Source: Hyphomicrobium sp. (GTDB lineage: Bacteria; Pseudomonadota; Alphaproteobacteria; Rhizobiales; Hyphomicrobiaceae). Taken from it: a stretch of DNA of 64,000 nucleotides. Below are positions 1 to 64,000 of this stretch, in pieces. Each line of letters starts with the position of its first letter. The first letter of the stretch is position 1. The notes beneath the pieces are model-generated. The model worked only from the letters and a program-made list of their open reading frames with translations, did not search any database and was not told the DNA's origin. The stretch lies in contig JASBTM010000008.1 in NCBI GenBank assembly GCA_030148425.1, forward strand, positions 434,001-498,000, written 5' to 3'. The position numbers were made by a program, and so were the translations under genes.

Positions 1-1
1 G

Positions 2-544
2 GGAAGCGGGCATTCCAATGCGACCCTCGATACCGTCGCTAAATTCTATTGCATCACGACGCTCGCGAAGGCCGGATCGCACGCCAGTTGCACAATCGAC
101 CGGTCCGTAACCGCTCCGTGTCCTGGAGAGCGCCGTGAGCTGCCAATCCCGGCAATTCTCAACGACAACGATAGCGACGGCGACCAGCCGAAAAATACGT
201 CTCCGCCGCCAATAGAAGGCCAGGGCCAAGCCAGCCACGTTCAACAGGAGCACGGGGCGCAAGAAGCAAACGTGCCTCCACCGCCGGCTGAACACCAAGC
301 GAGCGGACCGCCGCCCGGCCAACCGCCGCCGGATCAGGCCGCGAGCGAGCCTCCGCCGAAGACAGTTCAGGAAATGGTCGAGAAAAGCGCCCAGTCCGCC
401 GGAAACGGTATCAACGAGACTCAGAAGACTGCTGGCGCAGCCGCGAAGTCGGCGAGCACGGCCCTGGAGAAAGCGGGCTCCGCTGTTGGCGGCGCCGCTA
501 AGAGCTCCTGGCAGTGCCTCTCATCATTCTTCTCAAAATGCTGA
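2..544 (+). CDS. Hypothetical protein, 5' end cut by window
   Basis: The frame is open from the first complete codon to a TGA at 542-544, giving 180 visible residues, so the gene very probably starts upstream of the window; the GTG at 272 is only an internal candidate. The visible N-terminal part has three cysteines within about 25 residues (near residues 17-43). The middle (about residues 70-125) is rich in Pro, Gln and Glu. The C-terminal part is Ala/Ser/Lys-rich and looks helical, ending in a Phe-Phe-Ser-Lys-Cys terminus. I recognise no family. A secreted or surface-linked protein with a disordered linker is possible, but the missing N-terminus prevents testing for a signal peptide. Confidence 0.55.
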   Translation, partial: GSGHSNATLDTVAKFYCITTLAKAGSHASCTIDRSVTAPCPGERRELPIPAILNDNDSDGDQPKNTSPPPIEGQGQASHVQQEHGAQEANVPPPPAEHQASGPPPGQPPPDQAASEPPPKTVQEMVEKSAQSAGNGINETQKTAGAAAKSASTALEKAGSAVGGAAKSSWQCLSSFFSKC

Positions 545-593
545 GAGCATGCGCGAGACAACGATTTGATTTAGCTTCGCGGACGGCAAGGCT

Positions 594-866
594 TCAGTGG
601 ACGGAAGCCAGCCATTCGCGGGCCAATCGCTGCGCCCGAATAATCTGAGACTTACTCATGTCCCCGGCGACCTCGGACCGATAGCGTTTCGCTTCGTCAT
701 TGCCGCGTACAGCAGCGATGTTGAACCACTTATGCGCTTCGATCAGATCGACCGTTCCGTCGCGGCCGGTGCAATAGCTCAAGCCCAGCTCGAACAGAGC
801 GTCGGATTGATCGCCCTGAGCCGCGTATTCGAAAGTCTGCCGGGACAACACGTCCATGCGTGCCAT
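594..866 (-). CDS. Small Sel1-repeat protein
   Basis: Ninety-residue protein carrying one recognisable Sel1-type alpha/alpha repeat. Around residues 25-60 it shows the pattern Leu-Gly-x-x-Tyr followed by a Gly-rich turn, then Ala-x-x-Trp-Phe-x-x-Ala-Ala-x-x-Gly. Sel1 repeats are protein-interaction scaffolds; nothing shows an enzymatic role. I chose the ATG at 866 because a GGAG lies nine bases upstream; an in-frame ATG at 905 lacks such a site and would add a poorly conserved-looking leader. The gene converges with the truncated gene ending at 544. The partner is unknown. Confidence 0.7.
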   Translation of the reverse strand: MARMDVLSRQTFEYAAQGDQSDALFELGLSYCTGRDGTVDLIEAHKWFNIAAVRGNDEAKRYRSEVAGDMSKSQIIRAQRLAREWLASVH

Positions 867-1287
867 ATCTATGTACTCCAAATCGGCCGTTCGTTCACAC
901 CTCATGTCGAACGCAGCCGTGACATGCGCCCTACCAAACAGTCATCGTGGGCACCCCGAAACAATCGCAGGGCTTGGATGAAAACTCGTAAAAAGCCGAA
1001 CAAATTTGGGGTAATAGCCTAGTAAGCTTGCTTTACATCGCATTTCGGAATGGCCGAGATCGGCGCAATTTTTCCGCGGGCGGACAGGCGGTCATCGGCC
1101 GTTAAGAAGGGTTGCCACCAATTGGTAACCATGCTTCAAAAAGGCGTCCTGATGCGATCGCTGGAGCGACGGGGCTCACTGCGTTCAGCCAGGGTTCAGC
1201 CGAGTGCTGGTAACCATAAAATCACGGGCCAGATGGCCCATGCGTTCGAGGAGGGTTCAAGCCGCTGGCGCGGCTTGATGAGGGACA
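867..1287. other. Intergenic region, no supported gene
   Basis: About 420 bases between a divergent Sel1 gene and a lipoprotein gene. Open frames here overlap one another on both strands and none has a convincing start, composition or motif. The stretch near 995-1060 is AT-richer and may hold promoters for both sides, but I see no clear -35/-10 pair. A 16-base segment at 1218-1233 recurs inside the following gene. Confidence 0.4.
1218..1233 (+). repeat. 16-base direct repeat, mate at 1507-1522
   Basis: The sequence aaaatcacgggccaga occurs exactly at 1218-1233 and again at 1507-1522. The second copy encodes Lys-Ile-Thr-Gly-Gln near the C-terminus of the lipoprotein gene; the first lies upstream of that gene. 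The copies sit 289 bases apart and are not flanked by longer similarity that I can see. Confidence 0.8.
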
Positions 1288-1560
1288 ATGGTTCACGCGA
1301 TGGTTTGCCGCTCTTTGGCGGCTGTGGGCGTGCTCGCGCTCGCCGGATGCGCACAGGATGGCTCGCGGCCGGCGTTTATTGGTCTGTCGGACCTCGCCAG
1401 CAAAAGCCTCGCAGCGGAAGCTGCAGAGCCGCCGGTCAGCGAAGACACGCCTGGAGTTCTGCGCCACGTTCAATCGAACAAGGTCCTTGGCGCGATGGCA
1501 TTCCAGAAAATCACGGGCCAGACCGTCGATCCGGATAGCCTGCTCGGCCGCGGCGAATAG
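1288..1560 (+). CDS. Small predicted lipoprotein
   Basis: Ninety-residue protein with an N-terminal hydrophobic segment ending in Leu-Ala-Leu-Ala-Gly-Cys (Cys21), a good lipobox for signal peptidase II, followed by a short polar, Ala-rich mature part of about 70 residues. It should be lipid-anchored in the envelope. No further domain is recognised. An AGGGA lies only two bases before ATG 1288 and fourteen before an in-frame ATG at 1300, so the start is uncertain by four codons. The gene converges with the GST gene ending at 1579. Confidence 0.65.
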   Translation: MVHAMVCRSLAAVGVLALAGCAQDGSRPAFIGLSDLASKSLAAEAAEPPVSEDTPGVLRHVQSNKVLGAMAFQKITGQTVDPDSLLGRGE

Positions 1561-1578
1561 CAGCCGTTTTGGCTCCCG

Positions 1579-2229
1579 TTAGTCCTTCTTCAGCGACAAG
1601 CCTTTCTGTACTGCCGGCCGCGCTCCGACCGCACTCAGCCATCGCCCGACATTGGGATAGTCCTTGATATCGAGACCAAGGCTCTCCCACGCGCGCGCAA
1701 ACGGAAAGCAGGCGATATCGGCAATCGAGTAGCTTCCGGCAAGATAGTCCCGATCGCTCAAGCGCCGATCCATCACGCCGAACAGCCGCGCCATCTCCTT
1801 TGAAAAGCGCTCCATCGCGTAGGAAGCCTGTTCCGGCGGCTCGAGCCTAAAGCGAAAAATCTGCCCCGCGATCGGACCTAGCCCAGCGACCTGCCAGAAC
1901 AGCCATTGATCGACATCGGCCTTTGCCCGCTCGCTGGAAGGATAAAAGGCGCCGAACTTGCGCGCGAGATAATGCAGGATCGCTCCCGATTCAAAGATGG
2001 CGAGCTGTCTGCCATCAGGTCCGTCCGGATCGACGATAGCAGGCACCTTGTTATTCGGTGAAACGGCAAGAAACGCCGGATCAAACTGCTCGCCGCTTCT
2101 GAGGTCTACGAACTTCACGTGATAAGGCACGCCAAGTTCTTCGAGCATGATCGAAATCTTGAAGTTGTTCGGTGTGGGCCAGAAATAGAGCGTGATCGGC
2201 TCTTCGTCCCATTCGCCGTCGTCCTGCAT
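1579..2229 (-). CDS. Glutathione S-transferase family protein
   Basis: 216 residues, normal for a bacterial GST. The N-terminal thioredoxin-like half (about residues 10-95) has Thr-Pro-Asn-Asn-x-Lys at the glutathione site, a cis-Pro segment in Asn-Asn-Lys-Val-Pro-Ala-Ile, and Glu-Ser-Gly-Ala-Ile contacting the gamma-glutamyl moiety. The C-terminal helical half runs to the end. The pattern resembles the YfcG/YghU (Nu/Ure2-like) group, which often has disulfide-bond reductase activity rather than classic conjugation; that is family knowledge, not shown here. Nine bases separate its start from the end of the quinone oxidoreductase gene, so the two are likely co-transcribed. Confidence 0.85.
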   Translation of the reverse strand: MQDDGEWDEEPITLYFWPTPNNFKISIMLEELGVPYHVKFVDLRSGEQFDPAFLAVSPNNKVPAIVDPDGPDGRQLAIFESGAILHYLARKFGAFYPSSERAKADVDQWLFWQVAGLGPIAGQIFRFRLEPPEQASYAMERFSKEMARLFGVMDRRLSDRDYLAGSYSIADIACFPFARAWESLGLDIKDYPNVGRWLSAVGARPAVQKGLSLKKD

Positions 2230-2237
2230 TTCACTCC

Positions 2238-3206
2238 TCAGGGAACAAGAATAACGGAGCCCGTCGTTCGCCGGGCTTCGAGATCGCGATGCGCGTCCGC
2301 CGCGCGGGCAAGTGGATAGCGATGGTTCGCCGTGATCCGGATTTTCTTGCTCAGCACCATCTCGAATAGGTCTGTGGCGTTTTCTTCCAAATCCTGAGTT
2401 GTCGCCGTATAAGCCAAAATCGACGGGCGCGTGGCGAAAAGAGAGCCTTTAAGAGCCGTTAGCTCAAATGGGGGCACCGGCCCCGAAGAATTTCCGAACG
2501 ATACCCAAAGTCCCCGGGGTCTGAGGCAATCGAGCGACTTCGGAAAGGTATCCTTGCCGACGGAATCGTAAACGACATCGCATCCCTTGCCGTCCGTTAA
2601 CGTCCGCACGCGCGCCACGAAATCTTCGCGCTTCGTATTGATGACATGCGTGCAGCCGTTCTCGCGAGCAAGTTCGCCTTTCTCGTCCGAACTCACCGTC
2701 CCGATCATCGTTGCCCCGAGTGCGCGCGCCCACTGGCAGGCGATAAGCCCCACGCCCCCCGCGGCCGCGTGAAACAGCAATGTTGTGCCCGCATCGACCG
2801 GATAGACCTGCCGAAGCAGAGAACGCACCGTCATTCCACGAAGCAGCATCGAAGCCGCCAATTCATAATCTATTCCGTCCGGAAGCTTGACGAGCCGATC
2901 CGCCGGAACCACCCGAACGTCCGCATAAGCACCCAACGGGCCGGCATACGCGACCCTGTCACCCGTTTTCAGCCTTTCGACGCCCGGACCGACACCGATA
3001 ACCTCCCCGGCCCCTTCGGATCCGATCGTCGCAGGAAGGCTCGGCAGCTTGTAGAGGCCCGTTCGGTGATAAATATCGATGTAATTGACCCCGATCGCGT
3101 GCTGTCGAAGCAGCACTTCGCCCGGACCGGGTGACGGCAGCGCCATCTCTTCATAGACCAGGGCCTCAGGGCCTCCATGCGCGTGCAGGCGGACGGAATG
3201 TGGCAT
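2238..3206 (-). CDS. NADPH:quinone oxidoreductase (zinc-free MDR family)
   Basis: 322 residues from the ATG at 3206, preceded by GAGGA seven bases upstream; an upstream ATG at 3287 adds an unlikely leader. The GroES-like domain is N-terminal and the Rossmann domain begins near residue 140, with the nucleotide fingerprint Ala-Ala-Ala-Gly-Gly-Val-Gly. No structural-zinc cysteine set is visible, which fits QOR-type members of the medium-chain dehydrogenase superfamily that reduce quinones with NADPH. It probably forms a detoxification pair with the GST gene just downstream. The physiological quinone cannot be read from sequence. Confidence 0.87.
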   Translation of the reverse strand: MPHSVRLHAHGGPEALVYEEMALPSPGPGEVLLRQHAIGVNYIDIYHRTGLYKLPSLPATIGSEGAGEVIGVGPGVERLKTGDRVAYAGPLGAYADVRVVPADRLVKLPDGIDYELAASMLLRGMTVRSLLRQVYPVDAGTTLLFHAAAGGVGLIACQWARALGATMIGTVSSDEKGELARENGCTHVINTKREDFVARVRTLTDGKGCDVVYDSVGKDTFPKSLDCLRPRGLWVSFGNSSGPVPPFELTALKGSLFATRPSILAYTATTQDLEENATDLFEMVLSKKIRITANHRYPLARAADAHRDLEARRTTGSVILVP

Positions 3207-3362
3207 GTGACGGTCCTCTTCGAATGAACTGTGGATCAAGTGATGCCGTTTCGTCGCGAATCTCGCTAGGCCCTTGACCGGGGCCACAACTTAAATCGCC
3301 CGCCGCCACGAGGCTGCCATGCTGACTTTCTACCGGCAGATGAAACGAAAACGGATACCGTC

Positions 3363-3821
3363 TTGCCCAGCCCCAAATATGAACCGCGCCCGAGAAAGCC
3401 GAATACCTCGTTAGCGCTGGTCCTCGCCACGTTGGCACTCGGCGGCTGTGCAGGAAACGAAGCCGCGTTGGGCGATCCGGCGCGCGGGCTGAAGTGCGTC
3501 GATGACAGCAACGTGTGCATAAGCCAGCGAAAGATGGTCTACGATTCTTATATGGCCGACCCGTCGCGGGCGTGGGTGAAGCAGCAACCAGGGCCTCATG
3601 AATACGCGTCTGGCGTACGCCTCATGGCACTGAGCAAAAAGCGCAAAGAACTCACATGCAGCGAGCTGGCCCACGGCAAGGCAGAAGCGGACCGTGGCCC
3701 GGCCGCATTGAGCGGCGGAGCCTATATCGGCTTGACATCGGGACAGGTTGCGAGAGCCGCAATGCTCTCACGTGAGGTGTCCCGCGAACTTGCCCAGGAG
3801 ATCGCGCGGCGGTGTCGCTGA
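3363..3821 (+). CDS. Predicted lipoprotein of unknown function
   Basis: 152 residues from a TTG at 3363. The two upstream ATGs at 3319 and 3340 are in another frame, so TTG is the best available start. A basic N-terminus is followed by a hydrophobic stretch ending in Leu-Ala-Leu-Gly-Gly-Cys (Cys29), a good lipobox. The mature part has further cysteines near residues 45, 52, 99 and 151, possibly disulfide-bonded in the periplasm. No family is recognised. It is divergent from the quinone oxidoreductase gene across about 155 bases. Confidence 0.65.
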   Translation: MPSPKYEPRPRKPNTSLALVLATLALGGCAGNEAALGDPARGLKCVDDSNVCISQRKMVYDSYMADPSRAWVKQQPGPHEYASGVRLMALSKKRKELTCSELAHGKAEADRGPAALSGGAYIGLTSGQVARAAMLSREVSRELAQEIARRCR

Positions 3822-3915
3822 AGACTTGAAGCAGACAGTGGGCTTCCCATTTTGCCCAGACGGCGTTTCTGTCCTGCCTGCCAATAATAATAATCTCTAA
3901 TTGGAAAGCCTCCGA

Positions 3916-4470
3916 ATGAGCGTGCAGGAATTCGTAGACGCTACCGTCACCTTCGTAAGAGCGCATGAAGCCTGGGCTATTCCGATCGCGTTCGGCGTGG
4001 CTTTTCTCGAAAGCTTTTGCTTCCTTTCGATCCTCTGGCCTGGCACCGCCATTCTGGTTGGTATCTCGGCACTGCTTGCGAGTAGCGGAGTCGAACTGAG
4101 CGTGTTGTGGCCGGCGATCGTTGCAGCCGGCGTCGGAGGCTCTTTCGGTTACGCCCTATCGTACTGGATCGGCCTCTATTACAAGGACGGCATTCGCGAA
4201 TTGTGGCCATTCAATCGCCACCCGGCGATGGTCGACAGCGGACAAGCGTTCTTCGATCGATGGGGAGCGTTGAGCGTCTTTTTCGGCCATTTCTTCGGAC
4301 CGGTCCGCGCCATCATTCCGGTAATCGCAGGGATGTACGCTTTGCCGCAGTGGCAGTTTCAGATTGCGAACATTGTTTCTGCGTTCATCTGGGCGGCGGG
4401 CATCATCGCCCCGTCATACTTCGGTTTCGGTTACTTTTTAGGCGCAGATACCACCCCGGCAGGCCCCTGA
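3916..4470 (+). CDS. DedA family membrane protein
   Basis: 184 residues from ATG 3916, chosen over the TTG at 3901. Several hydrophobic segments (about residues 20-50, 60-85, 125-150 and 155-178) and the family pattern Phe-Gly-His-Phe-Phe-Gly-Pro-Val-Arg-Ala-x-x-Pro-x-x-Ala-Gly near residues 120-138 identify a DedA/SNARE-associated protein. DedA proteins are proton-motive-force-dependent membrane proteins, and several recycle undecaprenyl phosphate or flip phospholipids; which applies here is unknown. It is shorter than Escherichia coli DedA but keeps the conserved Arg and Pro. Confidence 0.85.
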   Translation: MSVQEFVDATVTFVRAHEAWAIPIAFGVAFLESFCFLSILWPGTAILVGISALLASSGVELSVLWPAIVAAGVGGSFGYALSYWIGLYYKDGIRELWPFNRHPAMVDSGQAFFDRWGALSVFFGHFFGPVRAIIPVIAGMYALPQWQFQIANIVSAFIWAAGIIAPSYFGFGYFLGADTTPAGP

Positions 4471-4580
4471 TGCAGGCCGAGCTTGCGCGAATAACCGCGA
4501 TCCCTTAGAGGAACGCTTTCGCGCCGCGCCAGTCCGCGGCCATCGGATCAATCCTTTCCAGGCATCGAGGCCATCTTTCC

Positions 4581-4745
4581 ATGTCGAAGACGTCGTTGAA
4601 GAATATCCAGAAGCAGAAGAAGAAGGCCCGCCGCACCATCGGTCGCCCGGCGCAGACGCGCATCCAGGGCAACACCCCCGCCGTGCGCAAGCGCCTCAAG
4701 AAGCTTTCGGGCATCACCCGCGCGAAGAAGGCGGCATCGGCCTGA
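4581..4745 (+). CDS. Very basic 54-residue small ORF
   Basis: Translation from ATG 4581 to TGA 4743-4745 gives 54 residues, about 20 of them Lys or Arg, with almost no acidic residues. Nearly every third codon position is G or C, unlike a random frame. A GAGG lies nine bases before the ATG. Composition suggests a nucleic-acid-binding or ribosome-associated protein, reminiscent of short histone-like tails; a Gly-Arg-Pro triplet near residue 21 recalls an AT-hook core but is not proof. A longer frame on the opposite strand over the same bases is Arg/Phe-rich and looks like its shadow. I recognise no family. Confidence 0.55.
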   Translation: MSKTSLKNIQKQKKKARRTIGRPAQTRIQGNTPAVRKRLKKLSGITRAKKAASA

Positions 4746-4820
4746 CATCGGGCCGACGCTTTCCTACCCCAATCTACCTTCAAATGCCGGCGCATTGCGA
4801 AGACATGAGCATCAAAACCC

Positions 4821-6185
4821 ATGGCTCCAGCGCTTTATCCGCCGACGATCGTGCCGCCGGCGCGCCCTCTGCCCCTGCTCTCCTTTTTGCGGCGTTTCAT
4901 CCGCAATCCGCTGCGGGCTATTCCTCAATCGGTTTATGAGGAACCGGTCGTCACCTACGGCAAGAAGCGCCCGCTTCTTGCTTGGGTGACCGATCCTGCG
5001 CTCATCGAGACAATCCTCGTCAAGAACTCCGAGCAGTTCCCAAAGACGAGCCTCGATCGCCGCGTCCTAACGCCCATCGTCGGTAACGGCCTGCTGACAA
5101 CCGAAGGGGACAGCTGGCGCTGGCAGCGAAAACTCGCAAGCCCGCCCTTTCGTCATACGGAGTTGCTGAGCTACGTCCCCGCCATGGCTGAGGCCGCCGT
5201 GGAACGCGTCCGGCAATGGCGCGACCACGGCCGTGCGCCGTTTGCCACCGACATCGAAGCCGCGATGACGGACGTAACGTTCAACGTCGTCGCGCGTACG
5301 ATCCTGGCCGGTGTCCGCACGGCCGAAGGCGACGCCATCAAACGCACGAGCCGCGCTTACCTCGATCCGATCTCCTGGGAAGTGGCTGCATCGATGCTGC
5401 GGTATCCGGAAACGTATTGGCATCCGGGCAAGGCGCGCATGCGCCGCTCAGCGACCGAGCTTCGATCTATCATGCGCGCCCTGGTGGCCGAGCGTCGCCG
5501 AGACACATCTCCCGGCAATGATCTCATTGCCCGGATGCTCGCGGCCAAGGATCCGGAAACGGGTGAGCCCATGCCGGAGGAGATGATCGCCGACAATCTC
5601 GCGACGTTCCTCTTCGCTGGACACGAGACGACCGCCAAGGCGCTGACCTGGACGCTCTACATTCTCTCTCGCGCCCCCGACTGGCAGGATCGACTGCGTA
5701 GCGAGATTTCGTCGGTCATCGGCGATCGGCCCATCACCTCCGATGCTATCGGCAAGCTTCCGACGGTATCGCGCGTGCTGAAAGAAGCGATGCGCCTCTA
5801 TCCGCCCGCTCCGGTGATGACGAGGATCACGACCGGGGAAGTAAGCCTCGGCGGCAAAACACTTCCGAAATCGACGCTGATCGTCCTGCCGATTTTTATC
5901 ATCCATCGCCATCGCGCGCTTTGGGACGATCCCAACCGTTTCGATCCCGATCGCTTCTTGCCCGAGAGGGAAGCGCGTTACCCGCGGACGCAGTTCATGC
6001 CGTTCGGATACGGGCAGCGGATCTGCATCGGCTCATCGTTCGCCATGCTGGAGGCGACGGCCATTCTCGCGACGCTGCTCCAAAACGCGCGCTTCGAATG
6101 GGATGGCAAGCATGTCCCCGAGCCCGTCAGCCGCGTCACGCTCCGCCCCAAAGGCGGCATGCCGCTGATCGTCCGGCCGCTTTAA
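4821..6185 (+). CDS. Cytochrome P450
   Basis: 454 residues, a full-length bacterial P450. The oxygen-activating I-helix motif Ala-Gly-His-Glu-Thr-Thr is at residues 266-271. The ExxR pair is Glu322/Arg325, and the haem-binding loop Phe-Gly-Tyr-Gly-Gln-Arg-Ile-Cys-Ile-Gly carries the axial ligand Cys402. There is no fused reductase and no neighbouring ferredoxin, so the redox partner is encoded elsewhere. A Pro-rich N-terminus without a clear membrane anchor suggests a soluble enzyme. It resembles class-I P450s of fatty-acid or terpenoid type, but the substrate cannot be inferred. It starts 75 bases after the basic small ORF. Confidence 0.93.
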   Translation: MAPALYPPTIVPPARPLPLLSFLRRFIRNPLRAIPQSVYEEPVVTYGKKRPLLAWVTDPALIETILVKNSEQFPKTSLDRRVLTPIVGNGLLTTEGDSWRWQRKLASPPFRHTELLSYVPAMAEAAVERVRQWRDHGRAPFATDIEAAMTDVTFNVVARTILAGVRTAEGDAIKRTSRAYLDPISWEVAASMLRYPETYWHPGKARMRRSATELRSIMRALVAERRRDTSPGNDLIARMLAAKDPETGEPMPEEMIADNLATFLFAGHETTAKALTWTLYILSRAPDWQDRLRSEISSVIGDRPITSDAIGKLPTVSRVLKEAMRLYPPAPVMTRITTGEVSLGGKTLPKSTLIVLPIFIIHRHRALWDDPNRFDPDRFLPEREARYPRTQFMPFGYGQRICIGSSFAMLEATAILATLLQNARFEWDGKHVPEPVSRVTLRPKGGMPLIVRPL

Positions 6186-6321
6186 CGGCTCATTCACTAA
6201 AGTTACCGAGGTCCGAAATTCCCACCCGCATTTTTAGGCGGCGCGTGAGCGCGACCTAAAACAATCAGCGGTATGCTTTGTCGCATCTCGAATGACGCCT
6301 CCAAAGGAGAGGCTAACAACA

Positions 6322-6471
6322 ATGACAAAAGCGGCTTACGTGGTGGCGGCAATCGTCCCGTTCGGTCTGGTCTTTTTGGCGTGCGTCGGCATCGCCCATG
6401 TCGCGATGGTCGGCATCCGCGAACGAAGGGCCAAGCGCGCAGCCCTTCAGAAAGCGTCTCCGGCCCGCTAA
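6322..6471 (+). CDS. Single-pass 49-residue membrane protein
   Basis: ATG 6322 to TAA 6469-6471 encodes 49 residues with a strong AAAGGAGAGG site about ten bases upstream. Residues 5-29 form one hydrophobic helix (Val, Ala, Ile, Phe, Leu), followed by a short Arg/Lys-rich tail, so the C-terminus probably faces the cytoplasm. The size and layout are typical of small regulatory or complex-stabilising membrane proteins. No family is recognised. It converges with gatB, whose stop lies five bases beyond its own. Confidence 0.65.
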   Translation: MTKAAYVVAAIVPFGLVFLACVGIAHVAMVGIRERRAKRAALQKASPAR

Positions 6472-6475
6472 GGCC

Positions 6476-7957
6476 TCAGAGGCCGAGCTTGGCTTTCAGG
6501 ATGTCGTTGACTGCAGCCGGGTTCGCCTTGCCGCCCGTCGATTTCATCACCTGACCGACGAACCAGCCCAGCATCGACGGCTTCGCCTTCGCCTGCTCGA
6601 CCTTGTCGGGATTTGCGGCGATGACGGCATCGACGGCCTTTTCGATAGCGCCGGTGTCCGTCACCTGCTTCATGCCGCGCTTTTCTACGATGTCCGCCGG
6701 ATCGCCGCCCTCGGTCCAGACAATCTCGAACAGATCCTTGGCGATCTTGCCCGAGATGGCGTTTGACCCGATGAGATCGACGATACCGCCGAGCTGTCCT
6801 GCCGAAACAGGACTGTCCTCGATGGCCTTGCCTTCCTTGTTCAGGCGCCCGAACAACTCATTGATGACCCAGTTCGCGGCGAGCTTCCCATCGCGGCCCT
6901 TGGCGACGGTCTCGAAGTAATCGGCCGAAGACCGCTCCGCGACCAGCACGTCAGCGTCATAGCCCGAAAGCCCGAAGCTCTTCATAAAGCGCGCGCGCTT
7001 TTCATCCGGCAATTCCGGAAGGCCCGACTGCAATTCGTCGACGTAGCTCTGCGTGAATTCAAGCGGAAGCAGATCGGGATCGGGGAAATAGCGATAATCG
7101 TGCGCTTCTTCCTTCGAACGCATCGACCGCGTCTCGCCCTTTCCGGAATCGAACAGCCGCGTCTCCTGGTTGATCTTGCCGCCGTCCTCGATGATGTCGA
7201 TCTGACGGCGCGCCTCGTACTCGATCGCCTGACCGATGAACCGGATCGAGTTGACGTTCTTGATTTCGCAGCGCGTGCCGAGCTTGTCGCCGGGCTTCCT
7301 CACGGAGACGTTGACGTCGGCCCGAAGGTTGCCCTTCTCCATGTCGCCGTCGGACGTGCCGAGATACCGCAAGATCGTGCGCAGCTTGGTGACGTAGGCC
7401 TGCGCCTGTTTCGACGAACGAAGATCCGGGCGCGAGACGATCTCCATCAGTGCCACGCCCGAGCGATTGAGATCGACGTAGGAATAATCGGGATGCTGGT
7501 CGTGCAGCGACTTACCGGCATCCTGCTCGAGATGAAGCCGCTCGACGCCGATCTTCAGCAACTCGCCGTCGACCTCGATCTCGATCTCGCCCTCGCCGAC
7601 GATCGGCTGCTTGTACTGCGAGATCTGATAGCCCTGCGGCAGATCCGGATAGAAATAGTTCTTCCGATCGAAAACGCTCTTCAGGTTGATCTGCGCCTTG
7701 AGGCCAAGTCCCGTGCGAATTGCCTGGGCGATGCACTCGCGATTGATCACCGGCAGCATGCCCGGCATCGCCGCATCGACGAGCGAAACATGGCTGTTCG
7801 GCTCAGCACCAAAGCCTGTCGACGAGCCCGAGAACAGCTTCGATTTGGAGGCGACCTGAGCGTGAACCTCCAAGCCGATGATGACTTCCCAGTCGCCGGT
7901 CGCGCCGGCAATGAGGTTCTTGGATGTCGGCTTTTCAGCGATTTTCTGAGAGCTCAT
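6476..7957 (-). CDS. gatB: Asp-tRNA(Asn)/Glu-tRNA(Gln) amidotransferase subunit B
   Basis: 493 residues, full length. GatB binds the misacylated tRNA and phosphorylates its glutamate or aspartate so that GatA-derived ammonia can amidate it. The start shows the conserved Gly-Leu-Glu-Val-His-Ala-Gln and Ser-Lys-Leu-Phe-Ser segments. The middle has Asp-x-Asn-Arg-Ser-Gly-x-Pro/Ala-Leu, and the C-terminal YqeY-like helical tail follows (about residues 345-493). Its ATG overlaps the stop of the upstream membrane-protein gene by four bases (7954-7957), indicating translational coupling. The gatC-gatA-gatB set suggests this organism lacks one or both of glutaminyl- and asparaginyl-tRNA synthetase. 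Confidence 0.96.
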
Positions 7958-8292
7958 TTCTCGCCTCCGGTCCGTGCCTTCAGAGCATACCCGATAGCTG
8001 CATAAACAAATCCGGCCACTAGCGACACGATGAACACGCCGACAACGGCGCGTGCGAGCGTCGGCGCATCGAGAATACGAAACAGCGTCGCGATATAAAG
8101 CAGCGCAACGCCCGCCATTGCCCCGCCGAATCCCGCAATCAGAATCTTTGATCTCTCGTTGGCGCGCTGACCAAGCATGTAGGCAACGATGATCGTCGCC
8201 GGATTGAGGATGCCATAAAGAAGGACTTCGGCCAAAGGCACATCGGGCTGGAAATCAGGTCCCACCGTTTGCTCCGGGCTTCTGGGCGACAT
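7954..8292 (-). CDS. Small membrane protein within the gat operon
   Basis: 112 residues with three probable transmembrane helices (about 24-42, 48-70 and 80-105). The N-terminus is short and polar, and the last residues are Lys/Gly-rich. It overlaps the chorismate-mutase-like gene upstream by 38 bases and gatB downstream by four, so it is certainly co-translated with them. I recognise no function; linkage to amidotransferase genes need not imply a role in translation. Confidence 0.75.
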
Positions 8293-8605
8293 CCTGCACC
8301 TGTCGCAGTTTTTCTTCCTCGAACTGGACGAACCAGCCGATCATATTGCGCCATTGTGCGCCGACCATCTCGATCATCTCCGGCGGCATCCCCTTGTCGG
8401 CGGCGCGTTCTTTCACACGGTCGATGACCTGCTGAATGCGCCACTGCACGACGGCGCCTTCCTGCGTCGTCATCTTGAGCTGCCAAGCCCGATCGACGTA
8501 ACCGTAGCGCTCGGCGATCAAATCTACGAGCGCACTGTCGATGCGATCGATCTCACTGCGCACCTGGGACATGTCTGCGCATTCCCACGGACGTCTTGGG
8601 TCCAT
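8255..8605 (-). CDS. Chorismate mutase-like protein (AroQ/PchB type)
   Basis: 116 residues, the size of an AroQ all-helical dimer subunit. The first helix has Arg-Ser-Glu-Ile-Asp-Arg-Ile-Asp with Arg at the expected active-site position, then Asp-Arg-x-x-Gln-Leu-Lys with the second Arg and the Lys. The third helix reads Gly-Met-Pro-Pro-Glu-Met-Ile followed by a Trp/Phe-rich segment, closer to isochorismate-pyruvate lyase PchB than to classic chorismate mutase. The Glu after the third Arg in chorismate mutases appears to be Ile, so activity could be chorismate mutase, isochorismate lyase or neither. The gene starts four bases after the gatA stop; GAAGGG precedes the ATG. Confidence 0.82.
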   Translation of the reverse strand: MDPRRPWECADMSQVRSEIDRIDSALVDLIAERYGYVDRAWQLKMTTQEGAVVQWRIQQVIDRVKERAADKGMPPEMIEMVGAQWRNMIGWFVQFEEEKLRQVQDVAQKPGANGGT

Positions 8606-8609
8606 GATA

Positions 8610-10109
8610 TTAGCCCTTCATCCACCACGCGTCCGGCACAGGAAAACGGCCGGCGGCATCTTCAATGACCTGAGCGGTCCGGAACAGAGTTTCTTCATCG
8701 AACGGCTTGCCGATAAGCTGCAACCCAAGCGGCGTGCCCTGCGAAGAAAGCCCGGCAGGAACAGACATGCCTGGCAGGCCAGCCATGTTCACCGTGACCG
8801 TAAATATGTCCTCGAGATACATCGCCAAGGGGTCGCCAGACTTTTCGCCGAAGGCAAAAGCCGGAGACGGTGTCGTTGGCGTCAGCACAACGTCGACCGT
8901 ATTCCACGCCTCGTCGAAGTCGCGTTTGATGAGCGTGCGGACCTTCTGCGCCTTCAGATAATAGGCATCGTAGTAGCCCGCAGAGAGCACATAAGTCCCG
9001 ATCAGGATGCGCCTGCGCACTTCCCGGCCGAAGCCCTTCGCGCGTGTCTTCTCGTACGTATCGATCAGATCGTCGCCGTTGACGCGAAGGCCGTAGCGCA
9101 TGCCGTCGTAACGCGCGAGGTTCGACGAGCACTCCGCCGGCGCCACGATGTAATACGCAGGAAGCGCGTACTTCGTATGCGGCAGCGAGATTTCGTGGAT
9201 CGTCGCGCCTGCCGACTTCAGCCACGCGATGCCGTCGTCCCAGAGCTTCTGAATTTCGGCCGACATGCCATCGACGCGATATTCCTTCGGAATGCCGACA
9301 CGCAAACCTTTCACGCCTTTGCCGAGCACCGCCTCGTAATCGGGAACGGGCGCGTCGACCGACGTCGTATCCTTCGGATCGTGGCTCGCCATCGCTTTCA
9401 GCATGATGGCGCTGTCGCGCACAGTCTTGGTAATCGGCCCCGCCTGATCGAGCGACGATGCGAACGCCACGATGCCCCAGCGCGAGCAACGGCCGTAAGT
9501 CGGCTTGATCCCGACGGTCCCGGTCAAAGCGGCAGGCTGGCGGATCGAACCGCCCGTATCGGTCGCAGTCGCGGCAAGACAGAGGTTCGCAGCAACAGCC
9601 GACGAGGACCCGCCCGACGAGCCGCCGGGAACGAGCTTGTCGGTCGAAGCCTTGCCGTCCTTGCCCTTCCGCCGCCACGGATTGACGACGTTGCCGAAGG
9701 CGCTCGTCTCGTTGGACGACCCCATCGCAAATTCGTCGTTGTTGAGCTTGCCGAGCATGATTGCTCCGGCATCCCACAAATTCTGCCCGACGGTCGATTC
9801 ATACGTCGGCTTGAAATTGCCGAGAATGTTCGAGCACGCCGTCGTGCGAATGCCGTTCGTGCAAAAGAGATCTTTGTTGCCGAGCGGCAGACCTTCCAGC
9901 GGACGCGCCTTGCCCTCCGCGAACCGCTTGTCGCTTTCCTTCGCTTGCGCGCGAGCGTGCTCCGGCGTCTGCAGAACGTAAGCGTTGAGCGCGCCGTTGC
10001 CCTTTTCGATTGCTGAAACGAACGCGTCGGTCAGCTCGATCGCCGTGAAGTCTTTCTTCTGAAGCCCGTCGCGCGCTTCCGCGATGGTGAGTTTGGTAAG
10101 ATCGGTCAC
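8610..10109 (-). CDS. gatA: Asp-tRNA(Asn)/Glu-tRNA(Gln) amidotransferase subunit A
   Basis: 499 residues of the amidase-signature family. The catalytic Lys-cisSer-Ser triad is in place: Lys79 in Gly-Asn-Lys-Asp, Ser164 in the Gly-Gly-Ser-Ser-Gly-Gly-Ser run, and nucleophile Ser188 in Asp-Thr-Gly-Gly-Ser-Ile-Arg. The 24-residue spacing of the two serines matches characterised GatA. The subunit hydrolyses glutamine and passes ammonia to GatB. Its start overlaps the stop of the small secreted-protein gene upstream by four bases, again indicating coupling. Confidence 0.96.
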
Positions 10110-10522
10110 CGCTCGACTTTCCCTTTCAACCCTTTGCAGCGCTCATATACGAGCGCTTCCGTCCCGCTTTTGACCTCGATGCGGTTAGCGTCGAGGCGCG
10201 TGAACGTCACCGTTTGCGCATATTCGTCCGCCCCTTCGGAGCATTGCATCTTGCCCTCGAACACGTTGGGCTTCACTTCGCGGAGTGCCTCGAAATCGCA
10301 GCCGCCTTCCCAGCTTCCCGTTCCCTCGCGCGTCAGCGTCAACGGATATGTTGCGATGTTCGGAGCCGCCTTGCCGTTTTGAATGTCCTCGAGTTTCTTG
10401 CAGCCCGTCGTCGGCGAATAGGTGCCTTCTCCTACGAACGGCGCATCGAGTTTCCTTTCCTCGGCACGCGCGAGACTTGCAAACATCATGATGGCCGCCG
10501 CGGCAAACAACGCGTGAATCAT
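10106..10522 (-). CDS. Secreted protein of unknown function between gatC and gatA
   Basis: 138 residues with an N-terminal signal peptide: a hydrophobic segment to about residue 20, with Ala-Arg-Ala before the likely cleavage site. The mature protein of about 118 residues carries four cysteines, suggesting two disulfides in the periplasm, and alternating residues typical of a small beta-rich fold. The family is not recognised. It lies four bases after gatC and overlaps gatA, so an exported protein is produced from within a cytoplasmic translation-factor operon. Confidence 0.72.
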
Positions 10523-10526
10523 GGGG

Positions 10527-10814
10527 TCACTCCACGACTTTCGGCACCACGAAAAAGTTGTCTTCCGTCATCGGCGCGTTCGCGGTGACTTGGTCGGCGA
10601 TCTCGCCGTCCGTCACGACGTCGTCGCGCATCTTGAGCTTTTGATCGACGACCCGGGTCATCGGCTCGACCGCCGACGTATCGACCTCGTCGAGCTGCTT
10701 GACCCAGTCGAGAATGCCAGAAAGCTCCTTCTCGAGACCCTTCGCCTCCTCGGCGCTGACCTCGATCCGGGCGAGGCGCGCGATACGGCGAACGGTCGCT
10801 TCATCGACCTGCAT
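10527..10814 (-). CDS. gatC: Asp-tRNA(Asn)/Glu-tRNA(Gln) amidotransferase subunit C
   Basis: 95 residues from ATG 10814, which has GAAGGGA about seven bases upstream; an in-frame ATG at 10907 would add an atypical leader. The N-terminal helix [10 protein letters not shown] and the C-terminal Arg-x-Asp/Glu-x-Val segment are typical of GatC, which wraps around GatA and stabilises its interface with GatB. It is the first gene of the gat operon and diverges from ruvX across about 200 bases. Confidence 0.92.
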
Positions 10815-11018
10815 GAAAAGTCCCTTCAAGAAATCGGGGGATTGCGTCGCTCTCATAGCCGGGCGAGCGCCTCTAATGCAACCAGTGGCAGCATCGCTGG
10901 CGGTCAAGTCACGGAATTGACGGGGAAAGCCCGGTCCGGTCTCGGGAATGATGCCAATTTGTCGCCGAAGCTGCTAGAGCGGCATACTCGCCCCCACTTT
11001 CCGAGATCAGGCCTCCGA

Positions 11019-11519
11019 GTGACCGAAACCTCCCCTCCCGCGCCCCCAGGCTTAACCACGGAAGACCAAAAGCAATTTCGCGACTTCGTGGGCGCACCCG
11101 GCCGTCTCATCGGCATCGATGCCGGAACCAAGACGCTCGGCCTCGCCCTTTCCGATGTGCGGCGTATGATAGCGTCGCCTCTCGAGACGATCCGCAGGAC
11201 AAAGTTCACGGCCGACGCCACCCGCCTGTTTGCCATCACCGCCGAACATGAAATTGCGGGGCTCGTCCTCGGCCTGCCGCGAAACCTCGACGGAACGGAG
11301 GGCCCGCGCGCCCAGGCGACCCGCGCTCTGGCGCGCAACCTCAATAAGTTGTCGCCACTCCCGATTCTGCTTTGGGACGAACGCCTGACGACCGCCGAGG
11401 CCCAGCGCATGCTCATTGACGCCGATCAGACTCGCAAACGCCGCGCCGAGGTGATCGATAAGCTCGCGGCGACGATCATCCTGCAAAGCGCGCTCGACCG
11501 GATGAAGCAGGAAAACTGA
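11019..11519 (+). CDS. ruvX: Putative pre-16S rRNA nuclease / Holliday junction resolvase (YqgF)
   Basis: 166 residues from GTG 11019. The RNase H-like fold starts with Gly-Ile-Asp-Ala-Gly-Thr-Lys-Thr-Leu-Gly-Leu-Ala (first catalytic Asp near residue 37), followed by a Gly-Leu-Pro-x-Asn-x-Asp-Gly segment and Trp-Asp-Glu-Arg-Leu-Thr-Thr near residue 120. Family members mature 16S rRNA and, in some species, act in recombination or transcription. A longer in-frame extension upstream of 11019 overlaps gatC and is not believed. The start lacks a strong ribosome-binding site (AGG at eight bases). Confidence 0.9.
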   Translation: MTETSPPAPPGLTTEDQKQFRDFVGAPGRLIGIDAGTKTLGLALSDVRRMIASPLETIRRTKFTADATRLFAITAEHEIAGLVLGLPRNLDGTEGPRAQATRALARNLNKLSPLPILLWDERLTTAEAQRMLIDADQTRKRRAEVIDKLAATIILQSALDRMKQEN

Positions 11520-11540
11520 CAGAGGCGGCATCTACCCCTG

Positions 11541-11631
11541 TCATCCCGGCCGAAGCGAAGCGCGGAGCCGGGCCCCAGAAGCACACCCGCGAAGCGATCC
11601 TAGGTCCCGCAAGATGGCTCGCCCGGGATGA
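11541..11631. repeat. Short dispersed element with terminal inverted repeats
   Basis: The segment begins TCATCCCGG (11541-11549) and ends with its exact complement CCGGGATGA (11623-11631), with more pairable G/C-rich sequence inside. It has the look of the short non-coding elements of this core scattered between alphaproteobacterial genes. It lies just after the ruvX stop and could help terminate transcription or stabilise mRNA ends. Confidence 0.6.
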
Positions 11632-11656
11632 TATGAGAGGAAATGGTGCCTTATGC

Positions 11657-11727
11657 CGTCATCCCGGCGAAGGCCAGGATCCAGCCAAGCCGGATGTCTG
11701 GGCGGATTCCCGCCTCAGCGGATGACC
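11657..11727. repeat. Second short dispersed repeat element
   Basis: It starts with the same TCATCCCGG core (11659-11667), continues with gcgaaggccaggatcc, and ends near 11727 in an inverted counterpart (ggattcccgcctcagcggatgac). This is the layout of a very common bacterial intergenic element whose two arms read cgaaggcgggga and its complement. The rest of the gap to pyrB (11728-11971) holds no supported gene. Confidence 0.6.
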
Positions 11728-11971
11728 ATCTCGATAGAACGCGACGGCAGCGCCGTTTCGGTGCTATCTTCGAGACAAGCTCGAGGATGATAGGATCTGG
11801 GTCGCGAGATCATCCGCACGACCTGGCGAAGCTAAACTTCGCATCTTTGAAATAAATTCGCGCGCCCAACAGCATAGAGCGTGACATTTCAGGCTCCGTT
11901 AAGGGGTTTGCGATTGATGTCGCGCCCCGAGCTTGCGGCCTCGCAAGACTCCCCCTATAGAAGCGCCTTTA

Positions 11972-12946
11972 ATGACAACGAAATCGAATTCAAACGCGCT
12001 GAAGGTTTTTCCGCGCCGCCATTTGCTGACCTGCGATGGTCTGTCGGCGAATGAGATCAATTTTCTTCTCGATCTTGCGGATCGGAACGCCGATCACATC
12101 CGCAACAATGGCAGGAAGCGCGAAGTCCTCGCCGGGCGAACGCTGATCAATCTTTTCTTCGAATCCTCCACCCGCACGCAATCGTCCTTCGAGATGGCGG
12201 GCAAGCGCCTCAGCGCCGACGTCATGAATATGAATGTCGCGACGTCGTCTGTGACGAAGGGCGAAACGCTGGTTGATACCGCCGTCACTCTGAACGCCAT
12301 GCGCCCCGACATCATCGTCGTCCGCCACCATGCGGCAGGCGCCGTCGAGCTCTTGTCGCAGAAAGTCGATTGCTCCGTCATCAATGCAGGCGACGGCGCC
12401 CACCAGCATCCGACACAAGCTCTTCTCGATGCCCTCACCATCCGCCGCGCCAAAGGCCGCATCGCCGGCCTGACAGTCGCGATCTGCGGCGACATCCTCC
12501 ACTCGCGTGTCGCCCGCTCCAACATCAACGTCTTGAACGCCCTCGGCGCCCGCGTGCGCCTCATCGCCCCGACGACACTTTTGCCGTCGTCACCCGAGCG
12601 GCTCGGATGCGAAGTCTTCACCGACATGTGGAAAGGCATCGACGGCGTCGACATCGTCATGATGCTGCGCCTGCAGCGCGAGCGCATGGACGCTTCCTAC
12701 GTGCCGTCTAGCCGCGAATTCTTCCACTTCTTCGGCCTCGATCAGGAAAAGCTCGCCCGCGCCAAGCCAGACGCGCTCGTCATGCATCCAGGGCCGATGA
12801 ACCGCGGCGTCGAGATTGCCTCGACCGTCGCCGATCATTCCAGAAGCGTTATCCGTGAGCAGGTTGAAATGGGCGTTGCAGTTCGCATGGCCGTTCTCGA
12901 AGCCTTGTCTGCGCACCTTCCCGGCTTCGCGGAGGATGCGCCATGA
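11972..12946 (+). CDS. pyrB: Aspartate carbamoyltransferase catalytic subunit
   Basis: 324 residues from ATG 11972. It condenses carbamoyl phosphate with aspartate in de novo pyrimidine synthesis. The carbamoyl-phosphate loop Glu-Ser-Ser-Thr-Arg-Thr, the Ser-x-x-Lys-Gly-Glu-Thr loop, His-x-x-Gln-x-Pro-Thr-Gln-Ala, and the late His-Pro-Gly-Pro-Met-Asn-Arg-Gly motif are intact, so the active site is complete. The last four bases overlap the start of the dihydroorotase homologue. No pyrI gene follows; with the pseudo-dihydroorotase next door, a PyrB-PyrC' complex as in Pseudomonas is plausible. Confidence 0.96.
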
Positions 12947-14274
12947 GAAAGCCAATTGAAAAGCCGAAGACCGTCGGCCCGGCGACCGTCTTTATCAATG
13001 CGCGCCTCGTCGATCCGGCATCCAACCGCGACGAACCTGGCGGCCTTCTCGTCAAAGATGGCTTGATCGCCGATCTGGGCAGTCACCTCCGCCGCAACGC
13101 CCCCGAGGGCGCGTCCGTCATCGATTGCAAAGGAAACGTCCTCGCTCCGGGATTGATCGACGCCCAGGTGTTCACGGGTGAACCGGGCTACGAGCATCGC
13201 GAAACGCTGAAGACGGCAAGTCATGCAGCGGCGGCGGGCGGCGTCACGACCATCGTCGTGATGCCGGACACCAATCCGGTGATCGATCAGGTCGCGCTTG
13301 TCGATTTCATTCAGCGCCGCGCCCGCGACAACGCCCTCGTTCACGTCCACACCATGGCCGCGATGACAAAAGGCCTGCAGGGCGAGGAAATGACCGAAAT
13401 CGGTCTTCTAAAACGCGCTGGCGCCATCGCCTTCGCCAACGGCAAGTCGAGCATCGTCAATACGCGCGTGATGCGCAACGTGCTGAGCTACTCGAAAGAC
13501 TTCAACGCCCTCGTCGTTCACCACACCGAAGACCCGTATCTCTCGAACGGCGCGATGAACTCCGGCGAGGTTGCGTCCCGCCTCGGTCTGTCGGGTGTCT
13601 CCAAAATCGCCGAGACCATCGTGCTCGAGCGCGACGTGCGCCTCGTCGAGATGACGGGCGGCCGCTATCACGCCGCGACGATCAGCTGCCAGGAAAGCCT
13701 CGATGTCGTCAGAGCCGCCAAGGCAAAAAAGCTTCCCGTGAGCTGCGGCGTCTCGATCAATCACCTGACGCTGAATGAGAACGACATCGGCCCCTACCGC
13801 ACGTTCTTCAAAGTGCGGCCGCCCTTGCGGCGCGAGGAAGACCGCGCGGCCATGGTCCAGGCCGTTGCCAATGGCGATATCGACATCATCGTCTCGAGCC
13901 ACGATCCGCAGGACGCCGACACCAAGCGGCGCCCCTTTGCGGAAGCCGCGGACGGTGCGGTGGGATTGGAAACGCTGCTCTCGGCTGCGCTTCGGCTTGT
14001 CCATTCTGGCGACATCACGCTCTCGGCCATGCTGAAGGCGCTCACCATCAACCCGGCGCGGCTTCTCGGTCTCCACTCGGGGCGTTTGGCGAAGGGCTCG
14101 ATCGCGGATCTCGTGTTGTTCGATCCCGGCGAGCCGTGGGTCGTCAACAAGGACATGCTGCGCTCGCGCTCGAAGAACACGCCGTTCGACGAGGCCAAGA
14201 TGCAAGGCCGCGTACTGAGAACAGTAGTTGCCGGCCAAACCGTCTATGAATACGCTGGCGTCGAGCGCACCTAA
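12943..14274 (+). CDS. pyrC: Dihydroorotase homologue with degenerate metal site (PyrC' type)
   Basis: 443 residues with an amidohydrolase fold and dihydroorotase-like layout. The signature Asp-x-His-x-His-x-Arg-Glu-Pro-Gly near residue 73 reads Asp73-Ala-Gln75-Val-Phe77-Thr-Gly79-Glu-Pro-Gly, losing both metal histidines and the substrate arginine. The usual metal His of the His-x-Ser strand is Thr246, and the catalytic/metal Asp of the Thr-Asp-His motif is Ser319. By family knowledge such proteins are inactive PyrC' subunits that support the adjacent aspartate carbamoyltransferase. The active dihydroorotase would be encoded elsewhere. Overlap with pyrB (12943-12946) supports stoichiometric coupling. 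Confidence 0.88.
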
Positions 14275-14324
14275 GCATTACCTCTCTCGCCGGGGCGTTC
14301 CATTCCGTACGTGAGAATTTGGTC

Positions 14325-14957
14325 ATGAGCTTGATGTCACCCTTGGCTTTGCTGACGGACGACGGCTCATGGCTTCCAGCGTTAGCCGCGCTCTTGCTTG
14401 GCTATCTCCTGGGCTCCATCCCGTTTGGACTTCTACTGACCCGCGCCGCCGGGCTGGGCGATATCCGAAGCATCGGATCGGGCAACATCGGCGCGACCAA
14501 CGTTCTGCGCACCGGCAACAAAAAACTCGCCGCCGCAACGCTTCTGCTCGATGCCGCGAAAGGTGCCGTCGCGGTTCTGATCGCCCGATACACACTTGGC
14601 GAAACCGCCGCGATGCTGGCCGGTCTGGCGGCCTTCATCGGGCACATCTATCCCGTTTGGCTCGGCTTCAAGGGCGGCAAGGGCGTCGCGACCTATCTCG
14701 GTGTCCTGATCGCGCTGGCCTGGCAACTGGCGTTGCTGTTCGCGGCGCTTTGGCTCGCCGTCGCCAAGCTCGGTAAGATATCGTCGCTCGCCGCTATCGT
14801 CGCCACAGTCGCTGTTCCGACCGCGGCTTGGATCTGGGGACCGCAAAATCTTGCCATCGTCGTCACGCTGATGAGCATCGTCGTCCTCATCAAGCATCGC
14901 GCCAACATCGAACGCCTGATAGCCGGAGAGGAGCCGAGGATTGGCTCCAAGACCTGA
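14325..14957 (+). CDS. plsY: Glycerol-3-phosphate acyltransferase PlsY
   Basis: 210 residues from ATG 14325 (a TTG two codons upstream is also possible). This integral membrane enzyme acylates glycerol-3-phosphate using acyl-phosphate from PlsX. Signature loops are visible: Gly-Ser-Ile-Pro-Phe-Gly, [10 protein letters not shown] near residues 50-60, and Phe-Lys-Gly-Gly-Lys-Gly-Val-Ala-Thr near 112-120. About five hydrophobic helices alternate with these loops. Its 3' end overlaps dprA by 17 bases. Confidence 0.95.
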
Positions 14958-16140
14958 GCAAACGGACCTCTTTCCTTCTCAGCCTTCCTCCATGGCCCTC
15001 TCGGACGAGGAGCGGCTCGCCTGCCTTCGCCTGATCCGCTCCGAAAACGTCGGACCGGTGACGTTCCGCGATCTCATCGCCTACTATGGTGGCGCATCGA
15101 AAGCGCTCGATATCCTCCCGACACTCTCGCGACGTGGCGGTTCCGGCCGGCCCATCCGCATCTGCCCAAAAGACGACGCCGAGCGAGAACTCGCAGTCGC
15201 CCATCGCCTTGGCGCTACTCCGCTCTTTACTGTCGAGCGTGACTATCCCGCTGTGCTCGCCGGCATCGAGGCACCCCCACCGCTGCTCTACGTCAAAGGC
15301 AGTCTCGATATTCTGAAACGGCCGGCTGTGGGAATCGTCGGGTCGAGGCAATGTTCCGCCGCCGGCGTCCAATTGACGAAGCTGTTCGCGAGCCAGCTCG
15401 CAGAAGCCGGCTTTGTCATCGTCTCGGGTTTGGCGCGCGGTATCGACCGCGCAGCACATGAAGCCTCTCTGGCGGGAGGCACCGTTGCGGTCTTGGCGGG
15501 CGGCATTGATTGGGTCTATCCGCCAGAACACGCCGAGTTGCAGAGACGCATAGGGACCGAGGGCTGCCTCGTCACCGAACGTCCCCCAGGACTGCAACCG
15601 CGCGACAAGGACTTCCCGCGCCGAAACCGCATCATCGCAGGGCTCGTTTACGGAGTGGTCATCGTCGAGGCCGCCGCTCGTTCAGGTACGCTCGTGACCG
15701 CCCGCTACGCGAACGAACTCGGCCGCGAGGTGTTCTCCGTGCCCGGTCACCCGCTCGATCCGCGCGCGGAGGGAACCAACCGGCTCATTAAACAGGGAGC
15801 GACCCTCGTTACGGAAACGGCGGATATTATTGAGGTCCTGCGGCCGATCCTCGGGCTGGAGGAGCGCCGTTTTGACTATGCGCACCCAGGCGATCATGCG
15901 AGCCGTGGACCGTCGCCGACTGAGACCGCGCCACCACCCGCCCCTGCTCCTGATTTCGCGCCTGAGGACGTCCTGAAGGCCGTCCTGACGGCCCTGGGAC
16001 CGGCTCCCGTGGCTATCGATGCGGTCAGCCGGCAAACGGGGTTGAATGTGCAGGCCGTACAGATCGCCCTGCTGGAACTCGATTTGGCCGGCCGCATCGA
16101 AAGGCAGGGCCAGGGCCTCATTGCGCTCAAATCGAGCTAG
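14941..16140 (+). CDS. dprA: DNA-processing protein DprA
   Basis: 399 residues from TTG 14941, preferred because GGAGAGGAG lies seven bases upstream inside plsY; ATG 14992 is the alternative. DprA binds single-stranded DNA and loads RecA during natural transformation. The Rossmann core shows Gly-Ile-Val-Gly-Ser-Arg, Ser-Gly-Leu-Ala-Arg-Gly-Ile-Asp, Gly-Gly-Ile-Asp-x-x-Tyr-Pro, and Phe-Pro-Arg-Arg-Asn-Arg-Ile-Ile. A Pro-rich linker (about residues 320-340) leads to a C-terminal winged-helix DprA domain. The last bases CTAG serve as stop here and, on the other strand, for the convergent small gene. Confidence 0.94.
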
Positions 16141-16358
16141 GCGCTGTGCCGGTGCGTCTCGCGCACAGCCTCAGCATAAGATATAGCCAGCAGGTGCGAC
16201 AGCTTCCGGCAACCCTCACGCTCGGCCATCCGCTGCAATTCTCCCAGCAGATCAGCGAGATATTCAAGATGGGCCTGCCGCTCTCCTTCGAGCTGGTCGG
16301 AAATTCCGCTTTTGTGCAAACTGTCCATCGCCTTCGCGTTCGCCCCGCCACATTCCAT
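16137..16358 (-). CDS. Small helical protein of unknown function
   Basis: 73 residues, mostly helix-forming, with the conserved-looking C-terminal pattern Leu-Leu-Ala-Ile-Ser-Tyr-Ala-Glu-Ala. It seems to be a cytoplasmic helical hairpin protein; no function is recognised. The start at 16358 has AGG about eight bases upstream; ATG 16328 is the alternative. It converges on dprA, sharing the palindromic CTAG stop. The region upstream (16366-16430) is AT-rich and may carry its promoter. Confidence 0.65.
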   Translation of the reverse strand: MECGGANAKAMDSLHKSGISDQLEGERQAHLEYLADLLGELQRMAEREGCRKLSHLLAISYAEAVRETHRHSA

Positions 16359-16435
16359 ATTTGCAACCTATTTCATTCACCAATAAGTAGCAATATCAAT
16401 AATGCCACAATCTATGGGTGATGTTGGCAGGGGAT

Positions 16436-16464
16436 TTGACAGCGCTGCGGCGATCAACCATGTT
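16436..16464 (+). promoter_or_regulatory. Candidate promoter for topA
   Basis: A perfect TTGACA (-35) at 16436-16441 is followed after 17 bases by CATGTT (16459-16464), similar to the TATGTT seen upstream of rpmG. The leader to the topA ATG would be about 75 bases. The -10 match is weak, though relaxed -10 sequences are normal in alphaproteobacteria. Confidence 0.4.
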
Positions 16465-16547
16465 CCCGGCCCGCCGGGCGGCACCAGATTGAACGCTGCG
16501 CCCCGCAGCCAATGCGGGTATTCCGGCGCCAGGAGCGAAATCCTCAG

Positions 16548-19313
16548 ATGAACGTGGTCATCGTCGAATCCGCCGCTAAGGCCAAGACGATCAATAAATA
16601 TTTGGGTTCAGGTTATAAGGTCATCGCGTCCTACGGACACGTGCGCGATTTGCCCCCAAAAGACGGTTCGGTTGAGCCGGATCACGATTTCAACATGCAC
16701 TGGGAAGTCGATCCGAAGTCCCAGAAGATCATGCGCGAGATCGCGGACGCCGTGAAAAAGGCGGACAAGTTGATCCTCGCGACCGACCCTGATCGCGAAG
16801 GTGAAGCGATCTCCTGGCACATCCTTCAAATTCTCAATCAAAAGAAGGCGCTGAGCAAGGATATCGAGGTCGAGCGCGTGGCGTTCAACGCCATCACCAA
16901 GCAGTCGATCCTCGCCGCGCTGAAAGAGCCGCGCAAGATCGACGAGCCGCTCGTCGACGCCTATCTCGCCCGTCGAGCCCTCGACTATCTCGTCGGCTTT
17001 ACGCTCTCTCCTGTTCTGTGGCGCAAATTGCCGGGATCGCGCTCGGCCGGACGCGTGCAGTCCGTTGCCTTGAGGCTGGTCTGCGACCGTGAAGCCGAGA
17101 TCGAGGCCTTCAAAACCGACGAATACTGGACGATCGAAGCTTTGCTCTCGACGGCCAAGAACGAAGATGTCCGCTCGCGCCTCGTCGCGATCGACGGCAC
17201 AACGCTGAAAAAGCTCGACATCAAGGACGAAGCGACAGCGACAGCCATCCGCAAGGCGCTGCTCGGTCAGGATTTCCGTGTTGCGTCCGTCGAGAAGAAA
17301 GCCACGAAACGCAACCCCTACGCCCCATTCACGACGTCCACTCTGCAGATGGATGCCTCGCGCAAGCTTGGCTTTTCCGCCAAGCAGACGATGCAGATCG
17401 CCCAGCGCCTTTACGAAGGCGTCGACATCGGCGGCGAAACGGTCGGCCTCATTACTTATATGCGAACCGACGGCGTCCAGATCGTTCCGGAAGCCGTCAG
17501 CCAGATCCGCGACGTGATATCGGCCGAGTACGGCAAGAACTACACGCCATTTGCGCGCGAATACAAAACCAAAGCCAAGAACGCTCAGGAAGCGCACGAA
17601 GCGATCCGCCCGACCGATCCGCGCCGCAAGCCCGATCAGGTCCGCAAGCATCTCGAGAAAGACCAGGCTGCGCTCTACGACCTGATCTGGAAGCGCACCA
17701 TCGCCAGCCAAATGGCCGCCGCCGATATCGAGCAGACGACAGCGGAAATCGAGGTCAAGGGCTCGGACAGCAAAGCATACGGCCTCCGCGCCAACGGCTC
17801 CGTTCTGATGTTCGACGGCTTCCTCAGAGTCTACGAGGAAGGCCGCGACGATCGTGTGCGCACCATCGACAAGGGCAAGGACGACATCTCCGACGAGGAC
17901 GATGACAACCGTCGTCTGCCGCCGCTCGCTGTCGGTGACCGGCTGAAGGACAAGGAAGTCAGCGCCGATCAGCACTTTACGCAGCCGCCGCCGCGCTTCT
18001 CCGAGGCGACACTTGTGAAGCGCATGGAAGAGCTCGGCATCGGCCGTCCGTCGACCTACGCCTCGACGATGGCCGTGCTCGTCGACCGTGATTACGTGCG
18101 CATCGAGAAAAAGCGCCTCGTTCCGGAAGACAAGGGACGCCTCGTCATCGCGTTCCTCGAAAGCTTCTTCAAACGCTACGTCGAATACGATTTCACGGCC
18201 GACCTCGAGGAAAAGCTCGACCTCATCTCGAACGACGAACTCGAATATAAAGTCGTGCTGCGCGATTTCTGGCGCGACTTCATGGCGGCCGTCGGCGAGA
18301 TCAAAGATCTACGCGTCGGTGACGTGCTTGAAGCACTCAACGAAATGCTTGGACCGCACGTCTTCCCGGACAAGGGCGACGGCAGCGATCCCCGGCTCTG
18401 CCCAAAGTGCGGATCAGGCCGCTTGAGCTTGAAGATTTCGGGCAAATACGGCGCGTTCATCGGCTGTGGGAATTATCCCGAATGCAACTACACGCGCCAA
18501 CTCTCGCAAAGTGCCGATGGCGACGCCGCGTCCCTCGACGGCAAGATCCTCGGCTATAGCGACGACGGCCTTGCGGTGACGCTGCGCACCGGCCGCTTCG
18601 GACCGTATATCCAGCTCGGCGAAGCGGAAGGCGAGGAAAAGCCGAAGCGCTCGAGCATCCCCAAGGGCATCGACGCCGCAACGCTCGATTTCGAAAAGGC
18701 GATGCAGCTGCTATCGCTGCCGCGCGAAGTCGGCGCTCATCCCGACGAAGGCGGCGCCATCACCGCAGGCCTCGGCCGTTTCGGGCCGTTCATCGTGCAC
18801 GAAAAGGACGGCGCCAAGACGTACGTCAACCTCGAAAGCCTCGAAGACGTTTTCACCATCGGGCTCAATCGCGCCGTCACGCTGATCGCGGAGAAGCGCG
18901 CAGGCGGCGGCAAGAGCCGGTTCCAGCGCAACGCACCGAAGGTCGTGAAGGATCTCGGCGTGCATCCGACGGAGGGCGGTCCGGTCCAAGTTCTCGAAGG
19001 CCGTTACGGTCCCTATGTCACGCACAATAAGGTCAACGCCACCGTTCCGCGCGCCAAGAACCCGGCAGAGCTGACGATGGATGAAGCGCTCGCGCTGATT
19101 GCCGAACGCATCGCCAACGGCGGCGGCAAGAAAGGCAAGCCCGCACGCGGCGCCAAGGCAAAGGCGGCAAAGGAAGAGAAGCCAGCGAAAGCGGCTAAGG
19201 CTCCCAAGGCGGCCAAGTCCGATACTGCGCCGAAGGCCGCCGCGAAGGCTCCCGCCAAGAAAGCTGCTTCCGCATCCGCCGGAACCAAGAAACTCGCGAA
19301 GGCAAAAGTCTGA
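16548..19313 (+). CDS. topA: DNA topoisomerase I
   Basis: 921 residues from ATG 16548, with AGGAG upstream. It relaxes negative supercoils through a transient 5'-phosphotyrosine. The N-terminal TOPRIM domain has Glu-Ser-x-x-Lys and Asp-Pro-Asp-Arg-Glu-Gly-Glu. The catalytic Tyr304 lies in Ile-Thr-Tyr-Met-Arg-Thr-Asp-Gly. A four-cysteine zinc ribbon is near residues 617-645, followed by three Gly-Pro-Tyr/Phe repeats of the topoisomerase C-terminal repeat type. The last 60 or so residues are Lys/Ala-rich like histone H1, probably adding non-specific DNA affinity. rnr follows after 23 bases. Confidence 0.97.
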   Translation: MNVVIVESAAKAKTINKYLGSGYKVIASYGHVRDLPPKDGSVEPDHDFNMHWEVDPKSQKIMREIADAVKKADKLILATDPDREGEAISWHILQILNQKKALSKDIEVERVAFNAITKQSILAALKEPRKIDEPLVDAYLARRALDYLVGFTLSPVLWRKLPGSRSAGRVQSVALRLVCDREAEIEAFKTDEYWTIEALLSTAKNEDVRSRLVAIDGTTLKKLDIKDEATATAIRKALLGQDFRVASVEKKATKRNPYAPFTTSTLQMDASRKLGFSAKQTMQIAQRLYEGVDIGGETVGLITYMRTDGVQIVPEAVSQIRDVISAEYGKNYTPFAREYKTKAKNAQEAHEAIRPTDPRRKPDQVRKHLEKDQAALYDLIWKRTIASQMAAADIEQTTAEIEVKGSDSKAYGLRANGSVLMFDGFLRVYEEGRDDRVRTIDKGKDDISDEDDDNRRLPPLAVGDRLKDKEVSADQHFTQPPPRFSEATLVKRMEELGIGRPSTYASTMAVLVDRDYVRIEKKRLVPEDKGRLVIAFLESFFKRYVEYDFTADLEEKLDLISNDELEYKVVLRDFWRDFMAAVGEIKDLRVGDVLEALNEMLGPHVFPDKGDGSDPRLCPKCGSGRLSLKISGKYGAFIGCGNYPECNYTRQLSQSADGDAASLDGKILGYSDDGLAVTLRTGRFGPYIQLGEAEGEEKPKRSSIPKGIDAATLDFEKAMQLLSLPREVGAHPDEGGAITAGLGRFGPFIVHEKDGAKTYVNLESLEDVFTIGLNRAVTLIAEKRAGGGKSRFQRNAPKVVKDLGVHPTEGGPVQVLEGRYGPYVTHNKVNATVPRAKNPAELTMDEALALIAERIANGGGKKGKPARGAKAKAAKEEKPAKAAKAPKAAKSDTAPKAAAKAPAKKAASASAGTKKLAKAKV

Positions 19314-19336
19314 CCGCAAAACGACGAGGCGACCAG

Positions 19337-21613
19337 GTGGCCCGCAAACCCAAGCCGACGCGAGCCCCGACCGAAGGTGGTCTGCCGAGCAAGGAGCAGA
19401 TTCTCGAGTTTCTGAGCACTGCGCCCGGCAAAGCCGGAAAGCGTGAGATCGCCCGTGCGTTCGGCGTTTCGGGCGGCGCGAAGATCGCTTTGAAGCGCAT
19501 TCTGTCCGAGATGGCCGAAGAAGGAACCCTCGCAGGGGATAAAAAACACCTGCGCGAAAAGGGCAAACTCGCGCCCGTCACGACGCTCGAAATCACCGGA
19601 CGCGACGACGACGGCGATCTCCTCGCCAAGCCGTTGCAATGGGAAGAGTCGGACGGCAAACGTCCGATCGTGCGCGTCGTCGCCTCACGTGACGGCCGCG
19701 ACGCTGAAATCGGCATCGGCGATCATGTCCTTGCGCGCCTTGAGAAGCTTTCGCGCGGCAGCGGCGCAGCATCATACGAAGCGACGCCGATCAAGAAGCT
19801 GCCCCGCGAGAAACGGCGTCTCCTCGGCATCTTTCGCGCGGCGAAGCGGGGCGGCGGCACCATCGAGCCGATCAATCGCAAGGAACTGAAGAGCTGGCCG
19901 ATCCTTCCCGGCGATATGGGATCCGCCGAAGACGGTGATCTCGTCCGCTTTGAACTCATCCGCCGAGGACGGTTCGCGACGCCCCGCGCCGAGATCGTCG
20001 AAAGCCTCGGCAATCCCGACGACCAGCGCAAAATATCGCTCATCGCCATTCACGCTCACGGCATTCCGGAAGACTTCCCCGACTCCGTCATCAAGGAATG
20101 CGAAACGCTTTCCCCTCCAACGATGGAAGGCCGCACCGATCTTCGCAGCATGCCGCTGCTGACGATCGATCCAATCGACGCGCGCGACCACGACGACGCG
20201 GTCCATGCCGAACCCGACACCGATGCGAAGAATTCCGGTGGCTTCGTCGTGACCGTGGCCATCGCCGACGTCGCCCACTACATCCGGCCCGGCTCCAGGC
20301 TTGACCGCGAAGCCCAGCTTCGGGGCAATTCCGTTTACTTCCCGGATCGCGTCGTGCCGATGTTGCCCGAGAAGATCTCGAACGATCTCTGCTCGCTGCG
20401 TGAATTGGAAGAGCGTCCCTGCCTCGCCGTCCGCATCGTCTTCGACAAGCACGGCGAGAAGCGGAACCACACGTTTCTCCGCGCCATGATGAAATCGGCC
20501 GCCAAGCTCTCCTATCAGGAAGCTCAGGCCGCCATCGATGGCAACCCATCCGAAAAATGCGTTCCGCTCATGGAACGGGCGTTGCTGCCACTCTGGGAAG
20601 CCTATCGCGCAGTCGCGAAGGCACGCGACAAACGCGGCCCCCTCGATCTTGACCTTCCCGAACGCAGGATCGTTCTCAACGAAGAAGGCAAGGTCGCGCG
20701 CGTCGTCACACCGGAACGACTTGAAGCGCACCGCCTCATCGAAGAGTTCATGATTCAGGCCAACGTCGCTGCCGCCGAGACGCTGGAGGAGAAACGCCTT
20801 CCCCTCGTCTATCGCGTTCACGATCAACCGAGCCCCGAGAAGCTCAAGGGCCTGCGCGATTTCCTCGAAACGCTCGACATGAAAATCCCGCACGCCGGAG
20901 CGCTGAAGCCGGAAGCTTTCAATCGTGTGTTGGATCAGGCAAAAGATCTGCCCGTTCCGGACCTCATCAACGAAGTGATTTTACGCTCACAGTCGCAGGC
21001 CGAATACAATCCGAAGAATATCGGCCATTTCGGCTTGAACCTCGTACGCTACGCTCACTTCACGTCGCCCATTCGCCGCTATGCGGATCTCATCGTGCAT
21101 CGCGCGCTGGTTCGTGCGTTGAACCTCGGACCCGATGGTCTGACGGACGAGGAAATTCCGCGCCTCGCAAGTGTCGCAAAGGCGATCTCCGACACGGAAC
21201 GGCGCGCCATGGCCGCCGAGCGGGAGACGACCGACCGTCTGATCGCCGCGCACCTCGCGGATCGCATTGGCGCAACGTTCCCAGCGCGCATCGCGGGCGT
21301 GACGCGTTCGGGCCTTTTCGTGAAGCTCAAAGATACCGGCGCCGACGGCTTCATCCCGATTTCGAGCCTCGGCAACGATTACTATCATCACGTCGAGGCC
21401 GCCCATGCTCTGATCGGGGCCAGATCGGGCGAAGGCTATCGTCTCGGCGACACCGTCGAGGTTCGCCTTCTGGAAGCCATCCCCTCCGCGGGCGCGCTGC
21501 GTTTCGAGATGTTGACCGAGCCGACGCGAGGCAGCTCCGCCGCGAGCAAAATTCCCCGCCGGGGCACGACCGGCAAGAAGAAGTTTGGCAAATTTCGCGG
21601 CCGCAGCCGTTGA
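19337..21613 (+). CDS. rnr: Ribonuclease R
   Basis: 758 residues from GTG 19337. This processive 3'-to-5' exoribonuclease degrades structured RNA. Order: N-terminal winged helix (about 15-75), cold-shock domains, RNB domain with the metal-binding set Asp278, Asp284, Asp286 and Asp287 in Ile-Asp-x-x-Asp-Ala-Arg-Asp-His-Asp-Asp, then an S1 domain (about 645-730) and a short Lys/Gly/Arg-rich tail. The gene probably shares a transcript with topA upstream and the DUF983 gene downstream. Confidence 0.96.
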   Translation: MARKPKPTRAPTEGGLPSKEQILEFLSTAPGKAGKREIARAFGVSGGAKIALKRILSEMAEEGTLAGDKKHLREKGKLAPVTTLEITGRDDDGDLLAKPLQWEESDGKRPIVRVVASRDGRDAEIGIGDHVLARLEKLSRGSGAASYEATPIKKLPREKRRLLGIFRAAKRGGGTIEPINRKELKSWPILPGDMGSAEDGDLVRFELIRRGRFATPRAEIVESLGNPDDQRKISLIAIHAHGIPEDFPDSVIKECETLSPPTMEGRTDLRSMPLLTIDPIDARDHDDAVHAEPDTDAKNSGGFVVTVAIADVAHYIRPGSRLDREAQLRGNSVYFPDRVVPMLPEKISNDLCSLRELEERPCLAVRIVFDKHGEKRNHTFLRAMMKSAAKLSYQEAQAAIDGNPSEKCVPLMERALLPLWEAYRAVAKARDKRGPLDLDLPERRIVLNEEGKVARVVTPERLEAHRLIEEFMIQANVAAAETLEEKRLPLVYRVHDQPSPEKLKGLRDFLETLDMKIPHAGALKPEAFNRVLDQAKDLPVPDLINEVILRSQSQAEYNPKNIGHFGLNLVRYAHFTSPIRRYADLIVHRALVRALNLGPDGLTDEEIPRLASVAKAISDTERRAMAAERETTDRLIAAHLADRIGATFPARIAGVTRSGLFVKLKDTGADGFIPISSLGNDYYHHVEAAHALIGARSGEGYRLGDTVEVRLLEAIPSAGALRFEMLTEPTRGSSAASKIPRRGTTGKKKFGKFRGRSR

Positions 21614-21684
21614 AATCCATCAATATCGCCGCAGGACAAGGCGCTCGCCTTGACCTCGATAGCCAGAAAGCCCATCACCCTTCC

Positions 21685-22143
21685 ATGGCAAATCCGGCTG
21701 AAACATTTTCCGCTGTCGATGACGAGACGCCCCGCCCGGTCTGGCCTGCGATGGCGCGCGGATGGCGGCAGCGCTGCCCAAGCTGCGGCACCGGCCGGAT
21801 GTACGGAAAGTATCTCAAGGTCAACGACCTTTGCCCGGATTGCCACGCCGAGCTTTTTCATCAAAGAGCCGATGACGCGCCTCCCTATTTCGTCATGACG
21901 ATAACGGCGCATGTAATCGTCGGCGGCATTCTCATCGTCGAACGGCTCTACTCGCCGCCGACCTGGGTGCAGCTTGCGATTTGGCTGCCGACGTTGGTGC
22001 TCTTGAGCCTGTGGCTGCTTCCGCGCGTCAAAGGTGCGTTGATCGGCTATCAGTGGGCGCTGCGCATGCACGGCTTCGGCGACCCGAAGCTGGACGAGCC
22101 GGAACAATGGCCGCCGACGCCTCCCGAGACGTCATCCAGGTAA
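21685..22143 (+). CDS. DUF983 membrane protein with zinc-ribbon-like N-terminus
   Basis: 152 residues from ATG 21685, which has only a weak ribosome-binding site; a TTG overlapping the rnr stop is the alternative. Residues 30-55 carry Cys-Pro-x-Cys-Gly and Cys-Pro-x-Cys, a likely zinc ribbon, followed by two hydrophobic helices (about 70-90 and 97-115). This is the DUF983 arrangement common in alphaproteobacteria; the function is unknown. Its position directly after rnr is probably an operon effect. Confidence 0.8.
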   Translation: MANPAETFSAVDDETPRPVWPAMARGWRQRCPSCGTGRMYGKYLKVNDLCPDCHAELFHQRADDAPPYFVMTITAHVIVGGILIVERLYSPPTWVQLAIWLPTLVLLSLWLLPRVKGALIGYQWALRMHGFGDPKLDEPEQWPPTPPETSSR

Positions 22144-22144
22144 A

Positions 22145-22858
22145 GTGCTGCCGATGGTGAACGGACAAGCCGAGAGTTCCGTAATCGAGGTTCCCGTCCG
22201 CGACGCCGCCTGTGTGCTCATCGCCGACTTGAAAGCTTCCGAGCCGCGTCTGCTGATGGGACGCCGCCATTCAGATCAAGTCTTCTTGCCCAACAAATGG
22301 GTTTTCCCCGGCGGTCGCGTCGAAGACGAAGATCGTGCTTTGGCGCACGCATTCGCCGAGCCGTTTTCGCCCGACGGCCTTGCTCACGAGATCAAGCCTT
22401 TCGCGCTCGCCGGCATTCGCGAGCTTTTCGAGGAGACCGGCCTACTGATCGGCCGCGAGGGCGCACTGGATGACCCGGGCCCCGCCTGGCGAACGTTTGC
22501 CACCAGCGGCCAGACACCCGCTCCCGGCAACGTCTTTCCCTTCGCGCGAGCCATTACCCCGCCGGGACGCGTACGCCGCTACGACACTTGGTTTTTCATT
22601 ACGAGCGCGGAAGCTATTTCCGCCGATTCCTCAGTGACAGACGACGAGCTTCTCGATCTCGGATGGTTTACATTTTCCGAAGCGGCGGGGCTTGATCTAC
22701 CCCACATCACACGGCTCGTTCTGGAGGACGTCGCCGTCCTGCTGCAAGCGGCGCCTATGTTGCGCGATGCCGCTGAGCATCTACCCTTCTATTATTCCGA
22801 TGGCTCCGCCTTCCACCGCGACCTGATATCGTGTAAAGTCGCACCCTCGATGCCTTGA
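22145..22858 (+). CDS. NUDIX hydrolase
   Basis: 237 residues from GTG 22145 (AGG five bases upstream) or ATG 22154. The NUDIX box is interrupted: Gly-Gly-Arg-Val-Glu at about residues 57-61, then a 25-residue insertion, then Arg-Glu-Leu-Phe-Glu-Glu-Thr-Gly-Leu with the metal-binding glutamates. That spacing is seen in the NUDT8/NUDT19-like group acting on CoA derivatives or other nucleoside diphosphates linked to X. The substrate is not determinable. It starts one base after the DUF983 stop, so it is translationally linked. Confidence 0.87.
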   Translation: MLPMVNGQAESSVIEVPVRDAACVLIADLKASEPRLLMGRRHSDQVFLPNKWVFPGGRVEDEDRALAHAFAEPFSPDGLAHEIKPFALAGIRELFEETGLLIGREGALDDPGPAWRTFATSGQTPAPGNVFPFARAITPPGRVRRYDTWFFITSAEAISADSSVTDDELLDLGWFTFSEAAGLDLPHITRLVLEDVAVLLQAAPMLRDAAEHLPFYYSDGSAFHRDLISCKVAPSMP

Positions 22859-22882
22859 CATGGCAAAGTTGCTGCGTATGTT
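22855..22882 (+). promoter_or_regulatory. Candidate sigma-70 promoter for rpmG
   Basis: TTGACA at 22855-22860 and TATGTT at 22877-22882 are separated by 16 bases. Transcription would start near 22890, leaving a leader of about 45 bases before the L33 ATG. The -35 overlaps the NUDIX stop codon, so rpmG is probably transcribed independently. Confidence 0.6.
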
Positions 22883-22933
22883 GCGCGCTTCCCCGCCAAG
22901 GTGTCTTGGCTCTTAATTAAGGCCAGAAGATCC

Positions 22934-23101
22934 ATGGCAAAGCCAGTTACGCAAAAAATCAAATTGTTGTCTTCCGCTGGAACGGGTTTCTTCTACGTCA
23001 CGAAGAAGAATCCGCGTACGTCGACGGAAAAGCTTGTTTTCAAGAAGTACGATCCTGTCGTGCGTAAGCACGTGGAATTCAAGGAAACGAAAATTAAGTA
23101 A
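22934..23101 (+). CDS. rpmG: 50S ribosomal protein L33
   Basis: 55 residues from ATG 22934. The basic protein shows the L33 pattern: Ser-Ala-Gly-Thr-Gly-x-Phe-Tyr near the start, Lys-Asn-Pro-Arg in the middle, and Lys-Lys-Tyr-Asp-Pro-x-Val-Arg-Lys-His-Val near the end. It lacks the zinc-binding cysteine pairs, so it is the cysteine-free version that does not respond to zinc. An in-frame extension upstream to 22901 is not needed. Confidence 0.95.
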
Positions 23102-23686
23102 GAGCGTGGAAAAGCGCTTGGCTCATCCATTCCTATTTTGACTTAAATCATATTTTTTTGAAGGCGTTGGCCACGTAAAGTGGCCAGGGCTTAAAGCAAA
23201 CTCGGCAGCGGGGTAAATCGTTCCGAGACAGCTTCGCAACCCTGGCCACGACCGGGTGAGGTTCAAAGAGGGCGTTGTTCCTCTCCCAGCTTCGCGATCG
23301 ACCCTCTGCAACCGTTCGAGGAGGCCACTCGTGTGGTCGCTCGGTTCGATCATACCCACTCTACCAGGCTATGCGGCGGGCCCGATAGCGCGGGATTTCA
23401 CGTTCGCCAATTCTCACAAGAAAAGCCTCGCAAGAATGGCGTCCAAAATACCGCAAATGCCTATTTATCCCCACTTGATCGCGTAGATTGGTGCCAGAAT
23501 ACGATGCAGAAAGCAACAACTGCTTTACTGTGTCGCTGGCGCTACGATTCTTCCGATGTCGATGTTTTCGTGAATGCCTTTAAGCGGCCGGAAACATTAC
23601 GAATTCCTGGCATTCCGCATAATCTACCGCGGTGGAAAAGTCGTACAAAGACTGAAAAGCAACGCTCTCTTCGTCCAAAGTAGCAT
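23102..23686. other. Long intergenic region between rpmG and pleD
   Basis: About 585 bases with no convincing protein-coding frame; short frames on both strands have random-looking composition. A perfect hairpin lies at 23168-23186 (TGGCCAC, loop GTAAA, GTGGCCA), and a third TGGCCAC occurs near 23244. T-rich runs near 23140-23160 may terminate rpmG transcription. A non-coding RNA could fit, but I cannot match a known one: no 4.5S, 6S or tmRNA signature was seen. Confidence 0.4.
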
Positions 23687-25057
23687 TTACGCCGCGTCGG
23701 CGACAACACGATTTCGCCCACGTCTCTTCGCGATGTAGAGCGCGCAATCGGCACGTTTGAAAAGGGTTTCGGGAGAGTCGTCTGGCGTCTCTAAGGTCCC
23801 GATCCCGACGCTGGCCGTCACGCGAATGTTCTGACCATCCCCGATCTTGAATTCATCCGACGCGACGCAAGCGCGGAGCCGCTCGCCCACTTGGTAGGCG
23901 TGCGTAAGATCTGTGTCCGGCATGATAATCACGAACTCCTCGCCCCCAAGACGGCAGGCAAGGTCGATGCCGCGCGTGTTACGGCGAATGCGCACGGAAA
24001 ATTCCTTCAGAACCGCGTCGCCGACGTCATGGCCATAGGTATCGTTCACCTGCTTGAAATGATCGATATCCGCGACCAGCATGGACAAGCTCCGCCCGGT
24101 TCGCACGGCCTCCGAGACGAGTGTTCTCAGGTGCCCTTCCATGTAACGCCGGTTATGGAGCCCAGTCAGCGAGTCCGTGATCGACATCTCGACGCTTTCG
24201 GCCAGCCGGTGACGGAGGAAATCGGAGTGACGCTTCCGTTTGATCTGCGTCTTGACTCGCGCCAGCAGCTCGTGCCGATCGATCGGCCGCATCAGATAGT
24301 CGTTGACCCCCATGTCGAGGCCACGCAACAGCCGCGCCTCGTCGCCCGGTTCGACCAGCATGATGACCGGCAGGTGCCGCGTCCGCTCCAGCGAGCGCAC
24401 CTGCGAGCACAACCGCAATCCGTCCGATCCCTGCAGCGAAAGGCTGACGATAAGCAGATCGAAGCTGTTCTCCGTGAGGCGCGCGAGCGCCGTCTGTGCA
24501 TCGTGCTCCAAATGCGCGTCGTTGGCGCGAGAAAGAACTTCGAGCAAACGCCCCGATGAACGCGGATGATCATCGACCAGCAGAACGCGTCCGGACCGCG
24601 CCGAAAGCACGCGCGCCAGCGAGCCGTCGTCCGGAATTCCCATGTCCTTGCCGGTCGAAGCCCGCATCATCATCTCGTCGTTGAGCATCTTGAGGCGAGC
24701 GAGATTGCGGACACGCGTTACGAGCGCGATGTCATCGACGGGCTTCGTCAGAAAATCGTCTGCGCCGCTCTCGAGACCCAGCACCTTATCGGACGGTTGA
24801 TCGAGCGCTGTCACCATCACGACCGGGATATGATGCGTCGCGTGGCTGCCCTTGATGTGGCGGCAGGTTTCAAAGCCGTCCATGCCGGGCATCATTACGT
24901 CGAGCAGCACAACGTCGACACTCTCACGCGCAAGAATGTCGAGCGCCTGCTGACCATTGCTCGCCGTTAGAACGTCGAAATACTCCGCCTGAAGCCGTGC
25001 TTCGAGGAGTTTTACATTCGCCGGAATGTCGTCGACAACAAGAACGCGGGCGGTCAT
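23687..25057 (-). CDS. pleD: Response regulator diguanylate cyclase PleD
   Basis: 456 residues: receiver 1 (about 1-120) with phosphoacceptor Asp53, receiver 2 (about 150-270), and a GGDEF domain with Gly-Gly-Glu-Glu-Phe at 371-375 and a product-inhibition RxxD (Arg-Gly-Ile-Asp) just before it. Receiver 2 has Ser where the acceptor Asp should be, as expected for the dimerisation adaptor of PleD. It makes cyclic di-GMP when phosphorylated and controls polar development and the switch from motile to stalked or budding life. It lies 22 bases after divK, in the same operon. Confidence 0.95.
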   Translation of the reverse strand: MTARVLVVDDIPANVKLLEARLQAEYFDVLTASNGQQALDILARESVDVVLLDVMMPGMDGFETCRHIKGSHATHHIPVVMVTALDQPSDKVLGLESGADDFLTKPVDDIALVTRVRNLARLKMLNDEMMMRASTGKDMGIPDDGSLARVLSARSGRVLLVDDHPRSSGRLLEVLSRANDAHLEHDAQTALARLTENSFDLLIVSLSLQGSDGLRLCSQVRSLERTRHLPVIMLVEPGDEARLLRGLDMGVNDYLMRPIDRHELLARVKTQIKRKRHSDFLRHRLAESVEMSITDSLTGLHNRRYMEGHLRTLVSEAVRTGRSLSMLVADIDHFKQVNDTYGHDVGDAVLKEFSVRIRRNTRGIDLACRLGGEEFVIIMPDTDLTHAYQVGERLRACVASDEFKIGDGQNIRVTASVGIGTLETPDDSPETLFKRADCALYIAKRRGRNRVVADAA

Positions 25058-25079
25058 GGGTCAGTATCTGCCGGGAGGT

Positions 25080-25514
25080 CTACGGCCTCGAGGATCCAAT
25101 GAATTTTCGAACGGTCTCGAGAAATGACGTTACGGAAATTGGCTTCGAGATATACGCTTCACAGCCGCCCGACCGAATCCGCTCTTCATCGCCCTTCATC
25201 GCGAAGGCCGTTACGGCAACGATTGGAATCTGGGAGAGAGCATCATCGTCCTTCAGCCAACGCGTCACCTCGAGCCCTGAGACTTCAGGCAGCTGAATAT
25301 CCATCAAAATAAGATCCGGCCGATGACGGCGCGCAAGTTCAAGCGCTTCGAAGCCGTTCCGCGTCTGGATCGTTTTGTAGCCATGAGCGACAAGAAGATC
25401 GTTGAAGAGCTTCATGTTGAGCTCGTTGTCCTCAACAATCAGCACGGATTGCGTGCCAACGCGCGGATCCGGCACACGACGCTCGACGTTCGTTCTGGTT
25501 TCTTGATACGTCAT
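25080..25514 (-). CDS. divK: Single-domain response regulator DivK
   Basis: 144 residues from ATG 25514, preceded by GAGGAGAG; an in-frame ATG at 25547 would lengthen an already extended N-terminus. The only domain is a receiver with acidic pocket Glu-Asp-Asn near residue 29, phosphoacceptor Asp72 in Leu-Met-Asp-Ile-Gln-Leu-Pro, the switch Thr, and Lys-Pro near the end. About 20 extra N-terminal residues precede the domain relative to Caulobacter DivK. It relays signals between polar kinases (DivJ/PleC type) and the CtrA pathway and is paired with pleD, as in many alphaproteobacteria. Confidence 0.93.
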
Positions 25515-25629
25515 CGCAACCGCACTCTCCTCGCGGCCGTTGTGCACCGATTCTCAGCGGACCTGGCGGCCGACTTTGCCCCGGAAAGCCGTAACCAACA
25601 GTTAATGACAGCCGGACGATTAGGTAACC

Positions 25630-25923
25630 ATGATGAGATCGAAGCCCCCGCGCCTCACAGAAGACTGGGCAGAGGCAGTTGCGTTGCAGGTGCTAGCTTA
25701 CTTGCTCGGCGACGCGCAGCAAATTTCGCGCTTCCTATCGCTGACCGGAAGCACGCCGGAAGATCTTCGCGGCATCGCCGGCTCGCGCGAGCTTCAAACG
25801 GCCACCCTCGAATATCTTCTGTCGGATGAGGGACTGCTCCTAGCGTTCTGTCAGGAAGCGAAAATCGATCCAGCGATGATCGGGCCGGCCTATCAGCTTT
25901 TATCCGGCCGCATCGACGACTGA
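25630..25923 (+). CDS. DUF3572 family protein
   Basis: 97 residues, predicted all-helical and soluble, with the family pattern Ala-x-x-Val-Leu-Ala-Tyr-Leu around residue 20 and a Phe-Leu-x-Leu-Thr-Gly segment near 35. DUF3572 proteins sit beside divK-pleD in many alphaproteobacteria, divergently transcribed as here; their role is unknown. About 115 bases separate it from divK, enough for divergent promoters. Its end is four bases from the convergent eipB stop. Confidence 0.85.
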   Translation: MMRSKPPRLTEDWAEAVALQVLAYLLGDAQQISRFLSLTGSTPEDLRGIAGSRELQTATLEYLLSDEGLLLAFCQEAKIDPAMIGPAYQLLSGRIDD

Positions 25924-25927
25924 TCCC

Positions 25928-26794
25928 TCAGTGCGGATCCTTGGCAGGGCACTTGCCGGGGTCGAGGAACGTCAATTCCTTCAACTCACCCTTAATCGAG
26001 AACTCGCCGTAGTCGATCTTGAGATCGCTCGTCACACCGTTCTCGAAATAGCGAAATGACAATTCGTACGAGGGCGTCTGATCTTCGTGATCCTTGCCCG
26101 CATCGAAGTAGCTGATTGTCATCGGCCAGGACGCGATGGCGGCAAGCTTGTCCGATCCCTTGAACGTGCCAAGCGACGCAGCAGCTCCAGTTCCATATTT
26201 GCCGCCGATAATGGTGTTGGTCAGATAGTATTTCTCGCCCTTTTCCGAGCCGTCATAGAGATTTGCCGTGAACATCTTCACGCCGGTCTTCGCCGCCTGG
26301 ACCAATGTCGAAGCGTGCTGCATCGGGAAATAAATATCGGTCGGCAGCGATACGCGCTTCTTGGCAGGCTTGACGAGATCAACGCCGACGACGGGTGTCG
26401 CGCCCTTCGAGCGCAGCGCATCCCCCTGGCTCGAATCCGCCAGTTTGTCGTTCTGATATTGCGTCGACGCGAACGTCAGCTTTTTCGCGTCGGCTTCTTC
26501 CCAGCTCGAATTCCTGAGATCGCTCACCGTTTCCGCGCCATCCTGGTTCGTCATCACAGTGACGAAACGCATGTTCTGCGTGTACCCGGCGCAAGGCGAG
26601 CCATTGAGTTCGTAGACCATCCGTCCGGTAACGCCGGTAACGCCAGACCCTGCGGTCGAGTCGCCCAAGGTCAAATCGTAGACGGCTCGATGCGGGACGA
26701 AAGGCGCCATATCAGCAGCGCTGGCGGAATGAGATCCAATCCCAGACGCCAAGACAAACAGCGCTAATGCAGCGTAGCCATCACGCATAATCAT
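25928..26794 (-). CDS. eipB: EipB-type periplasmic envelope integrity protein (DUF1849)
   Basis: 288 residues with a signal peptide (hydrophobic residues 8-20, Ser-Ala-Ser-Ala before the cleavage site). The mature start Pro-His-Arg-Ala-Val-Tyr-Asp-Leu and Gly-Arg-Met-Val-Tyr-Glu match the DUF1849/EipB family. Two cysteines, Cys68 and Cys282, occupy positions equivalent to the disulfide of Brucella EipB, which adopts a beta-spiral fold and supports envelope integrity. It is transcribed alone, divergent from the RidA gene across about 130 bases. Confidence 0.88.
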   Translation of the reverse strand: MIMRDGYAALALFVLASGIGSHSASAADMAPFVPHRAVYDLTLGDSTAGSGVTGVTGRMVYELNGSPCAGYTQNMRFVTVMTNQDGAETVSDLRNSSWEEADAKKLTFASTQYQNDKLADSSQGDALRSKGATPVVGVDLVKPAKKRVSLPTDIYFPMQHASTLVQAAKTGVKMFTANLYDGSEKGEKYYLTNTIIGGKYGTGAAASLGTFKGSDKLAAIASWPMTISYFDAGKDHEDQTPSYELSFRYFENGVTSDLKIDYGEFSIKGELKELTFLDPGKCPAKDPH

Positions 26795-26924
26795 CGGACT
26801 GAGCTCGCTCTCCGGTCGGGGATCTACATAACTACAACAGTGTAGGCTTTAGATAAAGCATTGCAAAGAGGCGTCGTGGCGGCCAAAAGCTGCCAAGACA
26901 ACCTAAACATCGAGTAATATTGCC

Positions 26925-27386
26925 ATGACCGCGATAGACCAAAGGCTTGCCCAACTGGGTCTCAAACTGCCCGAAGCCCCCCAACCCGTCGCCAATTACG
27001 TGCCGTTTCTGATTTCCGGCGATCAGCTCTTCATTTCCGGACAAATCGCCAAGGACGGCACTGGGCGCATTCTGACCGGAATACTCGGCGCGGGCGTCTC
27101 TATCGAGGAAGGGCAGGAGGCCGCACGTCACTCGGCACTCAATCTTCTTGCTCAGGCGAAGGCTGCTCTGGGAGATCTCGACCGTGTCGCTCAGGTTTTG
27201 CGGTTGACCGGTTTCGTGGCATCGACGCCGAGCTTCACCGACCAGCCGAAAGTAATTAACGGCGCCTCGGATCTTCTCGTGTCGGTGCTTGGCGATGCTG
27301 GCCGTCATACCCGGTCGGCAGTCGGCGTCGCGAGCCTTCCGCTCAACGCCTGTGTCGAGATCGACGCGATCTTCAAGATCCGCTGA
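26925..27386 (+). CDS. RidA family (YjgF/YER057c/UK114) protein
   Basis: 153 residues. The chorismate-mutase-like fold is indicated by Leu-Phe-Ile-Ser-Gly-Gln near residue 35 and the conserved Arg in His-Thr-Arg-Ser-Ala-Val-Gly-Val near 130, followed by Pro-Leu-Asn-Ala-x-Val-Glu-Ile-Asp. That Arg binds the enamine/imine carboxylate in active RidA deaminases. The longer form belongs to an alphaproteobacterial subgroup rather than the 130-residue archetype. The GDPD gene starts three bases after its stop. Confidence 0.9.
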   Translation: MTAIDQRLAQLGLKLPEAPQPVANYVPFLISGDQLFISGQIAKDGTGRILTGILGAGVSIEEGQEAARHSALNLLAQAKAALGDLDRVAQVLRLTGFVASTPSFTDQPKVINGASDLLVSVLGDAGRHTRSAVGVASLPLNACVEIDAIFKIR

Positions 27387-27389
27387 CCC

Positions 27390-28142
27390 ATGCTTGATCG
27401 CGCAGCCTTTCTTCGACCAATCGCCCACCGGGGCCTGCACGACTTGAAGGGCGGCATCGTCGAGAATACACGTCCCGCGTTCGAGGCGGCCATTGCGGCT
27501 GGCTACGGGATCGAGTGCGATATCCGTCCGATCCGACGTGGCACGCCGATCGTCTTTCACGACGAGACGCTGCAGCGTTTGGTCGGCCCGCGCCGACCCG
27601 TTGCGGATCTCAAGGAAAGCGAGTTGAAAACGCTCCGCTATCGGGACAGCGCAACGTCGTCGATCCTCTCACTTGCAGAACTTCTCGATCTCGTCGCGGG
27701 ACAAGTCCCCCTCCTCATCGAAATCAAAAGCGAATGGGAGCCGCCCGAAAAGAGCTTCATCGCGAAGGTCGCTTCGCTCGTCATGAACTATCATGGCCCC
27801 GTGGCGCTGATGTCGTTCGATCCGGCTGTCATGACTGCAGCCCGCACGGCAGCACCCGATATTCCACGCGGCATCGTCTCCGGCAGTTATGCGGGTCCAG
27901 GATGGTGGTCTCGAAAAATTCCCAAAGCGCGCGCCGAGGCGCTTCGCGATCTTCTCGAATCCGGATCTGTCGCGCCTGATTTCTACGCTTACGAAGTCGA
28001 TGCCTTGCCGACTCCCGTCACGGAATATGCGCGCAAGGTTTCCGGCCTTCCCGTCTTCACATGGACCGTCCGCACGCTTAAACAGCGCCGGATTGCCGAA
28101 ACCTGGGCGGACGCAATGATTTTTGAGGATTTGCGGCCCTAG
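27390..28142 (+). CDS. Glycerophosphodiester phosphodiesterase family protein
   Basis: 250 residues with the GDPD signatures: Ala-His-Arg-Gly near residue 13, Glu-Asn-Thr near 30, Glu-Cys-Asp-Ile near 45 and Phe-His-Asp-Glu near 60, supplying the two catalytic histidines and metal-binding acids. No signal peptide is seen, so it acts in the cytoplasm, releasing glycerol-3-phosphate from glycerophosphodiesters. It is the second gene of a probable RidA-GDPD-acyltransferase run. Confidence 0.92.
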   Translation: MLDRAAFLRPIAHRGLHDLKGGIVENTRPAFEAAIAAGYGIECDIRPIRRGTPIVFHDETLQRLVGPRRPVADLKESELKTLRYRDSATSSILSLAELLDLVAGQVPLLIEIKSEWEPPEKSFIAKVASLVMNYHGPVALMSFDPAVMTAARTAAPDIPRGIVSGSYAGPGWWSRKIPKARAEALRDLLESGSVAPDFYAYEVDALPTPVTEYARKVSGLPVFTWTVRTLKQRRIAETWADAMIFEDLRP

Positions 28143-28252
28143 CGGCGGCCGTGACATGACGCGCAATCGCGCAGACCTGCTCTGCCAATAGCGCGTTTCG
28201 ATCTTATATCAAGGCATTGCACAGATCTCCCTGTCGCGCGACAACGATTGCG

Positions 28253-29425
28253 ATGCCGATATTTTCCGATACCGCCGTCAACCTCGTTCCTTCGATTGCG
28301 TCGCTCGATGCGGCGCAGTGGGACGCGTGCGCCAATCCCGAACCTGCAACATTCAATCCGTTTGTCAGCCACGCCTTTCTGAAAGCGCTGGAAGACTCGC
28401 ACACTGTCGGCCGGCAGACCGGCTGGCTGCCGCGCCATCTCGTCATCAACGATGAGGAGGGTGGAATTTCCGCAGCTGCCCCCGCCTACGTCAAATCCCA
28501 CAGCCAGGGCGAGTACGTGTTCGATCACGGCTGGGCCGACGCATATGAGCGCGCAGGCGGGCGCTATTATCCGAAACTTCAGATTGCCGTGCCGTTCACA
28601 CCGGTTCCCGGACCTCGCCTGCTCATCAAACCCGGCGAAACCGCGAGCACCAGCGAACAACTGTTAGCCGCCGCCGCAATCGAGGTCGCACGCCAGGGCG
28701 GCCTTTCCTCCGTGCATCTCACCTTCCTTGAGCAGGCAAGCGCGGAACACCTAAAATCGCTGGGTTTCCTCATCCGCGTCGGCCAGCAGTTCCACTGGCA
28801 AAACCAGGGTTACGCCTCGTTCGACGATTTTCTCGGCACGCTCGCGTCGCGCAAACGCAAGGCCGTGAAGAAAGAACGCCAAACCGCGCTGGCTCCCGGC
28901 ATCGACATCGAGTGGCTTACCGGCAAGGACATTACCGAAGCCCATTGGGATGCGATGTTCACGTTCTACACGGACACCGGCAGCCGCAAGTGGGGACGGC
29001 CCTACCTCAACCGAACTTTCTTCTCTCTGCTTGGCGAAACCATGCCGGAGCATTGCCTTCTCGTCCTCGCCAAACGCGAAGGCAAATACATCGCCGGCGC
29101 GCTTAATCTCATCGGAGGTGATTGCCTTTTCGGCCGCTATTGGGGTGCCGTCGAGCAGCATCCCTCGTTGCATTTCGAAGTCTGCTATTATCAGGCGATT
29201 GACTACGCCATCGCGCAGAAGCTGCCGCGGATCGAAGCGGGCGCGCAGGGCGAGCATAAGCTGGCCCGTGGCTACCTCCCTGTCGAAACCTATTCGGCGC
29301 ACTGGCTTGCGGATCCATCGCTGCGCCGGGCCGTCGAGCGCTTCTTGATTCAAGAACGCGAAGCAGTCTCGCAGTTGAATGCCGACTTGACCGAAATGGG
29401 TCCCTATCGCAAAGACGAGGCCTAA
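28253..29425 (+). CDS. DUF482 GNAT/FemAB-like N-acyltransferase
   Basis: 390 residues from ATG 28253; an upstream ATG in frame at 28217 adds an unlikely leader. The protein matches the DUF482 (PF04339-like) layout: an N-terminal half with the pattern Ala-Trp/Gln-Asp near Asn-Pro-Phe, His-Gly-Trp-Ala-Asp near residue 90, and a C-terminal acyltransferase half with Arg-Tyr-Trp-Gly and Glu-Ala-Gly-Ala-Gln-Gly-Glu-His-Lys. It is distantly related to FemAB peptidyltransferases; acceptor and donor are unknown. It lies 110 bases after the GDPD gene. Confidence 0.85.
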   Translation: MPIFSDTAVNLVPSIASLDAAQWDACANPEPATFNPFVSHAFLKALEDSHTVGRQTGWLPRHLVINDEEGGISAAAPAYVKSHSQGEYVFDHGWADAYERAGGRYYPKLQIAVPFTPVPGPRLLIKPGETASTSEQLLAAAAIEVARQGGLSSVHLTFLEQASAEHLKSLGFLIRVGQQFHWQNQGYASFDDFLGTLASRKRKAVKKERQTALAPGIDIEWLTGKDITEAHWDAMFTFYTDTGSRKWGRPYLNRTFFSLLGETMPEHCLLVLAKREGKYIAGALNLIGGDCLFGRYWGAVEQHPSLHFEVCYYQAIDYAIAQKLPRIEAGAQGEHKLARGYLPVETYSAHWLADPSLRRAVERFLIQEREAVSQLNADLTEMGPYRKDEA

Positions 29426-29427
29426 TT

Positions 29428-29476
29428 CTTCTCGCTACGGGAGAAGGTGGCCGAATGCCGGATAAGGGGGCAATCA
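29428..29476. repeat. Half copy of a TTCTCCC/GGGAGAAGG dispersed repeat
   Basis: CTTCTC at 29428-29433 pairs with GAGAAG at 29441-29446, followed by gtggccgaatgccggat. The same module (ggagaaggtggtcgaaggccg) appears at 43356-43376. It lies between the DUF482 and HIT genes and is a typical short proteobacterial intergenic element. Confidence 0.55.
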
Positions 29477-29515
29477 AATGGTTCCTTACCGGCCTCTTTC
29501 CATGGGATTTTGTAA

Positions 29516-29935
29516 ATGGCCTACGACGACTCCAACATTTTCGCGAAAATCCTGCGTGGCGAGATCCCCTGCCATAAGGTCTACGAAGATGACGACGCCA
29601 TCGCCTTCATGGACGTGATGCCCCAGTCGTCGGGTCACGCGCTGGTCGTGCCGAAGACACCCTCGCGCAACCTGCTCGACGCCGATCCGGCCGTGCTGGC
29701 CCGTATCATCCCTCTCGTGCAGAAGATCGCCGTCGCGTCTAAGTCCGCGTTCAACGCCGACGGCATCAGCATTGCGCAATTCAACGAGACTGCAGGCGGG
29801 CAGACCGTCTTCCATCTGCACTTTCACATCATGCCGCGCTACGAAGGCCAACCGCTGCAAATTCACGCGCGAAAAATGGAAGACGCCGCCGTGCTGGCAG
29901 CCAACGCCGAAAAGCTCAAAGCAGCGCTCGCCTGA
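29516..29935 (+). CDS. HIT family protein
   Basis: 139 residues. The histidine triad His100-Leu-His102-Phe-His104 near the end contains the nucleophilic middle His; Asp-Asp-Asp-Ala-Ile-Ala-Phe and Ser-Gly-His-Ala-Leu-Val-Val-Pro-Lys form the nucleotide pocket. Family members hydrolyse purine nucleotide phosphoramidates or related nucleoside monophosphate conjugates in the cytoplasm. The last 14 codons recur as a stray fragment at 30754-30798. Confidence 0.94.
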   Translation: MAYDDSNIFAKILRGEIPCHKVYEDDDAIAFMDVMPQSSGHALVVPKTPSRNLLDADPAVLARIIPLVQKIAVASKSAFNADGISIAQFNETAGGQTVFHLHFHIMPRYEGQPLQIHARKMEDAAVLAANAEKLKAALA

Positions 29936-29978
29936 TTTCGCCGCGGGTTCGAATTTCTCGTCGAGCCCGTTTGCGCTT

Positions 29979-30662
29979 TTAATCAGCCCCAGCGGCGGCA
30001 ACCAACAATCGCTTCCTTTGCCGCCGTGCCTCGTCGAAGTTGTCGGGCATCAGCCAAGACTCATAACCTGCCTTGAGCCTCGGCCATTCCTCGTCCAGCA
30101 TCGAAAACCAGGCGGTGTCGCGGTTGGCTCCTTTAACAACCATATGATGGCGGAACAGGCCCTCATAAGTGAAACCAAAACGGCGCGCCGCGCGCTTGGA
30201 CGGCTCGTTATCGTTGTGACATTTCCATTCGAAACGGCGATAGCCAAGAGTCTCGAATGCATGCGCGGCGAAGAGGTAGAAAGCTTCGGTCGCCACGCGC
30301 GAACGCGCAATCGCCGGCCCCCAAAGTATTGATCCGATCTCGATAACGCCGTGCGCGGGTTCGATGCGCATAAACGCCTGGCGGCCAGCAGCGCGGCCGT
30401 TCATTTTATCGACCACCGCCCAGAACATTGGGTCCGAACTCTGAGCCATCTTATCGAGCCACGGCTGCAGATCGATGCGCGTTGCGGGCGGCTGCTCGAA
30501 AAGATAGCGAAAACGCTCTTCCGTGCCAGGACCGGTCGATAGCTCGAACAGCGCGTCGCCATGCCGTATCGGATCGAGCGGCTCCAAGCGCGTGTAACGG
30601 CCATCGATAACAACGCGCGAAGGACGCGGGCGGGGCGTCCAGCGGGAGAGGTCATGGCTCAT
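29979..30662 (-). CDS. GNAT N-acetyltransferase (RimJ/RimL-like)
   Basis: 227 residues. The order Leu-Glu-Pro-Leu, Gly-x-Ile-Glu-Ile-Gly-x-Ile-x-Trp, Arg-Val-Ala-Thr-Glu-Ala-Phe, Glu-Trp-Lys-Cys-x-x-x-Asn and Arg-Phe-Gly-Phe-x-x-Glu-Gly is that of RimJ/RimL-type acetyltransferases using acetyl-CoA. The substrate could be a protein N-terminus, spermidine or a small molecule. It converges with the HIT gene, and its start is separated from the duplicated HIT fragment by about 90 bases. Confidence 0.9.
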   Translation of the reverse strand: MSHDLSRWTPRPRPSRVVIDGRYTRLEPLDPIRHGDALFELSTGPGTEERFRYLFEQPPATRIDLQPWLDKMAQSSDPMFWAVVDKMNGRAAGRQAFMRIEPAHGVIEIGSILWGPAIARSRVATEAFYLFAAHAFETLGYRRFEWKCHNDNEPSKRAARRFGFTYEGLFRHHMVVKGANRDTAWFSMLDEEWPRLKAGYESWLMPDNFDEARRQRKRLLVAAAGAD

Positions 30663-30753
30663 GCGCCCATCGTGCTCTCTGTCGACTTTTTAGAGATGGT
30701 TCGTAGGTCGACCGCTCAATAGCAGGGCTCTAGACAGCGAGAAAGCCACGTAT

Positions 30754-30798
30754 GCGGCCAACGCCGAAAAGCTCAAAGCCGCACCCGCGCTCGCCTAG
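30754..30798 (+). pseudogene. Duplicated fragment of the HIT gene 3' end
   Basis: Bases 30754-30798 translate as Ala-Ala-Asn-Ala-Glu-Lys-Leu-Lys-Ala-Ala-Pro-Ala-Leu-Ala-stop. The HIT gene ends Ala-Ala-Asn-Ala-Glu-Lys-Leu-Lys-Ala-Ala-Leu-Ala-stop at 29935, with 20 identical bases in a row and near identity beyond. No start or HIT motif precedes it here, so it is a remnant of a partial tandem duplication with the GNAT gene between the copies. Confidence 0.7.
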
Positions 30799-30808
30799 CA
30801 GGAGCGCA

Positions 30809-31051
30809 TCAGCGCGAGGTGGACAGCCGCCGCCTCAACTCCAGACCGAGCCACCAGGAAACGACAATCCCCCCCAGCAGAAGCGCCGAATCCCGGACAT
30901 CTATCGCCGAAAATTCGCTCGCTTCGATAAGTTCGATCCCCAAGACCGCAACAACAACGAAAGCGATAATAGCCGGGATTGCCCAGCTACCTCTCAAAAA
31001 GCCGGCTATTCCAGCAGACAGCAAAGCGGCAAACGCGATCATTGGCGACAA
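30809..31051 (-). CDS. Small membrane protein of unknown function
   Basis: 80 residues from TTG 31051, or 77 from ATG 31042; neither start has a strong ribosome-binding site. Hydrophobic segments at about residues 5-20, 23-42 and 55-70 suggest three transmembrane helices, with a short Arg-rich C-terminus in the cytoplasm. It lies 30 bases past the clpA terminator in the same direction. No family is recognised. Confidence 0.55.
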   Translation of the reverse strand: MSPMIAFAALLSAGIAGFLRGSWAIPAIIAFVVVAVLGIELIEASEFSAIDVRDSALLLGGIVVSWWLGLELRRRLSTSR

Positions 31052-31078
31052 GCCCAGCTGTGAGAATTCGCGGCCAAA

Positions 31079-31109
31079 TAAAAACGGCGCGGGATTGAGC
31101 CCGCGCCGT
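31079..31109 (-). terminator. Rho-independent terminator of clpA
   Basis: Read on the minus strand, a perfect ten-base-pair stem (ACGGCGCGGG at 31084-31093 against 31100-31109, six-base loop) is followed by a run of five T. It lies six bases past the clpA stop. Confidence 0.88.
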
Positions 31110-31114
31110 CGAAA

Positions 31115-33565
31115 CTATTCCTCTTTTTTCTTTCGCGGCACGCTTGGCACCGCGCCCGAGCCGTTGGACTTCTCGCCCTTTTCCTTAGGCCCCGGCAGCG
31201 CCTTCTTCGGCGTCGCGTCGGCAAGAACCGGCTGAGGCAGATCGTCGTCGGTCTCTTCGTCTTCCGGTGTCTTCATCTTCTTCGACGGATCGAGCGGCAG
31301 GAAGTCGAAGGTCAGTGTGCGGTCTGCACCCTTGCCCGCCACAAGCACCTTCACCGTACCGCCGTTCTCGAGCTTTCCAAACAGCAGCTCTTCGGCCAGC
31401 GGCTTCTTGATGTACTCCTGGATGACGCGGCCCAAAGGCCGGGCGCCGAACTTCTCGTCATAGCCCTTTTCCGCCAGCCACCGCGTCGCCTCATCCGACA
31501 GCTCGATCGTAACGCCGCGATCCGCGAGTTGCGCTTCGAGCTGGAAGATGAACTTCTCGACGACCTGCGCGATGATCTCGGGCGAAAGACCCGAGAACGG
31601 TACGATGGCATCGAGGCGGTTGCGGAACTCCGGCGTGAACAGCTTGGTCACCGCTTCGGTATCCTCGCCCTCGCGCTTTGCCCGGTTGAAGCCCATCGGC
31701 GGCTTTGCCATGTCGGACGCGCCCGCGTTCGTCGTCATGATGAGAACGACGTTGCGAAAGTCGACAGACTTGCCGTTGTGGTCGGTAAGCTTGCCGTGAT
31801 CCATCACCTGCAACAGGATGTTGAACAGGTCCGGATGCGCCTTCTCGATTTCGTCGAGCAGCAGCACGCAATGCGGATGCTGATCGACGCCATCGGTCAA
31901 CAGGCCGCCTTGGTCGAAGCCGACATAGCCCGGAGGCGCGCCGATGAGGCGCGAAACCGTGTGTTTCTCCATGTATTCAGACATGTCGAAGCGTAGCAGC
32001 TCAACGCCCATGAGATTGGCGAGCTGCTTGGCGACTTCCGTCTTGCCGACGCCCGTCGGACCAGAGAACAGATAGCAACCGATGGGCTTCTCGGGCTCGC
32101 GCAAACCGGCACGCGCCAGCTTGATCGCGCTCGACAGCGCCTCGATGGCCTTGTCCTGACCGAACACCAGCCGCTTCAAATCCCGCCCGATGTGCGCAAT
32201 GACTTCAGCATCGCTCTTCGTGACGGTCTTTGGCGGAATGCGCGCCATCGTCGCGACGGTCGCCTCGATCTCCTTGGTGGTGATCTTCTTCTTCCGCTTG
32301 CTCTCCGGCAGAAGCATCTGCGACGCACCGGTTTCGTCGATCACGTCGATCGCCTTATCCGGTAGCTTGCGGTCGTGGATGTACTTCGCAGACAGCTCGA
32401 CCGCGGCCTTAATGGCTTCGTTCGTGTACTTGATCTTGTGATAGTCCTCGAAGACCGTCTTCAGACCTTTCAGAATCTCGATAGCATCCTCGACGGACGG
32501 CTCCTTCACATCGATCTTCTGGAACCGGCGCACGAGCGCCCGATCCTTCTCGAAATGCTGGCGATATTCCTTGTAGGTCGTCGAGCCGATGCACCGCAGC
32601 GTACCCGACTGAAGCGCTGGCTTCAGCAGGTTCGAGGCGTCCATCGCACCGCCCGAGGTCGCGCCCGCACCGATGACGGTGTGGATCTCGTCGATGAAGA
32701 GAACCGCGCCCGGGAAGGCTTCGACCTCTTTCATGACGGCCTTGAGCCGCTCTTCGAAATCGCCGCGATAGCGCGTGCCGGCGAGCAATGCGCCCATATC
32801 CAGCGAAAAGATCGTCGCGCCTTTCAGCACGTCCGGAACCTGACCGCTGACGATCTTGCGCGCTAAACCTTCGGCAATCGCCGTCTTGCCGACGCCGGGA
32901 TCACCGACGAGCAGCGGGTTATTCTTCTGGCGGCGGCAAAGCACCTGGATCGTGCGCATCACCTCCTGCTCGCGGCCGATCAGCGGATCGATCTTGCCGT
33001 CACGGGCTTTCTTGTTGAGGTTGACGCAATAGGTGTTGAGCGCGTCGCCTGGCTTTTTCTCCTCGCTCTCGGTTGCGTTCACGTCCTCATCCACCCCACG
33101 AACGGTACGCGGCTCGAACATGCCCGGCCGCTTCGCAATTCCATGCGCGATGTATTGAACGGCATCGAAGCGCGTCATTTCCTGTTCCTGCAGGAAATAT
33201 GCCGCGTGGCTTTCACGTTCTGAGAAAATTCCAACGAGAACGTTCGCTCCGGTCACTTCTTCGCGACCCGAAGTCTGGACATGGACGATGGCTCTCTGCA
33301 CGACCCGTTGGAACGAGTTCGTCGGATGCGCATCCCGCGCGGACTTGGAAACGATCGGCTTGAGCTCTGTATCGAGATATTCGATCAGACGCGCGCGAAG
33401 CTGCTCGAGATCGACGGAGCAGGCACGCATCACCGCCGCCGCATCGCGATCGTCAACGAGCGCCAGGAGCAAATGCTCAAGCGTCGCGAACTCGTGGTGA
33501 CGGACATTGGCATACTGCACCGCGCGGTGCAGCGAAGCCTCGAGATTTTTGGAGAGCGATGTCAA
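31115..33565 (-). CDS. clpA: ATP-dependent Clp protease ATP-binding subunit ClpA
   Basis: 816 residues. The N-terminal double Clp repeat (about 1-145) binds ClpS. AAA module D1 has Walker A Gly-Asp-Pro-Gly-Val-Gly-Lys-Thr near residue 220, and D2 has Gly-Pro-Thr-Gly-Val-Gly-Lys-Thr near 505. The ring unfolds substrates, notably N-degron proteins delivered by ClpS, and feeds them to ClpP (not in this window). The acidic/Lys-rich tail after about residue 760 is longer than usual. clpS lies seven bases upstream. Confidence 0.96.
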
Positions 33566-33572
33566 TCGAGTC

Positions 33573-33962
33573 CTACTCTTTCTCCATGGTGCATTGCAGA
33601 GGGTGGCTATGCTGGCGGGAAAAGTCCATAACCTGCGTCACCTTGGTTTCGGCAACTTCATAAGTATAGACGCCGCAAATACCGACGCCTTTATGGTGGA
33701 CGTGAAGCATGATGCGGGTCGCGTCCTCCTGACCCTTGTTGAAGAAACGCTGAAGCACGAGCACGACGAACTCCATCGGCGTGAAGTCGTCATTCAGCAG
33801 AAGAACTTTATATAGGTTCGGCTTCTTCGTTTTGGGACGGGTCTTCGTGACAATACCCGTCTTGGACTCTCCATCGCCGTCTTCGCGACGAGGTCCGTCA
33901 GGCTCGTTGTTCGCAGCCATGCGCTGAGCGAACAGTGCGGAAGAAATGTCCACCTTCTTCAT
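33573..33962 (-). CDS. clpS: ClpS adaptor protein
   Basis: 129 residues from ATG 33962, with GAGG seven bases upstream; longer (34016) and shorter (33920) starts exist. The core has Leu-Leu-Asn-Asp-Asp-x-Thr-Pro-Met-Glu-Phe-Val, His-x-His-x-x-Gly and Glu-Val-Ala-Glu-Thr-Lys, the residues that hold N-degron side chains and dock on ClpA. The roughly 45-residue N-terminal extension before the core is polar and probably disordered. It is co-transcribed with clpA. Confidence 0.94.
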
Positions 33963-34616
33963 CGCGCGCCTCGGGTGAAACCCGAATCCATCGGATCTCC
34001 TGAAGTTATTCCGCAACGCCAGATCATTGGAGGCAGAAAAGTAACGCGTGCCTCCGAAACGCCCGTCCGGCGCCTCTCGTGTCTTTCCGTATAAATGTTC
34101 AAGCTAAACACCCGTGTTCATCAAGCCCGTAATATAGGCACGTCGGCGAGCAAAAAATAGAATGCGCCGTGTGGCACTTCATATGTTTCCCTCGTTCGCT
34201 CTCGTTTCCCTGTGGAATGGCGAGACGCGCCCAGATGTTCCGATAGCCCCCTCGCACTCGGGCTTACAACGCGTATCCCCGCCCCGCGCGAACCTCCGGC
34301 AGAAGACACACGGCGGCCCGTTCCACGCTTTCGAAGAGCCCCACCGATATTGAGCTTAGCGCCCAATATTGGGACAGCCAAAGAGCTAATTTTTACCGCG
34401 TTCCTTAACGCTAACGCAGTCCTCTGAGTCCTACAGTCAATACGGCACATGAAAGCGCCGAAGGCCTCTTTGACGCCCAAAAAGTGCCTAAAAACAATGC
34501 TCCTCCTTTCAGCCTTGACTGGTGGGGCCGCTCGCGGGCGCTCAAAAAGGCGAACCCGCGGGGATCAGGTGTCAATTGTCGCCGCTTTCTGAAGGCGGTC
34601 AGAGGGATAGAACGTC
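33963..34616. other. Intergenic region between clpS and dacA-like gene
   Basis: About 650 bases between divergent genes. AT-rich patches near 34085-34160 and 34360-34440 likely hold the two promoters, but I cannot fix -35/-10 pairs. Short frames on both strands have no convincing start or composition. Confidence 0.4.
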
Positions 34617-36407
34617 GTGTTGCGACGAGCGTTTGCGTACGCGTCCGCATTTGCGATCATCTTGAACGTCGCCCTGACGAGCGCTGACGCTCGCGGCAGC
34701 CGTCACGCTGCGTTGATCATGGACGCCAACACCGGGGCCATTCTCCACAACGAAGACGGCGACGCGCCGCGCCATCCCGCGTCGCTCACTAAGATGATGA
34801 CGCTCTATCTGACATTCGAGACGCTGCAATCCGGCCGCCTCAAGATGTCCGACAAGCTCACGATCTCGGATGCGGCAGCGAGTGTCGCACCCTCCAAGCT
34901 CGATCTCGACCCCGGTGACCAAATCACCGTGTCAGACGCCATCCGCGTGGTCATCACCAAATCGGCAAACGACATCGCAGTTGCACTGGCCGAAAGAATT
35001 GGCGGCTCGGAAACGAATTTCGCACGGCTCATGAATGCCCGCGCCCGCGAACTGGGGATGTCCAGCACGCACTACGCCAACGCCTCCGGCCTCCCGAACG
35101 ACGAGCAGATCACCACCGCCCGTGATATGGCGACCCTGGCCCTCAGGCTTCAAGACGATTTTCCGCAATATTTTCCGCTCTTCGCGACGCGTGTCTTCGC
35201 CTACGGCAAAAAGTCGTTCCGCAATCACAATACGATGCTGAACACGCTCCAGGGCATCGACGGCATCAAGACAGGCTACACGCGCGCTTCCGGCTTCAAC
35301 CTTGTGTCCTCGTGGCACCGCGGCGACCGTCATTTGGTCGGCGTCGTCTTCGGCGGCGACACCGCCGCTGAGCGCAATGCTGAAATGCGCAGTCTGCTGA
35401 CGCGGATGGTTTCGCGAGCATCCTCGGCCAAGACCCGCAAACCCGTTCTTCTTGCGCGCCTGAGGACCGAACCGAAAATCGCCCAGCGCCCACCCAAGCA
35501 CAAACCGGCAGTAGCCGTCGCGGACGCAACCCCCGCGGCCCCGCTCGAGAGCGCCGCTCCGGCGAGCGCCCAGGTACCATCTCCAGCACCTTCGCAAGCG
35601 GAGGATGCCGCCGAGACACCGGTGCAAATCTTCAAGGTTCGTGCCGTTCCAATCGTTCCTAAAGCCGCCCGCCCCGCGCCGTCGGCCGACGAAACGACGG
35701 ACATGGAAGCCTCCGATCCACAGCCGCCGCAACGGCCGCTACCGGCGGTCCGCGATACGGGCGGAGAACGCATCGGCATTGCCGCTGCGCCGGCCGCCCC
35801 CGAGGCCACTGCGCCGCTTCGTGCCTTCGCCCCTGCAGGGTTGGCACGATCCGAGGAAGCTCCCGCCCCTCCTTCGCCCAGCGAACGCAGCCGCGAGCCC
35901 AGCGGCAGCCGAGTCGCGATGCTTGGAACGTCCGACGCGCCTTCACCTGCCATCACCGCCGCAGTCCCGCGGCCGGTCCTGGCGAAGCCACCGCGCATCA
36001 AGCACGCCGCCCACAAACCCGTAAAAACCGCCAGCGCCGACGTGCACCAGCCACCCATTATCCGTGGCACGCCCCCCTCGACACTCGGCGCTCAGGCGCG
36101 CGCTCTTGGTGCAGACCAACAGAATTTCGAACCCCGCCGCAACGCACAGCAGAGTGCAAGCAGCCGCTATGCCGTCCAGATCGGCGCTTACGGCTCGATC
36201 GACGATGCCCAGCGCGCGCTCACGAACGTCCAGGATCGGGCAGGAAGACTGCTCGCGGGAGCCTCCACGGTTACCAATCCGGCGATGAAGGATGGCCACC
36301 AGATCTACCGGGCACGCTTCACCGGCCTCGATGCAGGCCGCGCGACGTCCGCCTGCAACGCTCTGCGCCGCCAGGCGGTCGATTGCTTCGTCATGGCAGG
36401 CGACTGA
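34617..36407 (+). CDS. D-alanyl-D-alanine carboxypeptidase with C-terminal SPOR domain
   Basis: 596 residues from GTG 34617 (GAGGGA ten bases upstream). A signal peptide (residues 1-26) precedes a peptidase S11/PBP5-like domain with Ser56-Leu-Thr-Lys59, Ser116-Ala-Asn118 and Lys218-Thr-Gly220. It trims the terminal D-Ala of peptidoglycan stem peptides in the periplasm. A roughly 230-residue Pro/Ala-rich linker follows, then a SPOR domain (about 515-593) that binds denuded glycan at division sites. This differs from Escherichia coli PBP5, which is tethered by an amphipathic helix instead. It is probably directed to the septum or budding neck. Confidence 0.92.
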   Translation: MLRRAFAYASAFAIILNVALTSADARGSRHAALIMDANTGAILHNEDGDAPRHPASLTKMMTLYLTFETLQSGRLKMSDKLTISDAAASVAPSKLDLDPGDQITVSDAIRVVITKSANDIAVALAERIGGSETNFARLMNARARELGMSSTHYANASGLPNDEQITTARDMATLALRLQDDFPQYFPLFATRVFAYGKKSFRNHNTMLNTLQGIDGIKTGYTRASGFNLVSSWHRGDRHLVGVVFGGDTAAERNAEMRSLLTRMVSRASSAKTRKPVLLARLRTEPKIAQRPPKHKPAVAVADATPAAPLESAAPASAQVPSPAPSQAEDAAETPVQIFKVRAVPIVPKAARPAPSADETTDMEASDPQPPQRPLPAVRDTGGERIGIAAAPAAPEATAPLRAFAPAGLARSEEAPAPPSPSERSREPSGSRVAMLGTSDAPSPAITAAVPRPVLAKPPRIKHAAHKPVKTASADVHQPPIIRGTPPSTLGAQARALGADQQNFEPRRNAQQSASSRYAVQIGAYGSIDDAQRALTNVQDRAGRLLAGASTVTNPAMKDGHQIYRARFTGLDAGRATSACNALRRQAVDCFVMAGD

Positions 36408-36484
36408 CGGGCAGCGGCAACGCTTGCTCTGCGAAGTCGCACGGTCGTAGCATCGCGCCGCTTCAGCTTCGCAAAGGCCTCTCA

Positions 36485-36850
36485 GTGACCGCCACCACCG
36501 AATTCCCCAAGCTCGTACTCTTCCAGGGCGTCCTGCCGCCCGGCGACGTCTACAAACCCGCCGACGATCGCGTCGTCGCTGGAAATCCCGTGCAATGCGC
36601 CCAAAACCTGTTCCAGAGCCCAGATGGCCGCTTCAACTGCGGAATCTGGAGCGGCGACCCCGGTACATGGCGTGTTGTATTCACCGAGACCGAGTTCTGT
36701 CACATCCTCGAAGGCCTCCTCGTCGTCCGCGGCGACGATGGCTCGGAAGCGACGTTCCGGGCGGGCGACGCCTTCCTGACGCCTGCTGGCTTCACCGGCA
36801 CCTGGGAAATCGTCGAACCCGCGAAGAAGTTTTACGCGGTGTATGAGTAG
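36485..36850 (+). CDS. Cupin domain protein (DUF861-like)
   Basis: 121 residues from GTG 36485, with AAAGG seven bases upstream. The small beta-barrel pattern shows Trp-Ser-Gly-Asp-Pro-Gly, Glu-Phe-Cys-His-Ile-Leu-Glu-Gly and Gly-Asp-Ala-Phe-x-x-Pro-Ala-Gly-Phe-x-Gly-Thr-Trp, matching the DUF861 EutQ-like cupin group. Some metal ligands expected of enzymatic cupins appear missing, so a binding or sensory role is possible. The gene converges with putA and shares a hairpin with it. Confidence 0.83.
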   Translation: MTATTEFPKLVLFQGVLPPGDVYKPADDRVVAGNPVQCAQNLFQSPDGRFNCGIWSGDPGTWRVVFTETEFCHILEGLLVVRGDDGSEATFRAGDAFLTPAGFTGTWEIVEPAKKFYAVYE

Positions 36851-36855
36851 GTGTT

Positions 36856-36915
36856 AGGGACTTGGGAATAGGAACTGCTCAATGCTTAATCCCTATTCCC
36901 TAAAATCCAGTCCCT
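36856..36915. terminator. Inverted repeat between convergent cupin and putA genes
   Basis: Two stacked stems: AGGGACT (36856-36862) pairs with 36909-36915, and GGGAATAGG (36864-36872) pairs with 36892-36900. The intervening 19 bases form the loop. The element sits exactly between the two stops and can fold on either strand, fitting a bidirectional terminator, although no long T-run follows. Confidence 0.6.
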
Positions 36916-36917
36916 TC

Positions 36918-39900
36918 TCAGCCCTTCCCGCTCAGCAGCGTGAAATTTCCGCCCGTCGCGGTGATGTCCGTCGATCGCGTGCGCTCAGTAGCGAAGCGCG
37001 CGAGATAGTTTGGGCCACCCGCTTTCGGCCCGGTGCCGGATAGCCCCTCGCCGCCGAACGGCTGCACGCCAACGACCGCCCCGATCTGGTTGCGATTGAC
37101 GTAGAGGTTGCCGACGTGCGCGTTCTCCGCAACGTAATCGGCAACGCTCTCGATGCGGCTATGTAGCCCGAGCGTCAGCCCGAAACCCGTCGCGTTGAGC
37201 GCCGCGACGACCTTGTCGATATGGCCGCGCTCATAGCGAACCATATGCAGGATCGGGCCGAAAACTTCGTGATCGAGCCTGTCCAGCCGGTCGATTTCGT
37301 AAAGCGCGGGGGTGACGAAAGTCCCGACGCGACAGGCTTCCGGCATGGCGAGATCGATGATCTCCCGGCCCTCGCGCTGCATAAGAACCTTATGGCTTTC
37401 AAGGTTATCCTGTGCTGCTTCGTCGATCACGGGACCGATATCGGTCGCGTAGTCGAGCGGATCGCCGACATCGAGCGCTTCGATTGCGCCCGCCAGCATC
37501 GAACGGATGCGCGGCGCGTTATCGTCCTGCACGAAGAGAATCCGCGCTGCCGAGCAACGTTGTCCAGCACTATCGAACGCCGAACGCACCGCGTCGCGCA
37601 CGACTTGCTCGGGCAAGGCAGATGAATCCGCGATCATCGCGTTGATGCCGCCCGTTTCGGCGATGAACGGCACGATGGCCGAGCGCCGGTCCGCGAGCGC
37701 GCGCTGAATGGCCCAGGCCGTATCGTTGGATCCGGTAAAGGCGATGCCTTGGACGCGCGCGTCCCTGACGAGCGCTTCGCCAAGCTTGCCGCCGCCAGTC
37801 ACGAAGTGTAGCGCCTCACGCGGCACGCCCGCTTCATGTAGCAGCTTGATTGCCAGAAAACCCGAGATCGGGGCCTGCTCAGCTGGCTTTGCGACCACGG
37901 CGTTCCCCGCCGCCAATGCCGCCGCGACTTGGCCCGTGAAAATCGCAATCGGGAAATTCCACGGCGCGATGCAGCCGAAAACGCCCCGACCGCGCAGTGT
38001 GATCGTATTTTCTTCGCCTGTCGGTCCCCTGAGAACAACCGAATCGGTAAACAGGCGGCGCGCCTCGGTCGCATAGTAGCGCAGATAATCGACCGCCTCG
38101 CGGACTTCCGATTGCGCTGCCTCGATGGTCTTTCCTGACTCGCGGATGAGCGCCGCCATCAATACCGCCCGATCCCGCTCGAACAGATCCGCGGCGGTCT
38201 CCAGAATGCGCGCCCGCTCCGTCGCCTCGGTCTTTTCCCAGGCTCGCGCGGCGGCCTTGGCGGATGCAATCGCATCTTCGAGATGCTGCGGCGTCGCAAG
38301 GCGCACCGTGCCGATCCGGTCGCGATGATCGTGCGGCGACAATGAAATAGCCGCGGAATCGCCGCCCGCCGTCACGACGCCATTGACGATGGGCCCCGCC
38401 GCGAACGGCGTCTTCAAGACCTTGGCGACATCGTTGAAAAGCGCGTCGCGGACTGTCGTTTCGGTGAGCGCCAGCCCCGCACTGTTCTTGCGCTCGGGCA
38501 AGAAGATATCGCGCGGGCGAACAAGAAGCTTCGGCTTCTCGCCTGAGCTGAACTCGCGGTCGGCAATCTCGACTGGATCGGCAATGATCTCCGAAATAGG
38601 CGTTTCATCGTCGCCGAGCCGGTTGACGAACGACGTGTTCGCACCGTTTTCAAGCAGGCGTCGCACGAGATAGCCGAGCAGATCTTCGTGGCCACCGACC
38701 GGCGCGTAGATCCGGCAGGCGCGGCCGAACTTGCCGTCTCCGACCACCTGCTCGTAAAGACCCTCGCCCATGCCGTGCAGACGCTGATACTCGAATTCCA
38801 CCGCGCCGCCTGCGACCGATGCCGCCGCAATGGTGTGCGCGTTATGCGTTGCAAACTGCGGATAGAACGCGACCGGATCAGAGATCAGGAGCCGCATCGC
38901 CGCAAGGTAGGACACATCGGTGTGAAGCTTGCGCGAGAACACCGGATAATCTTCGAGCCCACGCTCCTGCGCCCATTTGATTTCGCTGTCCCAATAGGCA
39001 CCCTTCACCAGGCGAACGGGAATGCGCTTCCCCGTCTTTTCGCTAAGGCGGCGCAGCCAGCGAAGCATCGGAATTGCGCGCTTGCCATAGGCTTGCACGG
39101 CAATCCCGAAGCCGTTCCAGCCCTCGAGCTGCGGACTGATGAACGTCTCGCCGAACAAATCCGCCATCAGATCGAGGCGATCCTGTTCCTCCGCGTCGAC
39201 CGTGAGGCCCAGGCCCTTGGCCCGCGCAGCGCGCGCAAGTGTCAGCAGCCTGGGGCCGAGTTCCGCCCGCAAACGCTTTTCCTTGCCCGGTTCGAAACGC
39301 GGATGCAGCGCCGAAAGCTTCACCGAAATCGAGGGCCGCGTGAAAATCGCGTCCGAGTGCTGCGTCGTGAACGGCGGCGCCTCGGTGCCAACCGTATCGA
39401 TCGCCGCCATGTAGCGTTGGAAGTAGCGCTCGGCGTCCTGCTCGGAACGCGCCGTCTCGCCCAGCATGTCGTAAGAAAAGCGATAGCCCTTCTCTTCGTA
39501 AGACCGCGCCCGCTCAAGCGCGCTTTCTATGGTCGAGCCTAAAACGAACTGCTCGCCGAGAAGCTTGACGGCATGGCGAACCGCGAGCCGGATCGTGCCC
39601 TCGCCCGAGCGCGCGACGAGCCGCTTCATGGCCTGGAAAGGGTTGGCGCCCTTGGCTTCCTTCAGGCGCATGATGCGGCCGGTGAGCATCAAGCCCCAAG
39701 TCGAAGCATTCACGAAAAGACTGTCGGAATGTCCGCGATGCTTCTCCCAGGCGCCCCCGGAGATCTTGTCGGCGATGAAGGCGTTCGCGGTTTCGGCGTC
39801 GGGAATGCGCAAAAGCGCCTCCGCGACGCACATCAGAATGACGCCTTCGTCCGTCGCTAGCCCGTATTCGTGCATGAAGGCGTCGATGCCCGCATGGCTC

Positions 39901-40100
39901 GTTTTATCGGCGCGGGCTGTATGAACGAGGCGGCGCGCGATATCCGCTATGCGGCGGCGCTCGTCCTCTGTGAAAAACGCCCGCTCGATCAGCGCTCCGA
40001 CGAGACGCTGCTCGTCCATGAGATACTGGCTGGCGAACTCGTCCCGGAACGGGAGACCCCGCTGTGTCACGCTATCCTCACGCCGCAATGTCGCGACCAT
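36918..40100 (-). CDS. putA: Bifunctional proline dehydrogenase / delta-1-pyrroline-5-carboxylate dehydrogenase
   Basis: 1060 residues. An N-terminal helical arm leads into the FAD-dependent proline dehydrogenase barrel (about 150-470), which ends in the tripartite set near Val-Lys-Gly-Ala-Tyr-Trp-Asp. The aldehyde dehydrogenase half follows (about 520-1000), with the NAD-binding Phe-Thr-Gly-Ser and catalytic Cys near residue 847 in Gly-Gln-Arg-Cys-Ser. It oxidises proline to glutamate at the membrane, channelling the intermediate. The ribbon-helix-helix repressor domain of enteric PutA is absent, so it is not an autorepressor. It diverges from panC across 168 bases. Confidence 0.96.
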   Translation of the reverse strand: MVATLRREDSVTQRGLPFRDEFASQYLMDEQRLVGALIERAFFTEDERRRIADIARRLVHTARADKTSHAGIDAFMHEYGLATDEGVILMCVAEALLRIPDAETANAFIADKISGGAWEKHRGHSDSLFVNASTWGLMLTGRIMRLKEAKGANPFQAMKRLVARSGEGTIRLAVRHAVKLLGEQFVLGSTIESALERARSYEEKGYRFSYDMLGETARSEQDAERYFQRYMAAIDTVGTEAPPFTTQHSDAIFTRPSISVKLSALHPRFEPGKEKRLRAELGPRLLTLARAARAKGLGLTVDAEEQDRLDLMADLFGETFISPQLEGWNGFGIAVQAYGKRAIPMLRWLRRLSEKTGKRIPVRLVKGAYWDSEIKWAQERGLEDYPVFSRKLHTDVSYLAAMRLLISDPVAFYPQFATHNAHTIAAASVAGGAVEFEYQRLHGMGEGLYEQVVGDGKFGRACRIYAPVGGHEDLLGYLVRRLLENGANTSFVNRLGDDETPISEIIADPVEIADREFSSGEKPKLLVRPRDIFLPERKNSAGLALTETTVRDALFNDVAKVLKTPFAAGPIVNGVVTAGGDSAAISLSPHDHRDRIGTVRLATPQHLEDAIASAKAAARAWEKTEATERARILETAADLFERDRAVLMAALIRESGKTIEAAQSEVREAVDYLRYYATEARRLFTDSVVLRGPTGEENTITLRGRGVFGCIAPWNFPIAIFTGQVAAALAAGNAVVAKPAEQAPISGFLAIKLLHEAGVPREALHFVTGGGKLGEALVRDARVQGIAFTGSNDTAWAIQRALADRRSAIVPFIAETGGINAMIADSSALPEQVVRDAVRSAFDSAGQRCSAARILFVQDDNAPRIRSMLAGAIEALDVGDPLDYATDIGPVIDEAAQDNLESHKVLMQREGREIIDLAMPEACRVGTFVTPALYEIDRLDRLDHEVFGPILHMVRYERGHIDKVVAALNATGFGLTLGLHSRIESVADYVAENAHVGNLYVNRNQIGAVVGVQPFGGEGLSGTGPKAGGPNYLARFATERTRSTDITATGGNFTLLSGKG

Positions 40101-40268
40101 GCCGTTCCCGCTGATATGGGCGTTCGATGCGATTCGCCCGTTAACGGATATTAGCAGATCGCCCGATTACCGCCTCCCCCTCTGCGGACGGGCCGCCCCC
40201 TTGCCACCGTGCCGGTTCGCCCTTAATCCCGGCACCACCTGCCTGATGATAACGCCGAGGCTCCCGCA

Positions 40269-41120
40269 TTGTCCGACACCGTCAAGATCGTGCGCACCGT
40301 TCATGACCTTCGAAAAGTCACCGCGAAATGGCGGCACCGCGGCCATTCCATCGGCCTAGTGCCCACGATGGGCGCTCTTCACGCCGGGCATGTCTCGCTC
40401 GTAAGACTCGCAAAAAAGAAGGCTGACAGGGCCGTCGTATCAATTTTCGTCAACCCGACCCAGTTCGCCGCCAACGAAGACCTGTCCCGCTATCCGCGCG
40501 ACGAGGCGGGCGACCTGAAAAAGCTCGACGATGCCGACGCTGATCTCGTCTGGGCGCCGACCGTCGAAGAGATGTATCCGGACGGCTTTTCGACCGGCGT
40601 TCGTGCCGGAAGCGCCGCCAAGGAGCTCGAAGGCACGTTCCGGCCGCAGCATTTCGACGGCGTCGCGACGGTCTGCGCCAAGCTTTTCAACCAAGTGACG
40701 CCCAACGTCGCCATTTTCGGCGAAAAGGATTTCCAGCAGCTCGCGGTCCTTCTCCAGATGGTCCGCGACCTCAACATGCCGCTGAAATTGATCGGCGCAC
40801 CGACAAAGCGCGATACCGACGGGCTGGCGCTTTCCTCCCGCAATGCTTATCTGAGCGCCACCGAACGCAAGATTGCGCCATCATTGTTTTCGATCATCTC
40901 GGCACTGGCCGGGGATATCGCCGAAGGCGCCGACGTTGCGGCGGGCGTTACCAACGCCAAGCGCAAGCTGACGGCGGCTGGCTTCGAGAAAATCGATTAC
41001 ATTGAAGTCCGTGACTCTGAAACACTCGGGTCCGCATCAACCGCAAGTGGCCGTCCCCTGAGAGTGCTCGCCGCCTGCTGGCTCGGAAAAACCCGGCTGA
41101 TCGATAACGTCGCAGTCTGA
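40269..41120 (+). CDS. panC: Pantothenate synthetase
   Basis: 283 residues from TTG 40269. It ligates pantoate to beta-alanine using ATP. The adenylating HIGH-like motif Met-Gly-Ala-Leu-His-Ala-Gly-His is at about residues 36-43, followed by Val-Asn-Pro-Thr-Gln-Phe, Gly-Glu-Lys-Asp, and Arg-Asp-Thr-Asp-Gly-Leu-Ala-Leu-Ser-Ser-Arg-Asn. No panB is adjacent. A gap of about 170 bases precedes parE, without visible genes. Confidence 0.96.
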   Translation: MSDTVKIVRTVHDLRKVTAKWRHRGHSIGLVPTMGALHAGHVSLVRLAKKKADRAVVSIFVNPTQFAANEDLSRYPRDEAGDLKKLDDADADLVWAPTVEEMYPDGFSTGVRAGSAAKELEGTFRPQHFDGVATVCAKLFNQVTPNVAIFGEKDFQQLAVLLQMVRDLNMPLKLIGAPTKRDTDGLALSSRNAYLSATERKIAPSLFSIISALAGDIAEGADVAAGVTNAKRKLTAAGFEKIDYIEVRDSETLGSASTASGRPLRVLAACWLGKTRLIDNVAV

Positions 41121-41291
41121 ACAACTCCGCGAGTTGCCGAGCCGCCACAAGCCCGAAACGCCATGGTAGCTCCTGGCCGCGTCGGGCTATAAGGAGGCTC
41201 TTCAAGATTCGCATCAGCGGCTTGAGTTGTAGGCGTCCCGCCGCTTCGTTTCGAACGCGTGGTCACGCCACAGCACGACCGAGGGCCGCCG

Positions 41292-43298
41292 ATGAGCCGA
41301 TCTCAAACTGATCTTTTTCCGGAATTCGAAAACGAAATGACTGAGAAATCGTCGCGTGCCCGCAAGCCTGTCGAAAGCGCCTACAGCGAACAGGATATCG
41401 AGGTCCTCGAAGGCCTGGAACCCGTGCGCCGCCGCCCCGGCATGTACATCGGCGGCACGGACGAAAAGGCGATGCACCACCTCTTCGCCGAGGTCATCGA
41501 CAACTCCATGGACGAGGCCGTCGCCGGTCACGCCACCTGGATCGAGGTTGAGTTTTCGGCCGACGGCTTCCTGAGCGTTACCGACAACGGCCGCGGCATT
41601 CCAGTCGGCCCGCATCCGAAATACAAGAATAAGAGCGCGCTCGAAGTCGTGATGACCGTGCTGCACGCGGGCGGCAAATTCGATTCCAAGGCCTACAACA
41701 CCTCGGGCGGCCTGCACGGCGTCGGCGTCTCAGTCGTCAACGCGCTTTCCGAAACGCTTGAAATTCAGGTCGCGCGCGACCAGCAGCTCTATCGCATGGT
41801 GTTCTCGCGCGGCGAGCCGCAGACGAAGCTCGAAAAGCTCGGCTCCATCATGAACCGGCGCGGCACGAAAGTGCGCTTCAAGCCGGACGAGAAGATCTTC
41901 GGCAAGGGCGCCGCATTCAAACCTGCACGCCTGATGAAAATGGCGCGGTCGAAAGCTTACTTGTTCGGCGGAGTCGAGATCCGCTGGAAATGTGCGCCCG
42001 AGCTGATCAAGGACGATACGCCTGCCGAAGCGACATTCCATTTCCCTGGCGGCCTCAGCGATTATCTGACGTCGTCCATCGAGGACCGGACACGCGTCAC
42101 GAAGGACATTTTCGCCGGTCGCGTCGAAAAGGACGCCGGCCACGGCTCGGTCGAATGGGCGGTTGCCTGGATCTCCGACGAAGACGGTTTCTCGTCGTCC
42201 TACTGCAACACCATTCCAACCCCCGAGGGCGGTACACACGAGAACGGCCTGCGCCAAGCGCTCTATAAGGGCCTGCGCGCATACGGCGAATTGGTCGGCG
42301 CGAAGAAGGCGCAGCAAATCACCTCGGAAGACGTGATGAGCACGGCTGCGTCTATGTTGTCCGTCTTTGTGCGCGAGCCGGAATTCCAGGGCCAGACGAA
42401 AGACAAGCTCGCGACGGCCGAGGCAACGAAGATCGTCGAAACCGCCGTGCGCGATGCGTTCGATCACTGGCTGGCGGATTCCCCTCAGCAGGCGACGAAG
42501 CTGCTCGAATGGACGATCGACCAAGCGGAAGAGCGTTTGAAGCGTCGCCGCGAAAAGGAAGTCGGCCGCCAGTCTGCAACACGCAAGTTGCGCCTTCCCG
42601 GCAAACTTGCGGACTGTTCGATCCAGCAGGCGGCAGGCACGGAAATTTTCATCGTCGAGGGCGACTCGGCCGGTGGCAGCGCCAAGAGCGCGCGCGATCG
42701 CGAAACTCAGGCTGTGCTGCCGTTGCGCGGTAAGATCTTGAACGTCGCCAACGCTTCGTCCGCGAAGCTCTCGCAGAACCAGCTTCTCGCGGACTTGATC
42801 CAGGCGCTCGGTGTCGGCACCGTCGCCAAATATCGCGACGAGGATCTGCGTTACGAGCGCGTCATCATCATGACCGATGCCGACGTCGACGGCGCGCACA
42901 TCGCCTCGCTGCTGATCACGTTTTTCTACCAGGAGATGCCGGAACTCATCGAGAACGGTCACCTCTTCTTGGCGGTGCCGCCACTCTATAAGATCTCCGA
43001 CAAGAGTGACGTCGCCTATGCGCGCACCGAAGCCCACCGCGACGAGCTTCTCGCGACGCACTTCAAGAACAAGAAGCCCAAGGTCACGCGCTTCAAAGGC
43101 TTGGGTGAAATGGACTTCAAGGACCTGAAAGAAACGACGATGGATAAGAAGCGCCGCACGTTGCTGCGCGTCGCTATCCCCGAAGGCACGCGCGAGGGCC
43201 TGTCCGAGGTCGTGAACGCGCTCATGGGCTCAAAGCCCGAGGCGCGCTTCCGCTTCATCCAAGAGAATGCCGCCTTCGCCAAAGATCTGGATATCTGA
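41292..43298 (+). CDS. parE: DNA topoisomerase IV subunit B
   Basis: 668 residues from ATG 41292 (GAGGG upstream). The GHKL ATPase domain shows Val-Ile-Asp-Asn-Ser-Met-Asp-Glu, Asp-Asn-Gly-Arg-Gly-Ile-Pro and Gly-Leu-His-Gly-Val-Gly. The transducer follows, then a TOPRIM domain with Glu-Gly-Asp-Ser-Ala-Gly-Gly near residue 455 and Asp-Ala-Asp-Val-Asp-Gly-Ala-His. It lacks the extra GyrB insertion, supporting ParE over GyrB. It partners ParC (not present here) to decatenate daughter chromosomes. Confidence 0.94.
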   Translation: MSRSQTDLFPEFENEMTEKSSRARKPVESAYSEQDIEVLEGLEPVRRRPGMYIGGTDEKAMHHLFAEVIDNSMDEAVAGHATWIEVEFSADGFLSVTDNGRGIPVGPHPKYKNKSALEVVMTVLHAGGKFDSKAYNTSGGLHGVGVSVVNALSETLEIQVARDQQLYRMVFSRGEPQTKLEKLGSIMNRRGTKVRFKPDEKIFGKGAAFKPARLMKMARSKAYLFGGVEIRWKCAPELIKDDTPAEATFHFPGGLSDYLTSSIEDRTRVTKDIFAGRVEKDAGHGSVEWAVAWISDEDGFSSSYCNTIPTPEGGTHENGLRQALYKGLRAYGELVGAKKAQQITSEDVMSTAASMLSVFVREPEFQGQTKDKLATAEATKIVETAVRDAFDHWLADSPQQATKLLEWTIDQAEERLKRRREKEVGRQSATRKLRLPGKLADCSIQQAAGTEIFIVEGDSAGGSAKSARDRETQAVLPLRGKILNVANASSAKLSQNQLLADLIQALGVGTVAKYRDEDLRYERVIIMTDADVDGAHIASLLITFFYQEMPELIENGHLFLAVPPLYKISDKSDVAYARTEAHRDELLATHFKNKKPKVTRFKGLGEMDFKDLKETTMDKKRRTLLRVAIPEGTREGLSEVVNALMGSKPEARFRFIQENAAFAKDLDI

Positions 43299-43343
43299 TC
43301 CAACTCTCCCCTTTCATGGGGAGTTCAATATGAGCGACACCTT

Positions 43344-43453
43344 CCTTCTCCCTGAGGGAGAAGGTGGTCGAAGGCCGAATGATGGGTCTTTGGTCACAGA
43401 GGGCTCAAGTCCCTCACCTGCCCTTCGGGCATCCTCTCCCGCCCCGGGAGAGG
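43344..43453. repeat. Dispersed repeat element after parE
   Basis: Two hairpins flank the element: CCTTCTCCCT (43344-43353) pairs with AGGGAGAAGG (43355-43364), and CCTCTCCC (43433-43440) pairs with GGGAGAGG (43446-43453). Between them is the ggtcgaaggccgaatgatggg module also seen near 29446. Another small hairpin (CTCCCC/GGGGAG) lies at about 43305-43323. Together they probably end transcription of the convergent parE and desaturase genes. Confidence 0.65.
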
Positions 43454-43507
43454 AAATCCAGCTCGTCTCGCGCAAGGTTTTCAAAAAAGATGTGGCGCGG
43501 GATCGCC

Positions 43508-44911
43508 TTACTCCCCGCGCGAGGACGCCTCGTTCTCGCGCTGGATCGCGGCCCGATCGCTCACCTTGGCGTATTCGAGCGTCTCCGTATCGACGTAGAC
43601 CTCGCCGTTGGGCTTTGGCGCATACTTCTCGCCCAGCACCTCGATGACCGTTGGATTACGCTCCGGCACCTCGCCATGCGGTGAGTTGAAGTAGCCTTCG
43701 ACGACAATGCCTTTGTCGCGATACTGCGGGTCCTGCAGCAAAAGCTCGTGCAAGCCCTTCAGTTTGTAATGCGGAACCGACGCGTAAATGTGGTGCGGCA
43801 GATGATAATCCATACCGAATGGAAACACCGCATAGCGAATGAACGGGTTGACCAGGAACACACGCGTATTCGTATAACGTCCGCGGTCCGCATTACCGTG
43901 CTGCACCCACTGCCGCATGATCATGAACAGCGGGAAGGCCGTGAACAGCGGCAGGATCCAAAGCAATCCGTAATAGTTCCAGGCCGGTCCCCAGCCCGCG
44001 ACTTCGATAGCGGTCAGAGCCGTGTAGACGATTGCCATAAAGACGATGCGGCTGATGTTCGTCGTACGATGCGAAATCATCGTCTCGACGTGTGCATGCG
44101 GCAGCTTGTCCTCATCGAGGAAATAGAAATACGCAACGACCGCAGCCGTCATCACGCCGAGCGCCGCGAAGGCCCAGTCGCCATGTCCCGTCTGGATGAG
44201 GGTGATCGCCGCGATCGGAGCCGTAACGGCATAAATGACGCCCATTAACGTCGGCAGCCGTTCGCCCTTCCGCTCGCGATCCATGTAGGGATTGTTGTCG
44301 GCGCCAAGAGCGCTGTAGCGAGCGCGCACGATCATGTAGCGGAAGAGGTTCGGAAGCCAGAGCTGCTTCGCAAGCTCCTTCAGCATATCGACGTGGGTGA
44401 TGGGGAAATCGAGATCGTGGCCGCTGTCGTGCAGCTGCGCCCAATCCGGGTCGCGCAGCGGATCGTTGATGAACTGATGATGCGCCAGATGGTGCAACCG
44501 GTACTGGAACGTCGACGTATAGATCGGGAAGCCACCGAGCCAGTCCGACACTCCCTCATTCAGGAGCTTGTTCTCGAAAAGCGTGAAGTGCGTGCCTTCG
44601 TGGATCACGCCGCCGAACTGATGCTGCGACGCGCCGACGGCCGCGATGCACAGAATCGTCATCGGAATATTCCACCACCAGTCGAGGCCGGCGGCCGCGA
44701 CGGCGCTATAGCTCCAGATCGTCAGACCGATCGAAACGGCGATGACGAGGTAGACAAACCCGATATGGGCAAAGTTGGTATAGTTGTCGCGCTTCTTCAG
44801 TTCGCGAATGGCATCGGCGCGGCGCGCGGGACGCGGACGAGCGCCGGCCGCGGCGTCAACGGCATCGCGCGCGGTGAGACCGCCCGCAGCAGAACCAGCA
44901 TCGACTGTCAT
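43508..44911 (-). CDS. Membrane fatty acid desaturase/hydroxylase family protein
   Basis: 467 residues with about five hydrophobic helices and the three histidine boxes of membrane di-iron desaturases: His104-x-x-x-His108, His140-His141-x-x-His144-His145 and His370-x-x-His373-His374. Such enzymes use O2 and an electron donor to desaturate or hydroxylate acyl chains, sterol-like lipids or carotenoids. The substrate is not readable. The N-terminal 30 residues are Ala/Arg-rich and soluble. It is transcribed alone, divergent from aqpZ. Confidence 0.88.
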   Translation of the reverse strand: MTVDAGSAAGGLTARDAVDAAAGARPRPARRADAIRELKKRDNYTNFAHIGFVYLVIAVSIGLTIWSYSAVAAAGLDWWWNIPMTILCIAAVGASQHQFGGVIHEGTHFTLFENKLLNEGVSDWLGGFPIYTSTFQYRLHHLAHHQFINDPLRDPDWAQLHDSGHDLDFPITHVDMLKELAKQLWLPNLFRYMIVRARYSALGADNNPYMDRERKGERLPTLMGVIYAVTAPIAAITLIQTGHGDWAFAALGVMTAAVVAYFYFLDEDKLPHAHVETMISHRTTNISRIVFMAIVYTALTAIEVAGWGPAWNYYGLLWILPLFTAFPLFMIMRQWVQHGNADRGRYTNTRVFLVNPFIRYAVFPFGMDYHLPHHIYASVPHYKLKGLHELLLQDPQYRDKGIVVEGYFNSPHGEVPERNPTVIEVLGEKYAPKPNGEVYVDTETLEYAKVSDRAAIQRENEASSRGE

Positions 44912-45296
44912 CGCTCGATATCCTCGCGAATTTGCGCACTGCGTGGCGGCATCCGCCCGTCGCGGACGCTTACGCTATGCAACAGCGCTATCCACTTTGC
45001 ACACTCGGTACAATTGATAGTAGCCCGGCTCCGCCTCGCCGACACCTACGGCAGCGAATATCGGTCAGAAAGTCAATTTCGCTGATACGACAAATAAGCT
45101 CTCCTCAGCTTTTGGCGACTCATTAAGGAATTTTCAACCGGCCGAACGGCTGTTCCTCGCCGGGATCTTTAAGATGTTGCAGGGATGCGCCTGTGTCAGC
45201 GCTCGATCAGCGTTCATACTCGTTTATCGAATCGGATCCGTTTGTGTCCCGAACGGAAATCCGAAATTCGGCACCGGGACAGGGAGAATATTTCGT
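44912..45296. other. Divergent promoter region with inverted repeats before aqpZ
   Basis: About 385 bases with no supported gene. Near aqpZ the leader contains TGTCCCG (45245-45251) paired with CGGGACA (45275-45281), enclosing a CCGAA/TTCGG stem (45261-45271). It ends one base before the AGGGAG ribosome-binding site. AT-rich stretches near 45085-45130 may hold a promoter. An in-frame extension of aqpZ back to 45174 is not believed. Confidence 0.45.
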
Positions 45297-45968
45297 ATGA
45301 ATGCCAGAGCATTAGTCGCCGAAACGTTCGGCACCTTTATGTTGATGTCGTCCATTTTTGGGTCGGCATTTTATTCCTTTGGCGCCCCATCCGGCGCGGC
45401 GGGCATCCTTGGGGTGGCGTTCTGCATCGGCATAACGGTCATGGTAACGGCATTCGCCATCGGCCATGTTTCGGGCGGCCACTATAACCCGGCTGTTACG
45501 CTTGGCTTGGTTGCCGGAGGCCGCTTCGAGGCCGGACAAGCCATTCCCTACATCATCGCTCAGCTCGTCGGCGCCTGCCTTTCGGGCGTCGTTTTCTCGC
45601 TTGTCGGGCACACAAGCCCGACGTTTGCCGCCAACGGCTACGGCGACCTCTCGATGCTGAAATCGAGCCTCGCCCAGGTCTTCATCCTTGAAACCGTCCT
45701 GACTGCGTTTTTCCTTGTCGTCATCATGGGCGTGACCCGCGCAAACCATCCCTCGATGATGGCGCCCATTGCTATCGGACTGGCCCTGACCGCGATCCAC
45801 GTCATGTCGATTCCGATCTCCAACACGTCGGTCAATCCGGCCCGCAGCTTCGCTCCGGCCATTTTCGCGGGCGGCGAGCCGCTGGCCCAGGTCTGGGTAT
45901 TCTTCGCCGCGCCGATCCTTGGTGGCATCATCGGCGGCCTCTTCGGCCGTTGGCTGCTCGAAGATTAA
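45297..45968 (+). CDS. aqpZ: Aquaporin Z
   Basis: 223 residues from ATG 45297. Six transmembrane helices and two NPA half-helices: Asn64-Pro-Ala in His-Tyr-Asn-Pro-Ala-Val-Thr and Asn180-Pro-Ala-Arg183. Phe42, His168 and Arg183 fit the narrow aromatic/arginine filter of water-selective AqpZ rather than the wider GlpF filter. It carries rapid water flux across the inner membrane. A hairpin without a T-run follows its stop. Confidence 0.93.
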   Translation: MNARALVAETFGTFMLMSSIFGSAFYSFGAPSGAAGILGVAFCIGITVMVTAFAIGHVSGGHYNPAVTLGLVAGGRFEAGQAIPYIIAQLVGACLSGVVFSLVGHTSPTFAANGYGDLSMLKSSLAQVFILETVLTAFFLVVIMGVTRANHPSMMAPIAIGLALTAIHVMSIPISNTSVNPARSFAPAIFAGGEPLAQVWVFFAAPILGGIIGGLFGRWLLED

Positions 45969-45990
45969 CAATCCCCGCCAAACTGGGATA

Positions 45991-46013
45991 AGGGCGGCGT
46001 TTTTCGCCGCCCT
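45991..46013. terminator. GC-rich hairpin after aqpZ
   Basis: AGGGCGGCG (45991-45999), five T in the loop, and CGCCGCCCT (46005-46013) form a perfect nine-base-pair stem 22 bases past the aqpZ stop. No T-tract follows, so termination may be only partial. Confidence 0.6.
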
Positions 46014-46271
46014 AGACCTCCCCCGTGACACAACCTCGCGGCCTCTCCAGCCAAAACCACAGAGTTTTCCTTGCGATTCTTCGAGATGTATGCGAGCACC
46101 CGAACGTGCCGGAGCGCAGGGGATCGATTTACGCATTTTTTTATGCTTTTTGATCCGCACTCCTATTCGGCTTAGGTCCTTTTCGGCACCCGTCCCCCCT
46201 GCGCTCTCCTAAAGACCGTCTGACGCTTAGCGCCGGACAAGCTGAGCCTGTGCAGATGGAGATACCTGCTT

Positions 46272-47921
<1,650 letters not shown>

Positions 47922-47927
47922 TCTTGG

Positions 47928-48005
47928 CATCCTCGGGCTCGTCCCGAGGATGCATTAAAAAGCGCCTCCAATTGAGAAATAGATCCTCGGCATAAAGCCG
48001 AGGAT
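47928..48005. terminator. Paired hairpins between convergent helicase and tfoX-like genes
   Basis: CATCCTCGGG (47928-47937) pairs with CCCGAGGATG (47943-47952), and ATCCTCGGC (47983-47991) pairs with GCCGAGGAT (47997-48005). Both share the ATCCTCGG core, a common alphaproteobacterial intergenic repeat. The first hairpin ends next to gcattaaaaa, so each strand can read as a terminator. Confidence 0.65.
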
Positions 48006-48010
48006 GACAT

Positions 48011-48412
48011 TTAACGGCTTGAGCGACGCCGCGACTTTGTCTTTGCGGCATCTAGAACTGCCACTGGCCCCTGCTTGGTTCTCGCGGCATCGCGCGCGGC
48101 CGCGATTGCCCTCTGCGCCCATTCGCGGAGTTCATCCGTTTCATCAAGGAGGCGTTCGGGTAGCCGCCAGTAGGTGGGCAACTCCGCCTGCCCCTTCTTT
48201 GTCATGTAGGAAAACGGTCGCGAACCTTCGCTCTCAAAAGACCCGCGTATCGCGTCAGACGTCTTGAGATAAGCCGTACCGCCATCGATGATTGCGAAGA
48301 ACGTGCCTTCAAAATAAACGCCGATGCCGCCGAACATGCGCCGTCCGCTGACATGACCGTCGCGCTCCAACGCCTCTTTGAGAATTTCGAGAAGATGGTC
48401 GTTTGCGGACAT
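48011..48412 (-). CDS. TfoX N-terminal domain protein
   Basis: 133 residues from ATG 48412. The domain start shows Arg-Arg-Met-Phe-Gly-Gly-Ile-Gly-Val-Tyr and Ala-Tyr-Leu-Lys, typical of the TfoX N-terminal family (Sxy-like), with a basic Ala/Arg-rich tail. In Gammaproteobacteria Sxy/TfoX activates competence genes with CRP, but single-domain alphaproteobacterial versions have no proven role. It starts 22 bases after sufA, so it is probably carried on the suf transcript. dprA is also in this window, though distant. Confidence 0.83.
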   Translation of the reverse strand: MSANDHLLEILKEALERDGHVSGRRMFGGIGVYFEGTFFAIIDGGTAYLKTSDAIRGSFESEGSRPFSYMTKKGQAELPTYWRLPERLLDETDELREWAQRAIAAARDAARTKQGPVAVLDAAKTKSRRRSSR

Positions 48413-48434
48413 GGTCGCCGTGCCCGCGCTCAAC

Positions 48435-48800
48435 TCAGCCCGCGGGCGCGAATCCCGCTGGCGTGGCAGGTTCGATGTTGACGCTCTCGCCGCAACCGCA
48501 AGCGCTCTTCTGGTTCGGGTTATTGAAGACGAACTGCGAGGACAGTTTGTCCGTCTTGTAGTCCATCTCCGTGCCGAGCAGGTACATGATCGCGGCCGCA
48601 TCGATGAGCACGACTGCGCCTTTTTCCTCGATCACCTCGTCGAACTTCCCGATCTCTTCGGCCCAGGTCATGGTGTATTCCATGCCCGCGCAGCCGCCCT
48701 TCTTGATGCCGATCTTAAGCGCCTTGACGCCCGGCTTCTGCGCAATAAGAGCAGAAATGCGCGCCGCTGCGGCATCCGTCAACGTCATGACTTTTGGCAT
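48435..48800 (-). CDS. sufA: A-type iron-sulfur carrier protein
   Basis: 121 residues from ATG 48800 (ATG 48803 and longer starts exist; no start has a strong ribosome-binding site). The three cluster-binding cysteines of SufA/IscA are present: Cys37 in Gly-Gly-Cys-Ala-Gly, and Cys101 and Cys103 in Ala-Cys-Gly-Cys-Gly. It carries clusters from the SufBCD scaffold to apo-enzymes. It lies downstream of sufT with an intervening 92 bases, near the end of the operon. Confidence 0.9.
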   Translation of the reverse strand: MPKVMTLTDAAAARISALIAQKPGVKALKIGIKKGGCAGMEYTMTWAEEIGKFDEVIEEKGAVVLIDAAAIMYLLGTEMDYKTDKLSSQFVFNNPNQKSACGCGESVNIEPATPAGFAPAG

Positions 48801-48892
48801 CATTCTAAGCGAGGGCACATCGGCCTCCGTGAGTTCGTCGAGTGGTTTCGAAGCAAGTATATGGGCATTCGCCGTCCAAAACGATACCCTCG

Positions 48893-49348
48893 TCAAAACA
48901 TGCCGACAGCAAGTCGCGCTTCGTCCGACATCCGGCTTTGATCCCACGGCGGATCGAACACGATGCTGACTTTCGTGCCTGCAACGCCCGGAACGGCATT
49001 GACGGCATTTTCAACCCAGATCGGCATCTCGCCCGCGACCGGGCAGCCCGGCGCGGTGAGAGTCATATTGATCGCGACATTGCGGTTGTCGTCGACCTCC
49101 ACCTTGTAGATCAATCCAAGCTCGTAGATGTCAGCCGGGATTTCGGGGTCGTAAACCGTTTTCAAGGCCGCGACGATGTCGTTCGTCAGCCTCTCGATTT
49201 CTTCCGGCGGAAGAGACGAAGCATTGCTAACGTCCTTCGCTGCCGGATCCGGAGCCGCGCCGCTGTCAGCAGGCAACGTCGACGGCGCATCGAGCGCTTC
49301 GACGGCCGCCTTCAGGGCTTCCCGGTCTTCAATTTGCTTCCCGTCCAT
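48893..49348 (-). CDS. sufT: SUF system Fe-S assembly protein SufT (MIP18/PaaD-like)
   Basis: 151 residues. An Ala/Pro-rich N-terminal 45 residues precede a DUF59 domain with Val-Tyr-Asp-Pro-Glu-Ile-Pro, Asp-Ile-Tyr-Glu-Leu-Gly-Leu-Ile-Tyr and the conserved Cys in Thr-Ala-Pro-Gly-Cys-Pro. SufT proteins help mature Fe-S enzymes, especially under high demand. It is encoded directly after sufS with a 12-base gap. Confidence 0.9.
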   Translation of the reverse strand: MDGKQIEDREALKAAVEALDAPSTLPADSGAAPDPAAKDVSNASSLPPEEIERLTNDIVAALKTVYDPEIPADIYELGLIYKVEVDDNRNVAINMTLTAPGCPVAGEMPIWVENAVNAVPGVAGTKVSIVFDPPWDQSRMSDEARLAVGMF

Positions 49349-49360
49349 GGCGGAAGCTCC

Positions 49361-50644
49361 TTACGTGAAAAGGTCATGAGCCTTGGTGAGCGCGGTTACC
49401 AGCGCATCAGCCTCGGCTTTTGTGTTGTACAACGCGAAAGACGCGCGGCAGGTTGCGCTGACGCCTAGGCGCTCCATTAACGGCTGCGCACAGTGATGTC
49501 CCGCCCTGATTGCGACGCCAGACCGGTCGATGATCGTCGACACATCGTGCGGGTGCAGCCCGTCGATTGTAAACGAGAAGATCGCCCCTTTGCCGGGCGC
49601 TGTGCCGTAGAGCTTGAGCCACGGCAATTCCGCGAGCCGCTCGGCCGCGTAGGCGCCAAGCTCAGCTTCGTAAGCCGAAATCTTTTCGCGGCCGACCTGC
49701 ATCATGTAGTTGAGCGCGGCGCCCAAACCCACCGCCTCGACGATGGCGGGTGTGCCCGCCTCGAACCTGTGCGGCGGCTCGTTATACGTGACGTTATCGA
49801 CCGTCACGCTCTCGATCATATCTCCACCGCCCTCATAGGGCGGCATCGACGCAAGAAGTTGACGTTTGCCGTAAAGCACGCCGATACCCGACGGGCCGTA
49901 GGTTTTATGTCCCGTGAAGACGTAAAAATCCGCATCGAGATCGCGCACGTCGACGCCCATGTGGACAGCCGCCTGGCTGCCGTCGATCAGCACCGGAACG
50001 CCCTTCGCATGCGCAATCCGAATGATCTCCTTCACCGGATTGATCGTGCCCAGCACATTCGACATATGCGTAACGGCGACGATCTTAGTGCGCTTAGTGA
50101 TCAAGCTGTCGAGCTTGTCGATCATCAATTCGCCGCGGTCGGTCATCGGCGCCCACTTCAGCACCGCGCCGTTGCGCGCGCGCAGGAAATGCCACGGCAC
50201 GATATTGGCGTGATGCTCCATGATCGTGATGACGATCTCGTCGCCCTCGCCAATTCTCGGTTCGCCGAACGAACGCGCGACCAGATTGATCGCGCTCGTT
50301 GCATTGCGCGTGAAAATGATCTCGTCCGCGTGCTCGGCGTTGAGGAAGCGGCGCACCGTCTCGCGCGCGGCCTCGTACTTGTCGGTTGCCGTATTCGAAA
50401 GAAAATGCAGCCCGCGATGCACATTCGCATATTCGAAGCGATAAGCGTGATCCATCGCTTCGATGACAGAGAGCGGTTTCTGCGCCGACGCACCGTTATC
50501 GAGATAGACAAGCGGCTTGTCGTTCACTTCCCGAAAAAGGATCGGAAAGTCGGCACGGATGCGTTCGACGTCGTAAGGCGCACCCGTCAGGCCCGCTTGC
50601 GATGCCGCACTTCTCGCGACGGCAATGCTCGTGTCATGTCCCAT
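49361..50644 (-). CDS. sufS: Cysteine desulfurase SufS
   Basis: 427 residues from ATG 50644. It is a group II PLP enzyme with the cofactor lysine Lys247 in Thr-Gly-His-Lys-Thr-Tyr-Gly-Pro and catalytic Cys385 in Gly-His-His-Cys-Ala-Gln-Pro. It removes sulfur from cysteine for SufB, usually with help from a SufE-type acceptor that is not encoded here. It follows sufD by five bases. The operon thus encodes two distinct desulfurases, this one and the group I type in the fusion gene. Confidence 0.96.
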   Translation of the reverse strand: MGHDTSIAVARSAASQAGLTGAPYDVERIRADFPILFREVNDKPLVYLDNGASAQKPLSVIEAMDHAYRFEYANVHRGLHFLSNTATDKYEAARETVRRFLNAEHADEIIFTRNATSAINLVARSFGEPRIGEGDEIVITIMEHHANIVPWHFLRARNGAVLKWAPMTDRGELMIDKLDSLITKRTKIVAVTHMSNVLGTINPVKEIIRIAHAKGVPVLIDGSQAAVHMGVDVRDLDADFYVFTGHKTYGPSGIGVLYGKRQLLASMPPYEGGGDMIESVTVDNVTYNEPPHRFEAGTPAIVEAVGLGAALNYMMQVGREKISAYEAELGAYAAERLAELPWLKLYGTAPGKGAIFSFTIDGLHPHDVSTIIDRSGVAIRAGHHCAQPLMERLGVSATCRASFALYNTKAEADALVTALTKAHDLFT

Positions 50645-50649
50645 GGTTC

Positions 50650-51987
50650 TTATCCGCGCACGGAGCGCCCGAGCCACTGCATGGCATATGCCGCCAGCGC
50701 GTCCCGAAGCTGCTCGTTGTCCACTTTCTCGATCGCTTCACCGATAAAGGATTCGATCATCAGCGCCCGCGCTTCCTTTTCCGGAATACCGCGCGAGCGG
50801 CAGTAGAACAGCAGGTCGGCATCGAGTTCCGCCACCGTCGTGCCGTGCCCGCAAACCACATCGTCGGCATAGATCTCGAGTTCGGGCTTGGAATCGAATT
50901 CCGCGTCTTCCGAAAGCATCAAAGCCTGAGACATCTGCTTGCCATCGGTCTTCTGCGCATCGGGCCGAACGATAATCTTGCCTTGGAACACACCGCGTCC
51001 ATGACCGTCGAGGACGCCCTTGAAGAGCTCCCGGCTCTCGCAGCGAGGCACCGCATGATCGACGACGAGAGTCGTATCGATATGCTCGGAATGGCGAGCC
51101 AAATACGCACCCGACAAATCGATCTTGCTGCCTTCGCCTTCGAAAATCACATTGAGGCCATTGCGCGCCAAACCCAGCCCCGTTGAAAACTGGAAGCTGC
51201 GATAGGTTGCATCGGCATCGAGCGTCACATCGCAATTCGACAGATGCAAAGCCTTGCCGTCATCGACCGCGACTTTGGCGTGAATGAGCATTGCGCCCTT
51301 GGCGACAGTCACCTCTGTCAGCGTGTTGAGCTGCGCATCCGCAGACGCGCCCGGCAGAACGACATGTGCTTCGATCACGTCCGCCGATGCGTTCTTACCG
51401 ACCATCAGCGAATTACGCACCGTCACCGAATGCGCATGCGCCCCGGCGCGAACGAAAACGATCATCAGCGGCTTCGCGACAGTCACGCCTTCCGCAACGG
51501 TCACGACGGCGCCATCGGTCATGAAAGCGGTATTGAGCGCTTCAACCGCGTCGCCGCCTTCCGGCGTTGTCGCGAGTGCCGCGCTAACATCCTCGGAGGC
51601 CGACGCCAAAATTTCGCCGAGAGCGGCCACCTTGAACCCTTCGGCATTAGCCAAATCGCCAAGCTCGAAACGATGATGTCCGTTGACGAACACGATCCGG
51701 TGCGCATCGACGTGGGCCAACGGCCCTAGCGCCACGATCAGTTCCGCGATCGTAATCCGCGCCGCGTCGTGAATTGCCGACGGAAAGATCTCTTTCACGT
51801 TGGCGCGAATATCCGTGTATTTCCATTCCTCGATGCGCCGATGCGGAAGCCCGAGGCCGCTGAATGCGCCAATCGCCTCGGCGCGCCTCGCCTTGACGGC
51901 TTCGCTTCCCGGCAGCTTCTCGGCGACGGCCTCGAAGTTTTCCGAGATGGCCTGCTCGGCCTTCGTTTTCATCACTGCAACGTTCAT
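50650..51987 (-). CDS. sufD: Fe-S cluster scaffold subunit SufD
   Basis: 445 residues with an N-terminal helical part (Arg-Arg-x-Glu-Glu-Trp-Lys-Tyr-Thr-Asp near residue 55) and a right-handed beta-helix core. The C-terminal helical segment includes Glu-Ile-Tyr-Ala-Asp-Asp-Val-x-Cys-Gly-His-Gly, the SufD signature with the conserved His. SufD pairs with SufB and two SufC to form the scaffold. It follows sufC by one base. Confidence 0.95.
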   Translation of the reverse strand: MNVAVMKTKAEQAISENFEAVAEKLPGSEAVKARRAEAIGAFSGLGLPHRRIEEWKYTDIRANVKEIFPSAIHDAARITIAELIVALGPLAHVDAHRIVFVNGHHRFELGDLANAEGFKVAALGEILASASEDVSAALATTPEGGDAVEALNTAFMTDGAVVTVAEGVTVAKPLMIVFVRAGAHAHSVTVRNSLMVGKNASADVIEAHVVLPGASADAQLNTLTEVTVAKGAMLIHAKVAVDDGKALHLSNCDVTLDADATYRSFQFSTGLGLARNGLNVIFEGEGSKIDLSGAYLARHSEHIDTTLVVDHAVPRCESRELFKGVLDGHGRGVFQGKIIVRPDAQKTDGKQMSQALMLSEDAEFDSKPELEIYADDVVCGHGTTVAELDADLLFYCRSRGIPEKEARALMIESFIGEAIEKVDNEQLRDALAAYAMQWLGRSVRG

Positions 51988-51988
51988 T

Positions 51989-52744
51989 TTACGCAGCCTT
52001 GTGAGTGTATTCGGCGTAGCCCGACTTCTCGAGTTCGAGCGCCAGTTCCTTGCCGCCCGTTTTCTGAATGCGTCCGTCTGCGAGCACGTGCACCTTGTCG
52101 GGCACGATGTAGTTCAGCAGCCGCTGATAATGCGTGATGACGACGAACGCTCGATCCTTGTCCCGGAGCGCGTTCACGCCTTCGGACACGATCCGGAGCG
52201 CGTCGATATCGAGACCGGAATCGGTTTCATCGAGCACGCACAGCGTCGGCTCCAACAGCGCCATTTGCAGAATCTCCGAGCGCTTCTTCTCGCCGCCCGA
52301 GAATCCGACGTTGACCGGCCGCTTCAGCATCTCGATATCGATGTTGAGCTTCTGGCCTTTCTCCTTCACGAGCTTCATGAAGGCAGGCGTGGTGAGTTCC
52401 GCTTCGCCGCGCTTCTTGCGCACTGAGTTCAGCGCCGTGCGCAGGAACGTCAGCCCCGCGACGCCGGGAATTTCCATCGGATATTGGAACGCGAGAAACA
52501 CACCTTTCGCGGCGCGCTCATCCGGCTCCATGTCGATGATCGACTCGCCATTCCAAAGAATGTCGCCGTCAGTGACTTCATAGCCGTCGCGACCCGCAAG
52601 CACATAAGCGAGCGTCGATTTACCCGAACCGTTCGGGCCCATGATGGCGTGCACTTCACCCTTCGGGACATTCAGGGACAGCCCCTTGAGGATCATCCGA
52701 TCCTCATCCGCGAGCTTCACGTGCAAGTTTTTAATTTCAAGCAT
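51989..52744 (-). CDS. sufC: Fe-S assembly ATPase SufC
   Basis: 251 residues, a soluble ABC ATPase. Walker A Gly-Pro-Asn-Gly-Ser-Gly-Lys42-Ser, signature Phe-Ser-Gly-Gly-Glu-Lys-Lys-Arg near 148, and Asp-Glu-Thr-Asp-Ser-Gly-Leu-Asp after Walker B match SufC exactly. ATP binding drives the conformational change of SufB-SufD that exposes the nascent cluster site. Its ATG follows the stop of the 65-residue ORF by a single base. Confidence 0.97.
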
Positions 52745-52745
52745 T

Positions 52746-52942
52746 CTACTGACCTAATAGTTCGCTTATTTCTGTTTCGATCTCTTTTTGCCTACGGTGA
52801 ATATCCGCTAGGCGTTTTGCGTTCTCGGCTGTCGCAATCAATACTCCATCAGCAGATGTACTCTCGACGAATGACCTGTGCTCCTCCGCCACCGCAAGCT
52901 GCTTTTCGAGAAGCTGCTCTAAGTCGGATTGCTTGTCAGCCA

Positions 52943-52943
<1 letters not shown>
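52746..52943 (-). CDS. Novel 65-residue coiled-coil protein between sufB and sufC
   Basis: ATG 52943 overlaps the sufB stop (ATGA) and TAG 52746 ends one base before the sufC ATG, so the frame fits precisely between the two genes. The 65 residues are highly charged and helical with heptad-like Leu/Ile/Ala spacing (about residues 8-28 and 45-63), suggesting a short antiparallel coiled coil. A hand count gives about 49% G+C here against visibly richer neighbours, hinting at recent acquisition or relaxed codon use. No Cys or metal motif is present. In most suf operons sufC directly follows sufB. I recognise no family. Confidence 0.7.
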
Positions 52944-54412
<1,469 letters not shown>

Positions 54413-54467
54413 TTCCTCGTCTCTCTTTCTTTACGCACCGCCTTGCGGCGATACTCAAAACCAAATC

Positions 54468-56063
54468 TCAAGCGGCGAGCGCCGGCTCGCCTACAATTGT
54501 CTTCCATGCAGCGAGAAATGCCGCGATGTCGTCGTCATTCGTCATCGGCCCTAGGCTGACGCGGATCGTGCTTGCGGCGATATCAGGGCCGAAGCCCATC
54601 GCTTCGAGAACGTGGCTCGCGCCGACCTTACCGGAGGAGCATGCCGAGCCCGCGCTCACTGCAATGCCCGCAAGATCGAGCCGGATGACGAGCGTCTCGG
54701 CGAGCTTTCCCGGCAGCGCCACCGCCGTCGTGTTCTGAAGCCGTGGAGCGCCTTCGCCGATGATCACGGCATTCGGGCTGGCGTGCTTGATCGCCGTTTC
54801 GAGTCCGTCGCGCAGAACGGCAATCGCGCTCGCCTCTTCCTGGTCGCGATGAGCGGCTTCGGCAGCAACCCCAAATCCGGCAATCGCCGGAAGGTTCTCG
54901 GTTCCGGCCCGGCGCCGGCGCTCCTGCCCGCCGCCTCTGATCATCGGCACGAGATCGACATGATCGCGAATGACAAGCGCGCCAACACCCTTCGGGCCGC
55001 CGAACTTGTGTGCCGAAATTGACAGCGTATCGACATCGAGCGCCGCGAAATCGATGGCCAATCGGCCTGCCGCCTGTACCGCATCGACGTGCATTTTCAC
55101 GTCGTTGGCGCGCGCGAGTTCGGCGATCGCTGCGACAGGCTGAATGATGCCCGTTTCGTTATTGGCCAGCTGCACGGCGATGACCGCCGGACGTGCGAAG
55201 GCCCCGGACGCCAGCATCGCAGCAAGTTCATTCACATTTACGATGCCGTCCCGGCCGATTGGCAACATGACAAGCGCAGCACCCGAAGCACGCGCAGGTG
55301 CGAGAACGGAATCGTGCTCGATGCCGCTGGTGAAAATCGTCGCCCAAGGCTGCGACAGTGCCCAGGCATTGGCCTCACTGGCCCCGCTCGTGAAAACAAT
55401 CTCGGACGGCTTTGCTCCAACGAGCCGCGCGACGCTCTCCCGCGCGCGCTCAATTACGGCCCGCGCGCGGCGGCCCTCGCTATGAACCGACGACGGATTG
55501 CCGATGATATCGAGCGCTTCGACCATCGCGGACTTGGCTTCTGGCCGGAGCGGCGCCGTCGCGTTGAAATCGAGATAGGTTCGCCGCACGGGCGCACGCG
55601 GCGCCGCGGAAACTGGTCCAGAAACAGCACCGATTGCGCGAACCGGATTTGCTGAATACTTGCCGCCCGCAATCACGTCGGCCAGGCTCACCGAAGTCAG
55701 AAATTTTCCAGTGGAATCGCTGAGTGCACTCCACAAACCGTGTGTCACACACGGCGTCGCGACCGAGCAGCGTGGGTCATTGTGGGAGCAGCGCGTAAAG
55801 CGCGTATCCTCTTCAACGGCCTCCATGATTGCGGCGATGGAAACGTCTTTTGCGGGCTGCGTAAGCCGATAGCCTCCCGAGCGGCCTCGGGCGCTTTCAA
55901 CGAGCCCAGCGCGCCGCAGCGGTACGAAAAGCTGTTCCAGATAGGAAAGCGGCAGGCTCTGGCGATCTGCCACCACAGACAGGGGGATCGCCCCATCTTC
56001 GGCGTGTCCCGCAAGGTCAGCCATGGCCATGACCGCGTAGCGGCCTTTGGTCGTAAGTTCCAC
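54468..56063 (-). CDS. Fused Rrf2/IscR-type regulator and cysteine desulfurase (IscS/NifS-like)
   Basis: One uninterrupted 531-codon frame from GTG 56063. Residues 1-135 are an Rrf2 winged-helix regulator, with the Gly-Gly-Tyr-x-Leu wing and Cys92, Cys99 and Cys105 in the Cx6Cx5C spacing that holds an Fe-S cluster in IscR/RirA proteins. An Ala/Pro/Val-rich linker (about 136-160) leads to a complete group I cysteine desulfurase (161-531): His250 and Asp327 at the cofactor, PLP lysine Lys353 in Ser-Ala-His-Lys-Phe-Gly-Gly-Pro-Lys-Gly, and catalytic Cys475 in Ala-Gly-Ser-Ala-Cys-Ser-Ser-Gly-Lys. The usual arrangement is separate iscR and iscS genes. It heads the suf operon, so it may both repress that operon and supply its sulfur. 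A sequencing error deleting a stop is the main alternative. Confidence 0.92.
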   Translation of the reverse strand: MELTTKGRYAVMAMADLAGHAEDGAIPLSVVADRQSLPLSYLEQLFVPLRRAGLVESARGRSGGYRLTQPAKDVSIAAIMEAVEEDTRFTRCSHNDPRCSVATPCVTHGLWSALSDSTGKFLTSVSLADVIAGGKYSANPVRAIGAVSGPVSAAPRAPVRRTYLDFNATAPLRPEAKSAMVEALDIIGNPSSVHSEGRRARAVIERARESVARLVGAKPSEIVFTSGASEANAWALSQPWATIFTSGIEHDSVLAPARASGAALVMLPIGRDGIVNVNELAAMLASGAFARPAVIAVQLANNETGIIQPVAAIAELARANDVKMHVDAVQAAGRLAIDFAALDVDTLSISAHKFGGPKGVGALVIRDHVDLVPMIRGGGQERRRRAGTENLPAIAGFGVAAEAAHRDQEEASAIAVLRDGLETAIKHASPNAVIIGEGAPRLQNTTAVALPGKLAETLVIRLDLAGIAVSAGSACSSGKVGASHVLEAMGFGPDIAASTIRVSLGPMTNDDDIAAFLAAWKTIVGEPALAA

Positions 56064-56071
56064 GTCTCAAT

Positions 56072-56149
56072 CCCCGGACTGTCGTCGCCTCAAGTGGCGG
56101 CGGAATCCAACCAGCGCATCCTTAGCTTGCATCCGGCACCCCGGACTGT
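56072..56149. promoter_or_regulatory. Direct 11-base repeats upstream of the fused regulator gene
   Basis: CCCCGGACTGT occurs exactly at 56072-56082 and 56139-56149, eight and 75 bases upstream of the GTG on the minus strand. Being between the regulator start and any upstream promoter, the pair is a candidate operator, but it does not match a known IscR or iron-responsive box that I recall. No clear -35/-10 was found. The rest of the 302-base divergent gap (56064-56365) holds no gene. Confidence 0.4.
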
Positions 56150-56365
56150 GCTAAGAGACCCGCCCTACAGCGGCTACTACGTTTACCAACGAGAGCCCCT
56201 ACATTTCGAACGGTTCTAAAGTTATGGAAATCCTGAGCGCTGGAGTCAAGGATTGAGAACACGAACCACAAGGATTTGAATGCCAAAAGGCCGCAGCCCG
56301 GCCTGCCATCTCCGCCCAGCGCCTAATTCCGTCCCAAAAATCACGAGCGAGACCGAGATCTTCCG

Positions 56366-57145
56366 ATGCCCGAACTGATTATCAACGGCCCTGGCGGACG
56401 CCTTGAGGCCCGGTACCACCACGAAAGCAACGCCGACAGCCCGATCGCGCTGATTCTGCACCCCCACCCGCAATTCGGCGGGACGATGAACAATCAGGTG
56501 GTCTACTCACTTTATCACACCTTCGCGGCGCGGGGATTTTCCGTGCTTCGATTTAACTTCCGCGGCGTCGGCCGCAGTCAGGGCGTCTGGGATGGCGGAC
56601 CGGGCGAGCTTGCCGATGCGGCCTCCGCGCTCGATTGGCTACAGCTCGTCAAGCCCGACGCCAAGACCTGCTGGATCGCGGGCGTCTCCTTCGGCACATG
56701 GATCGCCATGCAGCTTTTGATGCGCCGTCCGGAAGTCGATGGCTTCATCTGCATTGCACCGCCCTCGAACCTTTATGACTTCTCGTTCCTGGCGCCGTGC
56801 CCCTCATCGGGCCTGATCGTCAACGGCGACATGGACCGCGTCGTCCCGACGGCGTCCGTCGTTGAAATGGCAGCGAAGGTGAAGGTGCAGAAGGGCATCA
56901 AGATTTCGCACGAGGTCATTCCGGGCGCCAACCACTTCTTCGAGAACAAGACCGAAGAGCTTGGCAACATCGTCGGCTCCTACCTGGACGAACGCATGAT
57001 CCAGTTCGAACTCGATCGCGAGCGCAACAAGGAACGCGAGCGTGAGCGCGAGCGCGAACGTCAGCGCCAGCGTGAGCTTGAACGCATGGAAGCCCAAAGC
57101 CCGACGCCCGCTGCAAGCAGCGAAGACGACAGCGACGACGAGTAA
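56366..57145 (+). CDS. Alpha/beta hydrolase with charged C-terminal tail
   Basis: 259 residues. The fold core (about 1-212) has His-Pro-His-Pro for the oxyanion region, nucleophile Ser108 in Gly-Val-Ser-Phe-Gly, an acid near Asp155 or Asp157, and His190 in Gly-Ala-Asn-His-Phe-Phe, matching the COG2945 family of unknown substrate. After residue 216 comes about 25 residues of nearly alternating Arg and Glu, then an acidic end. That tail should form a single charged helix. It diverges from the regulator-desulfurase gene. Confidence 0.87.
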   Translation: MPELIINGPGGRLEARYHHESNADSPIALILHPHPQFGGTMNNQVVYSLYHTFAARGFSVLRFNFRGVGRSQGVWDGGPGELADAASALDWLQLVKPDAKTCWIAGVSFGTWIAMQLLMRRPEVDGFICIAPPSNLYDFSFLAPCPSSGLIVNGDMDRVVPTASVVEMAAKVKVQKGIKISHEVIPGANHFFENKTEELGNIVGSYLDERMIQFELDRERNKERERERERERQRQRELERMEAQSPTPAASSEDDSDDE

Positions 57146-57192
57146 CGAACGGCTGTCGCCGCGATATCAGCGCTAGCTATCAGTGCCCGATA

Positions 57193-58314
57193 TCAGTGAA
57201 TAACGTGAGCGGTGGGATCGGCTCTTACTCCCCCGCTCGATGGTTCCGCCACGCCCGTCGTACCTGGAAAGGTAATCGGCAGGCCGCGAATGGAACGAAC
57301 GGCCAGATAGGCCCATGCTTCCGCTTCGAGGCTATCGCCATCGAGCCCGATGGCTTCGACCGGAACGACGGCGTGGTGAACCTGCTCCGCCAGCATCCGC
57401 ATGATGATCCGGTTGCGCCGCCCGCCACCCGCGACCGCCCAAAGCTCAGGCTCCCATGGCATGTGCTCGCGGGCTTTTGCGATGGTCCGGGCGGTGAAAG
57501 CGGTGAGCGTCGCCGCGCCATCCTCGACGCTCAATCCCTGGACGGCGTCCGTCGAAAATGCATTGCGGTCGAGCGATTTCGGCGGCGTCTCCGCGAAGAA
57601 AGCGTTGCTCAGCAAAGATATCATCGCATCTTCGTCCACCTGCCCCTGGGCGGCCGTCGCCCCTTCGGAATCGAGATACGCTCCCGTCTTCTTCAACATC
57701 CAGTCATTGATCAGAGCATTCCCCGGCCCGGTGTCGAACGCCAGCAGCGCGCCGTCCTCGCCGATCCAGGTGAGGTTCGCGACCCCGCCGATGTTGACGA
57801 TCGCAATTGGCCGTTGCGGCAGCTTGGCCACAAGCGCGCGATGGTAAGCCGGCACGAGAGGAGCCCCCTCCCCCCCAGCTTCGACATCCGCCGCCCTTAA
57901 ATCATAGACGACGGGGCAACGCGTGAAATTCGCAAGCAGATCGCCAAGCCCGAGTTGAACCGTCAATCCCATTTCCGGCCTGTGGAGAACGGTCTGACCG
58001 TGAAAGCCGATGACGGCGATGGACGACCGCTCTACGCCGGCTTCCTTGCAGAACTGCGCCACCGCAACGCTGTGGCTCTCCGTCAGCGCGCGTTCCGCTT
58101 CCGCCAGCGAATATGGCCGCTCGTCGCGCGATTTGAGGTCCCTAGCGTCAGCAATGGCATTGACGAGCACGCGGCGCATGGAATCGTCATAAGGGAAGGT
58201 CATCCCGGGGCCGCGAACGACCTCATCTTCGCCATCCGTCTCGATTAATGCCACGTCGATGCCATCGAGCGACGTCCCGCTCATTAGCCCGATCGCCTTC
58301 ATCAACTTGCCCAT
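57193..58314 (-). CDS. anmK: Anhydro-N-acetylmuramic acid kinase
   Basis: 373 residues from ATG 58314, which has GGAAGG five bases upstream; ATG 58332 is the alternative. The N-terminal phosphate-binding Gly-Leu-Met-Ser-Gly-Thr-Ser-Leu-Asp-Gly-Ile-Asp, Gly-Phe-His-Gly-Gln-Thr-Val-Leu-His and Asp-Thr-Gly-Pro-Gly-Asn-Ala identify AnmK. It converts recycled 1,6-anhydro-MurNAc to MurNAc-6-phosphate in peptidoglycan recycling. It diverges from tyrS across about 110 bases, and in Alphaproteobacteria the two are commonly neighbours. Confidence 0.95.
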   Translation of the reverse strand: MGKLMKAIGLMSGTSLDGIDVALIETDGEDEVVRGPGMTFPYDDSMRRVLVNAIADARDLKSRDERPYSLAEAERALTESHSVAVAQFCKEAGVERSSIAVIGFHGQTVLHRPEMGLTVQLGLGDLLANFTRCPVVYDLRAADVEAGGEGAPLVPAYHRALVAKLPQRPIAIVNIGGVANLTWIGEDGALLAFDTGPGNALINDWMLKKTGAYLDSEGATAAQGQVDEDAMISLLSNAFFAETPPKSLDRNAFSTDAVQGLSVEDGAATLTAFTARTIAKAREHMPWEPELWAVAGGGRRNRIIMRMLAEQVHHAVVPVEAIGLDGDSLEAEAWAYLAVRSIRGLPITFPGTTGVAEPSSGGVRADPTAHVIH

Positions 58315-58423
58315 CGCGACCTTCCCGTGCATGGTGCCGCCGCCCTGCGGCGCAACCGCAAACTATTAAGCGGCACGACCCAAACCATAGCCCGCGACGA
58401 CCGAAGTGAAAGCCTGAATTGCT

Positions 58424-59683
58424 ATGACGACACCGAAATCCGAATTTCTCAAAACATTGTCAGAACGCGGTTTCATTCACCAGTCCTCCGATCTCGAAGG
58501 ATTGGATAAGCTGGCGGCCGATGGCCGTATGATTGTTTACGTCGGTTATGATTGTACCGCTCCGTCGCTTCACATCGGCCACTTGCTTTCGATCATGATG
58601 CTTCGCTGGCTCCAGCAGACCGGCGGAGGAAAGCCAATTGCTTTGATGGGGGGAGGCACGACCCGTGTTGGCGACCCGTCGGGCAAAGACGAGACGCGCG
58701 TGTTGCGCACGATTGAGGAAATCAACGCCAACAAGGACGCACTGAAAAGCGTCTTCGAGAAATTTCTGCGCTTCGGAAATCAAGCCTCCGACGCCATGAT
58801 GGTCGATAACGCCGAATGGCTCGCGCCGCTCAATTACATCGATTTCCTGCGCGACGTCGGCCGCCACTTCTCGGTCAACCGCATGCTGACGATGGACAGC
58901 GCCAAACTCCGCCTCGAGCGCGAGCAGGAGCTATCGTTCATCGAGTTCAACTACATGCTGCTGCAGGCATACGATTTCGTCGAGCTGAACCGCCGCTACG
59001 GTTGCAACGTGCAAATGGGCGGCTCCGACCAATGGGGCAACATCGTCACCGGCATCGATCTCGGCCGACGCATGGGCGTGAAGGATCAGCTCTACGCGCT
59101 CACGTGTCCGCTCTTGACGACGGCATCAGGCGCCAAGATGGGCAAGACAGCGGCCGGAGCGATCTGGCTCAACGAAGCGCAGCTTCCGGCGTACGACTAT
59201 TGGCAGTTCTGGCGAAACACCGAAGACGCCGACGTTTCGCGCTTCCTGAAGCTGTTTACGTTCCTGCCGCTCGACGAGATCGCGAAACTTGAGAAGCTCT
59301 CGGGCTCCGAGATCAACGAAGCGAAAAAAGTGCTCGCGACGGAAGCGACCGCGCTCCTCCATGGCCGCGATAAAGCCGACGCAGCGGCCGAAACCGCACG
59401 CAAGACATTCGAGCAAGGGTCGTTGGCCGTTGACCTGCCGACAGTCGAGCTTCCACGCGCCGAGATCGAAGCGGGCCTTGGCGTTTTGACGGCATTCGTA
59501 AAAGCCGGCCTCGTCGCCTCCAACAGCGAAGCGCGGCGGCAGGTCCAGGGCGGCGGGCTCAAGGTCAACGACGAAGCCGTGACGAGCGACAAAGCCAGCC
59601 TTTCCCTGGCAGACGCCGCCGCGACGGGCATCATCAAGCTATCGCTCGGCAAGAAGAAGCACGTTCTTTTGAAGCCCGTCTGA
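58424..59683 (+). CDS. tyrS: Tyrosyl-tRNA synthetase
   Basis: 419 residues, class I synthetase. HIGH motif His50-Ile-Gly-His53, tyrosine pocket Tyr-Asp in the early Gly-Tyr-Asp-Cys-Thr-Ala, Gln/Gly-Gly-Ser-Asp-Gln-Trp-Gly-Asn near residue 200, and the KMSKS equivalent Lys238-Met-Gly-Lys-Thr242. A C-terminal S4 RNA-binding domain (about 350-410) follows. It charges tRNA-Tyr. The gene ends eight bases before the convergent AsmA-like gene. Confidence 0.97.
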
Positions 59684-59690
59684 CGCGCGC

Positions 59691-62600
59691 TCAGTGGCTG
59701 GTCGTCGTCGATGACCAGCCATCAATGGCTTGAGCCTCGGCTTTCGGCGCCGTCTTCTTGGTCTTGGCCTGCGATTGCGCCTTCGACTTTGCCTTGGCTT
59801 TCTTGTTGGTGCTTGGCGCGTCGGCAGACACAGCACCGGCGCTACCGATTGCCGGAGCAGCGTGTCCCGCATCTTCGCGCACCTGAATGGTCGGATCCAT
59901 CGACGTCATCTGGAAGATGTCGCGGAAAATACCTGGCGCAACCAGCGAGAGCGGATTGACGATAACCTGTGGCGACGACGTCGGCCCTTGCACCGCGAAC
60001 GTCATCCCGACGAAGCCTTCGCCCTGAGTGCCGGATAGGATTTGCCCGATCACCGGGATGTCACCCAGTGCGCCGTTCAACCCCTGCAACGGAACGTACG
60101 TTCCGCCGATGCTGACGCGTTTCGTTTTAAAATCGACTTTGCCGCGCAGCGTCGCGCCGAGCAGCGGTCCCTTGACGTAGGACTCCTGCAGAACGAATTG
60201 TCCGTATCCGACCGAAAATGGCGCGCGCAAGCGTGTGAAATCGAAAACCTCGCGGGCGACGTTTTGATTGCCGCCGATGGCAGGCCGCCCGCTGTCGGCG
60301 CTACTCACGAGTTCCATCACGACGGGGTCGCCCAGGACCCGGAAATTATCAACGACCAGTAGTCCCGTTTTTTCCGCCGGGCCGGAACCGTCCAGCGCCA
60401 CGTCGAGCCGCAGGCGTCCGCCTTGCATATTCGGGTAGAAATTGACGAGCTTCATCACTTGGCCCGCATCGCTCGACGTCACGATCAATCGCCGCGAACC
60501 GGTGCTCTGATCGAGTTTCGCCGCAAGCGGCGCACCGCCATCAAGCGTTCCCTGCGCATCGAGAGCCGAAAGATTGCCGTTGCGGGTCTCAACCACGCCT
60601 TTGAGATTGCGCACCGAAACGTCGGAGCTTCCGATAAGGTTTGCAATATCGAACGACAGCCGCGTTCCTTTGGCCGCGGCTTTGCCTTTACGGTCTGGGC
60701 CATCGCCTACGCTGAACAGTGAACGGAAGAAATTGCGGCCGTCGTAATTCGACCCGCTTATATTCACGGTCCAGAAGTCGTCGCTATCGCGCTTACCATC
60801 GACATCGAGACGCGAAATGACGTTGAGATTGAGCCCCGGAAATTCGAACGTTTTAATTTTGTTGTCCGGTCCGATCACGATCTCGCCGTTCGCGGTCATG
60901 TCGTCGCTGATCATCTTGAAGTTTTGCAGCTCCGTATCGCGATCCGGCGTCGTTACGACGTCGGTGTCGAGCATGGCCGCGCGCCCCGGAGCTTTACGCC
61001 ATTGCAACTTGTCGAGAGTGATCTCGGCATTGGTCAGGTCGGCGTGAATTTTGACGGCAGGCGATGGGCCATCGCCTTTCTGATATGACACTTCTACAGG
61101 CACGACCCCGCGCACCATATCGTTGATGTCGAGCCCAAGCTGCGTGCGGTCCGTGTCATCGAGTTTCGCAACGATCTTGACCGGCGGCTGCTGTCCATTG
61201 TCCGGTTTCAACAGACGCTGGCCGACAATCTTCGCAGGAACGCCGTTGACGATGAGATCGCCCTTCGCGTCGAGCGACGTTTCCGTCAGAGCGAGGTCGA
61301 GCGTGAAGCCCTGCACGTCGTAGCGCCCGGCGACCTTACCGAAGCGGCCATCCGAAATGCGCGCCTTGCCCGTTATCGTCATGTCGTCGCCAGTGACGCC
61401 GTCATAAAACGGCATCTTGATCAGAAACTGCGCGTTGACCTTTCCGTCTCCTGCCTTGGGTAACGGTGAAGCATCGCGAATGGCCCGGATCGGGAGCTGC
61501 TCAAGCCCCGCCATGAACGGGCCGAGATCGCCCGTCGCAGTCAGCGCTATTTCTCCGTTCGGGCGCGGCGACAGAATGTCGTCTGTCCGCATGCTCCCGT
61601 CCTTGAGCGGCACCGTTTGCCCGTCCGGCAACGTCATCGTAGCCTCGGGCACCGTCACCAACAGAACGTTATTGTCGAGATGGATCGACGTCTTCCGGGC
61701 CGCAATCGGCGGCATGCCGGGGAGGGTCGTGAAAACGGCATTCTCCGCCTCGAAGTCCGCGCTGGCCCGCTCTGTCGCTGTCTGTACGGTCCCAGGTTCG
61801 ATGCCGCCGACGTCACTATTCGAGAACGTCAGCGTACCGCCTTTGAAATCGACGGATTTCACGTTGGCGCCCACCCAATCTCGCGGCCCGGTAGCGACCG
61901 CCCGCGGCCAGAGCGCCTTGAGCGTATTGAGAGGCATCGGCGAAACGTGGAATTCGGCCGACATGCTTTGGCCCTGCGGGCCGGCCTGTGTCGTCGCCTT
62001 GACGACCGCCTCGCCGCCGCCTCCCGCCAGCCGGAATTCGCTGAGATCGACGAACCCTCGACGTGGAACGATCGTGCCTTGCGCCGACCATTTGTCGATC
62101 GAAACTGGCGGCACCTTGAATTCCGGCGCCTCGAACACGCCGTTCTTACCATCAAGCGCGAAGCGCCAAGTTGGAGGCTCGGCGTCCTTGGCGACGTCAC
62201 TCATCGAGCCGGTGAACATGATGGTGCCGTCGGCCCACTTCACCGGGCTCGGCTTCAGATCCCAGCGCTTGGCCTTACCGTCGTAGTCGAGCTTGAAGAC
62301 TCCCGCCGTCACATCCATCGGCTGAACCATATAGGGAAGGCGGGCGCGGCCATGCCCCACTTCAACCGAGAGATCGGCCGCCTCGATATCCCCCTTGCTC
62401 GAAAGGTTGACGGTGGCGTCCCCCGATACCGGAAATTCGAAGTTGCCGAGGAGCGCCAGCGGCGGCGCCGCCGATGCGAGCGACGACGGCAAGAGATCCC
62501 GGACAGTCGCCTTGACCTCCAGTTTGCCTGTCTGCTCGCTTTCATCCGTCAGGAAGGTCACCGACCACGGCCCGCGCTGAGAGGCTATGGTGGCCCGACC

Positions 62601-63482
62601 CGAAATCACGCTGCGTCGAGCGGCGTGATCGAAATCGACGCTTGCCTCATCGATACGCCAGGAGCTGCGCTGCCCCTCATAATCGACGACGACGGTCGCA
62701 TTCGAGATCCCGAATTCCGTCAGAAACGAAGTCGCGTCGAGGCGCTGACGTGCGCGCCGCGATGACTCGCTGAGCATTTTGGCGAGATTGACCTTAGCCC
62801 CGCTCGGAACTCCGGAATGGGGCACGATGGTCGTGCCCGGTGCGGCTGTGGCGTTCGGCGGCGAGCTTGCCTCCGTCCCGGGATGCAAAGCCACGGGTTT
62901 CGGAACGGCCCGTTCGAACACGAAGCCCGACTGCTCGGAATAGGCGAGCGCAATGATCGGGTCGATCAGCTCGACGCGCGCCGGGACGATGCGCCCGCGC
63001 ATCAAGGCGGCTGTCGATATGTTGACGGCGGCCAGCGGCGACGACAGCACCACATCGCCGCCCCCTTCCAACACGCTGACGTCGCGCAAGCGGAATTCGA
63101 GTTCGCCCGTCGGTCCAAGCCTAAGCTCCGCGCCGTCGATCTTGACCGAACTCGTAATCAGCTCGGCGTTAATGCCTTGCTCGATTGGCGCGACGACGAA
63201 GTCGAAGGCTATAGGCCCATGCCTGAGCCTGACGTAAAGAACGCCGACCGCAATCATCGCCAGAAGCGCAAGCGGCATGATGCTGTAAAAAATGATGCGG
63301 CAACCGAAGAAGAAGTGCCCGATGCTACGCATCATTGTCGTGCGGGCGGCAGGCTCGGGGGTAGGCAGAACCGGCGGCACACGCTGCGGATCGACCGACA
63401 GGCGTTGCGAAACGGCTCCCTGCATACTTTGGTCAGCGCCACGCTTGTTCGAAGCGCGGCCGCCGGTTACCAGTTTAGTCAA
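59691..63482 (-). CDS. AsmA-like/DUF3971 envelope protein
   Basis: 1263 residues. A polar N-terminal 60 residues in the cytoplasm lead to one transmembrane helix (about 63-85); the rest is a very long periplasmic region dominated by alternating beta patterns, with DUF3971 and AsmA-like C-terminal features (Val-Pro-Leu-Gln-Gly-Leu-Asn-Gly-Ala-Leu-Gly-Asp-Ile-Pro). Its architecture matches TamB/YhdP-type proteins that form groove-like bridges carrying phospholipid to the outer membrane. The last 50 residues are Lys/Ala/Ser-rich and low complexity. Alternative starts at Met50/Met51 would remove part of the cytoplasmic tail. Confidence 0.87.
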   Translation of the reverse strand: MTKLVTGGRASNKRGADQSMQGAVSQRLSVDPQRVPPVLPTPEPAARTTMMRSIGHFFFGCRIIFYSIMPLALLAMIAVGVLYVRLRHGPIAFDFVVAPIEQGINAELITSSVKIDGAELRLGPTGELEFRLRDVSVLEGGGDVVLSSPLAAVNISTAALMRGRIVPARVELIDPIIALAYSEQSGFVFERAVPKPVALHPGTEASSPPNATAAPGTTIVPHSGVPSGAKVNLAKMLSESSRRARQRLDATSFLTEFGISNATVVVDYEGQRSSWRIDEASVDFDHAARRSVISGRATIASQRGPWSVTFLTDESEQTGKLEVKATVRDLLPSSLASAAPPLALLGNFEFPVSGDATVNLSSKGDIEAADLSVEVGHGRARLPYMVQPMDVTAGVFKLDYDGKAKRWDLKPSPVKWADGTIMFTGSMSDVAKDAEPPTWRFALDGKNGVFEAPEFKVPPVSIDKWSAQGTIVPRRGFVDLSEFRLAGGGGEAVVKATTQAGPQGQSMSAEFHVSPMPLNTLKALWPRAVATGPRDWVGANVKSVDFKGGTLTFSNSDVGGIEPGTVQTATERASADFEAENAVFTTLPGMPPIAARKTSIHLDNNVLLVTVPEATMTLPDGQTVPLKDGSMRTDDILSPRPNGEIALTATGDLGPFMAGLEQLPIRAIRDASPLPKAGDGKVNAQFLIKMPFYDGVTGDDMTITGKARISDGRFGKVAGRYDVQGFTLDLALTETSLDAKGDLIVNGVPAKIVGQRLLKPDNGQQPPVKIVAKLDDTDRTQLGLDINDMVRGVVPVEVSYQKGDGPSPAVKIHADLTNAEITLDKLQWRKAPGRAAMLDTDVVTTPDRDTELQNFKMISDDMTANGEIVIGPDNKIKTFEFPGLNLNVISRLDVDGKRDSDDFWTVNISGSNYDGRNFFRSLFSVGDGPDRKGKAAAKGTRLSFDIANLIGSSDVSVRNLKGVVETRNGNLSALDAQGTLDGGAPLAAKLDQSTGSRRLIVTSSDAGQVMKLVNFYPNMQGGRLRLDVALDGSGPAEKTGLLVVDNFRVLGDPVVMELVSSADSGRPAIGGNQNVAREVFDFTRLRAPFSVGYGQFVLQESYVKGPLLGATLRGKVDFKTKRVSIGGTYVPLQGLNGALGDIPVIGQILSGTQGEGFVGMTFAVQGPTSSPQVIVNPLSLVAPGIFRDIFQMTSMDPTIQVREDAGHAAPAIGSAGAVSADAPSTNKKAKAKSKAQSQAKTKKTAPKAEAQAIDGWSSTTTSH

Positions 63483-63650
63483 TTCCGCCCCTCAAAAACC
63501 CCGACCGGCCGATTGCGGGCCGGTCGCCCGTATTGTAGCCGGGAACGGACAAGAAAATGCTTTCAAATGAAAGCCTAACGGCTCCGGTCTCCGCTCGTCG
63601 GAAAGCCCAGCTACTAGTCCCAAAAACGACAAAAGAAAGGCACTTTCAAG

Positions 63651-64000
63651 ATGATCGAGGAAGGCAAGAAGGCGCCCGACTTTGCTTTACCCGACGACCG
63701 CGGAGAAGTAGTCCGCCTCTCAAAGCTCAAAGGGCGTCCCGTCGTCGTATATTTCTATCCGAAGGACGACACGTCGGGCTGCACGCAGGAGGCAAAGGAC
63801 TTCACCTGCCTCGCTGGCGACTTTGCCGCGGCTGGTGCGGAGTTGATCGGAATTTCTCCCGACAGCCAGAAGAGCCACGAGAAATTCAAGGCCAAGCACG
63901 AGCTTTCTCTCCGATTGCTCTCCGACGAGCAGAAGGAGGCCGCGAACGCCTATGGTGTATGGGTCGAGAAATCGATGTACGGGCGCAAATATATGGGGAT
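63651..64000 (+). CDS. bcp: Thiol peroxidase Bcp (peroxiredoxin Q), 3' end cut by window
   Basis: 116 residues are visible from ATG 63651 (AAAGG ten bases upstream), and the frame is still open at 64000. The AhpC/TSA-like fold starts Gly-Lys-Lys-Ala-Pro-Asp-Phe-Ala-Leu-Pro-Asp. Tyr-Phe-Tyr-Pro-Lys-Asp-Asp-Thr-Ser-Gly-Cys44-Thr holds the peroxidatic cysteine. The usual resolving Cys five residues later is Lys49; another Cys is at 53. It reduces hydrogen and alkyl peroxides using thioredoxin. Confidence 0.92.
   Translation, partial: MIEEGKKAPDFALPDDRGEVVRLSKLKGRPVVVYFYPKDDTSGCTQEAKDFTCLAGDFAAAGAELIGISPDSQKSHEKFKAKHELSLRLLSDEQKEAANAYGVWVEKSMYGRKYMG

Follow-up and report, generated by a model that had tools for sequence, protein, structure and literature searches.

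In textbooks IscR and IscS are separate proteins, and Escherichia coli separates their expression during iron stress. The locus considered here, in a 64,000-nucleotide stretch of Hyphomicrobium DNA (the window), raises the question of whether regulator and sulfur donor can be one and the same chain, an earlier note having read both in a single open frame at the head of a suf operon.

The fused gene and the operon that it heads

Pfam analysis bears out the single frame: Rrf2 (residues 3-132, 120.8 bits against a cut-off of 30) and Aminotran_5 (residues 162-516, 190.4 bits against a cut-off of 21.5) are encoded together, with no stop between them. The coordinates given for it, 54468..56063, were right; the gene is on the minus strand, with a GTG start at 56063 and a stop at 54468-54470. 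It encodes a protein of 531 amino acids (54.9 kDa), in which an Rrf2/IscR-type regulator is followed by a short variable linker and a complete group I (NifS/IscS-type) cysteine desulfurase. The gene and its parts are:

54468..56063, minus strand: iscR-iscS fusion gene, a single open frame
55662..56063, minus strand: Rrf2/IscR-type DNA-binding and presumed [2Fe-2S] domain, residues 1-134 (PF02082)
55584..55661, minus strand: variable linker, residues 135-160 (in the 22 fused proteins of the genus, 11-26 residues long; pLDDT under 50 at residues 139-158)
54471..55583, minus strand: group I (NifS/IscS-type) cysteine desulfurase domain, residues 161-531

The fused protein is a member of the Rrf2 family (TIGR00738, 120.5 bits against a cut-off of 73.3), and NCBIfam ranking places its N-terminal part with IscR and its C-terminal part with NifS/IscS. 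Because its score for the IscR equivalog TIGR02010 lies under the cut-off (149.7 against 207.55 bits), which is reached in none of the 22 genomes of the genus, we name the regulator half IscR-type rather than an IscR equivalog. The scores for the IscS and NifS equivalogs are likewise below their cut-offs (TIGR02006, 237.5 against 643.2 bits; TIGR03402, 334.4 against 530.75 bits), and the desulfurase half has the aminotransferase V fold, the PLP lysine and the catalytic cysteine in a mobile loop that define group I. Regulators of the MocR/PdxR type likewise join a winged-helix regulator to a PLP fold-type I domain. However, MocR combines a GntR helix with a class I/II aminotransferase-like sensing domain, whereas the fused protein combines Rrf2 with a complete class V desulfurase that has its catalytic cysteine; in the Pfam search of the fused protein (E<=0.001), GntR was absent and the matches were Rrf2, Aminotran_5 and a weaker overlapping Beta_elim_lyase only, which places it outside MocR/PdxR.

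The reading of the active residues as intact is confirmed by comparison with the IscR and IscS reference sequences of E. coli K-12 (locus L143; structures 4HF0 and 1P3W): each residue checked for DNA contact, cluster ligation or catalysis has its counterpart there. Cys92, Cys98, Cys104 and His107 of E. coli IscR correspond to Cys92, Cys99, Cys105 and His108 of the fused protein, and His104, Asp180, Gln183, Lys206 and Cys328 of E. coli IscS to His250, Asp327, Gln330, Lys353 and Cys475. None of the nine varies among the 22 fused homologues, and the set of three cysteines and one histidine is kept both in these (22/22) and in the unfused family homologues examined (27/27). The window protein has five of the five DNA-contact residues (Ser40, Tyr41, Glu43, Gln44 and Arg59) that are listed for IscR in PMC11475020; among the genus members, residue 40 is either Ser or Ala. 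Residue 61, near the DNA-contact Arg59, is Arg in each of the family homologues examined (22 fused and 27 unfused) and Pro in 17/17 more distant homologues; judged from these alignments, the Arg61 change predates the fusion. Purifying selection acts on both domains, with dN/dS values of 0.042-0.132 and 0.069-0.159 (nine pairs).

In the linker between these two folded parts, Ala, Arg, Ser and Pro make up 63% of the residues, dN/dS reaches 0.91 (on few codons) and the alignment of the fused proteins holds no conserved motif; the linker is predicted to be disordered. The structure prediction is of the chain as a monomer (pTM 0.67), and the domain arrangement is not fixed by the model. Structure comparison covers the desulfurase half, which has the fold of E. 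coli IscS (1P3W), although the tail at the C terminus of E. coli IscS is longer; for the regulator half the comparison was at the sequence level.

As the earlier note had it, the gene stands at the head of a suf operon: sufB lies directly downstream in 22/22 fused loci, 48-63 nt from the fusion stop in each. In the window the operon continues with:

52943..54412, minus strand: sufB (NCBIfam SufB, 899 bits), 55 nt downstream of the fusion
51989..52744, minus strand: sufC (TIGR01978, 349 bits)
50650..51987, minus strand: sufD (TIGR01981, 269 bits)
49361..50677, minus strand: sufS, a group II desulfurase distinct from the fused one (TIGR01979, 594 bits)
48893..49348, minus strand: sufT-like SUF-associated protein (DUF59; TIGR02945, 154.5 bits)
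48435..48947, minus strand: sufA-type carrier (TIGR01997, 131 bits, just under the cut-off of 136; TIGR00049, 112 bits, cut-off 59)

A small frame of about 65 amino acids, the end of a longer ORF, lies between sufB and sufC (about 52746-52943, minus strand); the hypothetical protein RSP_0439 of the Rhodobacter sphaeroides isc-suf operon is a possible counterpart.

The iscR-iscS-suf operons of Caulobacter crescentus and R. sphaeroides have the same head, with the regulator first, then the desulfurase and the suf genes, and in both species the regulator represses its own operon (PMC11475020 and PMC4618611). The difference is that iscR and iscS are separate genes in both species, whereas in the Hyphomicrobium genus they form one chain. 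Caulobacter IscR is described in PMC11475020 as having a ligand set of three Cys and one His and as binding over the -35 of its own promoter. R. sphaeroides IscR uses a single cysteine, whereas the fused protein has all four ligands.

Distribution and origin of the fusion

The earlier note had proposed a search for the same fusion in related genomes, and in the genus one stop-free frame over both domains was found in 22/22 genomes examined. Some of these genomes are single-contig, and the fused proteins of the other members are 63-81% identical to the window protein. The window's own genome is 85.85% complete; 18/22 genus genomes have a completeness of 90% or more and a contamination of 5% or less. 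An artefact or lost stop in one assembly is rejected, since the fusion is uninterrupted in all 22 genomes, and dN/dS and the invariant residues reject a decayed fusion. The view that the gene is neither decayed nor mis-sequenced thus holds, with the same frame throughout and purifying selection on both domains. Because 22 genus genomes carry the single chain with its key residues, we take the fusion to be a real protein and not a sequencing error.

In a search of 100 relatives the fused frame occurred in the 22 genus members, and elsewhere the matches were separate or stop-interrupted. Among the matches listed for the family (103 genomes), no fusion was seen in the 81 genomes outside the genus; one of the 103 had no match at the threshold, G038, G047, G101, G102, G106, G126 and G142 were among those with partial or contig-edge matches that leave the junction out of view, and in one family genome (G133) both parts lie in one frame with a TAA between them. 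The earlier note had named relatives with the two genes always separate as a sign against its reading; this is not so inside the genus, while separate genes were indeed seen in the family's other genera. Wider samples gave, among the matches listed, an uninterrupted frame across both parts in the genome of the window only (class, 385 genomes), seven fused cases, all of this genus (order, 397 genomes), and one, the window's own (phylum, 398 genomes). These samples overlap, and scoring was mostly limited to the top three candidates of each genome; with the thresholds used (1e-85, 1e-110 and 1e-90) very divergent fusions could escape. A widespread fusion is rejected, since the class, order and phylum matches listed hold no stop-free case outside the genus. 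A scan of named contigs, covering at least 80 loci, of which some have no Rrf2 frame near the desulfurase, gave one fused case among the matches listed, from Hyphomicrobium sp. RGIG5714 (L063). In the metagenome-assembled genomes labelled Hyphomicrobium at L067, L069, L089 and L114, iscR and iscS are separate, so the label Hyphomicrobium is wider than the fused genus. Both domain families and the operon were already known; the stable fusion of the two is the new part, and it is apparently undescribed, none having been found in open-licence full text.

The sister genera suggest how the fusion could have arisen. There, iscR and iscS are separate and mostly overlap, the iscS start lying over the iscR stop as ATGA, GTGA, TAATG or TGATG. 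Among 27 sister-genus loci with both genes, iscS is shifted by two relative to iscR in 23, stands in the third frame in three and shares the frame, with a stop, in one. Since the overlap is out of frame in the sisters, the fusion needed a frame-changing indel. In a desulfurase tree, which took the longest desulfurase match per locus, the 22 fused sequences form one clade with moderate support (92/56; SH-aLRT 56), and a single change of label was found in 92% of 200 bootstrap trees; the tree thus favours a single origin. A deep clade of ten sequences (L031, L033-L035, L038-L040, L064-L066) probably consists of other desulfurases, and the fused clade is unaffected by it. The linker sits where the sister genera have a variable IscR tail, and at least 11 changes of its length, all frame-preserving, are required on the topology of this tree. 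In the ancestor of the Hyphomicrobium genus an indel would have removed the iscR/iscS overlap and joined the genes, most simply once, and the variable C-terminal tail of IscR would have become a flexible tether.

Elsewhere in the Proteobacteria, iscR, a stop and iscS lie in one frame in 49/92 pairs (L032-L135; the stop is TAG in 19/49), in a set ordered by joint score, a ranking biased towards pairs that share a frame. The idea that stop read-through generally links iscR and iscS is rejected: given this bias and the GGAG stretches before the start in some junctions, ordinary re-initiation suffices.

Promoter and leader

The region upstream of the fused gene contains three features:

56228..56254, minus strand: candidate IscR operator, a type-1-like inverted repeat over the -35 (TTGACT), in the 22 fused leaders and 23/27 sister leaders
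56204..56220, minus strand: Irr/ICE-like box TTTAGAACnGTTCGAAA at the promoter, just downstream of the operator candidate, with similar sequence in fused and most sister leaders
56076..56108, minus strand: 5' leader hairpin of 33 nt just upstream of the Shine-Dalgarno sequence (model R1, 20/22 genus genomes)

In the fused leaders the candidate operator follows, with variation, the pattern AATCCTTGACT-N5-GCTCAGGATT over the -35. By the E. coli consensus it resembles an IscR type-1 site, and TTTAGAACnGTTCGAAA resembles an Irr box, again by consensus. In R. sphaeroides, loss of irr raises suf gene levels (PMC3413700). In Caulobacter, the IscR site over its own -35 is described as weakly type-II-like and the type-I motif is A-rich (PMC11475020), so the assignment of the candidate to type 1 is tentative. 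A TTGACT or TTGATT repeat is found in 23/27 unfused sister leaders (absent from L043, L060 and L061; L058 is cut off). Since the promoter plan is common to the unfused relatives, the fused protein still faces the ancestral promoter. Control of suf transcription, as claimed in the earlier note, is suggested by this operator candidate of IscR type kept over the -35. A conserved leader block, CTTAGCACAGTC...GGGGTG (56137-56155, minus strand), is partly common to the sister genera.

The hairpin has the typical form GGAUU-YC-GYCGCC-ACUUGR-GGCGRC-nnn-AGUCC, of 33-34 nt, in 20/22 fused genomes; L019 and L021 lack it and were excluded from the hairpin alignments. The model found no match in 28 sister-genus loci (iscR is present in 27), and elsewhere in the 22 genus genomes, with 150 candidates per genome scored, it gave two weak partial matches only. 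No Rfam family was found in the leader, the one match listed lying elsewhere and below the family threshold. Covariation is weak: two pairs have changed on both sides, the covariation score was reached by 33/500 shuffles, and the count of paired cells by 96/500. We regard the hairpin as a lead for translational control. Such control would be of consequence, since in E. coli the uncoupling of iscR from iscS takes place between the two genes (PMC11475020), at a point that is lost here.

Possible functions of the fused chain

In each genus genome the fusion is the sole strong IscR match (128.9-158.7 bits, the next best anywhere scoring 73.7), with weaker Rrf2 matches also occurring, and in 21/22 genomes no other group I desulfurase reaches E<=1e-40. 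One genome alone of the 22 (G007) has a second group I desulfurase at this threshold, about 15 kb from one of its two SufE genes (G007:C1:3506255 and 3521506). The window's own genome also has a 741-residue frame with a SufS-like desulfurase, and a second Rrf2 gene some 4 kb away (G000:C16:182589-188378); our guess is that this frame is of the encapsulin-cargo type. E. coli IscS works with IscU, whereas the fused genus has marginal IscU family matches only (12/22 genomes, best 25.2 bits, 8/22 over the Pfam cut-off of 22). A remote scaffold is possible, since NifU_N is just over the cut-off in those eight. SufE is present in 20/22 genomes, none having been found in G012 and G013. Sulfur release by itself does not build a [2Fe-2S] cluster; with IscU matches marginal and SufE nearly always present, clusters probably come from SufBCD fed by SufS-SufE.

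We consider it probable that the locus encodes a genuine bifunctional protein, formed by joining two products of the classical alphaproteobacterial iscRS-suf operon, its IscR-type autoregulator and its group I desulfurase. The N-terminal domain, as a [2Fe-2S] dimer, would bind the operator candidate over the -35 and so repress its own promoter, and the C-terminal domain, as a PLP dimer, would move cysteine sulfur onto the loop Cys475. Judging from the known roles of IscS, this sulfur may go mostly to pathways other than SufBCD, for instance tRNA thiolation. Regulator and desulfurase would be fixed at 1:1, neither being made without the other, and the halves would be tethered with no necessary cross-talk. 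The sequence, its conservation and distribution, the operon context and the lack of a conserved internal start are observed; we infer DNA binding, cluster binding, desulfurase activity, the dimer architecture and the absence of cleavage.

Two less likely readings would return the cell to separate proteins. Were the chain cleaved in the linker, cells would contain ordinary IscR and IscS; a variable, Ala/Arg-rich stretch that is predicted to be disordered and evolves at the dN/dS given above would suit this, but its alignment lacks a conserved motif and we know of no linker processing in the Rrf2/IscR or desulfurase families, and we think cleavage quite improbable. Still further from likely is an internal start that yields free desulfurase and leaves the fused product minor. 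Such initiation is possible in 8/22 genomes, because these have an in-frame ATG/GTG near the old iscS start, no more than some 10 codons ahead of the YLD motif. However, the ancestral overlapping start is gone, three of the 22 (L006, L010 and L018) have no in-frame ATG/GTG/TTG between residues 127 and 169, and the linker length changes all preserve the frame, a constraint that would not be needed with an independent start.

The other readings leave the chain whole and differ in what joining has brought. The genes may have been joined by accident, with halves that work as before and no advantage, which is compatible with the bifunctional protein that we prefer. The domains resemble those of the unfused sisters, the promoter plan is unchanged and the usual sister arrangement is already an overlap that should couple translation; against neutrality, the fusion has been kept in 22/22 genomes across the divergence noted above, and regulator dose is now tied to enzyme dose. 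We find neutral fusion conceivable, if somewhat doubtful. The desulfurase's persulfide, its PLP/cysteine state or local sulfur could also alter the regulator's cluster occupancy or DNA binding, which would add to the preferred reading a trigger enzyme that reads sulfur supply as well as Fe-S status; the self-loading sensor proposed in the earlier note would be a version of this. MocR/PdxR and BirA, winged-helix regulators fused to PLP-fold or enzyme domains, act in a similar way. In BirA one chain represses its own pathway and catalyses a step, as proposed for the fusion, although the families are unrelated and the reaction intermediate is the corepressor in BirA. Cross-talk would fit the retention of the fused form on a short tether in all 22 genomes and its standing as the only strong IscR match and, in 21/22, the only group I desulfurase. 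Yet the hypervariable, predicted disordered linker gives no sign of a conserved interdomain interface, and sulfur alone makes no cluster, with SufS encoded in the operon and SufE in 20/22 genomes; we give cross-talk a low probability. That the desulfurase state tunes the regulator, with the genus hairpin replacing the lost intercistronic control point between iscR and iscS, is likewise unlikely; if true, the suf operon would respond to sulfur supply and Fe-S status together.

The fusion is a clean case of an overlapping gene pair becoming a fused gene. Being unable to separate the expression of IscR and IscS, the fused genus offers a natural experiment on the reasons for the usual separation of regulator and sulfur donor, and on the possibility that a desulfurase acts in cis on a sensor of Fe-S status.
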